NCBI RefSeq assembly: GCF_000422405.1
Contig: NZ_AULS01000002.1
Coordinates: 310,001 to 374,000, forward strand
Reading direction: 5' to 3'
DNA: 64,000 nt
From: Microbacterium luticocti DSM 19459
Lineage (GTDB): Bacteria > Actinomycetota > Actinomycetes > Actinomycetales > Microbacteriaceae
How positions within the stretch are numbered: position 1 is the stretch's first letter; the number at the start of each line of letters is the position of its first letter. Both the position numbers and the translations under genes were made by a program. Of the stretch, positions 1 to 64,000 are shown one piece after another. Under the pieces are notes generated by a model, which searched no databases, had not been told where the DNA came from, and was given only the letters and a program-made list of their open reading frames with translations.

Positions 1-727
1 GGGCTTCGGGGGTGTCGAAGGCGGCGCCGATGGAACGGGCCTCTTCGGCCAGCTGTTCGGCGAACGTACGGTGCGGTTGCGAGCGGATCAGGCGCTTGGC
101 GTGGCCGTAGGCGCCGTGGGCGCCGGCGAGCCAGAACCGCGCGACCTCTTCGGCCCGCAGTGCGACGGCGTCGGGGGCGGTGATCTCGGCGACCAGGCCC
201 CACTCGAGCGCTTCCTGTGCCGACAGCATCCGGTCCTGCAGCACCAGTTGCAGTGCGCGGCGTTCGCCGACCGCGCGGGCCAGCTGCGCCGACACCGACA
301 GGTCGGGGGTGAGCCCGATGTTCGCGTACAGGCTGCCGAGCTGCGAGTCCTCACCCACCACCGCGTAGTCACTGGCCAGCAGGATGCCCAGTCCGCCGCC
401 GGCGGTCGTGCCGTGCGCGGCGGCGACCACAGGGATCGCCGACTCGGTCAGCGCGCGGATGCCGCTGTTGATCACCTCGGCGAGCGCGGTGATCTCGGCG
501 CCCGACCCCATCTGCTCGGCCATGTCGCGCACGTCTCCGCCGGCACAGAACGCGCGGCCGGCGGCGTCCACCAGGATCGCCCCGACGTCGTCGCGGCTCG
601 TCGCCGCGCGGGTGAGCTCGGCCCACAGCCGCGCCGACTCGGCGTTGAACGCGTTGAGCCGGTCGGGCCGGTTCAGCGTGATGCGCGCGAGGCCGTCCTC
701 GACGTGCAGCAGGATCGGGTCGCTCAC
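1..727 (-). CDS. Enoyl-CoA hydratase/isomerase family protein (C-terminus beyond window)
   Basis: Reading the minus strand from a GTG at 727 gives a crotonase-fold protein. An early ITLNRPDRLNAFN segment is followed by the oxyanion-hole/CoA-binding stretch GRAFCAGGDVRDM and a TAGGGLG loop, all typical of enoyl-CoA hydratases. The frame is open to base 1, so about 242 residues are visible and the end is missing. The GTG overlaps the stop of the upstream dehydrogenase (GTGA), so the two are probably translationally coupled. Together they suggest hydration and oxidation steps of fatty-acid or branched-chain acyl-CoA breakdown. The exact substrate cannot be read from the sequence. Confidence 0.85.
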   Translation of the reverse strand, partial: MSDPILLHVEDGLARITLNRPDRLNAFNAESARLWAELTRAATSRDDVGAILVDAAGRAFCAGGDVRDMAEQMGSGAEITALAEVINSGIRALTESAIPVVAAAHGTTAGGGLGILLASDYAVVGEDSQLGSLYANIGLTPDLSVSAQLARAVGERRALQLVLQDRMLSAQEALEWGLVAEITAPDAVALRAEEVARFWLAGAHGAYGHAKRLIRSQPHRTFAEQLAEEARSIGAAFDTPEA

Positions 728-1485
728 CGTGGCGCCATCCGGATCGCGCCGTCGAGGCGGATGGTCTCGCCGTTGAGGTAGCCGTTGTCGACGATCGAGA
801 GCACCAGGCGGGCGTACTCGTCGGGCGTGCCGAGCCGGGCCGGGTAGGGCACCTGCTCACCGAGCGAGGCCTGCGCGGCCTCGGGGAGCCCCGCGAGCAT
901 CGGGGTCTCCATGATGCCCGGGGCGATCGTGCACACCCGGATGCCGTAGCGCGCGAGCTCGCGGGCGATCGGCAGGGTCATCGCGTGCACGCCGCCCTTG
1001 CTGGCCGAGTACGCGGGCTGGCCGATCTGCCCCTCGAACGCGGCGACCGAGGCGGTGCTGACGATGACGCCGCGGTCGCCCGATTCGGTCGGTTCGGTGC
1101 GGGCGATGGATGCCGCGGCCTGGGAGGTGACGTTGTAGGTGCCGATGAGGTTGACCTGGATGATCTTCGCGAATTGGGCCAGCGGGGTCGGGTTGCCCTC
1201 GCGGTCGAGCACCTTGGCGGGCGGGGCGATGCCGGCGCAGTTGACCACGACGCGCAGCGGCGCAGCGGCCGAGGCGACCTCGACGGCGGCGGCGACCTGG
1301 TCGGGATCGGTGACATCGGCGGCGGCGAACGTGCCGCCGAGTTCGGCCGCGATCTCGGCGCCGGCCGAGGTCGGCAGGTCGACGATCGTGACGGCCGCGC
1401 CTTTCTCGGCAAGGCGGCGGGCGGTGGCAAGACCGAGGCCGCTGGCCCCGCCGGTGACGAGGGCGGATGCTCCGCTGATCTCCAT
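724..1485 (-). CDS. SDR-family 3-hydroxyacyl-CoA / 17-beta-HSD type 10-like dehydrogenase
   Basis: A 253-residue classical short-chain dehydrogenase. It has the cofactor glycine motif TGGASGLG near residue 11, NCAGI near 82, and a catalytic Ser146-Tyr159-Lys163 set in [10 protein letters not shown]...YSASK. The [10 protein letters not shown] segment strongly recalls type II 3-hydroxyacyl-CoA dehydrogenase (HSD10), so NAD-dependent oxidation of a 3-hydroxyacyl-CoA is the likely reaction. The frame extends ten codons upstream, but GAAGGAGAACAG directly precedes the ATG at 1485, so that start was chosen. It overlaps the downstream enoyl-CoA hydratase by four bases. Substrate preference is inferred from family resemblance. 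Confidence 0.85.
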
Positions 1486-1621
1486 CTGTTCTCCTTCGAA
1501 CGAGCGGTTCGACATTCCGTTTCAGCTTATGCGGTACTCAGTGTCACGACCGCCGTGGCTGAGCCCAGCCTAGCCGGGACCGACCGCGCCCGTGCGGGCC
1601 GAGCGGGTGTTGACTGGGCGT

Positions 1622-1969
1622 ATGGAGATCCGCAGCAAGCGCGTGTACGACGATCCCGACCCCGCCGACGGCTTCCGTGTGCTGGTCGATCGGCTGTGGC
1701 CGCGCGGACTGTCGAAGCAGCGCGCGCAGGTCGACCTGTGGGACAAGGACGTCGCCCCGAGCGCCCAGCTGCGCACGGCGTTCCACCACGACGGCATGCC
1801 GTTCAGCCAGTTCGAGAAGGCGTACCGCGCGGAGCTTGCGGCGGGCGCGGACGCCGTCGCGGCGCTGCGCAAGAAGTTGACCGGACACGACGTGGTGACT
1901 CTGCTCTACGCCACACACGACACCGAACACAACCACACCGGGCTGCTGCGCGAGGCGCTGCTGGCCTGA
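1622..1969 (+). CDS. DUF488 family protein
   Basis: 115 residues. The N-terminal KRVYDDPDPADGFRVLVDRL followed by WPRGLSK is the signature of DUF488 (YeaO-like) proteins, and the C-terminal ATHDTEHNHTGLL is also characteristic. The function of the family is not established. The start is the ATG at 1622; an in-frame codon ten residues earlier has no better support. It is divergent from the SDR gene across a short spacer and convergent with the HNH nuclease gene, ending 18 bases before that gene's stop, with no clear terminator between them. Confidence 0.8.
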   Translation: MEIRSKRVYDDPDPADGFRVLVDRLWPRGLSKQRAQVDLWDKDVAPSAQLRTAFHHDGMPFSQFEKAYRAELAAGADAVAALRKKLTGHDVVTLLYATHDTEHNHTGLLREALLA

Positions 1970-1986
1970 CCGCGGTCGGGACGGGG

Positions 1987-3279
<1,293 letters not shown>

Positions 3280-3326
3280 GATCGATCTCCGCAGGACGCG
3301 ACCGATCGCCGCGCCCGTCTTTCCAT

Positions 3327-3342
3327 ATGAGAGCCCTCTCAT
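3327..3342. promoter_or_regulatory. Inverted repeat, candidate operator of the VapBC pair
   Basis: Two perfect 7-base arms (ATGAGAG / CTCTCAT) separated by two bases, in the spacer between the divergent nuclease and antitoxin genes and 52 bases before the antitoxin start. AbrB-fold antitoxins commonly autoregulate by binding such palindromes. Operator function is inferred. Confidence 0.45.
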
Positions 3343-3394
3343 CTTAGTGAGGGATGAGGCCTCCTGGAGGTGGACGGAGTGGTACCGTAACCAC

Positions 3395-3637
3395 ATGAGT
3401 GGCACGTTCACCGTCACGGTGGGAAACAAGGGCCGCATCGTCGTTCCGGCAGAGGTGCGCGAACGCCGCTCGTGGCGCGAGGGCACGCCCCTCGTCGGCA
3501 TCGAGACCGCCGCCGGACTCGTGCTCGTGGGACGCGACGATGCGCGACGCCTGCTGCGCGACCAGCTCGCCGGCCACGACCTCGTCGCGGATCTGATCGC
3601 CACCCGCCGCGCCGAAGCCGTGCACGACGCCGCATGA
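3395..3637 (+). CDS. AbrB/MazE-type (VapB-like) antitoxin
   Basis: 80 residues beginning with an AbrB swapped-hairpin sequence: TFTVTVGNKGRIVVPAEVRE, then a second strand pair around GTPLVGIE and LVLVG. The C-terminal half (DDARRLLRDQLAG...) is the charged tail that would wrap the toxin. The start was chosen because the protein begins directly with the DNA-binding fold. Its TGA lies inside the next gene's ATGA, the coupling usual for toxin-antitoxin pairs. A palindrome just upstream is a likely autoregulatory site. Confidence 0.85.
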   Translation: MSGTFTVTVGNKGRIVVPAEVRERRSWREGTPLVGIETAAGLVLVGRDDARRLLRDQLAGHDLVADLIATRRAEAVHDAA

Positions 3638-3999
3638 CCGTCTTCGACGCCTCGGCGCTGCTCGCCTTCCTGCAGACAGAACACGGCGCCGACATCGTGG
3701 CCGAGTACCTGGAGCAGGGCGGGACCGTCAGTGCCGCGAACTGGTCGGAGACGGCGCAGAAGGTGCAGGCCGCCGGCGCCGATTGGGCCCTCGCCCGGGG
3801 GCTGCTGCTCAGCTACGGGATTCGGATCGAGCCGGTGAGCGAAGCGGATGCCGAAGCCGCCGCACGACTGTGGCGTCGCGGCGACGCGCTCTCACTGGGT
3901 GATCGACTCTGCCTCGCACTCGGCGAGCGCGAAGGGGGAACGATCCTCACCGCCGACACGGCGTGGTCAGGACGACCCGGCGTCGTCCTGGTCCGCTGA
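3634..3999 (+). CDS. PIN-domain toxin (VapC-like ribonuclease)
   Basis: 121 residues with the PIN fold. The acidic residues expected to bind Mg2+ are present at D5 (VFDASALLAF), E39 (NWSET), D90 (SLGDRLCLA) and D108 (LTADTAW). VapC toxins cleave RNA, often tRNA or rRNA, when freed from VapB. The gene overlaps the antitoxin by four bases and nothing looks degenerate, so the module is probably functional. It ends 26 bases before the convergent ykoC stop, with no obvious terminator. Confidence 0.88.
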   Translation: MTVFDASALLAFLQTEHGADIVAEYLEQGGTVSAANWSETAQKVQAAGADWALARGLLLSYGIRIEPVSEADAEAAARLWRRGDALSLGDRLCLALGEREGGTILTADTAWSGRPGVVLVR

Positions 4000-4025
4000 A
4001 CGAGCCTGACGCGCAGGCCGTAACG

Positions 4026-4808
4026 TCACAGCGCCCAGACGAACGTCCAGGTGCCGGCGGCGAGGGCGGCGACGACGGATGCCGCGGCCACCGCGACCGA
4101 GATGAGCACGAGCACGACGTCGCGCGGGCGCAACCGCGACGGGCGGGCCCACGTGCGCGGCCCGGGGGCGCCGAAGCCCCGCGCCTCCATCGCCGTGGCG
4201 AGCTTGGTGCCGCGCCGGATCGCGAGGACGAACAGGGCGAACGACTGCCCGGCGAACCGGCGGAACCGTCCGGTGTCGGCGACCCCGCGCGCGCGGCGCG
4301 CGAGCGACAGCTCCCGCCAGTCCTCGACCAGCAGGCCGACCAGCCGCAGCCCGGCCAGGGCGCCGAGCACGAACCGCGCGGGCAGCCGCAGCAGCTGCGA
4401 CAGCCCGTCGGCCAGGTCGGTCGGGTCGGTGGTCGACAGCAGCACGACGGCCGGCAGCGAGATCGCCAGCACACGCAGCACGATCGCCAACGCCAGCGAG
4501 ATCGACCCGTCAGTGACCTGCACGAGCCCCCAGTGCAGGTACGTCTGCCCGGACGGGCGGCCGTACAACACGGTCGCCACACCGCCGAGCACGGCGGCCA
4601 CGAGCAGCGGCCAGGAGCGCAGCCACAGCATCCGCACCGGCAGGCCCGACAGCGGCAGCAGAACGAGCACGCACACCAGGGTGACCCCCGCCGAGACCGG
4701 GTCGATCGACAGCAGCAGGGTGACCGTCATCACGAGGGTCGCGCCGAGCTTGGCCACCGGGTTGAACGACGACACCCGTGCGGTCGGGTCAGCCGCCAGC
4801 ACGCTCAT
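4026..4808 (-). CDS. ykoC: ECF transporter transmembrane (T) component, thiamine/HMP type
   Basis: 260 residues with several hydrophobic helices. The family-typical region DWRELSLARRARG near residue 160 corresponds to the coupling helices of CbiQ/EcfT proteins that bind the ATPases. The start ATG at 4808 overlaps the TGA of the ATPase gene (ATGA). It is the last gene of a riboswitch-headed ykoE-ykoD-ykoC set, matching the composition of the Bacillus YkoEDC transporter thought to import the thiamine pyrimidine moiety. Substrate is inferred from context. Confidence 0.85.
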   Translation of the reverse strand: MSVLAADPTARVSSFNPVAKLGATLVMTVTLLLSIDPVSAGVTLVCVLVLLPLSGLPVRMLWLRSWPLLVAAVLGGVATVLYGRPSGQTYLHWGLVQVTDGSISLALAIVLRVLAISLPAVVLLSTTDPTDLADGLSQLLRLPARFVLGALAGLRLVGLLVEDWRELSLARRARGVADTGRFRRFAGQSFALFVLAIRRGTKLATAMEARGFGAPGPRTWARPSRLRPRDVVLVLISVAVAAASVVAALAAGTWTFVWAL

Positions 4809-6310
4809 CGCCTGCTCCCGTGCACCGGCAGCGCACCCGGCCGCAGTCCCGGCTGCGGTTGCAGGCACAGCTCGTCGTCGGCGAGGGCAGACACCAGTTC
4901 GCGGTCATGGGTGACGAACACGACGCCGGTACCGGCATCCCGCACCTCGTCGATGAGGTCGGCGAGTTCGCGCCACGTGCGGGCGTCCTGTCCGTACGTG
5001 GGCTCGTCGAGCACGAGCACACGCGGGCGGGTGGCCAGCGCGGCGGCGACGGTCAGGCGCCGCTTCTCGCCGCCCGACAGCGTGAACGGGTTCACCTGCG
5101 CCAGCCGGGTCAGCCGCAGCCGCTCCAGCAGCGGGTCGACGCGGGCGGCGACCTCGGTCTCGCCCAGGCGCACCGCGCGCGGGCCGACGGCGAGCTCCTC
5201 GCGGACCCGCGCGGTCAGCAACTGGTGCTCGGGCTCCTGGAAGACCATGCCGATACGGGTGAGCAGCCGGCGTGAACTCCATTCGCGCGGGGCCGGGCCG
5301 ATGCCCGCGCGCAGCCGAGCGGTGGCGGCGAGCTCGCCGCCGGCCGGTTCGAGCAGGCCGGCGAGGGTCATCGCCAGGGTGGACTTGCCGGCTCCGTTCG
5401 GCCCGGTCACCGCCAGGGCCCGTCCGGCGTCGACACAGACCGAGATTCCGGATGCCGCGACCTGCGGCATCCGTGCCCCGAACGCCCGCCGGCCCACGGC
5501 CAGGTCACGAGCCTGCAGCAGCACGGGTGCGTCACCTGCTCGCCGCGGCCGCGGCGAGTGCCAGGGCTCGGTGCCGGGCACCCAGACCCCGGCGGCGGTC
5601 AGCTCATGCGCATGGCGCGCGAACACGTCGTCGGGCGTGCCGTCGGCGAGCAGTCCGTGCTCGCCGAGCACGATCACCCGGTCCATGTGTGCGGCCCACA
5701 ACCCGACCCGGTGCTCGACGACCACGAGCGTCGCGCCGCCGGTGGCGGCGAGCACGGCGTCGCGCACCTCGACGGCGCCGTCCGGGTCGAGGTTGGCGGT
5801 GGGCTCGTCCAGCAGTACCAGGCCGGGCCGCATCGCGAGCACACCGGCCAGGGCGAGGCGCTGCTTCTGCCCGCCCGACAGCCGCGTGGTCGGGTGATCG
5901 CGCCGCAGCGGCAGGCCCACCGCGTCGAGCGCGGCATCCACCCGCCGCCAGATCTCGTCGCGCGGCACCCCGAGGTTCTCGCACGCGAACGCGATGTCGT
6001 CGCCGACCCGGGCGAGCACGACCTGCGCGTCGGGGTCCTGCAGCACGAGCCCGGCGCGGCCGCGCGCGTGGGCCGGCGGCACACCGTCCACGAACAGGCG
6101 TCCGGTCTGCTCGCCGTCCTCCTGGTCGCCGAGCACACCGGCCAGTCCCCGCATGAGCGTGGACTTGCCGGCACCGCTGGCCCCCAGCAGCAGCACGCGC
6201 TGCCCGGCGGGGACCTCGAGGTCGAGGTCGGCGACCGCCCAGCGGCGGCGGCCGGCGTGCCGCCACCCCCACCCGGCGGCGGTGACGGCGGCGGGACGCA
6301 GCGCGGTCAC
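4805..6310 (-). CDS. ykoD: ECF transporter double ATPase (fused A1-A2)
   Basis: 501 residues comprising two complete ABC ATPase domains in one chain. The first has Walker A GASGAGKST, signature LSGGQKQRLALAG and Walker B LVLLDEPTANLD. The second has GPNGAGKST, LSGGEKRRLTVA and VLVLDEPTYGQD. Fusion of both ATPases is the YkoD arrangement. The start is a GTG at 6310, after a 31-base gap from the S-component gene, and the stop overlaps the T component. It would power uptake of a thiamine-related substrate at the cytoplasmic membrane. Confidence 0.9.
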   Translation of the reverse strand: MTALRPAAVTAAGWGWRHAGRRRWAVADLDLEVPAGQRVLLLGASGAGKSTLMRGLAGVLGDQEDGEQTGRLFVDGVPPAHARGRAGLVLQDPDAQVVLARVGDDIAFACENLGVPRDEIWRRVDAALDAVGLPLRRDHPTTRLSGGQKQRLALAGVLAMRPGLVLLDEPTANLDPDGAVEVRDAVLAATGGATLVVVEHRVGLWAAHMDRVIVLGEHGLLADGTPDDVFARHAHELTAAGVWVPGTEPWHSPRPRRAGDAPVLLQARDLAVGRRAFGARMPQVAASGISVCVDAGRALAVTGPNGAGKSTLAMTLAGLLEPAGGELAATARLRAGIGPAPREWSSRRLLTRIGMVFQEPEHQLLTARVREELAVGPRAVRLGETEVAARVDPLLERLRLTRLAQVNPFTLSGGEKRRLTVAAALATRPRVLVLDEPTYGQDARTWRELADLIDEVRDAGTGVVFVTHDRELVSALADDELCLQPQPGLRPGALPVHGSRR

Positions 6311-6341
6311 GGCATCCGTCCCAGCTGGCTCACGACGGCCC

Positions 6342-6980
6342 CTATGCGGCGTCGGGATCGTCGGTCTCGCGGGTGCGGGCCTCGCGACCGGCGCCGAACC
6401 GGTCGAGCGCGCCGGTGGCGGCCAGGGCCCGCACGATCAGCCACGACACGAAACCGGCCAGCACGATGCCCGAGACGATCGCGGCACCGAAGTAGATGGC
6501 GCGGAACTCGAACGACTTCGCCGCCACCGACGAGAAGTTGGTGTCGAGGATCGCCGTGGACAGTCCGGCCAGCGCGCCCGAGACCAGCGCGGCGGGCAGC
6601 CGCCAGTTGCGGTACAGCAGCAGCGCGAACCCGAGTTCGGCGCCGACACCCTCGATCACACCCCAGATGAAGGTCTCGGGACCCCACTGGGTGCCCACGA
6701 CCATCGACACGACGGCGGCGACGATCTCGGTGTACAGGGCGGCGCCGGGCTTGCGGATGATGAGGCCGCCGAGCACGCCGGCGAACAGCCAGCCGCCGGC
6801 GAGTGCACCCTCCAGCCCGGGCAGGAAGGCGAGTCCGGTCGACAGCGGGGTCCAGGCCTGGCCCCACAGCCAGAAGATCACCCCGGCGGCGACGCCGACG
6901 ACGCTGGCGACGACGATGTCGACGACACGCCAGCGCAGACGCGGCGTGGCGACGGTGGATGCGGACGTGGTTGTGTGCAT
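6342..6980 (-). CDS. ykoE: ECF transporter substrate-binding (S) component
   Basis: 212 residues with multiple membrane helices. Features include an N-terminal RWRVVDIVVASVVGVAAGVI, a GWLFAGVLGGLI loop and an EGVGAELGFALLL segment, matching the YkoE family of S components linked to thiamine or hydroxymethylpyrimidine uptake. The start is the ATG at 6980, preceded by AAGGAGCATCG. An in-frame ATG at 7004 lies inside the riboswitch and was rejected. The TPP riboswitch immediately upstream predicts repression by thiamine pyrophosphate. Confidence 0.88.
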   Translation of the reverse strand: MHTTTSASTVATPRLRWRVVDIVVASVVGVAAGVIFWLWGQAWTPLSTGLAFLPGLEGALAGGWLFAGVLGGLIIRKPGAALYTEIVAAVVSMVVGTQWGPETFIWGVIEGVGAELGFALLLYRNWRLPAALVSGALAGLSTAILDTNFSSVAAKSFEFRAIYFGAAIVSGIVLAGFVSWLIVRALAATGALDRFGAGREARTRETDDPDAA

Positions 6981-6986
6981 CGATGC

Positions 6987-7076
6987 TCCTTCCTGCGCCG
7001 GCATGATCCGGATCAGGTTCGACGGTCGAAGCGTGTTCGCTTCCTCTCAGCCCGGCACACCGGACTCCCGTGGTTG
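6987..7076 (-). ncRNA. TPP riboswitch (THI element)
   Basis: The minus strand carries the conserved THI-box parts in order: CGGGAG, then GCCGGGCTGAGAGG, a variable hairpin (GAAGCG...CGCTTC), CGACCGTCGAACCTGATC, and ATGCCGGCGCAGGAAGG. The 3' part runs into the ribosome-binding site of ykoE, seven bases before the ATG, so ligand binding probably blocks translation initiation. The position upstream of a thiamine-type ECF operon fits. Confidence 0.93.
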
Positions 7077-7084
7077 TGCCGGTC

Positions 7085-7090
7085 AGTATA
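7085..7090 (-). promoter_or_regulatory. Candidate -10 box for the ykoEDC operon
   Basis: TATACT on the minus strand, placed so that transcription would begin about at the 5' edge of the riboswitch. No convincing -35 is visible. The site lies only about 25 bases before the divergent carboxypeptidase start, so the two promoters must be nearly back to back. Confidence 0.45.
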
Positions 7091-7115
7091 GTCGCCCGTC
7101 GGGTACCGTGGCCTG

Positions 7116-8567
7116 GTGACCCGTGCCGACCCGACGCCCGACCCCGCGGTCGCCGCGGACGCGGAAGGCGACGACCTCGACGCGATCGTGACCTCGACGG
7201 TGGCGACCTCGACGGTCGCGATCACGGCGCTGTCGTGGTGGGACGACGCCACGGTCACGGCGCTGCGGGCGCGCACTTCGACGACGACGGCGACGACGCT
7301 CGAGACCACGACGGGCCTGGTGCCGGCGGTGGTCCCGCTGCTACCCGATCGTCCGCGCCGGTCGGCGCTTCGTGCCCGCATGCTCGTGCCGCTGGGCGTG
7401 CTGCTGGTGCTGGTGGTCGGGTACGCCGCGACGATGGGGCTGTGGCCGCTGGGCGAGGTGGCCCCGACGGTGACGGCGGCCACGGTGTCCGCGCAGCCGG
7501 CGGCGGCGGCATCCGTCACCTGGCCGGCCACCGGCGCGGCCGGGGTGGCCGTGTCGGGGTTCGGCGCACCGGTGGCCTCGACCACCGCGCAGAGCCCGAT
7601 CGCGAGCATCACGAAGGTGGTGACGGCGCTGCTGGTGCTCGACCGCAGCCCGGTGACGGCGAGCGCGCAGGGCATCGCGTTCCGGTTCTCGTACGCCGAC
7701 AATCTCGAGTACTGGAGCTACCTGCGACGCAACGAGTCGGCGCTGGATGTTCCGGTGGGCGGCTCGTTGACCGAATACCAGATGCTGCAGGGCATGCTGA
7801 TCGCCTCGGCCAGCAACTATGCGGCGCGGCTGGCCGGGCAGTGGTGGCCGTCCGACGAGAGTTTCGCCTCGGCCGCGAACGCGTGGCTGGCCGCCCGCAG
7901 AATCACGGGCATCACGATCGCCGATCCGACCGGCTTCGACGCGCGCAACACGGCGACGCCGGCGGCACTGGTGCGGCTGGCCCAGGTCGCGATGGACAAT
8001 CCGGTGATCGCCGAGATCGTCGCGCAGAAGCAGGTGACGCTGCCGGGGGCGGGCACGGTCACGAACACGAACGAATTGCTCGCCGACCCCGGGGTGGTGG
8101 GCATGAAGACGGGCATCCTCGACGGCTACAACGTGCTGGCGGTCAAGGATGTCACCGTCGGCGGCACGACGGTGCAGGTGCAGGCCGCGGTGCTGAACCA
8201 GCCCGACGCCAAGACGCGCTGGACGGTCGCGCGGAACCTGTTCGCGCAGGTGCAGGCGCAGCTGCAGCCGACGACGGCGGTGGCGGCCGGTACGGTGGTC
8301 GGCACGGTGTCGACGGCGTGGGGCGCCTCGGTTGCGGTGGTCGCGTCCTCCGACGCCGATCTGGTGCTGTGGAACGCTGCGACCCCGACCGCGACCGCGC
8401 AGCTGACGCTCGGCGACGACTGGGCGGCCGGGGCTGCGGCCGGCAGCGTCACGGTGACCGGTCCGGTGCAGGCGACGACGGTGGATGCCGCATTGGCCGA
8501 CGAGCTGGACGGCCCGGGCCTGTGGTGGCGGATCACCCATCCGCTGCAGCTGCTCGGAGTGGCCTGA
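7116..8567 (+). CDS. D-alanyl-D-alanine carboxypeptidase, peptidase S11 family
   Basis: 483 residues from a GTG. A Thr/Ala-rich cytoplasmic segment of about 85 residues precedes one membrane anchor (MLVPLGVLLVLVVGYAA). The penicillin-binding catalytic core follows, with SxxK as SITK near residue 164, SxN as SASN near 231, and KTG in GMKTG near 331. It should trim the terminal D-Ala of peptidoglycan stem peptides outside the membrane. The long N-terminal cytoplasmic extension is unusual for this family and its role is unknown. It stands alone on the plus strand. Confidence 0.85.
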   Translation: MTRADPTPDPAVAADAEGDDLDAIVTSTVATSTVAITALSWWDDATVTALRARTSTTTATTLETTTGLVPAVVPLLPDRPRRSALRARMLVPLGVLLVLVVGYAATMGLWPLGEVAPTVTAATVSAQPAAAASVTWPATGAAGVAVSGFGAPVASTTAQSPIASITKVVTALLVLDRSPVTASAQGIAFRFSYADNLEYWSYLRRNESALDVPVGGSLTEYQMLQGMLIASASNYAARLAGQWWPSDESFASAANAWLAARRITGITIADPTGFDARNTATPAALVRLAQVAMDNPVIAEIVAQKQVTLPGAGTVTNTNELLADPGVVGMKTGILDGYNVLAVKDVTVGGTTVQVQAAVLNQPDAKTRWTVARNLFAQVQAQLQPTTAVAAGTVVGTVSTAWGASVAVVASSDADLVLWNAATPTATAQLTLGDDWAAGAAAGSVTVTGPVQATTVDAALADELDGPGLWWRITHPLQLLGVA

Positions 8568-8618
8568 CGGCACCCGCAGTCATCATTCGCCCACACCCCA
8601 CATGGGTAGCATCGGGGC

Positions 8619-8994
8619 GTGACGTTGCAGAACCACCCCGGAGAACGGGAGTTCCCGGTGCGATGGCGGTGGCGCTGGCGCAGATACGTGCGGGCACAGC
8701 GGCGCGCGCGCAACTCCTCGGGCGATCGCGCGAAGGTGCTCTACCCGACCCTCGGCGCCGCCCTGCTGCTGGTCGCCGCGCTGTTTCTGGCGGTGCACCT
8801 GGCCGACGCCTCGGCGATACCGCACCTGATGGCGCAGGGGCCGCTGCAGGTCGCGATCGTCGGCATCGGCATCGTCGCCATCGCCTCCGGCCTGCTCGGC
8901 TACGTCGTCGACCTGGTCGATGCCGGGCTGCCGCGTCGCACGGCCCGGCGGCGCCGCGCCGGACGGGCGCCCACGCGACACCGACGGAGACTGA
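8619..8994 (+). CDS. Small two-helix membrane protein with apparent frameshift near its end
   Basis: From a GTG at 8619 the frame encodes a basic N-terminus (WRWRWRRYVRAQRRARNSS) and two hydrophobic helices (YPTLGAALLLVAALFLAV and VAIVGIGIVAIASGLLGYVV), then VDLVDAGLP. After about base 8930 this frame becomes Arg-rich and stays open across the opposite-strand J-domain gene to 9986. A neighbouring frame instead ends sensibly as PRDTDGD and stops at 8992-8994, just before the convergent gene's stop. I infer one base gained or lost, by mutation or sequencing error. No function recognised. Confidence 0.5.
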
Positions 8995-9005
8995 GCGTCG
9001 CCGGG

Positions 9006-9923
9006 CTACGCGAACCGCACGCACTGGTTGAGCCGGGTGCGCACGTCGAACAGCTCGGTGCCACCGACCTCGCGCGCCCCGGTGATCCCCCGGCGCAGCA
9101 CCGTGCTCAGCGCGCTGCGTCCGCACACCACGGTGCGCACGCCGCGCACCTTGCCGAGCTCGTGGATCGGTTCGGGCGCATCGTCGTCGGGCACGACCAC
9201 GATCGCGCCGCCGAAGCGCACGCGCGCATCACGTGCGATGGTGCGGATGCCGGCGATCAGGTCCGCGATCGGCGTGCCGGCCACACCATCCCCGACCAGT
9301 TCCCCGCGTCGCACCCGCACCGGGCCGCCGGTGTCTTCGGAGAGGATGCCATACAGCCCGCTGGGCGCGAGCACGATGTGGTCGATCTTCTCGTCGGGGC
9401 GGCCGCCGGCGGCGACGTCGTGCCACACCGTGTATCCCATGCCGAGGTCGCCGACGATGCGCGCGGTGGCCTCTTCGGCGAGTGCGTCGGCCAGCAGCCG
9501 CCGGATCTCGACGGGCGCCGAGCGCACCAGGGCCGGATCGTACGGGTCGGGCAGCTCGACACCACGACCGACCCACTCGCGGATCAGGTCGAGGTAGCGC
9601 TCCCGCCGCCGGCCGCCGGGGTGCCCGTACGAGCGGGCGCGCGGCCGGGTGTCGGCGCGCGGTGCCGGCACGTGCCATCCGTCCCACTGCGGTGCGGCGC
9701 TCGCGCCGAACCCGTGCCCGCGGTCGTACGCCGCCCGCGCCGGGGCGGTGCCGACCAGCTGCCACGCGCGCTGCACCTGCACGAACGCGGCCGCGTCGCC
9801 GCCGGTGTCGGGGTGGGTCTGCCGCAGCCGCAGCCGGTAGGCGCGGCGCAGCGCCTCGTCGTCGACGTCGGGCGCGACGCCGAGCACCTCGTAGGCCGAC
9901 GCCGACAGCGGACTGTCGAACAC
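9006..9923 (-). CDS. J-domain protein with NERD-like C-terminal domain
   Basis: 305 residues. Residues 8-70 are a J domain (AYEVLGVAPDVDDEALRRAY, then the HPD tripeptide in QTHPDTGGD), which normally stimulates an Hsp70 ATPase. The central and C-terminal part has EKIDHIVLAPSGLYGI and GGPVRV, resembling the nuclease-related NERD domain. The J/NERD pairing suggests a chaperone-recruited nucleic-acid protein, but the NERD assignment is tentative. GTG start at 9923, one base beyond the stop of the upstream CoA-hydrolase gene, so probably co-transcribed. Confidence 0.7.
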   Translation of the reverse strand: MFDSPLSASAYEVLGVAPDVDDEALRRAYRLRLRQTHPDTGGDAAAFVQVQRAWQLVGTAPARAAYDRGHGFGASAAPQWDGWHVPAPRADTRPRARSYGHPGGRRRERYLDLIREWVGRGVELPDPYDPALVRSAPVEIRRLLADALAEEATARIVGDLGMGYTVWHDVAAGGRPDEKIDHIVLAPSGLYGILSEDTGGPVRVRRGELVGDGVAGTPIADLIAGIRTIARDARVRFGGAIVVVPDDDAPEPIHELGKVRGVRTVVCGRSALSTVLRRGITGAREVGGTELFDVRTRLNQCVRFA

Positions 9924-9924
9924 G

Positions 9925-11004
9925 TCAGTCCCAGAGCGGCACGGGCGGGGTGTGCGCGAACGCGTCGGCGACGGTGGCGGCCGTGACCTCGTCGGGCGAG
10001 GCGGGCTTCCAGTGCGGGTCGCGGTCCTTGTCGACCAGCTGCGCGCGGATGCCTTCGACCAGGTCGGGCTGCGTCATCCCGAACCACATCACCAGGCCGT
10101 ACTCCTGCGCGAGGTCGGTGCGCAGGTCCGGCAGCGTCCGGGCGCGCCGCACCGCCTCGAGGGTCACCGCCATGCCGGTGGGCGAGAGCTCGGCCATGGT
10201 GTCGGCGACGGCGGATGCCTCGGGCTCGGGCCGGGCACGCAGACGCGCGACGATCTCGGGCACGGTGTCGGCCGAGAACGCGTCGTCGATCCACGGCCGG
10301 GCCGCCTCGAGCCGCGACGGCTTCGGGGTCTCGTCGAACAGCAGCACGATGCCGGTCGGCGTGGGCGGGTCGGCGCGGGTGGCGAGCGCCTCGCGCAGGT
10401 GGTCGAGGCGGTCGGCGGGCACGAAGTGGTCGGCGAATCCGGCGTAGATCGCATCCGCGGCATCCATCGTCGCCCCGGTCAGCCCCAGGTACTCGCCGAC
10501 GCGTCCGGGCGCCCGGCCGAGCAGCCAGGTGCCGCCGACGTCGGGCGTGAATCCGATGCGGGTCTCGGGCATCGCGAGCTTCGAACGCTCGGTGACCACC
10601 CGGATCGCCGCGTGCCCGGCCAGGCCGATGCCGCCGCCCATGGTGATGCCGTCGGCGAGCGCGATGATCGTCTTGGGGTATTCGGCGATGCGGGCGTTGA
10701 GCGCATACTCGGCGCGGAAGAACACGCTGGTGTCTGCGGCGTGGCCGCCGGTGATCTGGTCGTACAGGCTGCGCACGTCGCCGCCCGCGCACAGGCCGCG
10801 GTCGCCGGCCCCGTCGAGCACGACGAGCCCGACGTCCGGGTCGTCCTGCCACCGGTCGAGGATCTGCGCGATCTGCACGATCATGTCGGTGTCGAGCGCG
10901 TTGATGGCCCGCGGGCGGTTCAGGGTGATGCGTCCGAGACCGCCTTCGGATCGTGCGATGACGGTGGGCTCGGCGGGTGTGGGCGACTGTGTCACGGGCC
11001 CCAC
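9925..11004 (-). CDS. 3-hydroxyisobutyryl-CoA hydrolase (enoyl-CoA hydratase/isomerase family)
   Basis: 359 residues, longer than ordinary enoyl-CoA hydratases and matching the HIBYL-CoA hydrolase subgroup. The N-terminal ITLNRPRAINALD, the oxyanion-hole segment GLCAGGDVRSLYDQ, and the active-site region MGGGIGLAG...MPETRIGFTPDVGGTW all fit. The reaction would be thioester hydrolysis of 3-hydroxyisobutyryl-CoA in valine breakdown. GTG start; an alternative GTG four codons later is possible. It is followed by the J-domain gene one base downstream. Confidence 0.85.
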   Translation of the reverse strand: MGPVTQSPTPAEPTVIARSEGGLGRITLNRPRAINALDTDMIVQIAQILDRWQDDPDVGLVVLDGAGDRGLCAGGDVRSLYDQITGGHAADTSVFFRAEYALNARIAEYPKTIIALADGITMGGGIGLAGHAAIRVVTERSKLAMPETRIGFTPDVGGTWLLGRAPGRVGEYLGLTGATMDAADAIYAGFADHFVPADRLDHLREALATRADPPTPTGIVLLFDETPKPSRLEAARPWIDDAFSADTVPEIVARLRARPEPEASAVADTMAELSPTGMAVTLEAVRRARTLPDLRTDLAQEYGLVMWFGMTQPDLVEGIRAQLVDKDRDPHWKPASPDEVTAATVADAFAHTPPVPLWD

Positions 11005-11101
11005 GTTACCCGCTGCGCCCGGTTCGGAGATTCAGCAGGACGCGGGCGCGGTTTTCCGCAAAGATAGGGGGGACACTGCCCGCGACGACGAGAGGTTCCG
11101 C

Positions 11102-12952
11102 ATGCCCGAAGGCCAGGTGCTGGAATTCGCAGGGCTCACCAAGAGGTTCGGTTCCGTCCTCGCCGTCGACGGGTTCACCGCCCGGGTCGCCCCCGGTGCG
11201 GTCACGGGTTTTCTCGGCCCGAACGGCGCGGGCAAGACGACCACCCTGCGCATGCTGCTGGGCCTGGTGCGCCCGACCGCCGGCCGGGTCACGATCGGCG
11301 GCGTGCCCTACGCCGGGCTGCGGCAGCCGATGCAGACGGTGGGCGCGGTGCTCGAGGCATCCAGTTTCCATCCCGGTCGCACCGCGGCGAACCATCTGAA
11401 GGTCTACGCGCAGGCTGCCGGGCTGCCGTTGACGCGGGTCGACGAGGCGCTGGGCACGGTGGGGTTGGCGGATGTCGCGGGGCGGCGCATCGGCGGATAC
11501 TCACTCGGGATGCGCCAGCGGCTGGGTCTGGCCGGCGCGCTGCTGGGAGACCCGGGCGTGCTGGTGCTCGACGAACCGTCGAACGGACTGGACCCCGAGG
11601 GCATCACCTGGATGCGCGGGCTGCTGCGCACGCTCGCCGGCCAGGGGCGCACCGTGCTGGTCTCGTCGCACCTGCTGGCCGAGGTGGCGCAGACCGTCGA
11701 CCGGTTGCTGATCATCGCGCACGGCCGGCTCGTGTTCCAGGGCGGCCTGGAGGAACTGTCGGATCCGTCCGAGCACGCCACCGTGGTCGATTCGCCCGAC
11801 CGGGCGGGGCTGACGGCCGCGCTGAACGCGGCGGGCATCCGGTTCGAGGTGCTGCGCAGCGGGCTCACCGTGCGCGGCACCGATCCGGCCACGGTCGGGC
11901 GCGTGGCAGCGCACGCCCAGGTCGCGCTGTCGCTGCTGCAGCGGCGCGGCCCGGCTCTCGAGGAGGTCTTCTTCGACCTCGTCAACGGCCTGCGCGTGCA
12001 TCCGTCGGCGCAGGGCATGGCTCCGCCCGCCGAGGCGGCGGGCGTGGCGGGTGCGGCGGGTGCGGCGGGTGCAGCGACGCCCCCTGAGCCGGCGACGGCA
12101 GAGCCCGCACCCACCACCGATCAGGTGCGGCACCCCGACATCCACCCCGACGCGCGGCCGGGCGCAGCCCTCACCGAACCCGGCGGCAGCGAGGCCGCCG
12201 AATCGAGCGACGGCGAACCCAGCGAGCTGGCCGAGAGCGAGGCCGCCGAGCCGAGCGACAGTGAACCGGCCGACAACGAGTCAAGCGACCCCGGCGACAG
12301 CGAGGCCAGCGAACCCGGCGATCGCGAGGCGAGCGAACCCGGCGACAGCGTGGCCAGCGAACCGAGCGGCAGCGAACCCACCGGCCCCGGCGAGGGCAAG
12401 CCCAGCGAACCGAGCGACATCGGCCCCAGCGAACCAGCCGACAGCGCTGCTACCGAACCGACCGACCGCGAGCCCAGCGAACCCGGCGACAGCCTGGCCG
12501 GCGAACCGGACGACAGCGAGGTCAGCGAATCCGGCGACAACGAGGCTGAGGCGGCCATGGCCGCGGCCGTCGCGGCGGGTCTGGAGACCACGGGCGGCTC
12601 ACTTCCCGGTGCGGCGTTCGCGGTCGCCGCCACCGGCGTGATCGACATCATCCCGCCCGACGAGGCCGAGTCGCCGTCGCCGGGCGCGGATGACGAGGTC
12701 GTCGCGGGCGAGCCCGACCACCTGCCCGACGACGAGGACCACCCCGAGCCGCACACCGAGGCGGATGCCGCCGCGGACGCGTTCTTCCACTCGTTCGACG
12801 GCGCTGCCGATGGCAACGAAGCCGCGCGGGATGAGGCATCCACCCCCGACGAGCCCGCCCCCGACGAGTCCGCCCCTGCCGACGCCCCCACCCCGGAGGG
12901 TGCGAGCGGTGCACCCGTCGACGCATCCGACGAGGAAGGTGACCGGCGATGA
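11102..12952 (+). CDS. ABC transporter ATP-binding protein with long acidic C-terminal tail
   Basis: 616 residues. Residues 1-300 are a standard exporter-type ATPase: Walker A GPNGAGKTTT, signature YSLGMRQRLGLA, Walker B VLVLDEPSNGLD, and SHLLAEVAQ. Residues about 300-616 are an acidic, disordered extension with irregular repeats such as SEPGDSEASEPGD, then Asp/Glu/Ala/Pro-rich sequence. The frame opens far upstream, but the ATG at 11102 begins the conserved domain. Its stop overlaps the permease start (ATGA). The tail is roughly as long as the ATPase itself and unlike normal members. Transport substrate unknown. Confidence 0.87.
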   Translation: MPEGQVLEFAGLTKRFGSVLAVDGFTARVAPGAVTGFLGPNGAGKTTTLRMLLGLVRPTAGRVTIGGVPYAGLRQPMQTVGAVLEASSFHPGRTAANHLKVYAQAAGLPLTRVDEALGTVGLADVAGRRIGGYSLGMRQRLGLAGALLGDPGVLVLDEPSNGLDPEGITWMRGLLRTLAGQGRTVLVSSHLLAEVAQTVDRLLIIAHGRLVFQGGLEELSDPSEHATVVDSPDRAGLTAALNAAGIRFEVLRSGLTVRGTDPATVGRVAAHAQVALSLLQRRGPALEEVFFDLVNGLRVHPSAQGMAPPAEAAGVAGAAGAAGAATPPEPATAEPAPTTDQVRHPDIHPDARPGAALTEPGGSEAAESSDGEPSELAESEAAEPSDSEPADNESSDPGDSEASEPGDREASEPGDSVASEPSGSEPTGPGEGKPSEPSDIGPSEPADSAATEPTDREPSEPGDSLAGEPDDSEVSESGDNEAEAAMAAAVAAGLETTGGSLPGAAFAVAATGVIDIIPPDEAESPSPGADDEVVAGEPDHLPDDEDHPEPHTEADAAADAFFHSFDGAADGNEAARDEASTPDEPAPDESAPADAPTPEGASGAPVDASDEEGDRR

Positions 12953-13776
12953 GCCTTGTCGCGTCCGCACGGTCCGAGACCACCAAGCTGTTCACGACCG
13001 CGATGTGGTGGATCCTCGCCCTCGTGCTCGTCGTCTACGTGGGCATGACGGCGGCCGGTCTAGGGTTCGTGTTCTCAGCATCCGCCACCGGGTCGCTGCC
13101 CGGCGACCAAAACGGCCCGCAACTGTCGGGCGACGGCGCCGCGACGTTGCTGTACAGCGTGGCCGCGTCGATCGGGTACGTGTTCCCGCTGCTGATCGGC
13201 ACGCTCATGGTGACCGGCGAGTTCCGGCACCAGACGCTCACCCCGACCTTCCTGGCGACCCCACGCCGCGGCGTCGCCCTGTCGGCGAAGGCGATCGTCG
13301 GCGTCGGGGTCGGCGTGCTGTACGCGGTGCTCGCCCTGATCGCCGCGGCAGGACCGTCCGCCGGGTTCCTCGCCGGGTTCGGGCTGAAGACCGAGCTGGA
13401 TTCGGCCGACACCTGGGCGATGTTCGGTCGCATCGTGATCGCCTTCGTGCTGTGGGTGCTCATCGGCATCGGCGTCGGCACGCTCGTGCGCAACCAGGTC
13501 GCGGCCGTTGTGATCGTGCTGGCGTTCACCCAGTTCGTCGAGCCGATCGGCCGCGTCGCCGCCGCGTTCGTGAACGGCCTCGACACCGTCACACAGTTCC
13601 TGCCCGGCGCCGCCAGCGATGCACTGGTCGGCCAGAGCATCTATTCCACCATGGGGCAGACGGCCGGCTCAGGCGCCCAGCTCGAGTGGTGGGCGGGCGG
13701 CATCGTGCTGCTCGGCTACGCCGTCGTGCTCATCGTGCTCGGTCACCTGACCAGCTGGCGGCGCGACGTCAGCTGA
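12949..13776 (+). CDS. ABC-2 type transporter permease
   Basis: 275 residues with about six hydrophobic segments. It opens with SARSETTKLFTTAMWWILAL, the usual beginning of actinobacterial ABC-2 permeases that pair with a single ATPase, and has the conserved GEFRHQTLTPTFLATPRR loop near residue 85. It overlaps the ATPase gene by four bases and would form the membrane channel of the same exporter. Such pairs often export drugs or lipids, but nothing here identifies the cargo. Confidence 0.87.
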   Translation: MSLVASARSETTKLFTTAMWWILALVLVVYVGMTAAGLGFVFSASATGSLPGDQNGPQLSGDGAATLLYSVAASIGYVFPLLIGTLMVTGEFRHQTLTPTFLATPRRGVALSAKAIVGVGVGVLYAVLALIAAAGPSAGFLAGFGLKTELDSADTWAMFGRIVIAFVLWVLIGIGVGTLVRNQVAAVVIVLAFTQFVEPIGRVAAAFVNGLDTVTQFLPGAASDALVGQSIYSTMGQTAGSGAQLEWWAGGIVLLGYAVVLIVLGHLTSWRRDVS

Positions 13777-13811
13777 CGGATGCCACGGCTCCGGCCGCGA
13801 CGCCACCCACA

Positions 13812-13847
13812 GGTGCCGCGGTCCTACGCGGTGCCGCGGTCCTACGC
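13812..13847. repeat. Perfect 18-bp tandem duplication
   Basis: GGTGCCGCGGTCCTACGC occurs twice head to tail. The second copy contains the stop codon of the minus-strand gene that follows, so the duplication has copied the end of that gene. Confidence 0.85.
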
Positions 13848-14276
13848 GGTCGCCGGACGCGGCCTCGGTGCGGGCTTGCGCGCCGGTTTCGCGGCGATCT
13901 CGGTGACGTCGGCGAGCTCGTCACCGGCATCCATGCGCAGCGCCTTCACCAACGCCAGCCCGTGCCGGGTGGTGAGGACGACCCGCTGGAACTCGTCGTG
14001 CCCGTCGAGGTCGATCACGACGCTGGGGCGGCGCCGGCGGATGACCGCGAAGTCGCGACCGGTGGCCGACTTCCACGTGCCCATGGCGATCGTGGACGGG
14101 ATGTACGTGCCCGGGTCGGGCACGCCGCGCAGCCACGTCCAGGCGTCGTCGGTGAGCTGCACCTTCGTGATCTGCGAACGGTCGATCGCCACGTTCTGTT
14201 TGCGGAACGACAGCGCATGCTCGGTGAGCGAGAGCACGACCTCGAGCTGGGTCGAGTCGAGCAACAGCGTCACCAT
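13842..14276 (-). CDS. Conserved hypothetical protein
   Basis: 144 residues from the ATG at 14276 (MVTLLLDSTQLEVVLS). The frame opens at a GTG eight codons earlier without a ribosome-binding site, while GGAGG lies just before 14276. The sequence looks like a small beta-rich domain with a WTWLRGVPDPGTYIPSTIAM core, reminiscent of other uncharacterised Microbacteriaceae proteins, and a Lys/Pro/Arg tail. No catalytic motif or membrane segment is evident. Function not recognised. Confidence 0.65.
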   Translation of the reverse strand: MVTLLLDSTQLEVVLSLTEHALSFRKQNVAIDRSQITKVQLTDDAWTWLRGVPDPGTYIPSTIAMGTWKSATGRDFAVIRRRRPSVVIDLDGHDEFQRVVLTTRHGLALVKALRMDAGDELADVTEIAAKPARKPAPRPRPATA

Positions 14277-14402
14277 GCCTCCAGTCTGCCAGTCCGGCAC
14301 GGCCCGGTGCAGGCGAATCGCTCACAGTGCGGCAACGATCCGAGGGCTTTCGGCCGCCGTCACCGCGACGCCGACCGCATGCGGCGGTGACAGACTGGGA
14401 CG

Positions 14403-16835
14403 GTGACGCCGACCGAGTCCGCTGCACTGATCGAGTCCGCAGCACACCGTGCCGCCGACGCGCGGGCTGCCGACGTCTCGCCCGCCGAGATCGCCGCCGT
14501 GCTCGATGCGACCGAAGCCGGTGAACGCCTCGATGCAGACGCCGCCTGGGCGCTGCTGCACGCCGAGGGCGCACAGTTCGACCGGCTGCTGCGGGCTGCG
14601 GCATCCGTCCGTGACGAGGGGCTGCGACAGGCCGGGCGCCCCGGGATCATCACCTATTCGCGCAAGGCGTTCGTGCCGCTGACCACGCTGTGCCGCGACC
14701 GCTGCCACTACTGCGTGTTCGTCGACACCCCCGGGCAGCTCGCCAAGCTGCACAAGCCGATGTACATGTCGCCCGACCAGGTGCTCACCGTCGTGCGCCG
14801 TGCGCAGGCGCTCGGCTGCAAAGAGGCGCTGCTCACCCTCGGCGACCGGCCCGAGGACCGGTGGCCGGCCGCCCGCGCCTGGCTCGACGAGCACGGCTAC
14901 GCCTCGACGCTCGATTACGTCGCCGCCATGGCGCGGCTGATCACCGCCGAGACCGGCATGCTCGCGCACGCGAACCCCGGTGTCATGAGCCGGGCCGAGC
15001 TCGAGGCGATGCGCGCGGTCGCACCCTCGATGGGCATGATGCTCGAGACCACCTCGCGGCGGCTGTTCGACGAGCCCGGGCAGGTGCACCACGGCTCCCC
15101 CGACAAGGACCCCGCGATCCGGCTGCAGGTGATCGAGGATGCCGGGGCTGCCCGCATCCCGTTCACCACCGGCATCCTCGTCGGCATCGGCGAGAGGCTG
15201 CGCGACCGCGCCGAGTCGCTGGTCGCGATCCGCGACGCGCACGAACGCCACGGGCACGTGCAGGAGGTGATCGTGCAGAACTTCCGCGCGAAGCCCGGCA
15301 CCGCGATGCGCGCGGCGCCCGACGCCGACCTGCGCGAGTACGTCGCCGCCGTCGCGGTCGCGCGGCTCGCGCTCGGCCCGCGCATGCGCATCCAGGTGCC
15401 GCCGAACCTCTCGGATGCCGCCGAACTGGGGCTGCTCGTGCGCGCCGGCATCGACGACTGGGGCGGGGTGTCGCCGCTGACCGCCGACCACGTCAACCCG
15501 GAGCGACCGTGGCCGCACATCGACGACCTCGCCGCCCGCACGGCGGCGCTCGGCTTCACGCTGCGCGAGCGGCTCACGGCCCACCCCGAGTACGTGCGGG
15601 ATGCCGCGGCCTGGATCGATCCGGGTCTGCATGACGCCGTCGCGGCGCTGGCCGACCCCGAGACCGGGCTGGCACGAGAGGACCGCCCGACCGATCGCGG
15701 GCCGCGAACAGGCTCACGTGCCGCCGGCACCCCCGCCCCGGCGGGGTCGAGCCGTGTGGGCATGTCGACGGTACGCGCCTCGACGGTCACCCGTCTCGCC
15801 GAGGCCGCGGCATCCGACCCGACGGCCCTCGACGACGCCGACTGGGAGCTCGTGCTGCGCGCGACCGGCGCCGACCTCGACGCGCTCACCGGCGTCGCCG
15901 ACGACGTGCGGCGCTACACGGTCGGCGAGGCCGTCGGCATCGTCGTCAACCGCAACCTCACCACGACCGGGTTCCGCACCCGGCCCGAGCCCGACCCGGC
16001 GACCTTCACGCTCGACGACGTCGCCGGGATCGCCGCCGACGCCGCCGACCTCGGCGCCACCGAGCTGTGCATCCAGGGCCGGCTGTCGCCGCAGGCCGAT
16101 CCGGCCGCCTACCTCGACATCGCCCGCGCTGCCACAGGCGTCGTTCCCCGCCTGCACCTGCACGCATACCGCCCGCAGGACGTCTGGGACCTCGCCGACC
16201 GCGGCGGCCTCGGCCTCGAGCGCGCACTCGACGCCCTGCGCGACGCGGGAGTGCGGACCGTGCCCGGCACCGGGGTCAAGGTGCTCAGCGAGCGGGTGCG
16301 GGGCCTCGTCGCACCCGGCGATCTCAAGATCGACCGGTGGATCGAGGGCATCACCGCCGCGCACCGCGCCGGGCTCCGCTCGACGAGCGTGCTGTTCTAC
16401 GGCCACGTCGAGACCGCCGCCGAACGCATCGCCCACCTGCGCCGGCTGCGCGCGATCCAGGAGGTCACCGGCGGCTTCACCGAGTTCGTGCCGATCCCGC
16501 TGCCCGCGCCCGCCGGCGGCGTGCCGCTCGTGCCCGGCCGGGCCGCGATCGACGAGCACCGGGCGATGGTGGCCGTCGCCCGGCTGCTGCTCGGCGAGCG
16601 CATCCCGCACATCCAGATCCCGTGGACCCGCGTCGGCCGCGACGCCGCGAAGACGCTGCTGCAGTGCGGCGGCGACGATCTCGGCGGCACTCTGCTCGAC
16701 GGCCGCGTGCGCCCGCAGGCGGGTGTCGAGTGCGGCCTCGAGCTGCCGGTGACGGATGCCGCGGCCCTCGCCGCGCACCTGTTCCGGCCGTTCCGCGTGC
16801 GCACCACCGACTACGCATCGGTGGCGGACCGATGA
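14403..16835 (+). CDS. fbiC: FO synthase FbiC (CofG-CofH fusion) with degenerate CofH half
   Basis: 810 residues, the usual size of fused FO synthase, which makes the deazaflavin core of coenzyme F420. The CofG half (about 65-420) has the radical-SAM motif CRDRCHYC and a FRAKPGTAM segment. The CofH half (about 465-810) keeps VNRN, ATELCIQG, VPGTGVKVL, YGHVETA, GGFTEFVPIPLP and DLGGTL, but where CX3CX2C should follow VNRN it reads LTTTGFRTRPEPD, with no cysteines. The linker contains a repeat element. GTG start; the stop overlaps the monooxygenase ATG. FO production by this protein alone is doubtful. Confidence 0.88.
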   Translation: MTPTESAALIESAAHRAADARAADVSPAEIAAVLDATEAGERLDADAAWALLHAEGAQFDRLLRAAASVRDEGLRQAGRPGIITYSRKAFVPLTTLCRDRCHYCVFVDTPGQLAKLHKPMYMSPDQVLTVVRRAQALGCKEALLTLGDRPEDRWPAARAWLDEHGYASTLDYVAAMARLITAETGMLAHANPGVMSRAELEAMRAVAPSMGMMLETTSRRLFDEPGQVHHGSPDKDPAIRLQVIEDAGAARIPFTTGILVGIGERLRDRAESLVAIRDAHERHGHVQEVIVQNFRAKPGTAMRAAPDADLREYVAAVAVARLALGPRMRIQVPPNLSDAAELGLLVRAGIDDWGGVSPLTADHVNPERPWPHIDDLAARTAALGFTLRERLTAHPEYVRDAAAWIDPGLHDAVAALADPETGLAREDRPTDRGPRTGSRAAGTPAPAGSSRVGMSTVRASTVTRLAEAAASDPTALDDADWELVLRATGADLDALTGVADDVRRYTVGEAVGIVVNRNLTTTGFRTRPEPDPATFTLDDVAGIAADAADLGATELCIQGRLSPQADPAAYLDIARAATGVVPRLHLHAYRPQDVWDLADRGGLGLERALDALRDAGVRTVPGTGVKVLSERVRGLVAPGDLKIDRWIEGITAAHRAGLRSTSVLFYGHVETAAERIAHLRRLRAIQEVTGGFTEFVPIPLPAPAGGVPLVPGRAAIDEHRAMVAVARLLLGERIPHIQIPWTRVGRDAAKTLLQCGGDDLGGTLLDGRVRPQAGVECGLELPVTDAAALAAHLFRPFRVRTTDYASVADR
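15699..15779. repeat. Short dispersed repeat inside fbiC (copy 1)
   Basis: The right end is an exact 20-base match (GCATGTCGACGGTACGCGCC) to 38003-38022, and the left end (GGGCCG..GAACAGGCT) resembles the left end of that copy at almost the same distance. It encodes part of the linker between the two FbiC halves, so its insertion did not break the frame. Confidence 0.6.
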
Positions 16836-18292
16836 CCCGCGCCGAGGTGGTCGTGGTGGGCGGGGGCTTCGCCGGGCTCGCCGCGGTCATGGCGCTGCGC
16901 GCGCAAGGCATCGACGACGTGATCGTGCTCGAGCGCGCGGCATCGATCGGCGGCACCTGGCGCGACAACACGTATCCGGGCGTCGCGTGCGATGTGCCCA
17001 GTCACCTGTACGGCTTCGCGGACCACCCGTGGCCGCACTGGTCGGGGGTGTTCGCGCGCGGCGATGAGATCCGCGCCTACCTTGAGCGGACCGCCGCCAC
17101 CGAGCGCATCACCCCGTGGCTGTGCACGCCGATGCTCGACGCGAGGTGGGATGCCGCGGCCGACCGCTGGCGGGTGCGCACCGGCGGCGCCCGACCGGGC
17201 GAGATCGACGCCGCCGCGCTGGTGCTCGCGTGCGGGCGGCTCACCGAGCCGCGCATCCCCGACATCCCGGGCCTGGAGTCCTTCCCAGGGCCGATGTTCC
17301 ACACCGCCCGCTGGGACCACGGCGTCGACCTCGACGGCGCCCGCGTCGCCGTCGTGGGCACCGGCGCCTCGGCGGTGCAGCTGGTGCCCCGGCTGGCCCG
17401 GCGCAGCGAGGTGACGCTGTTCCAGCGCACCCCGGCGTGGATCGTGCCCCGCGACGACCGGCCGTACTCCCCCGACGAACAGGACCGGTTCGCCGCCGAT
17501 CCGGCGCTGCTCGAGCGACTGCGCGACGAACTGTACGCCGAGGGCGAGGCCCGGTACGCGTCCCGGTCGGGCGACGCGGATGCCGCGGCCGCCGCCCGCG
17601 CGGCGGCGCTGGCGCACCTGCACGCGCAGGTGCCCGACCCGCGACTGCGCGCCGAGCTCACGCCCGACTACGCGTTCGGGTGCAAGCGGGTGCTGCTGTC
17701 GGACGAATTCTATCCGGCGCTGGCGTCCGGACGGGTGCGGCTGGAGGCATCCGCCCTCGCCACCGTCGAGGGCCGTACGCTCGTCGCCGCGAGCGGCGCC
17801 CGGCACGAAGCTGATGTGCTGGTGCTGGCGACCGGGTTCCACTCGACCCGGCAGCCGTACGCCGAGCTGGTGCGGGGCGAGACGCAGACCCTCGCCGCGC
17901 ACTGGTCGGCGGGGATGACCTCGTTCGCCTCGACCGTGGTCGCCGGGTTCCCGAACCTGTTCGTGCTCGACGGGCCGAACGCGTCGCTCGGGCACAACTC
18001 CTCCGTGCTGATGATGGAGGCGCAGGCCGGGTACGTCGCCCGCACCCTCGCCGGCCGCGCCGGGGTGCTGCGCGTCGACCCGCGCGCCGAGGCCGCGTAC
18101 ACCGCCGAGATCGACGAGGCTGCGGCATCCACGCCATGGGTCGCGGGCGGATGCCGCAACTGGTACGTCGACGAGCGGTCGGGCCGGCTCACGCTGCTGT
18201 GGCCCGGCACCGTCGACGCGTTCCGCGACCGGCTGGCCAAAGCCTGCGGCGACGAGTTCCTGCCCGTGACCCTGGAGAGGGGAAAACGATGA
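16832..18292 (+). CDS. Baeyer-Villiger-type flavin monooxygenase
   Basis: 486 residues. FAD-binding GGGFAGLAA near residue 10, a GGTWRDNTYPGVACDVPSHL segment, the Baeyer-Villiger fingerprint FPGPMFHTARWD at about 150-161, and an NADPH-binding VGTGASAVQLVPRLA near 175. Such enzymes insert oxygen next to a carbonyl using NADPH and O2. It sits between fbiC and fgd with ATGA overlaps on both sides, so it is co-expressed with F420 genes. Whether it has a role with F420, or simply shares the operon, is unknown. Confidence 0.87.
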   Translation: MTRAEVVVVGGGFAGLAAVMALRAQGIDDVIVLERAASIGGTWRDNTYPGVACDVPSHLYGFADHPWPHWSGVFARGDEIRAYLERTAATERITPWLCTPMLDARWDAAADRWRVRTGGARPGEIDAAALVLACGRLTEPRIPDIPGLESFPGPMFHTARWDHGVDLDGARVAVVGTGASAVQLVPRLARRSEVTLFQRTPAWIVPRDDRPYSPDEQDRFAADPALLERLRDELYAEGEARYASRSGDADAAAAARAAALAHLHAQVPDPRLRAELTPDYAFGCKRVLLSDEFYPALASGRVRLEASALATVEGRTLVAASGARHEADVLVLATGFHSTRQPYAELVRGETQTLAAHWSAGMTSFASTVVAGFPNLFVLDGPNASLGHNSSVLMMEAQAGYVARTLAGRAGVLRVDPRAEAAYTAEIDEAAASTPWVAGGCRNWYVDERSGRLTLLWPGTVDAFRDRLAKACGDEFLPVTLERGKR

Positions 18293-19296
18293 GGCTCCGG
18301 TTCGGATACAAGGCCTCGAGCGAGCAGTTCGGCCCGGCCGACCTGCTGCGCTTCGGCGTGCTGGCCGAGCAGATGGGGTTCGACTCGGTCTTTCTGTCCG
18401 ACCACTTCCAACCGTGGATGCACGAGGGCGGTCACGCGCCCGCGGCGCTGCCGTGGCTCGGCGCGCTCGGCGCCCGCACGCAGCGGGTGCTCATCGGCAC
18501 CTCGGTGCTGACCCCGACGTTCCGGTACCACCCGGCGGTGATCGCGCAGGCGTTCGCGACGCTCGGGGTGCTGTACCCCGAGCGGGTGATCCTCGGGGTC
18601 GGCACCGGCGAGGCGCTCAACGAGGTGACGCTGGGCCTTGACTGGCCCGACCCGCCCGAGCGGTTCCAGCGGCTGAAAGAGGCGATCACGCTGATCCGTG
18701 AGCTGTGGCGCGGCGAGCGGGTGAGCTTCGACGGCCGGTTCTGGCAGGTGACGGATGCCACGGTCTACGACCGTCCGCACCACGAGGTGCCGATCTACAT
18801 CGGCGCCTCGGGTCCGGCGGCGACGCGGCTGGCGGGGCGGATCGCCGACGGTTACATCACCACGAGCGGCAAGGACCGGGCGCTGTACACCGACACGCTG
18901 CTGCCCGCGCTCGAGGAGGGGCTCGCCAAGGCGGGACGGTCGGCAGACGAGGTCGACACCCTCATGGAGGTGAAGGTCTCGTACCATCCCGACCGGGAGG
19001 TCGCGCTGGGCAAGACGCGGTTCTGGGCGCCGCTCGCGCTGTCGCCCGAGGAGAAGCGCGACGTGCACGACCCGATCGAGATGCAGCGGCGCGCCGCCGA
19101 GCTGCCGATCGAGCGGGTGGCGCAGCGGTTCATCGTCTCGACCGACCCCGACGAGCACGTCGAGCGGATCGGCGAGTACATCGAGCTCGGGTTCCGGCAC
19201 CTGGTGTTCCACGACCCGGGCGCCGATCAGGAGGAGTTCCTGCGCATGTACGGTGCCGAGATCCTGCCCCGGCTGCGGGCGCGGTACGGGTCGTGA
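18289..19296 (+). CDS. fgd: F420-dependent glucose-6-phosphate dehydrogenase
   Basis: 335 residues of the luciferase-like F420 family, closely resembling mycobacterial FGD1 along its length: LRFGYKASSEQF, SDHFQPWMHEGGHAP, LGTSVLTPTFRYHPAVIAQ-like sequence, GVGTGEALNE, TSGKD and TRFWAPLALS. His39 and Glu108 match the catalytic pair of FGD1. It reduces F420 with glucose-6-phosphate, supplying F420H2. AGAGGGGAAAACG precedes the ATG, which overlaps the monooxygenase stop. Confidence 0.93.
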   Translation: MRLRFGYKASSEQFGPADLLRFGVLAEQMGFDSVFLSDHFQPWMHEGGHAPAALPWLGALGARTQRVLIGTSVLTPTFRYHPAVIAQAFATLGVLYPERVILGVGTGEALNEVTLGLDWPDPPERFQRLKEAITLIRELWRGERVSFDGRFWQVTDATVYDRPHHEVPIYIGASGPAATRLAGRIADGYITTSGKDRALYTDTLLPALEEGLAKAGRSADEVDTLMEVKVSYHPDREVALGKTRFWAPLALSPEEKRDVHDPIEMQRRAAELPIERVAQRFIVSTDPDEHVERIGEYIELGFRHLVFHDPGADQEEFLRMYGAEILPRLRARYGS

Positions 19297-19356
19297 CGGC
19301 GGCGCGGCGTGCCGAACTCCGGAGTGTTGACGTGAACACGGCCTCCCGGAGGGCGT

Positions 19357-20046
19357 GTGGACGATGACATGCCGCCGTTCGGCACGGCCTGGACCGACGG
19401 CGTCCCGGACTGGACCGTCGTCGTCCCGGTCAAGCCGAGCGCGCGCGGCAAGTCGCGGCTCGCCACGGGCGTCGACCGGGCGGCGCTGGCCCGCGCGATC
19501 GCGCTCGACACCATCGCCGCGGCGGCCGCGGTGTGCGCGGTCATCGTGGTGACCGACGACGCCGAGGTGGCCGCGGCCGCACGGCAACTCGGCGCGACCG
19601 TCGTCGGCGAGGGCGGCGGCCGGGGCGAGGGCGGTGGCCGCGGCGAGGGCGAGGGCGGGGGCGGGGGCCTGAACGCGGCGGTGGCGCGCGGGGTGGCCGC
19701 GGCCGGCGACGGCCACCGAGCGGCGCTGCTGGGCGACCTGCCCGCGCTGCGCCCGGCGCAGCTGACGAGTGCGCTCGAGGCCGCGGCATCCGTCGACCGG
19801 GCGGTGGTGCCGGATGCCGAGGGCACCGGTTCGACGCTGGTCACCACCCGCGCGGGGGTGCCGTGGGCGTCGGCGTTCGGCGAGGGGTCGCTGGCGCGGC
19901 ACGTCGCGCTCGGGTGCGCGGTGCTGCCGGTTCCGGATGCCTCGACGCTGCGCCGCGACGTCGACACCGTCGATCAGCTTGCCGCCGCCGCCCGGCTGGG
20001 CCTCGGCCCCCGCACGGCCGCGCTCTGGCCGGGCGCCGGTCGCTGA
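19357..20046 (+). CDS. fbiD: 2-phospho-L-lactate/phosphoenolpyruvate guanylyltransferase (CofC/FbiD)
   Basis: 229 residues. VVPVKPSARGKSRLA is the nucleotide-binding start of CofC/FbiD enzymes, followed by VVTDD, GGGLNAAVARG and LLGDLPALRPAQL. It activates the F420 side-chain precursor with GTP before FbiA uses it. Residues 84-104 are an unusual Gly/Glu/Arg run encoded by an imperfect GGCGAG-rich DNA repeat, inserted just before the conserved GGGLN loop. GTG start at 19357. It lies downstream of fgd on the same strand after 60 bases. Confidence 0.87.
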   Translation: MDDDMPPFGTAWTDGVPDWTVVVPVKPSARGKSRLATGVDRAALARAIALDTIAAAAAVCAVIVVTDDAEVAAAARQLGATVVGEGGGRGEGGGRGEGEGGGGGLNAAVARGVAAAGDGHRAALLGDLPALRPAQLTSALEAAASVDRAVVPDAEGTGSTLVTTRAGVPWASAFGEGSLARHVALGCAVLPVPDASTLRRDVDTVDQLAAAARLGLGPRTAALWPGAGR

Positions 20047-20049
20047 GCG

Positions 20050-20162
20050 TGTCTCAGAAGATGCGTGTTCAGGCCGCGGCATCCCGCACCTTCTGAGACA
20101 TGCCCGCGACGCGTGTCTCAGAAAACGCCGGCTCAGGCCGCGGCCCCGCATCTTCTGAGACA
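20050..20162. repeat. Pair of tandem hairpins between convergent fbiD and fbiA
   Basis: Two successive stem-loops share the arms TGTCTCAGAA and TTCTGAGACA (20050-20100 and 20114-20162), with a common GGCTCAGG/TTCAGG-CCGCGG centre. The first left arm and last right arm also match perfectly over 16 bases, so one long hairpin can form instead. They probably act as a two-way terminator and look like copies of a repeat family. Confidence 0.7.
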
Positions 20163-20220
20163 TGCCGCGGCCGTGCGTTCGACTCGGGCCCGCGGCCCTC
20201 GCCCTGCGCCCCAGAATCCG

Positions 20221-21177
20221 CTACGCCTCGAGCGCGGCGTCGACGATCGCGGCGGAGGCCGCGGCATCCGTCATCCACAGCGGCGACACGACCGGCCGCA
20301 CGCCGAGCGCCGCGACCTCGGGCGCGAGCGCCGCGTCCTCCTCGGCCATCACCCACGCGTCGAGCAGCCCGCCCGCGGCACGCGCGCCATAATGCCCGGC
20401 CACCGCGGCGGCCGTGGTCGGCACGCCGATCGCCGCCAGGCACACGTCGGCCATGCCGCGCACGACCGCGCCGCCGATGATGCCCGACACCCCGACCACC
20501 CGCGCCGGAGTCGCCCGCAGCGCGTCGCGCACGCCCGGCACCGCGAGGATCGGCCCGATCGAGACGACCGGGTTCGAGGGCGCGAGAAGCACCACATCCG
20601 CCTCGGCGATCGCCTCGCGCACGCCGGGCGCGGGCACGGCCGCCTCGATGCCCGGGTTCTCGAACGCCCGCGGCGCCGGCGCGGCCCGATGCCGCGTCCA
20701 CCATTCCTGGAAGTGCATCCGACCGGCATCCGTCACCACATGCGTGTCGACCTCGCTGTCGGTCATCGGCAGCAGCCGCACCCCGATCGGCCAGCGCCGC
20801 GACAGCCGCGCGACGACCTCGGTGACCGAGGCGCCCTCGCGCAGCCATCCGGTGCGCGCCAGGTGGGTGCCCAGATCGAGGTCGCCGAGCGTGAACCACG
20901 GCCATCCCGCGCCCCACGCCTGCAGCTCGTCGTTCACCCGCTCGGTGTCACCGGCCCGCCCCCAGCCGCGGGCGGTGTCGTTCACCCCGGCCAGCGCGTA
21001 CAGGATCGAGTCGACGTCGGGCTGCAGCCGCACGCCCGACAGCCACAGGTCGTCGCCGGTGTTCACGACGACCGTGGCGGGCGGTGCGCCGCGTCGGGCC
21101 AACGCTTCGCGCACGCCGAGCGTGAACTTCGCCCCGCCCACGCCGCCGGCCAGCACGACGACACGAAGGGATGCCAC
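20221..21177 (-). CDS. fbiA: 2-phospho-L-lactate transferase (CofD/FbiA)
   Basis: 318 residues with the CofD hallmarks: VVLAGGVGGAKFTLGVREAL at the start, VVNTGDDLWLSGVRLQPD, GWFTLGDLDLGTHL-type segment, and LAPSNPVVSIGPILAVPG. It joins the FbiD product to FO to give (dehydro-)F420-0. It follows hemD by 14 bases and is convergent with fbiD. FbiB, the ligase that adds glutamates, is not in the window. Confidence 0.92.
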   Translation of the reverse strand: MASLRVVVLAGGVGGAKFTLGVREALARRGAPPATVVVNTGDDLWLSGVRLQPDVDSILYALAGVNDTARGWGRAGDTERVNDELQAWGAGWPWFTLGDLDLGTHLARTGWLREGASVTEVVARLSRRWPIGVRLLPMTDSEVDTHVVTDAGRMHFQEWWTRHRAAPAPRAFENPGIEAAVPAPGVREAIAEADVVLLAPSNPVVSIGPILAVPGVRDALRATPARVVGVSGIIGGAVVRGMADVCLAAIGVPTTAAAVAGHYGARAAGGLLDAWVMAEEDAALAPEVAALGVRPVVSPLWMTDAAASAAIVDAALEA

Positions 21178-21191
21178 GGCCCGCGCCCCGA

Positions 21192-22004
21192 TCAGAAGTG
21201 GAACTCGTCGGACGCGTGCGGCAGCGGCAGCCGCGACACCGCCTCGATGAGCGCGTCGACGGTCTGCCGCGGGGCGACCACGTCGACGTCGAGCCCGGCC
21301 TTGCGGGCGTCCTTCGCGGTGCGCGGGCCGATCGCGGCGATGACGGTCTCGTCGGGGATCTCGGGGAACTGCTCGCGCACCTGCTGCGCCACCGATCCGC
21401 TGGTCACCAGGATGGCGTTGATCCGCCCGTTCGCCACGTCGCGGGCGATGCGCTCGGTGACCGGCACCCCCACCGTGCGGTAGGCGACGACCGACCGCAC
21501 GTCGTGGCCGGCGGCGATCAGCCGCTTGGTGAGCACGGGCTTGGCGATCTCGCTGCGCAGGGTGAGGATGCGACGCGGCTCGGACTCCAGTGCGATCATC
21601 TCGTCGGCCATGCCGGCGGCGGAGTTGTCCTTCTCGGGCACCAGGTCGACGCGGTAGCCGACGGCCTGCAGTGCGGCGGCGGTCGTCTCACCGACGGCGG
21701 CGACCTTGGTGGTGGCCGGGATCACCGCCCGGTAGGCGAACAGCACGTCCACGGTGGTGGCACTGGTGAGCGTGAGCCAGTCGAAGGCGCCCGCTGCCAG
21801 ATCGCTCAGCGCCTGCTCGAGGGTGGTGAGGTCTTCGGTGGGGGCGAAGTTGATCAGCGGCGCGACCACCGGGACGGCTCCCTGTGCCCGCAGGGTGGCC
21901 GCCACGCCGTCGCCCCAGGGGCCGCCGCGGGGCACGAGGACGCGCCACCCGGCGAGGGGCTTGGTGGAGATGCCACCGGTGTGGGGTAGTGCTGAGTTCA
22001 TCAT
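21192..22004 (-). CDS. hemD: Uroporphyrinogen-III synthase
   Basis: 270 residues of the HemD fold. N-terminal WRVLVPRGGPWGDGVAATLR, a central DWLTLTSATTVDVLF, VAAVGETTAAALQAVGYRVD, and a second domain with ILVTSGSVAQQV and IAAIGPRTAKDARKAG. It cyclises hydroxymethylbilane to uroporphyrinogen III, feeding haem synthesis. Two ATG codons are adjacent at the start; the first overlaps a TGA that may end a hemC remnant. fbiA follows closely and may be co-transcribed. Confidence 0.9.
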   Translation of the reverse strand: MMNSALPHTGGISTKPLAGWRVLVPRGGPWGDGVAATLRAQGAVPVVAPLINFAPTEDLTTLEQALSDLAAGAFDWLTLTSATTVDVLFAYRAVIPATTKVAAVGETTAAALQAVGYRVDLVPEKDNSAAGMADEMIALESEPRRILTLRSEIAKPVLTKRLIAAGHDVRSVVAYRTVGVPVTERIARDVANGRINAILVTSGSVAQQVREQFPEIPDETVIAAIGPRTAKDARKAGLDVDVVAPRQTVDALIEAVSRLPLPHASDEFHF

Positions 22005-22099
22005 GTGGTGTTCGGGGTCGGCTCACGGATTTCGACGCCGGCCGCCCCACGTTCGAGCAACCGACGGGCGACATGGGCCCCGGCGCACTGTGGTGCGCG
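22001..22099 (-). pseudogene. Possible 3' remnant of hemC
   Basis: The minus frame ending in TGA at 22003-22001, overlapping hemD's first ATG, reads AGAHVARRLLERGAAGVEIR, which resembles the C-terminal helix of hydroxymethylbilane synthase, the usual hemD neighbour. Upstream of about 22099 the frame no longer looks coding and the preceding gene is unrelated. This short match is suggestive only. Confidence 0.3.
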
Positions 22100-22206
22100 T
22101 TCGGGTCCGCGCCGTCGGCAGCACTCGCACCATTGCCACTGCCTAGCCTCTGAGCATACCCCGCATCCGCCGATGCTGCGTCCGCAGCCGCCGGCGGCCG
22201 GTGGGA

Positions 22207-22485
22207 TCAGCGCGTGTAGAGCTTGACCAGGCCCCACACGCTCGCGCCGACGGCGATCGCGACGCCGGCGACGGCCACCACCGCCATCGCCGGGTTCTTG
22301 CGTGCGAACACCCGGGCGTCGGCGACCCCGCGGCCGGTGGCCCGGGCGACACGCTTGGGCACGTTGGCCTTCTCTTCGATGGCGGCCAGCGCCGCCTTCA
22401 GCTCGGCCCGCGCCTTCTCGACCGGGTCGTCGATCCCCAGCGGAACCGCGGTGCGGGGCAGCGGCACGACGGACTCAGAACTCAT
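22207..22485 (-). CDS. DUF3618 family small membrane protein
   Basis: 92 residues. An amphipathic N-terminal part (EKARAELKAALAAIEEKANV) typical of DUF3618 is followed by one membrane helix (MAVVAVAGVAIAVGASVWGLV). The start at 22485 was chosen over 22494 because AAGG sits nine bases before it; it overlaps the holin-family gene by 11 bases. Function unknown; the three-gene set recurs in actinobacteria and probably acts at the envelope. Confidence 0.75.
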   Translation of the reverse strand: MSSESVVPLPRTAVPLGIDDPVEKARAELKAALAAIEEKANVPKRVARATGRGVADARVFARKNPAMAVVAVAGVAIAVGASVWGLVKLYTR

Positions 22486-22885
22486 CGGCGACATCCTTCA
22501 CGATCTTCACGTCTCGGGCGATGGCCGCGCCCGGATTCTCGCGCCTGGTGAGCCGACGGAAGCGCAAGAACCCCAGCAGCGCGAAGAACGCCGCGATCAG
22601 CAGTCCGATGCCGAACACCACCAGCGCCGACAGCCACACCGGCCACCACGACGACAGCCCGGCGATGAAGAACGTCAGCAGCACCGGCACCGACCAGAAC
22701 AGGAAGAACAGGGCGACGACCATCCAGCCGGCGCCGAATCCGGCATCCTTCGCCGTCTTGGCCACCCAGGCTTTGGCGGCGTCGATCTCGGCGACGATGA
22801 GGTTGCGGATCAGTTCGGGCAGCTCGCCCAGCAAGGTGAGGAACCCGTCGTCGGCACGGTCGCGGAATCCGCGTGGCGTGGTCAT
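22475..22885 (-). CDS. Phage-holin-superfamily (actinobacterial Holin-X/DUF1469-like) membrane protein
   Basis: 136 residues. A soluble start with FLTLLGELPELIRNLIVAEI, then two strongly hydrophobic helices (MVVALFFLFWSVPVLLTFFI and WLSALVVFGIGLLIAAFFAL). The name reflects family membership, not phage origin; these are ordinary chromosomal membrane proteins of unknown role. The ATG at 22885 lies right after the YtxH-like gene's stop, and the end overlaps the DUF3618 gene. Confidence 0.75.
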   Translation of the reverse strand: MTTPRGFRDRADDGFLTLLGELPELIRNLIVAEIDAAKAWVAKTAKDAGFGAGWMVVALFFLFWSVPVLLTFFIAGLSSWWPVWLSALVVFGIGLLIAAFFALLGFLRFRRLTRRENPGAAIARDVKIVKDVADEF

Positions 22886-22886
22886 G

Positions 22887-23249
22887 TCAGCTCCCGTCGC
22901 GGTCGGAGATCGCGTCGGCGACCTCGTCCGCGGTCTTCTCGGCGGCATCGGCGATCTTGTCGGCGGAGTCCTTGCCGGCGCGCAGTGCCGCATCCAGCTT
23001 CTGTCCCGGGGTGCCGCGATCACCGGCCGCCCGGGTGACCTTCACGGCGGTGTCCCACAGCGCGTTCGGCAGCGCCATGACGGCGGAGGTGGCGAACCCC
23101 TTCGCCTTGTCGACCTGCTTGCGCACGGGCGGGAGGTTCCAGACCTTCGCGGCCTGCTCCTTGATCTGCTCGTACCGTTCCCGGCCCGCACGCGTGCCCA
23201 ACACGTAGCCCGCGGCCAGTCCGATCACGAGTCCGACTTTGCCCCTCAT
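22887..23249 (-). CDS. YtxH-like membrane-associated protein
   Basis: 120 residues beginning MRGKVGLVIGLAAGYVLGTRAGRERYEQI split across a short membrane segment and the Gly-Thr-Arg-Ala-Gly motif common in YtxH-like proteins. The remainder is helical, Lys/Ala/Asp-rich (ADKIADAAEKTADEVADAI) and may form a coiled coil. First gene of a three-gene envelope set. Function unknown. Confidence 0.75.
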   Translation of the reverse strand: MRGKVGLVIGLAAGYVLGTRAGRERYEQIKEQAAKVWNLPPVRKQVDKAKGFATSAVMALPNALWDTAVKVTRAAGDRGTPGQKLDAALRAGKDSADKIADAAEKTADEVADAISDRDGS

Positions 23250-23338
23250 CGGGTCTCCTCACCGTTGTCGTCCTCCACCAGGGTAACGCTGTATGCCGTT
23301 TCCGGCATCCACCGTCCGACGCGGGCGTGCGCTGCGGC

Positions 23339-24826
23339 TCAGGATGCGGCATCCGCCCCGAACAGCGCCCGCCGGCGCAGCCGATCGGCGGTCGCGGCCG
23401 CGTCGGGAACGACCTGCGCGAGCCCGCTGCCGCTCAGCCAGGCGCCGGTGGCGGCCAGGCGCGGCATGGCCTCGACGGCGTTGCGCACCCGGGTGGCGGC
23501 GGCCTCGTGCCCGGTGAGCGCGCGCGCCGGGGCGAGGGTGAACCGGGCGCGATCGGCGGCGACCGGCGCCGGCAGTTCCACTCCCAGCAGCACGGATGCC
23601 TCGGCTCGGGCGAGCTCTGCGGCCGCAGCGTCGTCGAGGGCGGCCGTGGCCGGCACGGTGTCGGGGCCGCCGAACGCGACCCGCACCGCGTGGCGACCGG
23701 CGCCACCCCACTTCGCGGTCAGATGCACGACGCTCGCGGCCGCGCGCGAGCCCGGCAGGGCGATCGCCTCGGCGCCGCGGGGATGCGCGTCGAGCGCGGG
23801 CGCGTCCACGACGAGGGTGACGGTCTCGACGGGCACGGACGCCACCGGCCGCACCCCGAGCGCGGGCACCACCGGGGCCAGCAACTCGCGCGCGGCGCGT
23901 TCGTCGGTGGCGACGACGACCGCGTCGAAACGCTCCACGACCGCATCGTCGGCGGTGTCGAACTCCTCGCCGGTGGTGTGCACGATCCAGCCGGTGTCGG
24001 TGCCGTCCGCCTCGAGCGCGGTGACCGGGGTGCCGCAGCGCACGTCGGCGCCGAGCGCGCGCAGGCGTGCGTCGAGCGCGGTGACCAGGCGCGACATGCC
24101 GCCGACAAGACCGCGCAGCGGGGCGGGGGGCTTTTCGGCCCGCAGCTGGGCGACGGCGCCCGACAGCGACCCGGCGCGGGTGAGGGCGGCGTTCAGCCCC
24201 GGCGCGGCGACATCGACGTCGATGCGGTCGGGGCGGGCCCCGTACACCGCGGTGGTGAGCGGGGCAACCAGCCGGTCGAGCACCGCGACACCCATGCGGC
24301 TGCGCACGAGCGCGGCCAGGTTTCGTTCGTGACCGATGGTCAGCGGCGGCCGCAGCCGGTCGAGGTAGGCCCGCCAGGTGCCGCCGGTGCCGAGCAGCCG
24401 CCGGCAGTCGTCCGAGAACATGTTCTCGGGGATGCCCAGCACCGCCTCGCCCGGCAGAGGAGCGGCGGGCACGCCGGGCCGACGTGCCCGGGTCGCAGCA
24501 TCCGTCGCCTGCCCGACGCCGACCACCCAGCGGGTCTGCTCGCCGGGTTCGACCAGCGCCTCGGCAAGACCCAGCTCGTCGACGAGGCCGGCCGCGGCCG
24601 GCTGCAGCCCGATGCAGTCGACACCGGTGTCGACGACCAGGCCGCCCAGTTCCACCGTGCGGACGGTGCCGCCGAGCCGATCGGCCGCCTCGAACACGGT
24701 GACCGCAAGGCCCACCTTCGCGCACTCGTGCGCGGCGACCAGACCGGCGACGCCGCCGCCGACCACGGCGACGCGCACCCGCCCGGCCTGTGCCGCGAGC
24801 TCGTCGAGGGGCACCGGTTCACTCAC
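23339..24826 (-). CDS. hemY: Protoporphyrinogen/coproporphyrinogen III oxidase
   Basis: 495 residues of the FAD amine-oxidase fold: VRVAVVGGGVAGLVAAHECA near residue 17, then FEAADRLGGTVRTVELGGLV, an inner AVYGARPDRIDVD segment, and a C-terminal WLSGSGLAQVVPDA closing the FAD site. In Gram-positive actinobacteria this enzyme normally oxidises coproporphyrinogen III in the coproporphyrin-dependent route, hence also cgoX. It heads the minus-strand group containing the envelope genes and hemD. Confidence 0.88.
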   Translation of the reverse strand: MSEPVPLDELAAQAGRVRVAVVGGGVAGLVAAHECAKVGLAVTVFEAADRLGGTVRTVELGGLVVDTGVDCIGLQPAAAGLVDELGLAEALVEPGEQTRWVVGVGQATDAATRARRPGVPAAPLPGEAVLGIPENMFSDDCRRLLGTGGTWRAYLDRLRPPLTIGHERNLAALVRSRMGVAVLDRLVAPLTTAVYGARPDRIDVDVAAPGLNAALTRAGSLSGAVAQLRAEKPPAPLRGLVGGMSRLVTALDARLRALGADVRCGTPVTALEADGTDTGWIVHTTGEEFDTADDAVVERFDAVVVATDERAARELLAPVVPALGVRPVASVPVETVTLVVDAPALDAHPRGAEAIALPGSRAAASVVHLTAKWGGAGRHAVRVAFGGPDTVPATAALDDAAAAELARAEASVLLGVELPAPVAADRARFTLAPARALTGHEAAATRVRNAVEAMPRLAATGAWLSGSGLAQVVPDAAATADRLRRRALFGADAAS

Positions 24827-24847
24827 CCGTCCATCCTCGCATCCGGA

Positions 24848-26305
24848 TCACTGCAGCGCCGAGGTGAGCCGTGCCAGGTTGTCGAGCACGGTGGAGCGCA
24901 GTGGCTGCTTCAGCCATTCGTCCAGCGTGAGCTCGCGCGACAGCTGCCGGTACTTCTCTTCGACCAGGCGCATCTCGCGCACGAACTCCTCGCCGCGCAC
25001 GAGCATCGAGATCTCGAGGTTGAGACCGAACGAGCGCATGTCCATGTTGCTCGAGCCGATGATGGCGACCTCGTCGTCGATGGTCATCGACTTGGAGTGC
25101 AGGATGAACGGCTTGCGGTACATCCAGATCTTGACACCGGCCCGCAGCAGCGCCTCATAGTAGCTGCGCTGGGCGTGGTAGACCATGGCCTGGTCGCCCT
25201 CTTCGGACACGAACAGCTCGACCTGCAGGCCACGGTGGCAGGCGGTGGTGATGGCCAGCAGCATCGCCTCGTCGGGCACGAAGTAGGGGCTCACGATGAT
25301 GAGCTTGTGCTGCGCGTAGTAGAGCAGCCCGAGGAACAGCCGCAGGTTGTTCTCGAACCGGAAGCCGGGACCACTGGGCACGATCTGGCAGTCCAGGTCG
25401 CCGTCCGAGGGGGTGATCTCGAACAGCTCCACCTCGTGTTCGAGGGTCTCGCCGGTCTCGCTGTACCAGTCCGACAGGAAGACGGCGTTCACGGATGCCA
25501 CGACCGGGCCTTCGAGGCGCACCATGAGGTCGACCCAGTGCAGCCCCCGTCTGATGTTCTTGGGCAGGTTGTAGGTGGAGTCGGTGACGTTCTGCGACCC
25601 CATGAAGGCGACGTCGCCGTCGACGACCAGCAGCTTGCGGTGGTTGCGCAGGTCGGGCCGCTGGTATCGGCCGCGCAGCGGCTGCACCGGCAGCATCAGG
25701 TGCCAGTGCGCGCCCATCGCATCCAGGCGTTTGAGCGTGCGGCGGTAGTACGGCTTGCCGCGGTTGGCCCAGTGGTCCAGCAGCACCCGCACCACCACAC
25801 CCCGCGCGACGGCCTCTTCGAGGGCCCGGAAGAAGTCGTCGGTGGTGGCGTCGGACTGCAGGATGTAGAACTCGACGTGCACGTACCGGCGCGCGGCGCG
25901 GATCGCGCGGGCCATGGCGGCCAGGCTTGCGTCATAGTCCGAGATGAGGTGCGCCTCGTTGTCGCCGGCCAGCGGCAGGGCGCCCAGGGTGCGGTTCATC
26001 GTCACCATCGAGGTGAACCATTCCGGGGCGTTCGGGCGCAGGGTGCCGAAGTCGAGGTGCTCGCTGGTCTCGCGGATGTAGTCGTTGATGGCGTCCTGCT
26101 TGCGGCGGCGCTTGCGCGGCAGCCGCGGCGTGCCGATGAGCAGGAACAGCAGCACGCCGACGACGGGGATGAAATAGATCGCCAGCAGCCACGCCATCGC
26201 CGCGGTGGGCCGCCGGTTGCGCGGCACGATGATGATCGCGGCGATGCGGATCGCCACGTCGAAGACCAGGATGACGATCGGCCACCACGTCACCACGAAC
26301 GACAT
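24848..26305 (-). CDS. cls: Cardiolipin synthase (phospholipase D family)
   Basis: 485 residues. Two N-terminal membrane helices (WWPIVILVFDVAIRIAAIII and WLLAIYFIPVVGVLLFLLIG), then two HKD motifs, NHRKLLVVDGDVAFMGSQN near 220 and LHSKSMTIDDEVAIIGSSN near 405. It would condense phosphatidylglycerol into cardiolipin at the inner membrane. A candidate ribosome site (GGAGAAAAAGGG) precedes the ATG at 26305. It runs toward hemY with a 21-base gap. Confidence 0.9.
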   Translation of the reverse strand: MSFVVTWWPIVILVFDVAIRIAAIIIVPRNRRPTAAMAWLLAIYFIPVVGVLLFLLIGTPRLPRKRRRKQDAINDYIRETSEHLDFGTLRPNAPEWFTSMVTMNRTLGALPLAGDNEAHLISDYDASLAAMARAIRAARRYVHVEFYILQSDATTDDFFRALEEAVARGVVVRVLLDHWANRGKPYYRRTLKRLDAMGAHWHLMLPVQPLRGRYQRPDLRNHRKLLVVDGDVAFMGSQNVTDSTYNLPKNIRRGLHWVDLMVRLEGPVVASVNAVFLSDWYSETGETLEHEVELFEITPSDGDLDCQIVPSGPGFRFENNLRLFLGLLYYAQHKLIIVSPYFVPDEAMLLAITTACHRGLQVELFVSEEGDQAMVYHAQRSYYEALLRAGVKIWMYRKPFILHSKSMTIDDEVAIIGSSNMDMRSFGLNLEISMLVRGEEFVREMRLVEEKYRQLSRELTLDEWLKQPLRSTVLDNLARLTSALQ

Positions 26306-26383
26306 CGGTCCCCTTTTTCTCCGGAGTCTGGCTCCAGCGTAGTGGGGGCAGGCGCCACGGGCGGATCGGTGTTCGCCGACCGC

Positions 26384-26447
26384 CTTCGCGGCTCAGCTTT
26401 CGAAGCTCAGCCTGCGCGGCTCAGCCTTCGCGGCTCAGCTTTCGCGG
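26384..26447. repeat. 14-bp tandem repeat at the end of a small gene
   Basis: Four copies of a unit like CTTCGCGGCTCAGC (variants TTTCGAAGCTCAGC and CTGCGCGGCTCAGC) and a partial fifth. The array overlaps the last codons and stop of the small membrane protein gene, so that gene's end has been copied downstream. Confidence 0.85.
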
Positions 26448-26648
26448 GGCGCGCCCGTCGAGTGGATGGGTGCGGGCGGGTGCGGGCGGCAGGCCGCGCT
26501 TGGCGCGCTCCTGCGCCTCGACCTTCGCGTACGCGCGGCGCTCGTTGCGGTCCAGGTGCACGACCGAACGCAGGATGTAGATGAACAGCCCCAGCACCAC
26601 CACGGTCGGGATGATCGACCAGAAGGCGGCGACCCAGAAGTTGTCCAT
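26421..26648 (-). CDS. Small single-helix membrane protein
   Basis: 75 residues: [20 protein letters not shown] starts a single membrane helix that continues to about residue 29. A charged cytoplasmic tail ([22 protein letters not shown]) follows. It is located between lysS and the cardiolipin synthase gene on the same strand. Similar small proteins are common in Microbacteriaceae beside lysS. No function recognised. Its 3' end lies in a tandem repeat. Confidence 0.7.
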
Positions 26649-26708
26649 GCCTCCATGGTACCGGCGCGCCGGACGCGTCCGGTCGGCCGGCCCGGAGGCA
26701 TCCCGCTG

Positions 26709-28232
26709 CTACTTGACCAGCGGAAACAGGATCGTCTCGCGGATGCCGAGGCCGGTGATCGCCATCAGCAGCCGGTCGATGCCCATGCCCATGCCGCCCA
26801 TCGGGGGCATGCCGTGCTCCATCGCGCGCAGGAACTCCTCGTCGATGCGCATGGCCTCGAGGTCGCCGCCGGCGGCGAGCCGGGCCTGCGCCTCGAACCG
26901 CTGCCGCTGGATGACCGGGTCGATCAGCTCGGAGTAGCCGGTCGCGAGCTCGAAGCCGCGCACGTACAGGTCCCACTTCTCGACGACGCCGGCGACGCGG
27001 CGGTGGTCGCGCACCAGCGGGCTGGTGTCGACGGGAAAGTCCATCACGAACGTGGGGCGGGTCAGCGACCCCTTGACGAAGTGCTCCCACAGCTCCTCGA
27101 CCCACTTGCCGTGGGTGGGGTGCGGCGGGGCGTCCACGCCGGCGCGCTCGGCGAGGGCGACGAGGTCGGCGAGCGGGGTCTGCGGGGTGATGTCGACGCC
27201 GGATGCCTCGGACAGCGAGCCGTACATCGAGATGCGGTCCCACTGCCCGCCCAGGTCGTACACGGTGCCGTCGGCCCAGGTCACGGTCGTGGAACCGGTC
27301 ACGGCGGTCGCGGCGTTCTGCACGAGCTCCTGGGTGAGGTCGGCGATGCCGTTGTAGTCGGTGTACGCCTGGTAGGCCTCGAGCATCGCGAACTCGGGGC
27401 TGTGCGTGGAGTCGGCGCCCTCGTTGCGGAAGTTGCGGTTGATCTCGAACACCCGGTCGATGCCGCCGACGACCGCGCGCTTGAGGTACAGCTCGGGGGC
27501 GATGCGCAGGTACAGCTCGGTGTCGAACGCGTTCGAGTGGGTGATGAACGGGCGCGCGCTGGCGCCGCCGTGCTGGATCTGCAGCATCGGCGTCTCGACC
27601 TCGACGAACTCGTGCGCGGCGAAGGTGTCGCGCAGGCTCTGGTTGACCTTCGCCCGGGCGCGCACGGTCTGGCGCGCCTGGTCACGCACGATGAGGTCGA
27701 GGAACCGCGAACGCACCCGGCTCTCTTCGCTCAGTTCGGTGTACAGGTTCGGCAGCGGCAGCAGGGCCTTGGAGGCGATGGCCCAGTCGTCGACCATGAT
27801 CGACAGCTCACCGCGGCGGCTGGAGATCACCTCGCCGTGCACGTAGACGTGATCGCCGAGGTCGACGAGCTCCTTCCACCGGGCCAGCGACACCTCACCG
27901 ACCGAGGCGAGCGAGACCATGGCCTGGATGCGGCTGCCGTCACCGGACTGCAGCGACGCGAAGCACAGTTTGCCGGTGTTGCGGCTGAACACCACCCGTC
28001 CGGCGACGGCGACGGTGACGCCGGTCTCGTCGCCGGCCTGAAGGTCGCCGAACCGCTCCCGCAGTGCGGGAATGGTGTCGGTCACCGGGACGGTGACGGG
28101 GTACGCGCCGCCTGCGGCATCCGCCCGCTCGGCGATCAGCCGCTCACGCTTGGCCAGGCGCACGGCCTTCTGCTCGATGACGTCCTCTTCGTACGTCGCG
28201 GCGGCAGAGGTGGGTTCGGCGGTGTCGGTCAC
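26709..28232 (-). CDS. lysS: Lysine-tRNA ligase, class II
   Basis: 507 residues. An N-terminal OB-fold anticodon domain ([20 protein letters not shown]), then class II synthetase motifs: motif 2 [11 protein letters not shown] with [15 protein letters not shown], and motif 3 [15 protein letters not shown] near the C-terminus. It charges tRNA-Lys using ATP. The frame opens further upstream into repeat DNA, but GAGGAGCCCC before the GTG at 28232 fixes the start. It is the last gene of the folate/housekeeping block, after a 286-base repeat-rich spacer. Confidence 0.93.
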
Positions 28233-28322
28233 GGGGCTCCTCGGAAAGTCGGCGTCCAGTCTATCGGCGGGGTCTTCCCGGCCCGTCGGGCCCCGGGTGT
28301 CATCGCTGTCGCGCGGTCGGTT

Positions 28323-28389
28323 GCAGGAGAATCCGGCCACAGCAGGAGATTTGCGCGCGAGAACTCCTTCCCTGGGCGGAATCTCCTGC
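28323..28389. repeat. Palindromic repeat element upstream of lysS
   Basis: GCAGGAGAATCCG at 28323 pairs with CGGAATCTCCTGC at 28377-28389 over 12 of 13 bases, and an inner copy of GCAGGAGATT at 28342 can pair with the same right arm. No gene is present here. It resembles a REP-type element or a terminator. Confidence 0.55.
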
Positions 28390-28417
28390 GCTCGGCCGGG
28401 TGGCGCGGGCAGCGGAT

Positions 28418-28535
28418 GGTCAGAGCCGGCGGGGCGGATGATCGGGTCAGAGCCGGCGGGGCGGATGATCGGGTCAGAGCATGATGATCGGGTCAGAGCC
28501 GGGGGGCGGATGATGGGGTCAGAGCATGAGGTCCG
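28418..28535. repeat. Degenerate tandem repeat overlapping the DUF2520 gene end
   Basis: Two perfect 27-base units starting GGTCAGAGCCGGCGGGGCGG are followed by three variants (19, 26 and 19 bases) all starting GGTCAGAGC. The last one includes the stop codon and final codons of the DUF2520 gene. No gene lies in the array itself. Confidence 0.85.
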
Positions 28536-29208
28536 TGCCGGGCTCGGCGAGGGCCCGGTCGACGCTGGAGTGCACGATCGTGGACAGGAACGCGCGGGGG
28601 TTGTCCACCCCCGCCGACGCGAGCAGGTCGGCGGCCTGCCGCACGATCGCGTGCGAGAACTCGGTGGCCGTGGCGATGGCCTCGGCGTATGCGGGGCGGT
28701 CGGCATCCGCCACCACCACCGGCTCGCAGCCGATCTCGACGGCGAGGGCCTGCGCGATCGGCAGCACCGCGGGCGGGGCGGTGACCGCGGCGAACGCATC
28801 GGTGAGCTGGCGCAGGTCCATCGAGGTGCCGGTGAACGTGATGGCCGGGTGCACCGCGAGCGGGATGGCGCCGGCGGCCGCGGCCGGGGCGAGCACGTCG
28901 AGGCCGTGACCGGGGTCGGTGTGCAGCACCAGCTGGCCGACCTGCCACGCGCCCAGTTCTGCCAGGCCCGACACCACCGGCGCCAGTGCGGCGTGCGGTA
29001 CCGCCAGCACGACCAGCTCGGCGCGGCGCACCACCTCGTCGGCGTCGAGGAACGGCACCCCCGGCAACATCGATTCGACGCGGTCGTCGTCGGAGCCGTG
29101 CGTGATGCCGACCACGGCGTGCCCCGCGCCGCCGAGGGCCGCCCCGATCACCGGGCCCACCCGGCCGGCGCCGATGATCCCGACGCCCAACCGGCCGTCA
29201 CGGTTCAC
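28519..29208 (-). CDS. Rossmann-fold/DUF2520 oxidoreductase-like protein
   Basis: 229 residues. The N-terminus has a nucleotide-binding LGVGIIGAGRVGPVIGAAL and the pattern of the ketopantoate-reductase-like DUF2520 family, with HPAITFTGTSMDL in the middle and a helical C-terminal domain. GTG start overlapping the PH-domain gene stop (GTGA). In related genomes this gene often precedes panC; here panC is absent and repeats occupy the gap before lysS. Precise reaction unknown. Confidence 0.8.
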   Translation of the reverse strand: MNRDGRLGVGIIGAGRVGPVIGAALGGAGHAVVGITHGSDDDRVESMLPGVPFLDADEVVRRAELVVLAVPHAALAPVVSGLAELGAWQVGQLVLHTDPGHGLDVLAPAAAAGAIPLAVHPAITFTGTSMDLRQLTDAFAAVTAPPAVLPIAQALAVEIGCEPVVVADADRPAYAEAIATATEFSHAIVRQAADLLASAGVDNPRAFLSTIVHSSVDRALAEPGTDLML

Positions 29209-30848
29209 GACGCACCCCCGTCCGGTCCGGCCTCCGCCGGCGGTGCGGCCACCGGCATCCCCTCCCCGGCCCAACGGTGGGTGCGGTCGGCGGCACCGGC
29301 GGCGATCGCGGCGGCCTCGGCCTGGGTGAACAGCGCGACGGCGGCATCCCGGTCGACGGCGCGTAGCCGACCCGACACCCGTCCGGTGATGGTGTGCGCG
29401 TGCACGGTCGCCACGCGCAGTGCGCGCGAGAGCGGCCCCTGCGTCAGCCCCATGCTCTGCAGCCGGGCCAGCGGAAAGATCCCGAGGGTGCGCCAGACCA
29501 CCCCGCGGCGCAGGAACAGCGCCGGAGCCGACAGCTGAAAACCATTGCGCCGCCACGACAGCGGATGCAGGGGCCACGCCCGCTTCGGTGTGTTGGTGTA
29601 CGGGTCGCCGGCGACCGGCCCCAGGATGCCGTGTTCGAACACGAGCGGCCACTGCCCGTCGGGCATGGCCGGCAGCAGCAGACGCAGCACCCGTTCCACA
29701 TCGGCGCGGTCACCGACCGGCAGCACCTCGGCGAACTGGTCGGATTCACCCGACGACGCGCTGCGTCCGCTCATGCGGTTCACGCGCACCGCCCACCAGC
29801 CCGCCGGCCGCCACAGCAGCGGCTGGCTGACCTCGACGGCGTGGATACGGCCCGGCGGCAGGATCTCGGTCACCGTCGTGAACAGCCCGTAGGTGATGCG
29901 CACCCCGTCCGGGGTGGGCGCGATCGCATAGCGCAGCGATTTGGTGACCGAGCGCACCAGCACGGCACCGAACCCAAGGAACATCGGCACGATCGTGAAC
30001 AGGATCCACGGCGTGCCCACGATCGACCCCCACACCGCCACGACGACCAGCACCAGCAGCACGAGGGTGCCGCCGCCCAGCACCCGTGCGAGCATCAGCC
30101 GTGCCACCGGGATCGCGACGACCGACTCCGGTTCGGCCACCGGGTCCTCGGCGCCGAGCACGAGATCGGTCATCGCCTCGGTGACCACGGATGCCGCGGC
30201 GGCGACCCGCGATCCGGGGGTGGCCGTGGCATCCCGTGCCTGCGCTTCGGCGAGCCGGCGCCCCGACGCCAACCGCAGGATGTCGGCGCGCACGGCTTCG
30301 GCGTTGGAGGTGGACAGGTACTCGAGCTTGACGTTCGCGTCGGCGCCGGCGCCGACCACCTCGAGCTTGGCCATGCCGCACAGCCGCGCCAGCATCGGCC
30401 GCGTGAGGTTGACGCCCTGCACCCGGTCCAGCGGCGCACGGCGGTGGCTGCGGAACAGCACGCCCTGCCGCACCTCGACGTCGTCGCCGGTGATGCGGAA
30501 GGTGTGGAACCGCCACGCCAGGTAGAACAGGCCGATGAGCACGAGCACGACACCGAGCACGGCCACCAGGGCGAGCAGCACCAGGTTGTGCGACACGATG
30601 AAATCGACCGGGTCGCCGCTGTCCTGCTCGAAGTCGGGCACATCCGGCACGGCCGTGCGCAGGAAGAAGTCGATGATCCGCTCGCGCAGGTTCGAGATCA
30701 CGATGCCCGCGACCACCACCAGCACCAGCCCGCCCCGGAACAGCGGGGTCAACGGGTGCATGCGGTGCCATTCGCCGTCCGACAGCGGTGAGCGGGCGGC
30801 GCCGGGTGCACGACCCGGCGGCGCGGCACCTGCGCCGGGGACGGTCAT
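29205..30848 (-). CDS. PH-domain (bPH2/YdbT-like) membrane protein
   Basis: 547 residues with two pairs of membrane helices, each followed by a bacterial PH-type domain (FRITGDDVEVRQGVLFRSHRR and YAIAPTPDGVRITYGLFTTV) and a third such segment near the C-terminus (RRNGFQLSAPALFLRRGVVW). This is the large partner of YdbS/YdbT-like pairs. The start at 30848 overlaps the smaller PH gene by four bases. A role in envelope or lipid biology is likely but unproven. Confidence 0.82.
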   Translation of the reverse strand: MTVPGAGAAPPGRAPGAARSPLSDGEWHRMHPLTPLFRGGLVLVVVAGIVISNLRERIIDFFLRTAVPDVPDFEQDSGDPVDFIVSHNLVLLALVAVLGVVLVLIGLFYLAWRFHTFRITGDDVEVRQGVLFRSHRRAPLDRVQGVNLTRPMLARLCGMAKLEVVGAGADANVKLEYLSTSNAEAVRADILRLASGRRLAEAQARDATATPGSRVAAAASVVTEAMTDLVLGAEDPVAEPESVVAIPVARLMLARVLGGGTLVLLVLVVVAVWGSIVGTPWILFTIVPMFLGFGAVLVRSVTKSLRYAIAPTPDGVRITYGLFTTVTEILPPGRIHAVEVSQPLLWRPAGWWAVRVNRMSGRSASSGESDQFAEVLPVGDRADVERVLRLLLPAMPDGQWPLVFEHGILGPVAGDPYTNTPKRAWPLHPLSWRRNGFQLSAPALFLRRGVVWRTLGIFPLARLQSMGLTQGPLSRALRVATVHAHTITGRVSGRLRAVDRDAAVALFTQAEAAAIAAGAADRTHRWAGEGMPVAAPPAEAGPDGGAS

Positions 30849-31471
30849 AGGCCGGTCCTGCGGGTCTCGGCCACGGCGATGAGCGTGTCGCGCAACTGCT
30901 CGGCCGCCTGCTGGGTCAGCCCCGGGATGACCACCCCGGTGGCGGCGGCCGCGGTCACGAGCTTGAGCTGGGCGATGCCGAAGGCCCGGTCGAGCGGCCC
31001 GTGCGTGATGTCGACCAGCTGCATGCGCCCGTACGGCACCGCCACCATGCGCTGCCACAGGATGCCGCGGCGGAACACCAGGTCGTCGGCGCGCAGCCGG
31101 TAGCCGAACGAGCGGGCCTGGCGCGGGGTGATGATCGCCGCCCACGCGAACCCGAGCGCGAGCACGCCGCCGGGGATCCACGGCCACGGCGTCTGCGCGA
31201 CGGACGAGAGCACCCAGGCGGCGACCAGCACGATCACCAGCAGCGCGGTGACCGAGATGAGCCGCACCCACACATACGCGCGGGCCAGCTGGTGCCAGGT
31301 GCCGTCGTCCAGGGGCAGACGGCTTTCGCTGCGCGGCTGCGGGATGCCACGGAATGTGGCCTCGTCGAGGGCGGGACCGGGAACGGGCTCATTCGCCGGC
31401 GTGGGATCCGCCGGCAAGCGGCGGCCGGTCGGGCTCGTCGCCCCCGGCTGCTCCCCCGGGATGTTCGTCAT
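30845..31471 (-). CDS. PH-domain (bPH2/YdbS-like) membrane protein
   Basis: 208 residues: a disordered N-terminus, two membrane helices (VRLISVTALLVIVLVAAWVL and WPWIPGGVLALGFAWAAIIT), then a PH-type domain with the family motif FGYRLRADDLVFRRGILWQR and VPYGRMQLVDITHGPLDR. GGAAGGACGACG precedes the ATG at 31471, which gives an 83-base overlap with the DUF3180 gene; the ribosome site supports this long overlap. Partner of the following larger PH protein. Confidence 0.82.
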   Translation of the reverse strand: MTNIPGEQPGATSPTGRRLPADPTPANEPVPGPALDEATFRGIPQPRSESRLPLDDGTWHQLARAYVWVRLISVTALLVIVLVAAWVLSSVAQTPWPWIPGGVLALGFAWAAIITPRQARSFGYRLRADDLVFRRGILWQRMVAVPYGRMQLVDITHGPLDRAFGIAQLKLVTAAAATGVVIPGLTQQAAEQLRDTLIAVAETRRTGL

Positions 31472-31910
31472 CGTCGTCCTTCCGGATCGTGCACAGGTGC
31501 TCGGCGATCAGCCCCGCGGCCACGAGGAGCGCGGCACACACCACGGTCGCGATCTGCGCGCTCAACGAGCCTATCGACGGCTCGGCGGGGCGGCTGAACA
31601 GGAACAGGATCAGCCCGATCCCGACCCCGCCGAACACCGCACCGAGCAGGCTCGACGCCTTGGCGAGCATGGCGATACGCACCGCGCGGAACGGGTTCAC
31701 CGCCGCGTGCGACCGGCCCTGGGTGGCACGGCGGATGGGGATCGCCAGCGCGACCACGAGCACTCCCAGCACCACGAGCATGATCGGCAGCGACACCATG
31801 GGCGTGAACGTCGCCCGCCCGGCGGCGGTGAGCAGCTGGTCGAGCAGGTACCCGGCGCCGCCGCCGAGCACCGCGGCGACCACGAGCGAGACCGGATGCG
31901 TGCGTGTCAT
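31389..31910 (-). CDS. DUF3180 membrane protein
   Basis: 173 residues with four hydrophobic helices and a Asp/Glu/Gly/Pro-rich tail. The sequence THPVSLVVAAVLGGGAGYLLD and the position right after folK are typical of DUF3180 in actinobacteria. The start overlaps the folK stop by four bases and the end overlaps the PH gene. Function unknown. Confidence 0.8.
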   Translation of the reverse strand: MTRTHPVSLVVAAVLGGGAGYLLDQLLTAAGRATFTPMVSLPIMLVVLGVLVVALAIPIRRATQGRSHAAVNPFRAVRIAMLAKASSLLGAVFGGVGIGLILFLFSRPAEPSIGSLSAQIATVVCAALLVAAGLIAEHLCTIRKDDDDEHPGGAAGGDEPDRPPLAGGSHAGE

Positions 31911-32419
31911 GCGCCCGCCCGCAGCCGGTCACGAAGCTCGCGTACCGGGCCTTGTCCGGTCAGCACGGCGTCGGCGTCGAGCGTGAGCCAGGGGTCCAGG
32001 ACGAAGTCGCGTTCGGCGGCGCGCGGATGCGGCAGCATGAGCTCCGGGTCGGCACTGGTGACCCCGCCGTACGCGATGAGGTCGAGGTCGAGGGTGCGAT
32101 CTCCCCAGCGCTCGGCGCGCACCCGGCCGTGCCGGGCCTCGATCTCGTGCAGCGCGGCCAGCAGCACCGACGGCGCGAGCCGGGTGTGCACGATCGCCAC
32201 GGTGTTCAGATAGCGCGGGGCGGTGGCATCCGGCCCCGAAAGCCGCACGGCGACGGACTCGACCGGCTCGGCGGCACGTACCCCGCCGGTCAGCGGCAGG
32301 GCGGCGATGTCGGCCAGCGCGGCATCGAGCGTCGCGGCCCTCTCGCCGAGGTTCGCGCCCAGCGCCACCACGGCCGCCGTCCCGTCGGGGCGGAATCCCT
32401 GGGCGAGTCGGCGATTCAC
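31907..32419 (-). CDS. folK: 2-amino-4-hydroxy-6-hydroxymethyldihydropteridine diphosphokinase
   Basis: 170 residues with VVALGANLGERAATLDAAL, PRYLNTVAIVHT, and the signature RWGDRTLDLDLIAYGG followed by LPHPRAAERDFVLDPW. It transfers pyrophosphate from ATP to the pterin alcohol in folate synthesis. GTG start at 32419, overlapping the folB stop. Part of the compact folE-folP-folB-folK run. Confidence 0.93.
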   Translation of the reverse strand: MNRRLAQGFRPDGTAAVVALGANLGERAATLDAALADIAALPLTGGVRAAEPVESVAVRLSGPDATAPRYLNTVAIVHTRLAPSVLLAALHEIEARHGRVRAERWGDRTLDLDLIAYGGVTSADPELMLPHPRAAERDFVLDPWLTLDADAVLTGQGPVRELRDRLRAGA

Positions 32420-32790
32420 ACGCCCTCCCGGGTGCGGTGGATGGTGACGGTGACGTCATCGAACGGCACGGTGATGGGCGCGTCGGGTTTGTGCACGGTC
32501 ACGGTGACCGCCTGCACCCCGGCGAAGGCCAGGACCGCGTGCGCGATACGCGCCGCGAGCGTCTCGATCAGATCGACCGGCTCGCCGGTGACGATCGCGG
32601 TGACCGCCTCGGCGACGTCGCCGTAGTGCACGGTGTCGGCGACGTCGTCCGAGGCGGCCGCCGGGCGCAGGTCGGCCTGCAGCGTCAGGTCCACCACGAA
32701 GATCTGACCCTCGCGGCGTTCATGCGGATAGACACCGTGGTACCCGAAGGCGCGCAGCCCGTGCAGTGAGATCTCGTCGTGCGTTCCCAT
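32416..32790 (-). CDS. folB: Dihydroneopterin aldolase
   Basis: 124 residues: ISLHGLRAFGYHGVYPHERR and GQIFVVDLTLQAD, then VDLIETLAARIAHAVL and VTVTVHKPDAPI, the normal FolB pattern including the family Glu/Lys positions. It converts dihydroneopterin to the hydroxymethyl pterin. The start at 32790 follows GGAGCTG, and its A overlaps folP's TGA. Confidence 0.92.
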   Translation of the reverse strand: MGTHDEISLHGLRAFGYHGVYPHERREGQIFVVDLTLQADLRPAAASDDVADTVHYGDVAEAVTAIVTGEPVDLIETLAARIAHAVLAFAGVQAVTVTVHKPDAPITVPFDDVTVTIHRTREGV

Positions 32791-33593
32791 CAGCTCCTCC
32801 ACGCCTCGGCGACCCGCAGGGCGTCGCGGGTGACGGCGACGTCGTGCACGCGCACCGCCCACACGCCCGCCTGCGCCGCCAGCACACTGGTGACCGCGGT
32901 GGCCAGGTCGCGGCGCTGCTCGGTGGCCGGTCCGCCGCCGCCGGATTCGAGCAGGTCGGCGAGGAACCGTTTGCGGCTGGTGCCCACCAGCACCCGCGGG
33001 CCGACACCGACCAGGGCCGGAAGCCCGCGCAGCATCTGCCAGTTCTGCGCCCCGCGCTTGGCGAAGCCGATGCCGGGATCGAGGATGATGCGGGCCGGGG
33101 GGATGCCGGCGGCCGCCGCCTCTTCCATCCGCTGCACCAGCTCGGTGACCACGTCACGGGTCACGTCGGCATACTGCGCGTGCGCGTACATGTCGTCGGA
33201 GTGGCCGCGCCAGTGGCTGATCACCAGGTCGACCTCGCACTCGGCCGCCACCCGCAGCATGTCCGGATCGGCCAGCCCGCCGGCGACGTCGTTGATGATG
33301 CGGGCGCCGACCTCGACCGCGGCCGCGGCGGTCGAGGCGTGCATGGTGTCGACGCTGACCTGCGCGCCGGCGGCGGCGAGCTCTCTGATCACCGGCAGCA
33401 CGCGCTCGCGTTCGAGTGCGGGGTCGACCCGTTCGGCCCCGGGCCGGGTGGATTCGCCGCCGATGTCGAGGATGTCGGCGCCGTCGGCGCGCAGCCGCAG
33501 GCCGTGCGCGATGGCGTCGTCGACGTTCAGGTAGCGTCCGCCGTCGCTGAATGAGTCCGGGGTGACGTTCACCGCCCCCATGATCAGGGTCAT
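32790..33593 (-). CDS. folP: Dihydropteroate synthase
   Basis: 267 residues. Family signatures are all present: MGAVNVTPDSFSDGGRY, ILDIGGESTRPGAE, INDVAGG, ILDPGIGFAKRG and VGTSRKRFL. It joins p-aminobenzoate to the pterin pyrophosphate and is the sulfonamide target. ATG at 33593 begins the conserved core and overlaps the folE stop; the frame upstream of it belongs to folE's antisense of use. Confidence 0.94.
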   Translation of the reverse strand: MTLIMGAVNVTPDSFSDGGRYLNVDDAIAHGLRLRADGADILDIGGESTRPGAERVDPALERERVLPVIRELAAAGAQVSVDTMHASTAAAAVEVGARIINDVAGGLADPDMLRVAAECEVDLVISHWRGHSDDMYAHAQYADVTRDVVTELVQRMEEAAAAGIPPARIILDPGIGFAKRGAQNWQMLRGLPALVGVGPRVLVGTSRKRFLADLLESGGGGPATEQRRDLATAVTSVLAAQAGVWAVRVHDVAVTRDALRVAEAWRS

Positions 33594-34180
33594 GCGCCCT
33601 CCCGTCCCATCAGGGCGACAAGTTCCGCCCGTGCCGCCGGTTCGGCCAGGGCGCCGCGCGCCGCGATCGTCACGGTCGAGGCATCCGGCTGCGTACCGCC
33701 GCGCATCGTGACGCACTCGTGCACGGCGTCGAGCACCACCAGCACGCCGCGGCAGTCCAGTGCCGCCGCGATGGTGTCGGCGATCTGCTCGCCCAGCCGC
33801 TCCTGCACCTGCGGACGGGTGGCGAGGATGTCGACGACCTTCGGCAGGGCACCCAGCCCCACCACCTGTTCGCCGGGCAGATAGGCGATGTGCGCGTGGC
33901 CGGCGAACGGCAGCAGGTGGTGCTCGCAGACGGAGCGGAACCGGATGCCGCGCAGCATGACTGCGCCCGACGGCGTCGTGTCGGGGGCGGGGCCGTGCGA
34001 GACCGAGATGGTGCGTTGCAGCGGCACCGCGGCATCCTGCCCCACACCGGCGAAGAACTCGGTGTAGGCGTCGGCGACGCGCTGCGGGGTCTGGCGGAGC
34101 CCGGGTCGGTCCGGGTCCTCGCCGATCGCGACGAGCAGTTCTCGCACCAGCGCGCTCACCCGGTCACGGTCCACGGCCAC
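33590..34180 (-). CDS. folE: GTP cyclohydrolase I
   Basis: 196 residues. The zinc site region SVCEHHLLPFAGHAHIAYLP, VVGLGALPKVVDILATRPQ, and the second zinc ligand in HECVTMRGG are all intact. It opens GTP to dihydroneopterin triphosphate, the first step of folate synthesis. The GTG at 34180 is chosen as the first start after the ftsH stop; a second GTG two codons later is possible. The gene heads the folate genes within the ftsH block. Confidence 0.94.
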   Translation of the reverse strand: MAVDRDRVSALVRELLVAIGEDPDRPGLRQTPQRVADAYTEFFAGVGQDAAVPLQRTISVSHGPAPDTTPSGAVMLRGIRFRSVCEHHLLPFAGHAHIAYLPGEQVVGLGALPKVVDILATRPQVQERLGEQIADTIAAALDCRGVLVVLDAVHECVTMRGGTQPDASTVTIAARGALAEPAARAELVALMGREGA

Positions 34181-34190
34181 AGGCCCGAGC

Positions 34191-36194
<2,004 letters not shown>

Positions 36195-36327
36195 GGTGGG
36201 GCTGGCCCCCGGGCCCTTTCGTCGCGGTCCGCACGCGCGCGGACTGTCGTCTAGGGTATCGCGCGGCCACTATGCGTCGTCTGTGCATTCGCCCACGGCG
36301 TACTGGGCGCGCAGGCCCGTGACCGAC

Positions 36328-36879
36328 TCAGGAGTAGACGTGTGGGGCGAGCACGGCGACGTCGCGCACGTTGCGGTAATTCTCGGCGTAGTCCAGGCCA
36401 TAGCCGATCACGAACTCGTTGGGGATGTCGAAGCCGACGTACTTGCAGTCGACCTGCACCTTCGCGGCCTCGGGCTTGCGCAGCAGTGCGAACACCTCGA
36501 CCGACGCGGCGCCGCGGGAGGCGAAGTTCTCGAGCAGCCAGCTGAGGGTCAGGCCCGAGTCGATGATGTCCTCGACGATCAGCACGTGCTTGTCGTGGAT
36601 GTCGGTGTCGAGGTCTTTGCGGATCTGCACCACGCCGCTGGAGCGGGTGCCGCTGCCGTACGACGACACCGCCATCCAGTCCATCGGCACCACGTACGGC
36701 AGCGCGCGGGCGAAGTCGGCCATCACCATGACCGCGCCCTTGAGCACGCCGACCAGCAGCAGGTCCTTGCCTGCGTAGTCGGCCGCGACCTGCGCGGCGA
36801 TCTCTTCCAGCTTGGCCTGGATCTGCTCCTCGGTGACGAGGACGTCGGTGATCTGATCGGAGATGTCCGCCGCGCGCAT
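36328..36879 (-). CDS. hpt: Hypoxanthine phosphoribosyltransferase
   Basis: 183 residues. The PRPP-binding motif VLIVEDIIDSGLTLSWLL and VGVLKGAVMVMADFARAL plus FDIPNEFVIGYGLDY are diagnostic. It salvages hypoxanthine and guanine with PRPP. The tilS-hpt-ftsH order is widespread in Gram-positive bacteria. A nine-base gap separates it from tilS. Confidence 0.94.
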   Translation of the reverse strand: MRAADISDQITDVLVTEEQIQAKLEEIAAQVAADYAGKDLLLVGVLKGAVMVMADFARALPYVVPMDWMAVSSYGSGTRSSGVVQIRKDLDTDIHDKHVLIVEDIIDSGLTLSWLLENFASRGAASVEVFALLRKPEAAKVQVDCKYVGFDIPNEFVIGYGLDYAENYRNVRDVAVLAPHVYS

Positions 36880-36888
36880 GCGAGAAGT

Positions 36889-37884
36889 CTACGGGCGCGC
36901 GGCGGTGAACACGATGCGGGCCCCGACGCGGCGGGCGGTGCAGCCGGGCAGGTCGATCGGTCCCTGTCCCGTCCACTCGGTGACCAGCCGGGCCACCTCG
37001 AGGGTCTGGGCTCTGCTGAGACTCTGCCCGAACTCGCCGGCCACCACGTGCCGGATGATCCGGTGCCGCAGTGCGGCGGGGTTGGCGGCGAGGGCGGCGA
37101 CCGAGACGGCGATGCCGGCTTCGGCGTGCTCCACGATGTCTTCGATGGTCTCGTCGACCATCGCGGCGAAGGCCGTGGCATCCTCTCGCAGCTGCTCGGC
37201 GGTGCGGGCCAGGGCCCCGGCGATGCCGGGGCCGAGTTCGGCCTCGAGCACCGGCAGCACGCGCGTGCGCACCCGCACGCGAGCGTAGGCCGGGTCGGTG
37301 TTGTGCGGGTCGTCCCACACCTCAAGGCCCTGCGCGGCGCAGGCGGCGCGGGTGGTCTCGCGGGGCAGGTCCAGCAGCGGGCGCAGCAGCGGGATGCCGT
37401 CGAGGTCGGCGACCGGTGCCATGCCCTGCAGGCTCGCCGCCCCCGAACCGCGGGCCAGGCCCAGCAGCACGGTCTCGGCCTGGTCGTCGCGGGTGTGGCC
37501 GACGAGCACGGCCGCCGCGTCGGCCCCGCGGGCGATGCGGCTCAGGGCCGCGTAGCGGGCGATGCGGGCGGATGCCTCGGGCCCGCCGTCGCCGGCGACC
37601 TGCACGCGTTCGACCCGGGCGTCGAAGCCCAGGCGTTCGGCCTGGCGGGCGGCGGCTTCGGCGACCTCGTCCGAGCCGGGCTGCAGGCCGTGGTCGATCG
37701 TGGCGCTGATGAGGGTCATGCCCCGCTTGGGTGCCTCGAACGCGGTGGCGGCGGCCAGGGCGAGCGAGTCGGCGCCGCCCGACAGGGCCACCACGACCGC
37801 ACCGGGCCGCACGTCGGCGAGGGCGTCGCGCACCGCGCGGCGGGTGTGCGCGACGGCGGGATCCAGACTCGGGCGGTGCTCCAC
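36889..37884 (-). CDS. tilS: tRNA(Ile)-lysidine synthetase
   Basis: 331 residues with the ATP-pyrophosphatase loop VALSGGADSLALAAA near 35, TIDHGLQPGS, and GHTRDDQAETVLLGLARGSG. It modifies C34 of tRNA-Ile2 to lysidine so AUA codons are read. The frame extends upstream into a repeat element; the GTG at 37884 gives the usual N-terminus. First gene of the tilS-hpt-ftsH block. Confidence 0.92.
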   Translation of the reverse strand: MEHRPSLDPAVAHTRRAVRDALADVRPGAVVVALSGGADSLALAAATAFEAPKRGMTLISATIDHGLQPGSDEVAEAAARQAERLGFDARVERVQVAGDGGPEASARIARYAALSRIARGADAAAVLVGHTRDDQAETVLLGLARGSGAASLQGMAPVADLDGIPLLRPLLDLPRETTRAACAAQGLEVWDDPHNTDPAYARVRVRTRVLPVLEAELGPGIAGALARTAEQLREDATAFAAMVDETIEDIVEHAEAGIAVSVAALAANPAALRHRIIRHVVAGEFGQSLSRAQTLEVARLVTEWTGQGPIDLPGCTARRVGARIVFTAARP

Positions 37885-37940
37885 GAGCCCACCGTACCGC
37901 CGCTTGTGCGCGCGTGAGCGGGCGGACCCGCATGCAGAGC

Positions 37941-38022
37941 GGGCCGTCGACAGGCTGAACCGGCCCGGAGGTGGCCTGCGGGCCGGACCCGGTGGCGTTT
38001 CCGCATGTCGACGGTACGCGCC
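37941..38022. repeat. Short dispersed palindromic repeat (copy 2)
   Basis: CCGTCGACAGGC near the left end is an 11/12 inverted match to GCATGTCGACGG near the right end. The right 20 bases are identical to those at 15760-15779 in fbiC. It lies in the 264-base spacer between divergent tilS and ppa; the rest of the spacer holds no recognised gene. Confidence 0.6.
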
Positions 38023-38148
38023 CGGTCGATGAGCCGGCGAGTCGGCGCGCGCCGACACCGTCGTTCCGTCACGCCGGCTCGGGGGCGGCCGATCGCGGCA
38101 CGCGACTAGGCTGGTGCGCGGAAATCCCCGTCACCGAAGGAGCACAGC

Positions 38149-38634
38149 ATGGGCGCGTACGACGCCGTCATCGAGATCCCGCGCGGCAGCCGCGTGAAGT
38201 ACGAGGTCGACCATGAGACCGGCCACGTCCACCTCGACCGCATCCTCTACACGGTGTTCGGCTACCCGGCCGACTACGGCTTCTTCGACAAGACGCTCGG
38301 CGAAGACGGCGACCCGCTCGACGTGCTGCTGCTGCTGGACACGACGCTGTTCCCGGGCGTGCACGTGACGGTGCGGCCGGTCGCGGTGTTGAAGATGAGC
38401 GACGAGGCCGGGGGCGACGACAAGGTGGTCGCTGTGCTCGCGAAGGACCCGCGCTGGGCGCACATCCAGGATGTGGACGACATCCCCGAGCACACGAAGA
38501 AGGAGATCTCGCACTTCTTCGAGCACTACAAGGACCTCGAAGAGGGCAAGTGGGTCAAGGTCGATGCGTGGGCGGATGCCGCCGAGGCCGAGCGCCTGGT
38601 GGGCGCGGCCTACGCCCGCTTCGAGACGCACTGA
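38149..38634 (+). CDS. ppa: Inorganic pyrophosphatase, family I
   Basis: 161 residues with NPRGSRVKYEVDHETG-type start (EIPRGSRVKYEVDHETGHVH), YPADYGFFDKTLGEDGDPLD containing the DXDPXD metal site, and DDIPEHTKKEISHFFEHYK. It hydrolyses pyrophosphate to drive biosynthesis. GAAGGAGCACAGC precedes the ATG. A strong palindromic terminator follows 13 bases after the stop. Confidence 0.95.
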   Translation: MGAYDAVIEIPRGSRVKYEVDHETGHVHLDRILYTVFGYPADYGFFDKTLGEDGDPLDVLLLLDTTLFPGVHVTVRPVAVLKMSDEAGGDDKVVAVLAKDPRWAHIQDVDDIPEHTKKEISHFFEHYKDLEEGKWVKVDAWADAAEAERLVGAAYARFETH

Positions 38635-38647
38635 GCTCTCACACACG

Positions 38648-38675
38648 AAGGGGGGATGCCGCGGCATCCCCCCTT
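38648..38675. terminator. Bidirectional terminator between ppa and the M23 peptidase gene
   Basis: A perfect 28-base palindrome with arms AAGGGGGGATGCCG and CGGCATCCCCCCTT. It lies in the spacer between convergent genes and can end transcription in both directions. Confidence 0.9.
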
Positions 38676-38693
38676 TCACGTGTCTCGTGGCGA

Positions 38694-40094
38694 TCAGACC
38701 GAGATGCCGCGGGCGCGCATGAACGGCACCGGGTTGACGGTGCGGCCGTTCACATAGACCTCGAAGTGCAGGTGGCAGCCGAAGGAGTTGCCGGTGTTGC
38801 CCTCGCTGGCGATGACCTGGCCGACGCTGACCCGCTGGCCGTAGCGCACGAAGATGCCGCCGTTGCGGATGTGGCCGTACCCGGTGGCGATGCCGCCGCC
38901 GTGGTCGATGCGGATGTAGTTGCCGTAGCCGCCGTTGTAACCGGCGTACACGACGGTGCCGGAATGGGCGGCGTAGATGTTGCTGCCGCAGGATGCCGCG
39001 AGGTCGACGCCTTCGTGGAACCCGCTCGAGCAGTAGCGGTCACCGCACCAGACCGTGCGCGGGCCGTAGCCCGAGCTCTGCCAGCCGCTGTTGGGGCGGC
39101 ACCAGCCCGAGCCGACCACCGACCCGCCGCCGCCCGAGCTCGCCGGGGAACCACCGCCTCCTCCGCCTGAGCCGCCGTTGTTCTGTGCGGCCTTCTTGGC
39201 GGCTTCGGCGGCCTTCTTGGCCTGTTCGGCGAGCTTGCGCTTGCGCTCTTGTTCGGCCTTGCGCCGTGCCTCGACACCGGCCTGGTAGCCGGCGACGGTC
39301 TTGGCGGTCTTGTCGTGCAGGGCGGCCAGCTGGGCTTCGAGTACGTCGAGGTGCGCGTTCTGGTTCTCGACGGCGGCCTGGGCGGCGTCGGCCGCCTGCT
39401 GTGCGGCGACCATCTTCTGCTCGGCGATCTGCTGCAGCCGGTCGCGCTCCTGGCGCTGCTTCTTCGCGGTGTCGCTGAGGTTCTGCGCCGAGTCACGGGC
39501 CGAGACCGCCTGCGCGTACACCGAACGGTTGGCCTCGAGCAGCTTGTCCATCGTGCCCAGGCGGGCGAGCAGGTCGTCGGCGTTGGCTGCGGAGCCGGCC
39601 AGGAACAGCTGCAGCGAGGTGTCGTCGCCGCCGTTGCGATACAGCTGGGCGGCGACGCGGCCGGCTTTGTCCGCGGCATCCTTCGCCTTGGCGGCCTGCG
39701 CGTCGGCCTGCGCCTGCAGGTCGTCGGCGCGCCGGGCGGCGTCGAGGAAGGCCTGCTGGGCGTCGAAGTATTCGGCGCCGCGCTGCTCGGCCACCTGCTG
39801 CGCTTGGCTGGCCGCGTTCTTCAGGCTCTGGATGAGGCCTTCGATCTTGCGGATCTCGACCTGCTTGGCAGACTCGTTGGCCTTGGCCTTCTGCACGTCG
39901 GGCCAGGACGGGTAGTCGGCGGCGTAGGCGGCGGGCAGCGTGGGTGCCGCGGCGACACCGGCGGCGGCGACGCCGAGGATGCCGAGGGCCAGGGCACCGC
40001 GACGGGTGACCGCGTTCGGCCAGAGGGCGCGACGCTCACGCTCGGTGGGTGCGCAGTCGCACGTTTCGGGGTCGATTGATCGCTCGTCGATCAT
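38694..40094 (-). CDS. Secreted M23 peptidoglycan endopeptidase with coiled coil
   Basis: 466 residues. The N-terminus contains TRRGALALGILGVAAAGVAA ahead of a cleavable AYA site, resembling a signal peptide (possibly Tat-like). Residues about 65-300 form a long Ala/Gln/Lys coiled coil as in RipA/NlpD-type proteins, then a Gly/Ser linker. The C-terminal M23 domain has GFHEGVDLAA and HLHFEVYVNG, the zinc-binding residues. It likely cleaves peptidoglycan cross-links during growth or division. GGGGAAAGGAGGCC before the ATG fixes the start. Confidence 0.9.
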   Translation of the reverse strand: MIDERSIDPETCDCAPTERERRALWPNAVTRRGALALGILGVAAAGVAAAPTLPAAYAADYPSWPDVQKAKANESAKQVEIRKIEGLIQSLKNAASQAQQVAEQRGAEYFDAQQAFLDAARRADDLQAQADAQAAKAKDAADKAGRVAAQLYRNGGDDTSLQLFLAGSAANADDLLARLGTMDKLLEANRSVYAQAVSARDSAQNLSDTAKKQRQERDRLQQIAEQKMVAAQQAADAAQAAVENQNAHLDVLEAQLAALHDKTAKTVAGYQAGVEARRKAEQERKRKLAEQAKKAAEAAKKAAQNNGGSGGGGGGSPASSGGGGSVVGSGWCRPNSGWQSSGYGPRTVWCGDRYCSSGFHEGVDLAASCGSNIYAAHSGTVVYAGYNGGYGNYIRIDHGGGIATGYGHIRNGGIFVRYGQRVSVGQVIASEGNTGNSFGCHLHFEVYVNGRTVNPVPFMRARGISV

Positions 40095-40152
40095 CCGGCC
40101 TCCTTTCCCCGCCGTCGGGCTGTCGGGGTGATCGAGGACACAACTGCAGTCC

Positions 40153-40180
40153 ACAGTAACAACATCAGTCACAGATGCAA
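40153..40180 (-). promoter_or_regulatory. Candidate promoter of the M23 peptidase gene
   Basis: On the minus strand, TTGCAT (40180-40175) and TACTGT (40158-40153) are separated by 16 bases, about 60 bases before the peptidase start. The surrounding region is AT-richer than average. The remaining spacer up to the tRNA-Glu gene (40181-40374) holds no gene I can support. Confidence 0.45.
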
Positions 40181-40374
40181 CAGGTTTGTGCCGGGCGACC
40201 CGGCCCGGTGCGTGGCATCCCGCCCCATCATGCGCCCCCACGGGCGCGCGGCGGCGGCACCGGCCGCGCGGGTCGCGGAATCGCCCGCGGCCCGATTCGC
40301 GATTCCGGCCGGAATCTCTTATGCTTGAGCGTCGGCACGTGAGCACCGCGCCCGCGAGGGTCAGGAGTTCATCC

Positions 40375-40447
40375 GGCCCCATCGTTTAGCGGCCTAGGAC
40401 GCCGCCCTTTCACGGCGGTAGCACGGGTTCGAATCCCGTTGGGGTCA
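40375..40447 (+). tRNA. tRNA-Glu (anticodon TTC)
   Basis: 73 bases. Acceptor GGCCCCA pairs with TGGGGTC, the anticodon loop CTTTCAC sits in stem CCGCC/GGCGG, and the T arm is ACGGGTTCGAATCCCGT. First of three tRNAs. Confidence 0.95.
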
Positions 40448-40473
40448 CGCTTCCGATACAATTTCATAGTTCT

Positions 40474-40547
40474 GGCCCTGTAGCGCAGCTGGTTAGCGTG
40501 CCGCCCTGTCACGGCGGAGGTCGCGGGTTCAAGTCCCGTCAGGGTCG
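40474..40547 (+). tRNA. tRNA-Asp (anticodon GTC)
   Basis: 74 bases. Acceptor GGCCCTG pairs with CAGGGTC, anticodon loop CTGTCAC in stem CCGCC/GGCGG, T arm GCGGGTTCAAGTCCCGT. It begins 26 bases after tRNA-Glu. Confidence 0.95.
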
Positions 40548-40558
40548 CTCCGAGCGAC

Positions 40559-40580
40559 GGGCCCTTCTTGGAGGGCCCTT
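40559..40580 (+). terminator. Terminator after tRNA-Asp
   Basis: GGGCCC, an eight-base loop, then GGGCCC and TTCGTG. This is the compact hairpin commonly found after actinobacterial tRNA genes. Confidence 0.7.
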
Positions 40581-40608
40581 CGTGTAGGACGCGGCAGCTG
40601 TGCCGCGC

Positions 40609-40681
40609 GGCTCTGTAGCTCAGTTGGTAGAGCGCACGACTGAAAATCGTGAGGTCACGGGATCGACGCCCGTCGGAGCCA
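40609..40681 (+). tRNA. tRNA-Phe (anticodon GAA)
   Basis: 73 bases. Acceptor GGCTCTG pairs with CGGAGCC, anticodon loop CTGAAAA in stem ACGA/TCGT, T arm ACGGGATCGACGCCCGT (GATCGAC replaces the usual TTCGAAT loop). Third of the tRNA group. Confidence 0.95.
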
Positions 40682-40709
40682 CAAGGACCGTCGTTACAGC
40701 GGTCCCAGA

Positions 40710-40751
40710 AACCCTCGCCTAGCTTCTACATGGCGGGGGTTTTGCTTTGTC
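40710..40751 (+). terminator. Rho-independent terminator after tRNA-Phe
   Basis: AACCCTCGCC pairs with GGCGGGGGTT across a 12-base loop, followed by TTTGCTTTGT. It closes the tRNA transcript. Confidence 0.85.
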
Positions 40752-40811
40752 ACCCGCGATGCATGAGTTCTCTGAGTGCGACCACGCCGATCTCCCTCCC
40801 GTTGGTGAAGA

Positions 40812-41150
40812 TCAGCCGCCAAGAATCCCCTCCACAACGTCCGCCGCGTTCGGCGCGCCGGCTCGGCGGAGCGCGCGCTCAGCGCGGAGCTCCCGGCGTG
40901 CACGCCGGCGGTCGTGGCGACGCTCGGCGCGCAGCTCGAATCCGCCATGGCACATCCCGCAGGAACAGACGCCGTGACCGTCGTAGCGCCACTCCCAGTG
41001 GCAGTGACCGCGGCGGTGAGACCAGGCTTCATCGGTGAAAGGGTCAGGCAGGTCGCACACGCCATCGGTGTGATCGTGGACCTCGGCACGACCGATATCG
41101 CCACGGGCGACACGAACGCGAAGCGGAACATGGGCGTCGGTACGAGACAC
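40812..41150 (-). CDS. Phage-like Cys/His-rich small protein
   Basis: 112 residues from a GTG. It begins SRTDAHVPLRV, the same opening as many small proteins of Microbacterium phages as I recall them. A central block has CDLPDP, RRGHCHWEWR and VCSCGMCHGG, giving Cys/His ligands suited to a small zinc site, then an Arg/Glu-rich helix (ELRAERRHDRRRARRELRAE). Codons such as GTT, CTT and CGT are commoner than in neighbours. It stands alone just downstream of tRNA-Phe, on the opposite strand, suggesting acquired DNA. Function unknown. The flanks 40752-40811 and 41151-41311 hold nothing recognised. Confidence 0.6.
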   Translation of the reverse strand: MSRTDAHVPLRVRVARGDIGRAEVHDHTDGVCDLPDPFTDEAWSHRRGHCHWEWRYDGHGVCSCGMCHGGFELRAERRHDRRRARRELRAERALRRAGAPNAADVVEGILGG

Positions 41151-41311
41151 AGCGGGCCTCCGCGGGTGCTCAGCGCCCCGGTCCGCTACCCCTCGGCGAA
41201 GGACGAACCGGGGCTACTCTTGCAGCCCCTCACGCGGTCGTGTCCTCATGGCCCCATCGTCGCACGTGCCACAGATATCCATGATGCTGGCCGCGCGCGC
41301 TCGTCCGCCGT

Positions 41312-42454
41312 CTACAGCTCCCCCGGCGACATCGCCTGCGCGTCGATCTCGTCGACGATCTCACGGGCGACAGAAGGCGCGCCGGCACGCCGCGGCGCGT
41401 AGACCACCAGCGAATGGAACATGAACCGCACCACGAACGCGACGACCAGGGTGATGCCGGCGGCGATGACGCTGGAGATGTGCCAGGTGTTCACCAGCAG
41501 CGCGATGACCGGGATCCGCACCGCAGCCTCGACGTTGTTGAACGCGAACGACTTCGCGAACCGACTGGCGGTGCCCGAGGCATCCGCTCGCAGGTCTTGG
41601 AAGACGAACCGCTCCTGCAGCACGAAGTTCGAGACGATGGTGACCTCGGCGCCGATGATCGCCGCCGGGATGTAGTGCATGCCCACCTCGGTCAGCGCCC
41701 ACATGATCGCGAGGTTCGCGACCGCCCCGAGCGCGCCGATCAGCGCGAACAGCGACATCTTGCCGAAGCGCAGCGCGGTCAGCTGCACCAGGAAGTGCAC
41801 GCCCTGCCGCACCGACGCCTTCGACTGGCCGGCGTACCGGTCGGCGAACCGGAACGGCACCTCGGCCACGCGCAGGCTGCGCCGCGCCAGGATCTCGAGC
41901 AGGATCTTGAACCCGCGAGGACGCAACCCCGCCAGATCGAGCCGCCGCCGGTCGACGAGGAAGAACCCGGTCATCGGGTCGGACACCCCTCGCAACCGCA
42001 GCGGGAACATCGCCCGGGTCAGCATGGTCGACAACCGCGACACCCACACCCGCGTGCGGTCGGCCAGCCCCTGCGCCGACCCTTCGCCCAGATAACGGGA
42101 TGCCACGACCACATCGACATCGCCGGCGGCAAAGCGCGCCCGCAGCACGGGGATGTCCTCGGGGGGATGCTGCAGGTCACCGTCCATCACGAGGCACTCG
42201 TCGGCGGCGGCGGCGCGCAACCCCTCGAGCACGGCGCCGCCGAGCCCCCCGGTGGCCACGTCGCGGTGGATCAGCCGTACCGGCAGCGGCGCATCGGCGG
42301 CCACCGCACGGACCGTGTCGGGTGTGGCATCCGTGCTGTCGTCGACGAACACGATCTCGGCCTCGATGCCGGCCACCGCCGCGGCGATGCGGCGCACGAG
42401 CTCGGCCACGTTGGGCGCCTCGTTGTAGGTCGGGACGATGATCGACAGCTGCAT
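41312..42454 (-). CDS. Polyprenol-phosphate glycosyltransferase with GtrA-like membrane domain
   Basis: 380 residues. Residues 1-220 are a GT2 glycosyltransferase like dolichol-phosphate mannosyltransferase: LSIIVPTYNEAPNV, IVFVDDSTDATPD, VMDGDLQHPPEDIP (DXD-type site) and SDPMTGFFLVDRR. Residues about 240-360 hold four membrane helices of the GtrA type (LRFGKMSLFALIGALGAVAN). The fusion probably makes a lipid-linked sugar and helps move it across the membrane. The ATG at 42454, preceded by GGAAGACCC, starts the fold; earlier in-frame codons were rejected. The spacer 42455-42711 has no supported gene. Confidence 0.85.
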   Translation of the reverse strand: MQLSIIVPTYNEAPNVAELVRRIAAAVAGIEAEIVFVDDSTDATPDTVRAVAADAPLPVRLIHRDVATGGLGGAVLEGLRAAAADECLVMDGDLQHPPEDIPVLRARFAAGDVDVVVASRYLGEGSAQGLADRTRVWVSRLSTMLTRAMFPLRLRGVSDPMTGFFLVDRRRLDLAGLRPRGFKILLEILARRSLRVAEVPFRFADRYAGQSKASVRQGVHFLVQLTALRFGKMSLFALIGALGAVANLAIMWALTEVGMHYIPAAIIGAEVTIVSNFVLQERFVFQDLRADASGTASRFAKSFAFNNVEAAVRIPVIALLVNTWHISSVIAAGITLVVAFVVRFMFHSLVVYAPRRAGAPSVAREIVDEIDAQAMSPGEL

Positions 42455-42711
42455 GGGTCTTCCGGTCGCACGAACCCCCGTCGGGCGGGGTGTCACCATC
42501 GTGTCATGCCCGGGCATCCGCGCCCACCCGGCTGTGCGGATGCACAGCCGATCCTTGCCGATCCGATAGCCGCGTCAGTCGCCGTGTCGGGGCGACGGAT
42601 GCGTGCCGGCACGGCCGACGAGCGCTTCGCCGGCCAGCTCGCGGTCGTGTTGGACGGCATCGCCGGGTTGCGCACAGTGCCCGCAAAGCCTGCACCTGGG
42701 AGAATGGACGC

Positions 42712-42972
42712 ATGACGACCTCAGACAAGACCATCACGATGTTCGGCGCCGACTGGTGCCGCGACTGCATCCGCACCAAGAAGCAGCTCGACGAGTTGGG
42801 CATCGACTACACCTACGTCGACCTCGTCGCCGACCCGGCCGCCGCCGACGTCGCCAAGGAGATCTCGGGCCGCACGAACATCCCGGTCGTGGTGTACCCC
42901 GACTCCTCGCACCAGGTCGAGCCGTCGAACGCCGACGTCGAGGCCAAGCTGCGCGAGCTGTCGTTGATCTGA
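42712..42972 (+). CDS. Mycoredoxin / glutaredoxin-like protein
   Basis: 86 residues with the thioredoxin fold: TMFGADWCRDCIRTKKQLDE carries the CXXC active site near residue 16, followed by IDYTYVDLVAD and TNIPVVVYPD with the cis-proline. In mycothiol-producing actinobacteria such proteins reduce mycothiolated targets. The start at 42712 gives the usual length. It is followed closely by the dioxygenase gene. Confidence 0.85.
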   Translation: MTTSDKTITMFGADWCRDCIRTKKQLDELGIDYTYVDLVADPAAADVAKEISGRTNIPVVVYPDSSHQVEPSNADVEAKLRELSLI

Positions 42973-42993
42973 GTTCGCGCAATACGTCATAGA

Positions 42994-43863
42994 GTGGATG
43001 CCGTGGACGACGGCGTCGAGCGCAATACCCGAACGATCGAAGACTCGGTGATCACCGACTTCGAAGACCGCATGACCTACAGCGGTTACCTGCAGTTACG
43101 CACCCTGCTTTCGGCGCAGCATCCGCTCAGCGACCCCGAGCACCACGACGAACTGCTGTTCATCGTGCAGCATCAGACCACCGAGTTGTGGCTGAAGCTC
43201 ATCCTGCACGAGTTGTCGGCGGCGTGCGCGTACCTGCGCGCCGACGAGCTGGCGCCGGCGCTCAAGTGCATCGCCCGGGTCAAGCACATCCAGAAGCAGA
43301 TCACCGACCAGTGGTCGGTGCTGGCCACGCTCACCCCCGCCGAGTACGCCCAGTTCCGCGACGTGCTGGGCAATGCCAGCGGGTTCCAGTCGGCGCAATA
43401 CCGCGCGGTCGAGTTCACCCTGGGCAACAAGCACGCCGGCATGCTGCGCGTGTTCGCCGCCGAACCCGACAACCTCGCGCTGGTGCAGGGCGCACTGGAG
43501 GCCCCGAGCCTGTACGACGAGTTCCTGCGCCTGCTCGCCCGCGCCGGCTACGACGTGCCTGAGCAGGTGCTGAACCGCGACGTGACGAAGGCGTGGTCGT
43601 TCACCCCCGAACTGGTACCGATGTTCACGGGCATCTACGCCGACACCGCCGCGCACTGGGGCGCCTACGAGACCTGTGAAGAGCTCGTCGACCTCGAGGA
43701 CAACTTCCAGCTCTGGCGGTTCCGCCACCTCAAGACGGTCGAGCGCATCATCGGGTACAAGCGCGGCACCGGCGGCTCGAGCGGGGTCTCGTTCCTCAAG
43801 CGTGCGCTCGACCTGACGTTCTTCCCCGAGCTGTACGCGGTGCGCACCGAGATCGGCCGTTGA
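42994..43863 (+). CDS. kynA: Tryptophan 2,3-dioxygenase
   Basis: 289 residues. The haem and substrate region MTYSGYLQLRTLLSAQHP and HHDELLFIVQHQTTELWLKL, then ASGFQSAQYRAVEF and RFRHLKTVERIIGYKRGTGG are all conserved. It opens the indole ring of L-tryptophan to N-formylkynurenine using O2. Start at ATG 42994; a GTG three codons later is an alternative. A metal-dependent hydrolase gene follows after one base and may act on a pathway product. Confidence 0.92.
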   Translation: MDAVDDGVERNTRTIEDSVITDFEDRMTYSGYLQLRTLLSAQHPLSDPEHHDELLFIVQHQTTELWLKLILHELSAACAYLRADELAPALKCIARVKHIQKQITDQWSVLATLTPAEYAQFRDVLGNASGFQSAQYRAVEFTLGNKHAGMLRVFAAEPDNLALVQGALEAPSLYDEFLRLLARAGYDVPEQVLNRDVTKAWSFTPELVPMFTGIYADTAAHWGAYETCEELVDLEDNFQLWRFRHLKTVERIIGYKRGTGGSSGVSFLKRALDLTFFPELYAVRTEIGR

Positions 43864-43864
43864 C

Positions 43865-44836
43865 ATGGCGCGCCCCGACGCGGACGCGCTGCAGGCACTG
43901 CTCGGACCCACCGCACGCCTGGTGCGCCGTGCGCTGACCAACGATGAGGGTGTCGCGCTCGCACCGTTCACCGACCACCACATCCACCTGCACCTCGTCG
44001 ACGAGCACGCCCTGCCCGCGCACGGCATCGCCGCCGCCCTCGACCTCGGCGGCGACCCGGCCTACTTCGCCCGCCGCCCGAGGTCGGGCATTCCGCATGT
44101 GGAATATTCCGGCGCGTTCCTCACGGTGCCCGGCGGCTACCCGTCGTTCCGGGAATGGGCCCCGGCACAGATCGTGCGCATGGTGACCTCGCCGTCGGCC
44201 GCGCCGGGCACCCCCGGGGGCGCCCGCACGTCGGTCGACGAGATGGCCGACGCCGGGGCATCCGTCATCAAAGTGGCGTTGAACGCGGATGCCGGCCCGG
44301 TGTTCGACCGCACGACCCTGGACGCGGTGGTCGCCGCCGCGCACGAGCGGGGGCTGCCCGTCGTCGCACACGTCGAGGGCGACCGGATGACACAACTGGC
44401 GCTGGATGCCGGCATCGACGCGCTCGGCCACGCGCCGTTCACCGAACGGCTGGACGACGAACTCATCGCCCGCGCCGTCGCCGCCGGGCAGCGCTGGATC
44501 TCGACGTTCGCCGTGCACGACGACCCCCAGATCGCCATCGACAACACGGCGGCGTTCGCGGCGGCGGGCGGCACGGTGCTCTACGGCACCGACCTCGGCA
44601 ACGGCGAACGGCCCAGTCGCCTGGACGTCGCCGAACTGCGCGGCCTGCACCGGGCCGGGGTGCGCGGCCCCGCCCTGATCCGTGCCCTCACCGATCCGTG
44701 GCCCCGGCCCGCGGCCGACGACGCGGTGGCGACGTTCGTGCCCGGGCCGCCGCCGGCCGACGCCGGTTCCATCCCGCACTGGCTGGGCGCGGCGACCGTC
44801 GTGCCGGCTGAGGAGTTGGCCGTCCACGAGCCCTGA
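43865..44836 (+). CDS. Amidohydrolase-superfamily protein
   Basis: 323 residues. TDHHIHLHLVD near residue 37 has the HXH metal pair, followed by a conserved Lys in SVIKVALNAD, histidine in VVAHVEG, and aspartate in LYGTDLGNG, the order expected for amidohydrolases. It begins one base after the dioxygenase stop. That context suggests a role in tryptophan/kynurenine breakdown, for example on a formyl or cyclic amide intermediate, but it is not a classical kynurenine formamidase and the substrate is unknown. Confidence 0.75.
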   Translation: MARPDADALQALLGPTARLVRRALTNDEGVALAPFTDHHIHLHLVDEHALPAHGIAAALDLGGDPAYFARRPRSGIPHVEYSGAFLTVPGGYPSFREWAPAQIVRMVTSPSAAPGTPGGARTSVDEMADAGASVIKVALNADAGPVFDRTTLDAVVAAAHERGLPVVAHVEGDRMTQLALDAGIDALGHAPFTERLDDELIARAVAAGQRWISTFAVHDDPQIAIDNTAAFAAAGGTVLYGTDLGNGERPSRLDVAELRGLHRAGVRGPALIRALTDPWPRPAADDAVATFVPGPPPADAGSIPHWLGAATVVPAEELAVHEP

Positions 44837-44916
44837 GACCGCCCTGTCGCCGGATGCGTTCGGCGGCGCGTTCGGCGGGGACCCGCGGTGTCGGCGGGGA
44901 GCAATACACTGGCGCG

Positions 44917-46383
44917 ATGGGCAACGACGCTCCCGATGCCGCCGCACCCGAGGCCGCGGCATCCCCCTCACCCGGTGTGCCCCGGCTCGGTGTCGCCGTC
45001 ATCGTCCGCTATGCGATCGGCTCGATCGGCACCGGCGGGTTCGCCACCCTGCCCGGGCTGGTGCTGACCTACTACCTCACCGATTCGCTCGGCGTGGCCG
45101 CGATCATGGCCGGTGTCGTGATCACCGCGGCGAAGATCTGGGACGTGATCATCGACCCCGTCGTGGGCGCGCTCAGCGACCGCGACCGGGCGCGGCACGG
45201 CACCCGCCGTCGGTTCATGCTGATCGGGGCATGCAGCATCCCGCTCTTCTTCGCGCTCACCTTCGCCGCCCCGCCGGCGCTCGGCCCGATCCTCGGCGCC
45301 GTGTGGGTGCTGATCGCATTCCTGCTGACCGCGACGGCATTCAGCCTGTTCCAGGTGCCGTACATCGCCTTACCCGCCGAACTCACCGCCGGCTACGACG
45401 AACGCACCCGGCTGCTCACCTGGCGGGTGGTGGCGCTGACGCTCGCGATCCTGCTGTTCGGCGCGGGTGGTCCGGTGCTGCGCGATGTGAGCGCCGACCC
45501 GATCCTCGGCTACCTGGTGATGGGCATCGTCTCGGGGGTGGTGCTGGGGCTCGGGATGCTGGTGGCCACCACGGTCGCCCGGCACGCGGCCGCGGCCACC
45601 GGCGGCCAAGTGCGCCCGGCCGCCGCAGGCACCGACGCCATGCCGCGGGTGACCGCCGGCGGTGCCCCCGGCATCCGTGCACACTATGCCGCGGGGATCG
45701 CCGCGCTGCGCCGCAGCGCGCCGTTCCGCACCTTGCTGTCGGCCTACCTGCTGCAGGCGCTGGCCACCGGGCTCATGCTGGCGGGCGCACAGTACGTGGC
45801 GACCTGGGTGCTGCACTCCGAAGCCGCCGTGACGCTGCTGTTCGTCGCGCTCATCGCACCCGCGTTCCTCGCCGCCCCGCTGTGGGGACTGGTGTCGAAC
45901 CGGTGGGGCAAAGAGCGCACGTTCGCGGCGGCGAGCGTGCTGTTCGCACTCGCCGCGCTCGCACTGTTCGGGCTGCAGTTCGCCCCCGGCGACTGGGCGT
46001 ACGTGCCGGTCGCCCTGGCCGGGGTGGGGTATGCCGGCATGCAGTCGCTGCCGATGGCGATGCTGCCCGACGTGATCTCGCACGACGAACACGCGCACGG
46101 CCCCGGCCGTGCCGGCGCGTTCAGCGGGGTGTGGACCGCCGGTGAGACGGTCGGCTTCGCGCTCGGCGCTGCCGTGCTGTCGATCACCCTGGCGGTCACC
46201 GGATACGTCTCGTCGACGGTCGGGATGGCGGTGACACAGCCGGATGCCGCGGTGACGGGCATCGTCGTCGCCTTCAGCATCCTGCCGGCCGCCCTCATCG
46301 CGCTGAGCCTTCTCGCCTTGGCGCGCTACCGGCTGCGCCGCACCGACATCGAGCTGACCGGCACCGGGTCGCAGCCACGCTGA
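44917..46383 (+). CDS. GPH-family (MFS) transporter
   Basis: 488 residues with about twelve membrane helices. The family region AKIWDVIIDPVVGALSDRDR near residue 75 and the repeated motif in the second half, plus a FQVPYIALPAELT loop, are typical of glycoside-pentoside-hexuronide:cation symporters. The frame opens 21 codons earlier; the ATG at 44917 is preferred because the earlier part is outside the conserved length. Substrate not readable from sequence. Confidence 0.8.
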   Translation: MGNDAPDAAAPEAAASPSPGVPRLGVAVIVRYAIGSIGTGGFATLPGLVLTYYLTDSLGVAAIMAGVVITAAKIWDVIIDPVVGALSDRDRARHGTRRRFMLIGACSIPLFFALTFAAPPALGPILGAVWVLIAFLLTATAFSLFQVPYIALPAELTAGYDERTRLLTWRVVALTLAILLFGAGGPVLRDVSADPILGYLVMGIVSGVVLGLGMLVATTVARHAAAATGGQVRPAAAGTDAMPRVTAGGAPGIRAHYAAGIAALRRSAPFRTLLSAYLLQALATGLMLAGAQYVATWVLHSEAAVTLLFVALIAPAFLAAPLWGLVSNRWGKERTFAAASVLFALAALALFGLQFAPGDWAYVPVALAGVGYAGMQSLPMAMLPDVISHDEHAHGPGRAGAFSGVWTAGETVGFALGAAVLSITLAVTGYVSSTVGMAVTQPDAAVTGIVVAFSILPAALIALSLLALARYRLRRTDIELTGTGSQPR

Positions 46384-46435
46384 CACCCGGTGTCGCGACA
46401 TAGACTGGGCGGACCCTCGCCCGAAGGAGAGCGCC

Positions 46436-48511
46436 GTGTCGACACCCTCGAACGACCCGCAGAGCCCGGCCGAGCCCGACACCGCGGCGAAGCCGGGATC
46501 CGCAACCAAGCCCAAGGCCACTGCCACGCGCAAGGCCGCCGCCGCGGGCAAGGCCGCCGCGAAGCCCAACGCCGCCGCTGAGCCCAAGGCCAGCGCGAAC
46601 CCGAACGCCGCCGCGCGTTCCCGGGCCGCGACGAAGCCGAAGACCGCCGCGGAGCCGAGCACCGCAGCCAAGCCCAAGGCCACTGCCACACGCAAGGCCA
46701 CCGGCCCAGCCAAGGTCACCGCCACGCCCAAGGCCACTGCCACACGCAAGGCCACCGCGAAGCCCAAGGCCGTCGCGAAGCCCAAGGCCGCGGCATCCCC
46801 CACCCTGCCGGACGAGGTGCGCGCGGGCCTGGACGCCGCGATCGCCGCCGTGCAGACCGGCGCCCGCGCATGGGCCCACCTCACCCTCGGCCAGCGCGTG
46901 CGACTGCTGGAACGAGTGCGGGCAAGCGTGGTCACCTGCGCCGAAGAGTGGGCGTCGACCGCGGCCCACAGCAAAGGCCTTCCGGCCGGACATCCGCTCG
47001 TGGGCGAGGAGTGGTTGTCAGGCCCGTACGCGGTGCTGGGCGCGCTCGACGGCTACCTGTCGACGTTGCGCGCGCTCGAGAAGGGCACGAGTCCGCTCGA
47101 CGGCGTGCGCACCGACATCGCCCCCGGCGGCCGGCTGCGTGCGCACGTCTTCCCGGCCACCGGCATCGACCACCTGCTGCTGTCGGGGTTCACCGGTGAG
47201 GTCTGGTTGCGGCCGGGTGTCACGCTGCCGCAGGCGCGGGATGCCGCGGGCCTCGGGCAGCGGCATCCCGATGCCGACGCGACCGTCGGTCTTGTGCTGG
47301 GCGCCGGCAACATCACCTCGATCCCGGTGCTCGACGTGCTCTACGAACTGCTGTCGGCGAACCGGGTGAGCGTGCTGAAGGTCAACCCGACACAGGACGC
47401 GCTGGTGCCGGTGTTCGAGCGCGCGCTCGCCCCGCTGATCGAGCCCGGATTTCTGCGCATCGTGCGCGGCGGCGGCGACGTCGGCGCCTTCCTGACCGAG
47501 CACGACGCGTTCGCGCACGTGCACATCACCGGCTCGGCGGCCACGTTCGACGCGATCGTGTGGGGCACCGGCGCCGCGGCCACCCGCCGCCGCGCGGCCG
47601 ACACGCCGCTGCTGAAAACGCCGATCACAGCCGAGCTCGGCGGCGTCTCGCCGATCATCGTGGTGCCCGGCCGCTGGAGCGACGCCGACCTGCGCTACCA
47701 GGCGTCGCACGTCGCCACCATGCGGCTGCACAACAGCGGCCACAACTGCATCGCCGGACAGGTCGTCATCCTCAGCCGCGACTGGCCCCAGCGCGACGCG
47801 TTCCTGGCCGCATTGCGTGAGGCCTATCAGACGGCGCCGGCACGCCCGGTCTGGTACCCGAACAGTGCGGCGAAGATGGATGCCGCAGCCGACGACTATC
47901 CCGATGCCACCTGGTGCGCCGACCACACCCGCGCCATGGTCGAGACCGCCCCGGGCGGCGACGCGACCGCGCTGGAGTCCACCGAGTACTTCGCGCCGGT
48001 GCTCGGCGTGGTCGAGCTGCGCGGCAGCGGACAGGAGTTCCTCGACGCGGCCGTCGCCCACGCCAACGACAAGCTCGCCGGCACACTCGGCGCGAACGTG
48101 CTGATCGACCCCGACACCGAGGCCGCACTGGCGGACGGTTTCGAGCGGGCGATCGCCGACCTGCGCTACGGCGGCATCGCGATCAACACCTGGACCGGCG
48201 TCGTGTTCGCCACCCCCGTGCTGTCGTGGGGCGCCTACCCCGGTGCCACCCTCCACGATGTGTCGAGCGGCATCGGGGTCGTGCACAACACGAAGCTTCT
48301 CGCCGAGGTCGAACGCTCCGTGCTGCGCGGGCCGTTCCGCCCGTTCCCCCGCTCGCTCGGCCGTCGCGGCCGGTTCTCGGTGCTGCCCAAGCCGCCGTGG
48401 TTCGTCGACGCCCGCACCGCGACCCCGGTCGCCGAGGGCCTGACCCGGTGGCATATGCACCACAGCATCCCGGGCCTTGTCGCCACGCTCGCCAAGGCGA
48501 TGCGGTCGTGA
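46436..48511 (+). CDS. Aldehyde dehydrogenase with histone-H1-like N-terminal tail
   Basis: 691 residues. Residues 1-120 are almost only Lys, Ala, Pro, Thr and Arg in repeats such as KPKATATRKA, like histone H1 tails. From about 121 it is an aldehyde dehydrogenase: VGLVLGAGNITSIPVLDVLY, ITGSAATFDAI, the catalytic Glu region TAELGGVSPIIV and the catalytic Cys in SGHNCIAGQ. GAAGGAGAGCGCC before the GTG supports the long form. The stop overlaps the GMC oxidoreductase start, suggesting an alcohol-aldehyde-acid pair. The tail may bind nucleic acid or acidic surfaces; this is a guess. Confidence 0.82.
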   Translation: MSTPSNDPQSPAEPDTAAKPGSATKPKATATRKAAAAGKAAAKPNAAAEPKASANPNAAARSRAATKPKTAAEPSTAAKPKATATRKATGPAKVTATPKATATRKATAKPKAVAKPKAAASPTLPDEVRAGLDAAIAAVQTGARAWAHLTLGQRVRLLERVRASVVTCAEEWASTAAHSKGLPAGHPLVGEEWLSGPYAVLGALDGYLSTLRALEKGTSPLDGVRTDIAPGGRLRAHVFPATGIDHLLLSGFTGEVWLRPGVTLPQARDAAGLGQRHPDADATVGLVLGAGNITSIPVLDVLYELLSANRVSVLKVNPTQDALVPVFERALAPLIEPGFLRIVRGGGDVGAFLTEHDAFAHVHITGSAATFDAIVWGTGAAATRRRAADTPLLKTPITAELGGVSPIIVVPGRWSDADLRYQASHVATMRLHNSGHNCIAGQVVILSRDWPQRDAFLAALREAYQTAPARPVWYPNSAAKMDAAADDYPDATWCADHTRAMVETAPGGDATALESTEYFAPVLGVVELRGSGQEFLDAAVAHANDKLAGTLGANVLIDPDTEAALADGFERAIADLRYGGIAINTWTGVVFATPVLSWGAYPGATLHDVSSGIGVVHNTKLLAEVERSVLRGPFRPFPRSLGRRGRFSVLPKPPWFVDARTATPVAEGLTRWHMHHSIPGLVATLAKAMRS

Positions 48512-50139
48512 GCGCGAAGCCACTCGTCGCCGACTACGTCGTCGTCGGCGCGGGATCGGCCGGCGCCGCGCTGGCGGCACGGCTGAGCGAAGACCCGTCG
48601 GTGTCGGTGCTGCTGCTCGAGGCCGGCGACCCCGACGCCGCGCTCGAACTGCACGTGCCGGCGGCGTTCTCGAAGCTGTTCCGTGGCCGGTACGACTGGA
48701 ACTACGACACCGTGGCGCAGCCGGGCCTCGACGGCCGCACCGTGTACTGGCCGCGCGGCAAGACGCTGGGCGGGTCGTCGTCGCTGAACGCGATGATGTG
48801 GGTGCGCGGGTTCGCCGCCGACTACGACGGGTGGGCGGATGCCGCGGGCCCAGGCTGGTCGTGGGACGCGCTCGTTCCCTACTTCGGCCGCGTGGAGCGC
48901 ACCGAGGACGCCGCGGATCCGACGCAGGGCACCGACGGCGCGCAGCCGGTCGAGCACCAGCGCGACCCGCGGCCGCACACCGCCGCGTTCCTGCAGGCCG
49001 CGCGCGAAGCCGGCTACCCGGTGACCCCGGCGAACCTGCCGAACGGGCAGGGGTTCAGCCAGACCATGGTGACCCACCATCGCGGGGCGCGTGCCTCCAC
49101 CGCCGACACGTACCTGCGGCCGGCGCGCCGGCGCCGCAACCTGCGGGTGCTCACCGGCGCGTTCGTGCGCCGAGTGAGGTTCGACGCCGCCGTCGGCGAC
49201 CGCACCGGCGAGCTCCCCCGGGCCACCGGCGTGTACGTCGACATCGACGGCATCGCCCGGCACGCGTCCGCCCGGCGCGAGGTGATCCTCTGCGGCGGGG
49301 CGGTGAACACCCCGCAGCTGCTGATGCTGAGCGGGGTCGGGCCCGCCGATCACCTCGCCGACCACGGCATCCCGCTCGTCGCCGACGCCCCCGAGGTCGG
49401 CGCGAACCTGCAGGACCACCTCGTCTCAGGGCTCGCACCCGCCGCGCGCGGCGGCACCCTGTACACCGCCGAGAAGCCGGCGCAACTGGTGCGTTACCTC
49501 GCCGCGCGGCGCGGGATGCTGACCTCGAACGTCGCCGAGGCGTACGGGTTCGTGCGCACCGAGGCCGCCGACCGGTTCGGCGCCCCGCCGGGCCTGCCCG
49601 ACATCGAGATCATCTTCGCGCCCGCGCCGTACGTGGGCGAGGGGCTGGTGCCGCTGCCGGCCGAGGGCATCACCGTCGGCGCGATCCTGCTGCAGCCGCG
49701 CAGCCGCGGCACGGTGCGGCTGGCGTCGGACAATCCGGCCGACAAACCGCTCATCGACCCGGCGTACCTGTCCGACCAGGCCGACGTCGAGACGCTCCTG
49801 GCGGGGCTGGCCGTGTGCGAGCGGCTGATCGACACGCAGGCGTTGACGGCGGTGACCACTGGTGGCTGGGTGCAGCCGCCCGGTGGCGAGCGGATGTCGC
49901 CGGCCGAGCGCGACGAGCTGTCGCTGCGGCGCTATTCGCACACGCTGTACCACCCGGTGGGCACCGCACGGATGGGCCGGGACGAGGCATCCGTCGTCGA
50001 CACGCAGCTGCGGGTGCGGGGCGTGGAGGGGCTGCGGGTGGCGGATGCCTCGGTCATGCCGACGATCGTGCGCGGACACACGAACGCCGCGGCGATCGTG
50101 ATCGGCGAGGTCGCCGCCGACCTGATCCGCGGCCACTGA
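48508..50139 (+). CDS. GMC-family FAD oxidoreductase (choline dehydrogenase-like)
   Basis: 543 residues. N-terminal ADYVVVGAGSAGAALAARLS binds FAD, followed by the GMC signature RGKTLGGSSSLNAMMWVRG near 88, GGAVNTPQLLMLSGVGP near 262, and the C-terminal active-site region HPVGTARMG with GHTNAAAIVIGE. It should oxidise a primary alcohol to an aldehyde. It overlaps the upstream aldehyde dehydrogenase by four bases. Substrate unknown; choline is only one possibility. Confidence 0.9.
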   Translation: MSAKPLVADYVVVGAGSAGAALAARLSEDPSVSVLLLEAGDPDAALELHVPAAFSKLFRGRYDWNYDTVAQPGLDGRTVYWPRGKTLGGSSSLNAMMWVRGFAADYDGWADAAGPGWSWDALVPYFGRVERTEDAADPTQGTDGAQPVEHQRDPRPHTAAFLQAAREAGYPVTPANLPNGQGFSQTMVTHHRGARASTADTYLRPARRRRNLRVLTGAFVRRVRFDAAVGDRTGELPRATGVYVDIDGIARHASARREVILCGGAVNTPQLLMLSGVGPADHLADHGIPLVADAPEVGANLQDHLVSGLAPAARGGTLYTAEKPAQLVRYLAARRGMLTSNVAEAYGFVRTEAADRFGAPPGLPDIEIIFAPAPYVGEGLVPLPAEGITVGAILLQPRSRGTVRLASDNPADKPLIDPAYLSDQADVETLLAGLAVCERLIDTQALTAVTTGGWVQPPGGERMSPAERDELSLRRYSHTLYHPVGTARMGRDEASVVDTQLRVRGVEGLRVADASVMPTIVRGHTNAAAIVIGEVAADLIRGH

Positions 50140-50185
50140 GACGGTTGCGGCCGCCACGGCGGGACACCCCGTCGGCCCGGGTCGG

Positions 50186-51262
50186 TCAGGAGCCCCAGTA
50201 GCCGTCCGGCTCGTCGGGCCCGACCTGATCGGGCTCGCGCGCATCGTCCGAAGCCGCGGCGCCGGCTGCGGCATCCGTCCCGCCGACCCCGGCGAACCGG
50301 TCGGTGGCCGTGCGCAGCGCGCGGGCGATGCCCGGTTCGGATGCCGCGTGCCCCGCGTCGGGCACGATGACCAGCTCGGCCTCGGGCCAGGCGCGGTGCA
50401 GGTCCCAGGCGGTCATCGCCGGGGTGCACACGTCGTACCGCCCCTGCACGATGGTGGCCGGGATGCCTCGCAGCGTGGCGGCCTCGTCGATGAGCTGCCC
50501 CTCGCGCAGCCAGCCGCCGTGCAGAAAGTAGTGGTTCTCGATGCGCGCGAACGCGACGGCGTGCTCGGACTCGCTCGACTCGGCGACGCGGTCGGCGTCG
50601 GGCAGCAGCGAGATCGTCGCCGCCTCCCAGCGGCTCCAGGCCACCGCCGCCGGCACGTGCACGGCCGGATCGGGGTCGGCCAGCCGCCGGTGGTACGCCT
50701 CGATCATGCGCGACCGCTCGAGCACGGGGATCGGCGCGATGAACTCCTCCCACAGGTCGGGGAACAGTGCCCCCGCCCCGCCCTCGTAGAACCATTCCAG
50801 TTCGTGCCGGCGAAGTGTGAACACACCGCGCAGCACCAGTTCGGTGACCGCGGCGGGGTGCGTCTGCGCGTACGCGAGCGCCAGGGCGCTGCCCCATGAT
50901 CCACCGAACACCTGCCAGGCGTCGATGCCGAGGTTCTTGCGCAGCAATTCGAGGTCGGCGACCAGATGCCAGGTGGTGTTGTGCCGCAGGTCGGCGTCCG
51001 GATCGGACGCGTGCGGCGTGGACCGGCCGCAGCCGCGCTGGTCCATGAGCACGATGCGGTAATGCGCGGGGTCGAAGAAGCGCCGGTGCCACGGTGCGGT
51101 GCCGCCGCCGGGGCCGCCGTGCAGGAACACCACCGGCTTGCCGTCGGGGTTGCCCGACTGCTCCCAGTACACGCGGTTGCCGTCGCCGACCAGCAGCATG
51201 CCGGTGTCATACGGGTCGACGGGCGGATAGAGGATGCCCTCCAGGTGCGCCGGTGTGCTCAC
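50186..51262 (-). CDS. pip: Proline iminopeptidase (alpha/beta hydrolase, S33)
   Basis: 358 residues. PVVFLHGGPGGGTAPWHRRF is the oxyanion-hole region, GGSWGSALALAYAQTHP holds the nucleophile serine, and GRYDVCTPA with DAGHAAS holds the Asp and His. LMDQRGCGRSTPHA is typical of proline iminopeptidases, which release N-terminal proline. The C-terminus ends in an Asp/Ala/Glu-rich tail longer than usual. GTG start at 51262. Convergent with the GMC gene, divergent from the antiporter. Confidence 0.88.
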   Translation of the reverse strand: MSTPAHLEGILYPPVDPYDTGMLLVGDGNRVYWEQSGNPDGKPVVFLHGGPGGGTAPWHRRFFDPAHYRIVLMDQRGCGRSTPHASDPDADLRHNTTWHLVADLELLRKNLGIDAWQVFGGSWGSALALAYAQTHPAAVTELVLRGVFTLRRHELEWFYEGGAGALFPDLWEEFIAPIPVLERSRMIEAYHRRLADPDPAVHVPAAVAWSRWEAATISLLPDADRVAESSESEHAVAFARIENHYFLHGGWLREGQLIDEAATLRGIPATIVQGRYDVCTPAMTAWDLHRAWPEAELVIVPDAGHAASEPGIARALRTATDRFAGVGGTDAAAGAAASDDAREPDQVGPDEPDGYWGS

Positions 51263-51485
51263 TTCGTCCCCCCGACGTTCGCAGGCTTGGTGAACGTCAT
51301 GCGTTTACGTTATCGTGCACATCCCGCCCGGGCGAGGAGGTCGTGGCATCCCGACACGACTGCGCCGGGCAGGGAAACCACGCCCTGGGCCGCCGACGGA
51401 ATACACGGTACCGTCGGATGCCGGCGCGGGCATAGGCTCGGGCCGGACCCGCCCCACCGTCGCACCGTTGTGGAAGGAGCCCCGG

Positions 51486-53234
51486 ATGGAGCCGCTGCTG
51501 CTGGGCCTGCTGGTCGCCGTCGCCGGCATCCTGATCGTCGCCCTGGTCACCGCCGTCGCCCAGCGCATCGGCGTGGCCGGCCCGTTGCTGATGGTCGGCG
51601 TCGGGCTGCTCATCGCGCTCGTGCCGTTCGTCGACATCCCGCCGATCCCGCCCGACGTGATCCTCATCGGCGTGCTGCCACCGCTGCTGTATTCGGCGGC
51701 GGTGAATCTGCCGGCGCTGGAGTTCCGTCGCGACTTCGGGCCGATCGCCGGTCTGTCGGTGGTGCTCGTGGTGCTCAGCGCGCTGATCCTCGGGGTGTTC
51801 TTCTGGCTGGCGATCCCGAGCGTCGGACTGCCGTTGGGCATCGCGCTGGGCGCGATCCTCAGCCCCACCGACGCGGTCGCCACCTCGATCGTCAAACGGC
51901 TGGGCATCTCGCCGCGGGTGGTGACGATGCTCGAGGGCGAGAGCCTGCTCAACGACGCCACCGCCCTGGTGCTGCTGCGCACCGCCATCGCCGCGATCGC
52001 CGCCGGGTTCTCGGTGGGTGGGGCCATCGGTACGTTCGCGTGGGGTGTGCTCGTGGCCATCCTGGTCGGGGCGGTGGTGGGATGGCTCGTGCTGCGGCTG
52101 CGGGAATGGATCGGCGACTCGGCCGCCAACACGGCCGTCAGCTTCACCGTGCCGTTCTTGGCGTACCTTCCCACCGAGCACCTGGGCGGTTCCGGACTGG
52201 TGGCCGCGGTGGTGGCGGGCATCGTCACCGGGCAGGGTGCGCGCCGTCGGCTGACGCCCGAGCAGCGGTTGAGCGACAGGCTCAACTGGCGCACCGTCGA
52301 GCTCGTGCTCGAGGGTGCGGTGTTCTTGATCATGGGGCTGGAACTGCGCGAGATCGTGCAGCAGAACGCCGCCGACAGCGGCGGCCTGTGGCATGGCGCG
52401 TGGCTGGCGCTGGCCGCGCTCGGCATCGTGGTGGTCGTGCGCGCCGGGTACGTCTCGGCGCTGGTGTGGGGACAGGGCCGGCGGGCGCGTCGCATGGACC
52501 GCGACCGGCTGCAGAGTTTCAACGACCGATTGGATGCCGTCGCGTCGGGCGCGAAGCCGATGCCGGCGCCGCGCGGCAAGAAGGTCGATGCGGCGCGGCA
52601 GCAGCGCCGGGTGCAGTCGATGCGCACGAGGGTGAGCCGGCTGATCGCCGACATCGACTATTACCAGGCGTCGCCGTTGGGCTGGCGGCACGGCACGGTG
52701 ATCGTGTGGGCGGGGATGCGCGGTGTGGTCACACTCGCGGCGGCGCAGACGCTCCCCCGCGACATCGAGCATCGGCCGCTGCTGATCTTCGTCGCGTTCC
52801 TGGTCGCGTTGATCAGCCTGCTGCTGCAGGGCTTCAGCCTGCCCTGGCTGGTGCGCAGACTGGGGTTGCAGGGAAGCGGCAGCGAGGCGATCACGGCGGC
52901 CGAGCGGCAGCGGGTGGACGACGAGTTGCGTGCCGCGGCCGGGCAGGCCCTGGCATCCGCTGATCTGCGCAAGCGCGATGGAACGCCGTTCAGCGCCGAG
53001 ATGACCGAGCGGATCAGGGAGCGGCTGCAGGCTCCGCCGGCGGACGAGGGCGATGAGAGCGCGGTGACCACGCGCGAGATGCTCGAACTGCGGCTGGCGA
53101 CGATCGCGGCCATGCGGCGGCGGCTCGACGAGCTCTCGCACGACGGGTCGGTCGGCTCGGCGGTGCTGCGGCACACGCTGGCCGAGTTGGATGCCGACGA
53201 GCTGAGTCTGCAGCTGCGGCTGGGCGACGGGTGA
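51486..53234 (+). CDS. Na+/H+ antiporter (CPA1/NhaP type)
   Basis: 582 residues with about twelve membrane helices. GAILSPTDAVATSIVKRLG near 130 carries the ion-binding acidic motif, followed by MLEGESLLNDATALVLLRTA. Long cytoplasmic segments follow, including a charged C-terminus (about 480-582). GAAGGAGCCCCGG before the ATG at 51486 fixes the start. Its stop overlaps an in-frame GTG of the next gene, suggesting co-transcription. Role: pH and sodium balance. Confidence 0.88.
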   Translation: MEPLLLGLLVAVAGILIVALVTAVAQRIGVAGPLLMVGVGLLIALVPFVDIPPIPPDVILIGVLPPLLYSAAVNLPALEFRRDFGPIAGLSVVLVVLSALILGVFFWLAIPSVGLPLGIALGAILSPTDAVATSIVKRLGISPRVVTMLEGESLLNDATALVLLRTAIAAIAAGFSVGGAIGTFAWGVLVAILVGAVVGWLVLRLREWIGDSAANTAVSFTVPFLAYLPTEHLGGSGLVAAVVAGIVTGQGARRRLTPEQRLSDRLNWRTVELVLEGAVFLIMGLELREIVQQNAADSGGLWHGAWLALAALGIVVVVRAGYVSALVWGQGRRARRMDRDRLQSFNDRLDAVASGAKPMPAPRGKKVDAARQQRRVQSMRTRVSRLIADIDYYQASPLGWRHGTVIVWAGMRGVVTLAAAQTLPRDIEHRPLLIFVAFLVALISLLLQGFSLPWLVRRLGLQGSGSEAITAAERQRVDDELRAAAGQALASADLRKRDGTPFSAEMTERIRERLQAPPADEGDESAVTTREMLELRLATIAAMRRRLDELSHDGSVGSAVLRHTLAELDADELSLQLRLGDG

Positions 53235-53266
53235 CAGCATCGCGGGCGACGGGGGAGAATGGGGTG

Positions 53267-53692
53267 ATGGATGAGACCGGCCCCCTCCCCCTGCCGCACG
53301 AGGCTGCCGCCTGCCCGGAGTGTTTCGAACAGTTGCAGCGTGACCGCGACTGGTGGCAGGCCCGGCCGGCGGGTGCCCGGCTGGTGGGTCTGGTGGTCGC
53401 GCGCGACGACATGCCGTCGATCAAGCAGCAGCGCGACGATCTGGCACGGTTCGGGGTGCCGATCGACGGGTTCCGGCACCCTGCGCCCGAGACGTTGGAG
53501 ACGTGGGAGCAGCGACTGGTGCGACTGTTCGGCACGTTGCGGCGGGGCGACGTGCTGGTGGTGGCGAGCATCCATGCGCTCGGCCGTGACATCGACGAAG
53601 AGACCCGCACGGTGGCGGAACTGCAACGCCGCGGTGTCGTGGTGAAGGTGCTCAGCCATACCGGCCGTCACCTGTTCGACGCCGGGCGCTGA
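53267..53692 (+). CDS. Resolvase-like protein lacking the catalytic serine
   Basis: 141 residues with the fold pattern of the serine-recombinase N-terminal domain: RLVGLVVARDDMPSIKQQRD, RRGDVLVVASIHALGRDIDE and RTVAELQRRGVVVKVLS. Where active enzymes have a serine after the ARV-type strand, this protein has ARDD, so strand cleavage is unlikely. No DNA-binding helix-turn-helix follows. A frame start exists at 53231, overlapping the antiporter stop, but GGGGAGAATGGGGTG sits before the ATG at 53267. An N-terminal CPECF could bind metal. Function unknown. Confidence 0.65.
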   Translation: MDETGPLPLPHEAAACPECFEQLQRDRDWWQARPAGARLVGLVVARDDMPSIKQQRDDLARFGVPIDGFRHPAPETLETWEQRLVRLFGTLRRGDVLVVASIHALGRDIDEETRTVAELQRRGVVVKVLSHTGRHLFDAGR

Positions 53693-53707
53693 CCCGGTCC
53701 GCGTCGC

Positions 53708-53888
53708 GGGGTGGGCCGGTCGAAGTGGGCGGCGGGCTGACCGGGCTGGGCGCCGGGGTCCGGGCTGGCGCCGGGGTGGGCCGGTCGAGGTGGGCGGCGG
53801 GGCGACCGGGCTGGGCGCCGGGGTCTGGGCTGGGTGCCGGAGTCTGGGCTGGGCGCCGGGGTGAGTGCCGGGGTCCGGGCTGGGCGCC
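53708..53888. repeat. GC-rich tandem repeat array
   Basis: Two 65-66 base units starting GGGGTGGGCCGGTCGA are followed by shorter units built from GGGGTCCGGGCTGGGCGCC. Open frames here are repeat artefacts. No gene is supported between 53693 and 54042. Confidence 0.8.
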
Positions 53889-53918
53889 GGGCTCGGGCCC
53901 GACTCCCCCATCTCCCCG

Positions 53919-53976
53919 GTAGTTGCCGCAAGTGGTGGGAAAGATCGCGATCATAACGACCATTCGCGGCAACTAC
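53919..53976. repeat. Palindromic element with 11-bp stem
   Basis: GTAGTTGCCGC and GCGGCAACTAC face each other across a 36-base AT-richer loop containing ATCGCGAT. There is no T run after it, so it looks more like a REP-type element than a terminator. Confidence 0.6.
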
Positions 53977-54042
53977 TGAGGGGCGGGCGGTGCCGTCCGG
54001 CGACGGGATGCTCGGGGTCGAGAGCCGGCGCCGGTGGTGATG

Positions 54043-54147
54043 TCAGCAACCGGGTCCGGTGGGGTCTTCGGTGCAGGTGTGGGCGACCAGCATGGTGTGG
54101 GCTTCGTAGATGCGGATGCTCACCCCTACGGCGAGGAACTTCAGCAT
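54043..54147 (-). pseudogene. Internally deleted PKD-protein remnant (copy A)
   Basis: A 34-codon frame: MLKFLAV, like the signal-peptide start of the intact PKD gene, is joined directly to GVSIRIYEAHTMLVAHTC and the identical C-terminus of that gene. About 250 codons between have been lost. It overlaps the lipoprotein A stop with the same ATGCTGA junction as the intact pair. Confidence 0.7.
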
Positions 54148-54671
54148 GGGGGCCCGTCTTTCCTGCCCAGGACTTCGCTCACAAGGAAGCCTGTTGGTGA
54201 GTGGTCGTCTTCTCTGAGCTCGACGGCCAGCGACTGAACCGGCGATCTCGTGTCCTTCACGAGGTTCGTGCCGTCGGAAGCGCGGATTTCGACGGATGAC
54301 ACGTCGTTGCACACGTTGAGCATGACGACCGAGAGATCTCCATCGATGCTCCGTGGTTCAACCAGACTGAGGCGGATCTGGCCACTCACGACGACACCTT
54401 CGGCGTGGTAGCGCGTCAGGGTCTTCTTGTCTGCATCACGTGCGCCGCCAGTGGCCCATCGGTAGACATTCTCGAGTGTTGCGGGATCTGACAGGTCGAG
54501 GTGATTCGTCGCGTTGATGTACGCACGGTACGTGTCCTCCGCCGCCTTGTAGGCGTCGGCTTTGCTGGTGAACCGCGGGCTCGGCGTCGGGCTCGGCGAC
54601 GGGTGCGCCGCGCACCCGGTCAGCAGCCCGAGCACGAGTACGACGGCAGACACGAACGCGCGACGAGACAT
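54141..54671 (-). CDS. Lipoprotein paralogue A
   Basis: 176 residues. Signal sequence MSRRAFVSAVVLVLGLLTGC ends in a lipobox cysteine (LTGC), then a Pro/Ser spacer and ADAYKAAEDTYRAYINATNH. The middle has a VCNDVSSVEI segment and the protein ends GPPC; both cysteines recur in the paralogues and may pair. The frame opens 26 codons earlier, but the lipoprotein start is clear. One of five tandem copies. Fold may be NTF2-like; function unknown. Confidence 0.8.
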   Translation of the reverse strand: MSRRAFVSAVVLVLGLLTGCAAHPSPSPTPSPRFTSKADAYKAAEDTYRAYINATNHLDLSDPATLENVYRWATGGARDADKKTLTRYHAEGVVVSGQIRLSLVEPRSIDGDLSVVMLNVCNDVSSVEIRASDGTNLVKDTRSPVQSLAVELREDDHSPTGFLVSEVLGRKDGPPC

Positions 54672-54711
54672 GCACGCCACCGTAGCGAGATCCACGCACA
54701 CACCGTCAGAG

Positions 54712-54720
54712 TTATCCACA
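54712..54720. promoter_or_regulatory. TTATCCACA site upstream of lipoprotein A
   Basis: A perfect DnaA-box consensus, 40 bases before the start. On the transcribed strand it reads TGTGGATAA, so GATAAC may instead be a -10 box. Confidence 0.5.
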
Positions 54721-54874
54721 GCCCCCGACGCCAGGGCACACTCGCTCACTTCAGACAGGCATCACGGAGACCGAGACCCATGGAACGGCGCCGGTCGTCG
54801 CTCTCGGAGGTTGGCTCGCTGCGCGATTCCGTGCCCGGGGGTGGCGCGGTGGAGAGCCGGCGCCGGTGGTGGTG

Positions 54875-55744
54875 TCAGCAGCCGGGGCCGGTGGGGTCCT
54901 CGGTGCAGGTGTGGGCGACCAGCATGGTGTGGGCTTCGTAGATGCGGATGCTCACCCCGGCACTGGTGGATGTCACGAACCCGGGCACCGTCTGCGACTG
55001 CCCGGTGTCGAACGTGACGGTGGGGGTGTACGCGACGGTGACCGTGGCCGTGTACGTGCCCCGGTCACGGTAGATGTGACTGGTGGGAGTCGGAGTGAAC
55101 CGCACTTCCCCCGCACGCGACCACAGCGTGCCCGGGGATCTAGTGGTGGTGTGGGTGTGATCCCCGGGTGTCCAGGTGAAATGGTGCGGGGTGAACCGGA
55201 CGGTCACCGCATGATCGAACAACTCCCCATGCAGGGTCTGGGTGGGAGCGGTGGCGACCAGGTTCACCGGCAACCCGGCGATCCCCACCCGGTCCGGTTC
55301 GCTGACCAGCACCGGAGGCACCGGCCGGAACCGGGCCAGGTCGGTCAACGTCACGGCCGGGACCGTATCCACCCGCGGGCGCGGTGCCGGGCCCGGGGTG
55401 GCATCCGGGGTGAGTCGGCACGGCACCGACGCCGTCCGGCAATCCACCGGATTGATCACCCCCGGCACCGCCGGCATCGCATCAGGATTCGGATGCGTGA
55501 CCGGACCACGCGGGATCACATGCCCGCCACCGGCACGATTGTTGCTATCCCGACCAGTCCTCGAGTGGGTCGACGTACCCCCACCCGTCGTCTGCGTGCC
55601 CTGGACGACGACCGCGCGGCCATCCGAGTTGAGCTGTTGACCGATGCTCTCGATTCCGCCATCACTGTTCCCGCTGCTATCGGTCGCAGATGCAAGCGTC
55701 ATGCCGGCACCAAGAATCGCCAGCACAGCGATGAGCCTCAGCAT
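54875..55744 (-). CDS. Secreted PKD-like domain protein
   Basis: 289 residues. MLRLIAVLAILGAGMTLASA is a signal peptide; a Gly/Ser/Thr-rich stretch follows, then TPHHFTWTPGDHTHTTTRSP and HIYRDRGTYTATVTVAYTPT, the pattern of a PKD beta-sandwich, and a Cys-containing end (AHTCTEDPTGPGC). It starts inside the lipoprotein B stop region (ATGCTGA). Only intact PKD copy in the array; the other four are remnants. Probably an extracellular partner of lipoprotein B. Confidence 0.78.
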   Translation of the reverse strand: MLRLIAVLAILGAGMTLASATDSSGNSDGGIESIGQQLNSDGRAVVVQGTQTTGGGTSTHSRTGRDSNNRAGGGHVIPRGPVTHPNPDAMPAVPGVINPVDCRTASVPCRLTPDATPGPAPRPRVDTVPAVTLTDLARFRPVPPVLVSEPDRVGIAGLPVNLVATAPTQTLHGELFDHAVTVRFTPHHFTWTPGDHTHTTTRSPGTLWSRAGEVRFTPTPTSHIYRDRGTYTATVTVAYTPTVTFDTGQSQTVPGFVTSTSAGVSIRIYEAHTMLVAHTCTEDPTGPGC

Positions 55745-56268
55745 TTCGGGTCTCCGTCACGCCCTTTTGTTCCCAGGACCGCAAGCCCCGTCGGAGAGGC
55801 TTGGGACTCTTCGAGCGTGACCGTCGCGCTCTGGACATCATCCCGGTCGGGGTCAGAAAGGAGGTTGCCATCAGTATCGAAGATCGTGACCTTGGACACG
55901 TCCAAGCAGACACTGAGCCGCACGGTCAGCGGTGACCGTGTGATCGACGCGGGTTCCATCAAGGTGATGTGAGCGTCTCCCTCGATCTTCACGCCATCGG
56001 CGTGGTACTGACTGAGTGTCTTCTTGTCGTCATCAAGTGCATTGCCGGACTCCAGTCTGAAGACGTCTTCAAACGTCGCAGGCTCGGCGGTGTCGATGGC
56101 GTTCAGTGCATCCACATACGTCCGGTACGTGTCCTCCGCGGCCTCGTACGCGTCGGCTTCGCTGGTGAACCGGGGGCTCGGCGTCGGGCTCGGGGGTGGG
56201 TGCGCCGCGCACCCGGTCAGCAGCGCGATCACGATCACGGCGGCAGACACGATCACACGACGAGACAT
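55738..56268 (-). CDS. Lipoprotein paralogue B
   Basis: 176 residues. MSRRVIVSAAVIVIALLTGC lipobox, Pro/Ser spacer, then ADAYEAAEDTYRTYVDALNA. Very close to copy E (shared EDVFRLESGNALDDDKKTL). Conserved VCLDVSKVTI and terminal Cys (GDPKC). It is the only copy with an intact downstream PKD gene, overlapping by seven bases. The start is the MSRR methionine, as in the others. Confidence 0.82.
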   Translation of the reverse strand: MSRRVIVSAAVIVIALLTGCAAHPPPSPTPSPRFTSEADAYEAAEDTYRTYVDALNAIDTAEPATFEDVFRLESGNALDDDKKTLSQYHADGVKIEGDAHITLMEPASITRSPLTVRLSVCLDVSKVTIFDTDGNLLSDPDRDDVQSATVTLEESQASPTGLAVLGTKGRDGDPKC

Positions 56269-56308
56269 GCACACCACCGTAGCGAGATCCGTCCACGCGC
56301 CGTCAGAG

Positions 56309-56317
56309 TTATCCACA
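56309..56317. promoter_or_regulatory. TTATCCACA site upstream of lipoprotein B
   Basis: Same 9-mer and spacing (40 bases) as the other four copies. Confidence 0.5.
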
Positions 56318-56490
56318 GCCACCGGCGGCGCCGCCGGAATGAGGGCGCACTCGTCCACTCCGAGCAGTCGTCACAGAGTCCGAGATCCATGAACCGGCGC
56401 CGGTCGTCGCTCTCGGAGGCTCGCCCGCTGCGCGATTCCGTACCGGGGGACTTGACCACCGGCGGTGCGATCACCACGGCGGCCCGTGCG

Positions 56491-56542
56491 TCAACAACCG
56501 GGGCCGGTCGGTTCGTCGGTGCAGGTGTGGGCGACCAGGATG
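56491..56542 (-). pseudogene. C-terminal PKD-protein remnant (copy C)
   Basis: The minus strand encodes ILVAHTCTDEPTGPGC and a stop, nearly the same as the intact protein's end. The body of the gene is missing. Confidence 0.65.
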
Positions 56543-56588
56543 CACGATCACTTGTGCGCCATCATCTGTCGTCTGAGGCCACTCAGCG

Positions 56589-56684
56589 TCAGTTCAAAGG
56601 GAGGTCCGGCATGTCGCCGGACCCGAACATAGCCGCAAGGAAGACCGAAAGACCGAACACGATGGCAGCGACAGCTTTCAGCAT
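56589..56684 (-). pseudogene. N-terminal stub of a PKD-type secreted protein (copy C)
   Basis: 31 codons: MLKAVAAIVFGLSVFLAAMF, a complete signal-peptide-like helix, then GSGDMPDLPLN and stop. It overlaps the lipoprotein C stop with the ATGCTGA junction. The matching C-terminal remnant lies about 50 bases further on. It could still be expressed as a tiny membrane peptide. Confidence 0.55.
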
Positions 56685-57208
56685 GCCGGTTCACCCTCCC
56701 GTCCTTCGACCAGCGAGATCAGGTAGCCGAACGTAGCGTGGTCGTCCTCATCAAGGTGGATCGCGAGACTCTGGACGTCGACCCGGTCTGGGTTGACTCG
56801 GGATGATCCATCTTTGTTCGTGACCTCGACTGCCGAGACATCAAGGCAGACCGCAAGTTCAATCGTCGCGGCACCCGCGATGCGTGCCGCAGGAGCGATC
56901 TTCGTGATCTTTGATTTGCCCGACACCGTTACGCCGGCCGCATGGTAGGCGGTCAATGCCTTCTTGTCGCTCGAGTTCTGTTCCGCGGTCGTCAGTGCAA
57001 AGACAGGCCCGAAAGTCGCCGCCTCAGTCGTGTCGACCGAGTTGAGCGCATCCACGTACGCGCGATACGTGTCCTCCGCGGCCTTGTACGCGTCGGCTTC
57101 GCTGGTGAACCGCGGGCTCGGCGTCGGGCTCGAAGCCGGCTGCGCGGCGCATCCGGTCAGCAGCCCGAGCACGATCACGGCGGCAGACACGATCACACGA
57201 CGAGACAT
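56678..57208 (-). CDS. Lipoprotein paralogue C
   Basis: 176 residues. MSRRVIVSAAVIVLGLLTGC lipobox, then ADAYKAAEDTYRAYVDALNS, VCLDVSAVEVTNKDG, and terminal EGEPAC. Here the upstream frame seen in other copies is broken, confirming the MSRR start. Sequence of the central part (VFALTTAEQNSSDKKALTAY) has diverged from B and E. Confidence 0.82.
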   Translation of the reverse strand: MSRRVIVSAAVIVLGLLTGCAAQPASSPTPSPRFTSEADAYKAAEDTYRAYVDALNSVDTTEAATFGPVFALTTAEQNSSDKKALTAYHAAGVTVSGKSKITKIAPAARIAGAATIELAVCLDVSAVEVTNKDGSSRVNPDRVDVQSLAIHLDEDDHATFGYLISLVEGREGEPAC

Positions 57209-57249
57209 GCACGCCACCGTACCGAGATCGGACGCACACACCGGCAGAG

Positions 57250-57258
57250 TTATCCACA
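57250..57258. promoter_or_regulatory. TTATCCACA site upstream of lipoprotein C
   Basis: Same 9-mer, 41 bases before the start. Confidence 0.5.
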
Positions 57259-57299
57259 GCCCCCTACGCGATGGTGCGCTCGCTCACTCCAGACGGTCA

Positions 57300-57428
57300 T
57301 CACGGCATTGAAGCCCACGGAGCGGCACAGGTCGGCTGCCTGCGGCAGCGGCGTGACCCAGGGATAACGGGATTGCCTGTGGGCAGCGACGACAGCGTGG
57401 CAGAGATCGTGAGTGTCAGGAGTCGCAT
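57300..57428 (-). pseudogene. N-terminal PKD-protein stub (copy D)
   Basis: 42 codons starting MRLLTLTISATLSSLP, like a signal peptide, then Arg/Pro-rich sequence without PKD features. It begins within the last codons of lipoprotein D, at the same junction as other copies. Probably a decayed PKD gene. Confidence 0.45.
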
Positions 57429-57955
57429 GTTGGTCCTTCGGTACGCCCGTCGACGCTTGAGATGAGCCAGCCGGTCGGCGACGTATCCGACCGGGTGAAG
57501 GCCACGACGACTTGTTGGACGTCGCCTCTGTCCGAATCCACCATTGAGTTGCCGTGAGCATCGACGAGCTCGACGTTGCTGACATCCACACACGCATCGA
57601 GATACGTCATCCGGGAACCGGGAGTTCGCGTGGTCGACGGCTGAAGAAGAGTCACGACCGTCCTTCCCGTCATCCGCCACCCGTCCGCATGCATGGCGCT
57701 GAACGCCTCCTTATCCGTATCAAGTGCATCGGCAGTCTCAAGACGATAGAGCGACTCGAACGTGGCCGGATCCTCGAGCCGAACTCGGTTGAGCGCATCC
57801 ACGTACGCGCGATACGTGTCCTCGGCCGCCTTGTACGCGTCGGCTTCGCTGGTGAACCGCGGGCTCGGCGTCGGGCTCGGGGACGGGTGCGCCGCGCACC
57901 CGGTGAGCAGCGCGAGCATGAGCACAGCGCCAGTCACGAGCACACGACGAGACAT
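57416..57955 (-). CDS. Lipoprotein paralogue D
   Basis: 179 residues. MSRRVLVTGAVLMLALLTGC lipobox, ADAYKAAEDTYRAYVDALNR, and ACVDVSNVELVDAHGNS. The end reads EGPTCDS, three residues later than in the others, because the usual TGCTGA has become TGCGACTCCTGA. The most diverged central region of the five. Confidence 0.82.
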   Translation of the reverse strand: MSRRVLVTGAVLMLALLTGCAAHPSPSPTPSPRFTSEADAYKAAEDTYRAYVDALNRVRLEDPATFESLYRLETADALDTDKEAFSAMHADGWRMTGRTVVTLLQPSTTRTPGSRMTYLDACVDVSNVELVDAHGNSMVDSDRGDVQQVVVAFTRSDTSPTGWLISSVDGRTEGPTCDS

Positions 57956-57995
57956 GCACGCCACCGTAGCGACATCCGTCCACGCACCCTCGGAG

Positions 57996-58004
57996 TTATC
58001 CACA
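57996..58004. promoter_or_regulatory. TTATCCACA site upstream of lipoprotein D
   Basis: Same 9-mer, 40 bases before the start. Confidence 0.5.
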
Positions 58005-58044
58005 GCCGCCGGCGTGAGAGCACGCTCGTATGCTCCGGGCGGGC

Positions 58045-58098
58045 ATCACGGCATCTGAGACCCATGTGAGGGCGCCAGCACAGCGATGGCCCTCAGCA
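58045..58098 (-). pseudogene. N-terminal PKD-protein stub (copy E)
   Basis: 17 codons: MLRAIAVLA, matching MLRLIAVLA of the intact gene, then PSHGSQMP and stop. Nearly the whole gene is deleted, bringing the next lipoprotein's upstream region against it. Confidence 0.55.
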
Positions 58099-58623
58099 TT
58101 CTGGATCACCATCGCGTGACTTGACCCCCCTGATGGCAAGCCCTGTCGGAGAGGCTTGGGATTCTTCGATCGTGACCGTGACGCTCTGGACATCATCCCG
58201 CTCGGGATCGACAAGGGAATTGCCATCGGCATCGAAAGCCCGGACATCGGAGACATCGAAGCACGCACTCAGCCGCACGGTCAGCGGTGACAGCGTGATG
58301 GACGCGGGTTCCATAACGGTGACGTGAGCGTCTCCCTCGATCTTCACGCCATCGGCGTGGAACCCACTGAGTGTCTTCTTGTCGTCATCGAGCGCATTGC
58401 CGGACTCCAGTCTGAAGACGTCTTCAAACGTCGCAGGCTCGGCGGTGTCGATGGCGTTGAGTGCATCCACGTACGTCCGGTACGTGTCCTCCGCGGCCTT
58501 GTACGCGTCGGCTTCGCTCGTGAACCGGGGGCTCGGGGTCGGGCTCGGCGCCGGGTGCGCCGAGCACCCGGTCAGCAGCCCGAGCACGATCACCGCGGCA
58601 GACACGAACGCGCGACGAGACAT
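58093..58623 (-). CDS. Lipoprotein paralogue E
   Basis: 176 residues. MSRRAFVSAAVIVLGLLTGC lipobox, ADAYKAAEDTYRTYVDALNA, and a body nearly identical to copy B. Conserved ACFDVSDVRA and terminal GDPEC. First copy in transcription order. B and E probably separated most recently. Confidence 0.82.
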   Translation of the reverse strand: MSRRAFVSAAVIVLGLLTGCSAHPAPSPTPSPRFTSEADAYKAAEDTYRTYVDALNAIDTAEPATFEDVFRLESGNALDDDKKTLSGFHADGVKIEGDAHVTVMEPASITLSPLTVRLSACFDVSDVRAFDADGNSLVDPERDDVQSVTVTIEESQASPTGLAIRGVKSRDGDPEC

Positions 58624-58663
58624 ACACGCCACCGTAGCGAGTTCCGCGCACGCCCCGTCAGAG

Positions 58664-58672
58664 TTATCCACA
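58664..58672. promoter_or_regulatory. TTATCCACA site upstream of lipoprotein E
   Basis: Same 9-mer, 40 bases before the start. Confidence 0.5.
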
Positions 58673-58761
58673 GCCTCCGGCGTGAGAGCACGCTCGTATG
58701 CTCCGGGCGGGCATCACGGCATCTGAGACCCATCGGACGGCGTAGGTCAGCAGCCTACGTT

Positions 58762-58845
58762 CCCAGAGTTCGGAGAATTGCACGACGTTCGGAGGATTCG
58801 GGCGGATCAATCCGAACATGGCGCGATCGTCCGAAGCCTGTGAGG
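58762..58845. repeat. 84-bp direct repeat, copy 1
   Basis: Begins CCCAGAGTTCGGAG and ends CCGAAGCCTGTGAGG. It differs from copy 2 at six positions. Confidence 0.85.
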
Positions 58846-58959
58846 CGGGCGCGACGTCGACGGGAGCTCGAGGAGGCTCGCGGTGATTCGGAAGGGAGAC
58901 TGCGTACGAGCTGTACAGGCTGCTGGGACGCTCGTCCAGCCTGCACGCCGATCGTCGCT

Positions 58960-59043
58960 CCCAGAGTTCGGAGGATTGGACGACGTTCGGAGGATTCCGG
59001 CGGATCGCTCCGAACTTGGCGCGATCGTCCGAAGCCTGTGAGG
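58960..59043. repeat. 84-bp direct repeat, copy 2
   Basis: Second copy 198 bases after the first. Between and around the copies (58674-59091) no gene is supported; a small hairpin (CGTAGG/CCTACG) lies at 58741-58759. Confidence 0.85.
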
Positions 59044-59091
59044 GGGCGTGCAACGAGGGTAGAGCGGGAACGGGGGGCAGAGCGGGATGGA

Positions 59092-59820
59092 TCAGTCCTC
59101 GCCCGAGTGGGCGAGGTCGAGCAGCGGCAGATCGTCGCGGGTGACCAGCCGGGCGGCGATCGCGTGTTCGACCAGTCGCACCCGCCGATTCGTCGCGTAC
59201 GAACGCACGCCCCCACGCATTCCGGGAACCCCCACGCGATCGAGCTTGTCGCACACGTTGTCGAGCTTGCGGTTGAACCGGGTCAGCGTCCACCCCAGCC
59301 GCTGCGCGGCCTGCGCCGAGGTCGGCAGCTCGCTCATGCCGGCGCCCTCGCGCCGCAGCAGCGGCTCGGCGAGCGCCACGATCATCGCCTTCTGGCTCTG
59401 CGTGAGCGGCACCTCGCCGATCGTGGACTGACCCACCTCGTCGTCGAACCGCGCCGTCTCGCGGAACGCCGGCGCCGCGGCATGCAGCACGATCTCGTAC
59501 GTGGTCGGCCCGGCGCTGAAGATCACCGTCGTCGCCTCGAACACGAGCGGCAGCCGCGCGCCCGGTGCCAGCCACGCCTGCACCCGACCGCCCGAATCGG
59601 TCACCGTCGCCGACAGCCGCGAGCCCACGTTCGACAACAGCCACAACCCGTCGACACACTCGATCGTGAGAAAGTGGCGATGCAGGAACAGATTGTCGTC
59701 GATCGCCAGGTCGCCCTCGCGACCCACCGTGAACACCTCCCCCGGCCGCACCGTGAACCGCTCCCCCGCGAACTCCACGACCACCTCGTCGCGCTCCCGC
59801 GTCACCGTCTCATCGGTCAT
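59092..59820 (-). CDS. FHA-domain protein with winged-helix-like C-terminus
   Basis: 242 residues. Residues about 10-95 look like an FHA phosphothreonine-binding domain (GEVFTVGREGDLAIDD, then LHRHFLTIECVDGLWLLSNV). The second half (LTQSQKAMIVALAEPLLRRE, AQRLGWTLTRFNRKLDNVCD) resembles a winged helix of the type fused to FHA domains in actinobacteria. It could turn kinase signals into gene regulation. The ATG overlaps the kinase stop. Confidence 0.75.
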   Translation of the reverse strand: MTDETVTRERDEVVVEFAGERFTVRPGEVFTVGREGDLAIDDNLFLHRHFLTIECVDGLWLLSNVGSRLSATVTDSGGRVQAWLAPGARLPLVFEATTVIFSAGPTTYEIVLHAAAPAFRETARFDDEVGQSTIGEVPLTQSQKAMIVALAEPLLRREGAGMSELPTSAQAAQRLGWTLTRFNRKLDNVCDKLDRVGVPGMRGGVRSYATNRRVRLVEHAIAARLVTRDDLPLLDLAHSGED

Positions 59821-61478
59821 GGCACACACCTCGTCACCGCGTCCGAGCTCGCCCCGTCCCCGCGCACCGTGCGAACCTCGATGCAGGTGCGGCCCGTGGC
59901 ATCCGTCTTCTGCCGCACCGTCGGCTCGTCGACCCGCTGCAGCGCGCCCGGCTCGTCCGCACGCGACACATCCCGCCACAAGAACGCGTCACCCGCCTCG
60001 CTGTCGGTGTTGCGCCAGGTCCACACGACCACGCCCTTCTCGACCGTGCCCGCCAGATCGGTCGGCGCCGGCACCGTCGCCGGCAGCGGATCCTTCGGCT
60101 TCGGCGGCGCGGCACTCGCGGACTTCTCGGGCGCCGGTCCGCCCAGCAGCTGCGGCAGCGCGACCACGCCGACCACGATCAGCGCGACCACGACCACGCC
60201 CGCACCGATCCACGCCCACAGACCCACCGCCCGGTGCGCGGCCGGCGGGGGCACGGATGCCGCAGCCGGCGCCGGCTGGTCCGAGATGCGCGCGATCGTG
60301 TCAGGCGCGGTGGCCGCCGTCGGGGCGACGGCCGCACGTACCACCGTCTCGTCCGCCGCGTCGGGCAGGGGTGGACGCGGCGGCACCGCGCCCGCGCCGA
60401 ACGCCTCACGCGGCGCAGCGACCGCGCCCGGCCCGAAACCACCCCCGGCCGAGCCGCCACCCGGTGCGAACGGCGACGCCGGCGCACGGGGCAGGTCGGC
60501 CGGATGGGTCAGCCCCGCCGCCGGCGCGGTCTGCGGGTCGATGCTGACCACGCCCCGCACCCGGGTGAGACCGTCGTCCTCGTCGCGGGCGACGTCGTCG
60601 ACCGACCCGTCGTCGAGGATGTCGATCGGGGTGACCGCCAGCGACAGCTCGATCTGCACCTTCTGCAGCGCCCGGGCGAACTCGAGCGCGCTCTGGTGGC
60701 GCCCGGCCGGGCTCTTGGCCATCGCCCGCTCGAGGGTGCGCTGCAGCGAGGGCGGAGCATCCTGTCGCCCCAACGGCGGCAGCGGCGCGGTCTCGATGCG
60801 CCCGATCAGGTCGGCGGCGGTGTTGCGCTGCCCCTGCAACTCGAACGGCGACCGCCCGGCCAACAGGGTGTAGACGGTGGCGCCCAGCGCGTACACGTCA
60901 CTGCGCACGTCACTGTGGGGCGTGTCGGCGAACGACTCGGGCGGCGACCACGGAATGGACAGGCCCGCCGATTCGGTGTCGGCGTTCGTGGTCGACGCGA
61001 TGCCGAAGTCGGTCAGCGCCGGGCGGTTGTACTCGGTGACCAGGATGTTCGCCGGTTTGATGTCGCGGTGCAGCACGCCGGCGCGGTGCGCGGTCTCGAC
61101 GGCGGCGGCGACCTGCACGCCCACGCGCAGCGACTCGGCGACCGAGAACGGCTCGCGCCGGTATCGCACCTGCAGGTTCGGTTTCGGGCAGTACTCCATC
61201 ACCAGGTAGGGGCGTCCGTCGGCGGCGACCCCGGCCTGGTAGATCGTGACGATGGCCGGATGCGTGGACAGCATCGCCATCACGTTGGCTTCATCGGTGA
61301 ACTCGCGCACCGACCCGGACGCCATCCGCTCGGTCAGCAACACCTTCACCGCGACACGGCGGCGCGGCAGCTGCTGCTCGTAGAGATACACGTCGGCGAA
61401 CCCGCCCGACCCGAGCAGGTCGACGTACGTGAAGCCGGGCAGATCCGGCGGCGCGGCGGGACTCCGGCGGGGGCTCAC
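59817..61478 (-). CDS. Membrane Ser/Thr protein kinase (PknB-like)
   Basis: 553 residues. Kinase domain 15-275: GSGGFADVYLYEQ, VAVKVL, HRDIKPANILV, DFGIAS and WSPPESF. A Pro/Ala/Gly juxtamembrane stretch follows, one membrane helix near 418-440 (WIGAGVVVVALIVVGVVALP), and a roughly 110-residue outer domain with two cysteines and no PASTA repeats. GTG start overlapping the FHA gene stop. It is paired with an opposing phosphatase in the same operon. Confidence 0.9.
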   Translation of the reverse strand: MSPRRSPAAPPDLPGFTYVDLLGSGGFADVYLYEQQLPRRRVAVKVLLTERMASGSVREFTDEANVMAMLSTHPAIVTIYQAGVAADGRPYLVMEYCPKPNLQVRYRREPFSVAESLRVGVQVAAAVETAHRAGVLHRDIKPANILVTEYNRPALTDFGIASTTNADTESAGLSIPWSPPESFADTPHSDVRSDVYALGATVYTLLAGRSPFELQGQRNTAADLIGRIETAPLPPLGRQDAPPSLQRTLERAMAKSPAGRHQSALEFARALQKVQIELSLAVTPIDILDDGSVDDVARDEDDGLTRVRGVVSIDPQTAPAAGLTHPADLPRAPASPFAPGGGSAGGGFGPGAVAAPREAFGAGAVPPRPPLPDAADETVVRAAVAPTAATAPDTIARISDQPAPAAASVPPPAAHRAVGLWAWIGAGVVVVALIVVGVVALPQLLGGPAPEKSASAAPPKPKDPLPATVPAPTDLAGTVEKGVVVWTWRNTDSEAGDAFLWRDVSRADEPGALQRVDEPTVRQKTDATGRTCIEVRTVRGDGASSDAVTRCVP

Positions 61479-63142
61479 GCGATGTCCTCCACGGTGACCG
61501 TGATGCCGTCGCCGAGGTCGAGCACGTCGCCGGGGACGACGACGTTGCGCTCGCCCGGGTGCAACCGCACCGGGTCGGCACCGGCGCGACGCAGCGTGGT
61601 GCCGTTGGTGGTGTGCAGATCGGTGGCCAGGATGCTGTCGTCTTCGACGCGCACTTCGAGATGGCTGCGCGAGATGTCCTGCTGCGGACTGGCGACCGCG
61701 ATCAGGTGCGGCAGGTCGGTGCCGGTCACCCGGGTGGAGCGGGGCCGCCGTCCGATCACGACGGTGCGGTCGAGCGGAACCACCTGGCCGGTCGACAGCC
61801 GCAACCGGCCGGGGGCGGCGGGGCGCGGCGGGGCGAGCGGCTCGGGCGCCTCGTCGCCGCCGGTCTCGCCGCGCAGCTCGCGGGCGCGCGAGACCGAGAT
61901 GGTCTCGCCGTCGTGGTCCCCCCGAACACGCACGGAAGCCACTGTATCGCCCACATCGCCGCCCGCGGGCGGTGCATCGACGATCGGGCGCGGCACGTCG
62001 TCGATGAGCCCGGGCACCATCGTCACGTGCGAGGGGGCGAGGGTCTCGATTCCGGCCGGAGGCGTCTCGGTGGGCGGCTCGGGTGCGGCGGGGGCGGGCG
62101 GGGCCGGCTCCGGGGTGGATGCCTCGGGCACCGGCGTCTCGGCGGCCGGTTCCGGTACGGCCGGCTCCGGCGCGGACGGCTCGGGCACGGGCGTCTCCGC
62201 GGCCGGTCCGGGCTCGGCGGGCTCGGGCGCGGGTGCCTCGGGCACGGGCGCCTCGGGCACGGGCGGCGTCTCATCCGGTCCGGGCACGGCGGCCGGCTCG
62301 GATGCGGACGGCTGGGGTACGACGAGCGGCTCGGGCGCGGCGGACGGCTCGGGCGCGACCGGCTCGGGTACGGCAGGTGGTTCGGGGACGGACGGCGCGG
62401 GCGCCTCGGGCACGGGCGGCACCTCATCCGGTCCGGGCACGGCAGCCGGCTCGGGGACGGCGGGCTCGGCGGGCGGCTGGAGCACGGGCGGCTCCTCGTC
62501 CGGTCCGGGCTCGGCGAGCGCTGCGGGCTCGGCATCCGGTGCGGGCTCGGCGAGCGCTGCGGGTGCGGCCGAGGCGGCAGGCAGCGGTGGCGGGGGCGGG
62601 ATGAGCGGCAGTGCGGACGCCGCGGTGACCGGCGGCGCAGGCGGCACCGGCGGTCGACCCGGTTCGGCGTCAGGACCGGACGCGGGCGCGCCGGACGCGG
62701 CATGCACCCCCCAATCGACGACCACGGCGCCTGCGCGGGCGACACCGTCGCGCAGCGGCAGCACGGCGTCGGCCGTGGCGCCGGCGCCGATCTCGGTGCG
62801 GGTGGCACCGGCGGCGACCTGCTCGGACCAGGTGGTGACCCCCGCACCGGTGACGGTGACCGGGGCACCGCCGCCGGTGGCGGTCGCCGAGATGTCGCCG
62901 CGCACGGCAAGGCGCACCCCGCCCGGCTCGGCGACGGCGACCAGGAACGGCGGGATCGCGGTCAGCGAGGTCCCGAACGCGCCGGTGAGCGCCTCGAGCA
63001 CCGCGGCGAGACCGCGTCCACCGTCGACCTCGCGCCAGATGCGGGCGAGCAGGTCGGCGGGCACGTCGGCGTCGATGAGGACGACGGCGGACCGGGTGGC
63101 GATCAGGTGGGCGTCGCCGGGTGCGTAGTGCAGTGCGACCAT
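61475..63142 (-). CDS. FHA-domain protein with long Pro/Glu/Ala linker
   Basis: 555 residues. Residues 1-165 form a globular domain (VALHYAPGDAHLIATRSAVV). Residues about 170-380 are a Pro/Glu/Ala repeat linker (APEPAEPGPAAETPVPEPSA). The C-terminus is an FHA domain: VVIGRRPRSTRV, DISRSHLEVRVED, TTNGTTLRR. It is likely a kinase substrate or scaffold. The start at 63142 overlaps the phosphatase stop by one base. Confidence 0.85.
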   Translation of the reverse strand: MVALHYAPGDAHLIATRSAVVLIDADVPADLLARIWREVDGGRGLAAVLEALTGAFGTSLTAIPPFLVAVAEPGGVRLAVRGDISATATGGGAPVTVTGAGVTTWSEQVAAGATRTEIGAGATADAVLPLRDGVARAGAVVVDWGVHAASGAPASGPDAEPGRPPVPPAPPVTAASALPLIPPPPPLPAASAAPAALAEPAPDAEPAALAEPGPDEEPPVLQPPAEPAVPEPAAVPGPDEVPPVPEAPAPSVPEPPAVPEPVAPEPSAAPEPLVVPQPSASEPAAVPGPDETPPVPEAPVPEAPAPEPAEPGPAAETPVPEPSAPEPAVPEPAAETPVPEASTPEPAPPAPAAPEPPTETPPAGIETLAPSHVTMVPGLIDDVPRPIVDAPPAGGDVGDTVASVRVRGDHDGETISVSRARELRGETGGDEAPEPLAPPRPAAPGRLRLSTGQVVPLDRTVVIGRRPRSTRVTGTDLPHLIAVASPQQDISRSHLEVRVEDDSILATDLHTTNGTTLRRAGADPVRLHPGERNVVVPGDVLDLGDGITVTVEDIA

Positions 63143-63993
63143 CAGCGTGATCCTCCTGTCGGGTACGGCGTGCGGGGGCGGGTGTCGGCGTTCAGCTCGT
63201 CGTCTTCGTCGGGCACGACCGGCTGGGTGCCGCGCCCGTCGGGCCGGCACGAGGCGTCGCCGACGCTGATCGCGTCGACCACGAGCGCGGTGACGTTGTC
63301 GCGCCCGCCGTGCAGCACCGCCTCGTGCACGAGCCGGGTGGCAGCCGCCTGCGGATGCGCCTCGGCGCGCAGGATGGCGTCGATGCGGGCGACGTCGAGC
63401 TCGGTGGGCAGCCCGTCCGAGCAGACCAGGATGCGGTCGCCTTCTTCGGCGGGGATCAGCCAATAGTCCGGGTCGGCGTCGCTGCCGGCACCGATCGCGC
63501 GGGTGATCACGTTGCGCCGGGTGTCGCGCGAGGCCTGTGCGATGTCGAGCTCGCCGCGGTCGATGAGTTCTTGCACCACGGAGTGGTCGACGCTGATCTG
63601 CTCAAGCTCGCCGTCGCTGAGCCGGTACGTGCGCGAGTCGCCGACGTTGATGGTGAGCCAGTACCCGTCGCCGTCGATGTCGGCGATCGCCACGCCGCTG
63701 AGCGTGGTGCCGGCACCGGCACCGGCGCCGACCGGCAGCTGCTCGACCCGGGCACGGGCCCGGTCGAACGTGGCGCGCAGGTCGTCGACCGAGACGCTCG
63801 GCCGGCCGACCAGGTGCGCGAACTCGTCGATGACGGCGGCGCTGGCCACCTCACCGGCGTGGTGCCCTCCCATGCCGTCGGCGACGAGGAAGACGGGGGA
63901 TGCCGCGATATACGAGTCCTCGTTGAGCCGCCGTCGCAGCCCGGTGTCGGTGGCGGCGCCGCACTGCACGGCGATGACGTCGCGATCGCTCAT
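63142..63993 (-). CDS. PP2C-family protein phosphatase
   Basis: 283 residues with all main PP2C motifs: NEDSYIAASPVFLVADGMGG, NVGDSRTYRL, ILVCSDGLPTELD and GGRDNVTALVVD. The acidic residues for the metal centre are in place. It would reverse phosphorylation by the kinase two genes downstream. First gene of the PP2C-FHA-kinase-FHA operon; a soluble protein lacking the membrane helix found in many PstP enzymes. Confidence 0.92.
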   Translation of the reverse strand: MSDRDVIAVQCGAATDTGLRRRLNEDSYIAASPVFLVADGMGGHHAGEVASAAVIDEFAHLVGRPSVSVDDLRATFDRARARVEQLPVGAGAGAGTTLSGVAIADIDGDGYWLTINVGDSRTYRLSDGELEQISVDHSVVQELIDRGELDIAQASRDTRRNVITRAIGAGSDADPDYWLIPAEEGDRILVCSDGLPTELDVARIDAILRAEAHPQAAATRLVHEAVLHGGRDNVTALVVDAISVGDASCRPDGRGTQPVVPDEDDELNADTRPRTPYPTGGSR

Positions 63994-64000
63994 CCGAGGA

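Follow-up and report, generated by a model that had tools for sequence, protein, structure and literature searches.

The window, a stretch of 64,000 nucleotides from Microbacterium luticocti DSM 19459, carries on its forward strand a gene for a fused CofG and CofH protein (14403..16835), which is an open frame of 810 aa with a GTG start and is recognised by NCBIfam profiles; residue numbers for its product count from this GTG. We refer to the gene as fbiC-prime, and to its second half, a CofH part devoid of the cluster cysteines, as CofH-prime. The next gene, at 16832..18292 on the same strand, encodes a flavin monooxygenase (FMO) that resembles type I Baeyer-Villiger monooxygenases (BVMOs), and its ATG overlaps the fbiC stop (ATGA). 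The FMO stop is overlapped in turn (ATGA) by the ATG of FGD, F420-dependent glucose-6-phosphate dehydrogenase (18289..19296, forward strand; TIGR03554 464.6 bits, cut-off 420). Further downstream lie fbiD/cofC, whose start codon is uncertain (19357..20046, forward strand; TIGR03552 124.4 bits, cut-off 105), and fbiA/cofD (20221..21177, reverse strand; TIGR01819 311 bits, cut-off 257.45), and CofE is present in the genome. Promoter, terminator and ribosome-site scans gave nothing useful.

The CofG half is normal, as the initial annotation had it: its cluster motif CRDRCHYC (C97, C101 and C104; 14691..14714, forward strand) is intact, and TIGR03550 scores 477.8 bits on fbiC-prime, above its cut-off of 213.35. 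In the CofH half, the VNRN motif (residues 515-518; 15945..15956, forward strand) is retained, with R517 found in 74/74 and N518 in 72/74 Cys-less sequences, and it is followed by LTTTGFRTRPEPD; the segment that takes the place of the CX3CX2C loop (15957..16052, forward strand) has no cysteine. The stretch 15930-16040 reads AVGIVVNRNLTTTGFRTRPEPDPATFTLDDVAGIAAD in the frame of the single 810-aa ORF, and the first cysteine after VNRN is C556, inside GATELC. TIGR03551, the profile of CofH as the radical-SAM tyrosine:diaminouracil hydroxyphenyl transferase, reaches 306.1 bits on fbiC-prime, under its cut-off of 374.1 (267.5 bits in the genome search). The CofH half alone matches PF04055 (Radical_SAM) with 32.0 bits, just above the gathering score of 29.5, over profile positions 20-165 of 166, which leaves the profile start uncovered.

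The same contrast separates two large groups of sequences. Between NRN and GATE-C, all 92 canonical sequences have 43-44 residues with three cysteines, and all 74 Cys-less sequences have 22 to 63 residues with no cysteine; these counts, like those of the switched residues below, use 74 of 76 Cys-less rows (the loci L146 and L002 were dropped) and all 92 canonical rows. Among full-length FbiC proteins, the CofG cysteines are kept in 117/117, and the CofH cysteines are kept in 75 and absent in 42. The absence of CX3CX2C after VNRN reported by the initial annotation is thus confirmed, and the other cysteine trio that it allowed for in the fold position does not occur in the segment of any of the 74 sequences. 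G560, the second glycine of QGG, is also kept in 0/74 Cys-less sequences; such a glycine pair contributes to SAM binding in the radical-SAM superfamily. With the cluster ligands and this glycine both missing, CofH-prime should not act as a radical-SAM enzyme, which agrees with the earlier reading of the half as unfit for that role, as far as sequence can tell.

The loss is not peculiar to one genome. In a sample of 249 Microbacteriaceae genomes, 42 have the Cys-less form, 15 have the canonical form and none has both; one further genome (G177) holds only a remnant at a contig edge, with an FMO. The loss is therefore common in Microbacteriaceae FbiC, a point that the initial annotation had raised for checking (42 of 57 sampled genomes in which a CofH half was found). 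Among the samples searched, the Cys-less form was found in much of this family and, within the order, in families f8, f9 and f15; it also occurs in Promicromonospora (L010) and in a single genome from another order (G824), whose congener G814 has a canonical fbiC. An order-level sample gave 55 matches, three of them already in the family sample; of the remaining 52, we classified 35, which comprise 20 Cys-less loci with an FMO and 15 canonical loci without one. In a phylum-level sample with matches in 214/396 genomes, the loci L244-L274 were checked among the matches listed, and a regular expression detected the canonical motif in 30 of these 31, the exception being L270.

Since the same loss recurs in 42 of 57 Microbacteriaceae genomes, in other families and in another order, it is not a local assembly deletion, which the initial annotation had named as a possible cause. 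The frame is open over all 810 aa and the trait is shared by dozens of genomes, so that its statement that no frameshift is involved also stands, and we regard an assembly error or frameshift behind the loss as ruled out. A second CofH, another of its suggestions, was not found in the genome itself (99.97% complete), and the matches in the 42 Microbacteriaceae genomes with the Cys-less form include none either.

We next consider how the two forms are related. With the loop columns removed, a CofH tree separates 54 Cys-less from 11 canonical sequences by one branch with an SH-aLRT of 100; the rows were thinned by similarity to these numbers, only 11 of them are canonical, and this tree, like that of the FMOs below, is a quick tree with a midpoint root. 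Loss of the cysteines is an old trait held in common. Cys-less and canonical forms alternate within three genera (g12 and g77, each in different species, and g181), and such swaps suggest that both forms do the same job. Three loci deserve separate mention. In the CofH and FMO trees alike, a locus titled Acidobacteriaceae (L015) groups with that of Promicromonospora and with one from Microbacteriaceae, which suggests that it is probably a mis-binned contig. A locus with a canonical CofH half (L191, G281:C1:242928-243986) has one in-frame TAG inside the match. At L145 (G099:C214), cofG and CofH-prime occupy two ORFs (481 and 367 aa) of a single contig, either as separate genes or through a frameshift.

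The initial annotation did not mention the adjacent FMO, which we consider the key to the Cys-less CofH half. Type I BVMOs are recognised by two dinucleotide-binding motifs that flank F-x-G-x3-H-x3-W-[PD], and the window FMO has both motifs together with this fingerprint, as FPGPMFHTARWD (17282..17317, forward strand). The strict fingerprint occurs in 51/73 linked FMOs and is missing in 22/73. Residues D54 (16991..16993, forward strand) and R286 (17687..17689, forward strand) align with D66 and R337 of phenylacetone monooxygenase (PAMO), and both are invariant in 16 aligned FMOs. A structural model of the FMO (pLDDT 87.1) has cyclohexanone monooxygenase (CHMO) 5m0z as its nearest fold (Z 37.8, rmsd 2.5, 466 aligned) and matches PAMO 2ylw with Z 37.3; among the titles of the matched structures are studies of oxygen activation with the mutants Asp66Ala and Arg337Lys. 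The fingerprint, the PAMO-like D/R pair and the BVMO best folds favour insertion next to a carbonyl.

The FMO is associated with CofH-prime. Of 76 non-redundant Cys-less loci, 73 contain it, as against 0 of 92 canonical loci; loci were taken as non-redundant if they differ within a 180-residue stretch of the CofH half, and the FMO as present if any part of the locus, with flanks of about 1.5 kb to 8 kb or more, gave a match at E <= 1e-30. Of the three Cys-less loci without it, one is a fragment (L146, from G198), one lies on a contig that stops 64 bases further downstream (L151), and L002 is a shortened copy of the locus in the window itself; in the genome of L151, G116, an FMO lies at a contig edge elsewhere (L166). 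In the first set that we compiled, the FMO lies downstream on the same strand in 43/45 Cys-less loci and 0/75 canonical ones, and in the Microbacteriaceae sample it was obtained with 41/42 Cys-less and 0/15 canonical forms, the FMO of G116 being counted from its separate contig. Clustering of neighbouring genes recovered the FMO cluster in 31/44 Cys-less and 0/12 canonical loci, a count that omits the window's own FMO, which was masked by a longer shadow ORF. Conversely, FMO matches at E <= 1e-40 occur without a Cys-less CofH in 26/249 genomes, three of which have canonical FbiC (at most six candidates were scored per genome).

Other neighbours were also considered as the missing enzyme and rejected: the clusters absent from canonical loci, which are unannotated, reach at most 10/44 Cys-less loci. 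No aminotransferase-like cluster was recognised by eye among the unannotated neighbour clusters listed. At L149 (G183:C56, from 2656 onward), a gene that we read by eye from unannotated sequence as alpha/beta hydrolase-like lies near or between fbiC-prime and the FMO, and belongs to a cluster of three loci.

Loci in which the CofG and CofH parts are separate show which of them the FMO accompanies. In 16 loci of families f15 and f8 (L202-L217), cofH-prime is a standalone gene followed by the FMO, and cofG lies on the opposite strand in every locus that includes it, 15 in all (L206 is truncated by its contig). One genome (G155) has cofH-prime and the FMO on one contig and cofG on another, and the gene order in G824 is cofH-prime, FMO, cofG. 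Of these 18 loci with a standalone cofH-prime, 17 have cofG on the other strand or away from the pair. In gene arrangement, then, the FMO follows cofH-prime and not cofG, and the two form a unit.

The linked FMOs form one clade (49 rows, SH-aLRT 100), apart from 20 non-adjacent FMOs. Pairwise distances of CofH-prime and FMO correlate with r 0.75 over 49 sequences each, and 0 of 2000 permutations gave a value as high; for both the tree and this test, five of the 54 rows were dropped because their FMO is shorter than 430 residues. As the loss of the cysteines and the pairing each lie on one branch, the association is best counted as one event kept over time, rather than as many independent ones. 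One locus (L130, from G056) has very long branches, 1.54 for CofH-prime and 2.09 for the FMO, and the pair thus appears to have diverged together there. At L146 (G198:C17), cofG and CofH-prime are in separate pieces, CofE and CofD are partial and there is no FMO; the F420 pathway of this genome is apparently in decay.

The two halves of the fused proteins have fared differently. Of the 148 CofG columns that are near-invariant in canonical proteins, 118 persist in 95% or more of the Cys-less sequences and only one is nearly gone, whereas CofH-prime keeps 50 of 141 such columns and has nearly lost 36. The conservation of CofG implies that its substrate, the product of CofH, is probably unchanged. 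Three positions of the CofH half are switched almost without exception: residue 590 (16170..16172, forward strand) is S in 92/92 canonical and R in 74/74 Cys-less sequences, residue 670 (16410..16412, forward strand) changes from D in 92/92 to E in 74/74, and residue 767 (16701..16703, forward strand) from E in 92/92 to G in 73/74. At the same time, conservation reaches 97% or more in both forms at 43 residues of the half, and these include R517, N518, E554, C556, Q558, H585 and H587, as well as E694, Q738, W741 and D759. The median dN/dS is 0.26 for CofH-prime (105 pairs) and 0.28 for the FMO, with pairs picked by similarity and by dS < 2. These ratios indicate that purifying selection acts on the CofH half, which is not junk. 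The model of CofH-prime (pLDDT 92.8) is predicted to adopt the CofH/MqnE barrel fold, and its nearest solved fold is MqnE (6xi9; Z 35.6, rmsd 2.5, 317 aligned).

Genomes with the Cys-less form also carry other genes of the pathway. All 42 such genomes of the family sample have matches to CofD (partial in G099 and G198) and to CofE (partial in G198), so that on gene content F420 is still expected in them. A loss of F420 synthesis, as the initial annotation had contemplated, is not supported, given FGD, CofC and CofD above their cut-offs nearby, CofE in the genome and purifying selection on the half. In two publications, Microbacterium species are said to carry both FGD and FSD genes (PMC6279831), and Microbacterium is listed among Fgd holders (PMC8498797), which agrees with F420 use. 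Among the open-access titles and abstracts listed as matches, we found no measurement of F420 in these genera.

A separate observation concerns 53 of the 249 Microbacteriaceae genomes (for example G006, G016, G040 and G078), which have CofD without an FO synthase. TIGR01819 is above its cut-off in 53/53 and CofE is strong in 52, and these genomes have no CofH match of weight and no CofG above cut-off, with weak matches only in G135 and G240; the count omits G009, where CofD is in two pieces, and G144 and G196, which have weak matches. FO may therefore be obtained otherwise in some Microbacteriaceae, and these genomes are possible FO auxotrophs that salvage FO, or may hold a third FO route.

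On the evidence of sequence and gene context, it is quite probable that CofH-prime and the FMO share a joint role in FO synthesis, and we rather favour the hypothesis that two proteins acting together, with O2 and without radical chemistry, have taken over the step of the radical-SAM CofH. This proposal is founded on an intact CofG, a predicted CofH-prime barrel that keeps its conserved residues and an accompanying FMO of a clade of its own. A non-radical substitute for CofH would require an electrophilic 4-hydroxybenzyl donor, and the FMO could make such an activated donor from a tyrosine-derived keto acid. Most economically, 4-hydroxyphenylpyruvate, O2 and NADPH would give 4-hydroxybenzyl oxalate by Baeyer-Villiger insertion; PAMO performs the same arylmethyl-ketone insertion when it converts phenylacetone to benzyl acetate. 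The oxalate ester would then expel oxalate to leave a p-quinone methide. CofH-prime, whose barrel has probably shed its SAM site too, may bind 5-amino-6-ribitylaminouracil, so that C5, its natural nucleophile, attacks the quinone methide. The adduct would be the normal CofH product, which CofG could cyclise to FO by its usual radical chemistry. We infer this mechanism from the nearest enzymes and known chemistry. The exact conversion of 4-hydroxyphenylpyruvate to a quinone methide donor by the FMO is accordingly put forward tentatively, and so is the wider picture of a second, polar and O2-dependent FO route, in which a BVMO would supply the donor and a former radical-SAM barrel, having shed its cluster, would form the C-C bond. 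One review describes the two FbiC domains as apparently independent in their action, with the intermediate diffusing between them (PMC8498797), which fits a separable CofH part.

The two proteins could also fill the same joint role by other chemistry, with CofH-prime joining the parts and the FMO acting on tyrosine (by N-hydroxylation or decarboxylation), on 4-hydroxyphenylacetaldehyde (to give 4-hydroxybenzyl formate) or on the uracil. We give this a minor but appreciable chance, which overlaps with that of the joint role itself, for the flavin monooxygenase superfamily has N-hydroxylating members and the 22 linked FMOs without the strict fingerprint leave room for it; the fingerprint, D/R pair and best folds of the window FMO, however, speak for Baeyer-Villiger chemistry. 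It is also conceivable, although improbable, that CofG, CofH-prime and the FMO yield a different deazaflavin or another product instead of FO. The deep remodelling of CofH-prime, with 36 of 141 near-invariant residues nearly gone, would suit a new product, but CofG is not remodelled (1 of 148), FGD, CofC, CofD and CofE remain, and the two forms swap within genera and were not found together. A protein making another product, as the initial annotation had also suggested, thus seems less likely than a replaced route, and none of its three alternatives is the best reading.

Two further explanations were considered. If the CofG half performed both radical steps, as the retention of its cluster cysteines in all 117 full-length FbiC proteins compared would permit, CofH-prime might merely hold the substrate, and the FMO would be an accessory of F420 metabolism. 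Yet the FMO stays with CofH-prime where cofG is elsewhere, it is found in none of the 92 canonical loci, and CofG shows no comparable change, which makes this explanation very improbable. We hold it to be slightly less probable still that CofH-prime is a decaying relic, with FO salvaged from neighbours and the FMO a hitch-hiking detoxification gene. The 53 related genomes that have CofD and no FO synthase, and the lower conservation of CofH-prime relative to CofG, are what such decay might produce, but against it stand the 43 residues of the half conserved in both forms, a dN/dS of about 0.26, the lack of any stop inside CofH-prime among the matches listed, and its co-divergence with the FMO. 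Where the half is indeed fragmentary, in G198, the FMO was not found, and CofD and CofE are likewise matched only in part.

The original observation is thus confirmed and general, the interpretation first placed on it holds only in part, and the FMO makes it a testable case of a new FO route. The pairing of a Cys-less CofH with an FMO in many actinobacteria suggests a second, O2-dependent way to F420. According to a 2021 review, every F420 producer studied makes FO by one universal mechanism that relies on two SAM-radical domain enzymes (PMC8498797). Among the matches listed, no open-access title or abstract describes a CofH without the cysteines or an FMO that takes part in FO synthesis. If our proposal is correct, an O2-dependent substitute for CofH breaks the rule of two SAM-radical domains for FO, and a radical-SAM domain has been kept after the loss of its chemistry. 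Across much of Microbacteriaceae, and outside that family as well, an O2-using pair would then have taken over from a radical enzyme in a core cofactor pathway. The apparent FbiC of many genomes would need a different reading, and a further route to FO and F420 production for biocatalysis might become available.

Compared with known systems, fbiC-prime shares with the FO synthase FbiC, or CofG plus CofH, its fusion order, an intact CofG, a CofH-type sequence and predicted fold, the neighbours cofC, cofD and fgd, and probably the same product, FO. It differs from FbiC in that its CofH half has no cluster ligands, has lost G560, carries the three fixed switches, scores below the CofH cut-off and is accompanied by the FMO. 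The closest solved fold of CofH-prime belongs to the aminofutalosine synthase MqnE (6xi9), which is a radical-SAM enzyme, whereas CofH-prime is without the cluster motif. With the type I BVMOs CHMO (5m0z, 7v8o) and PAMO (1w4x, 2ylw), the FMO shares its fold, the fingerprint and the D/R pair; unlike them, it has 486 aa rather than 540 or more, is only about 30% identical to them and goes with CofH-prime. Other FMO- or BVMO-like proteins of Microbacteriaceae are 36-49% identical to the window FMO, and the 20 non-adjacent ones compared fall outside the clade of the FMOs linked to CofH-prime.
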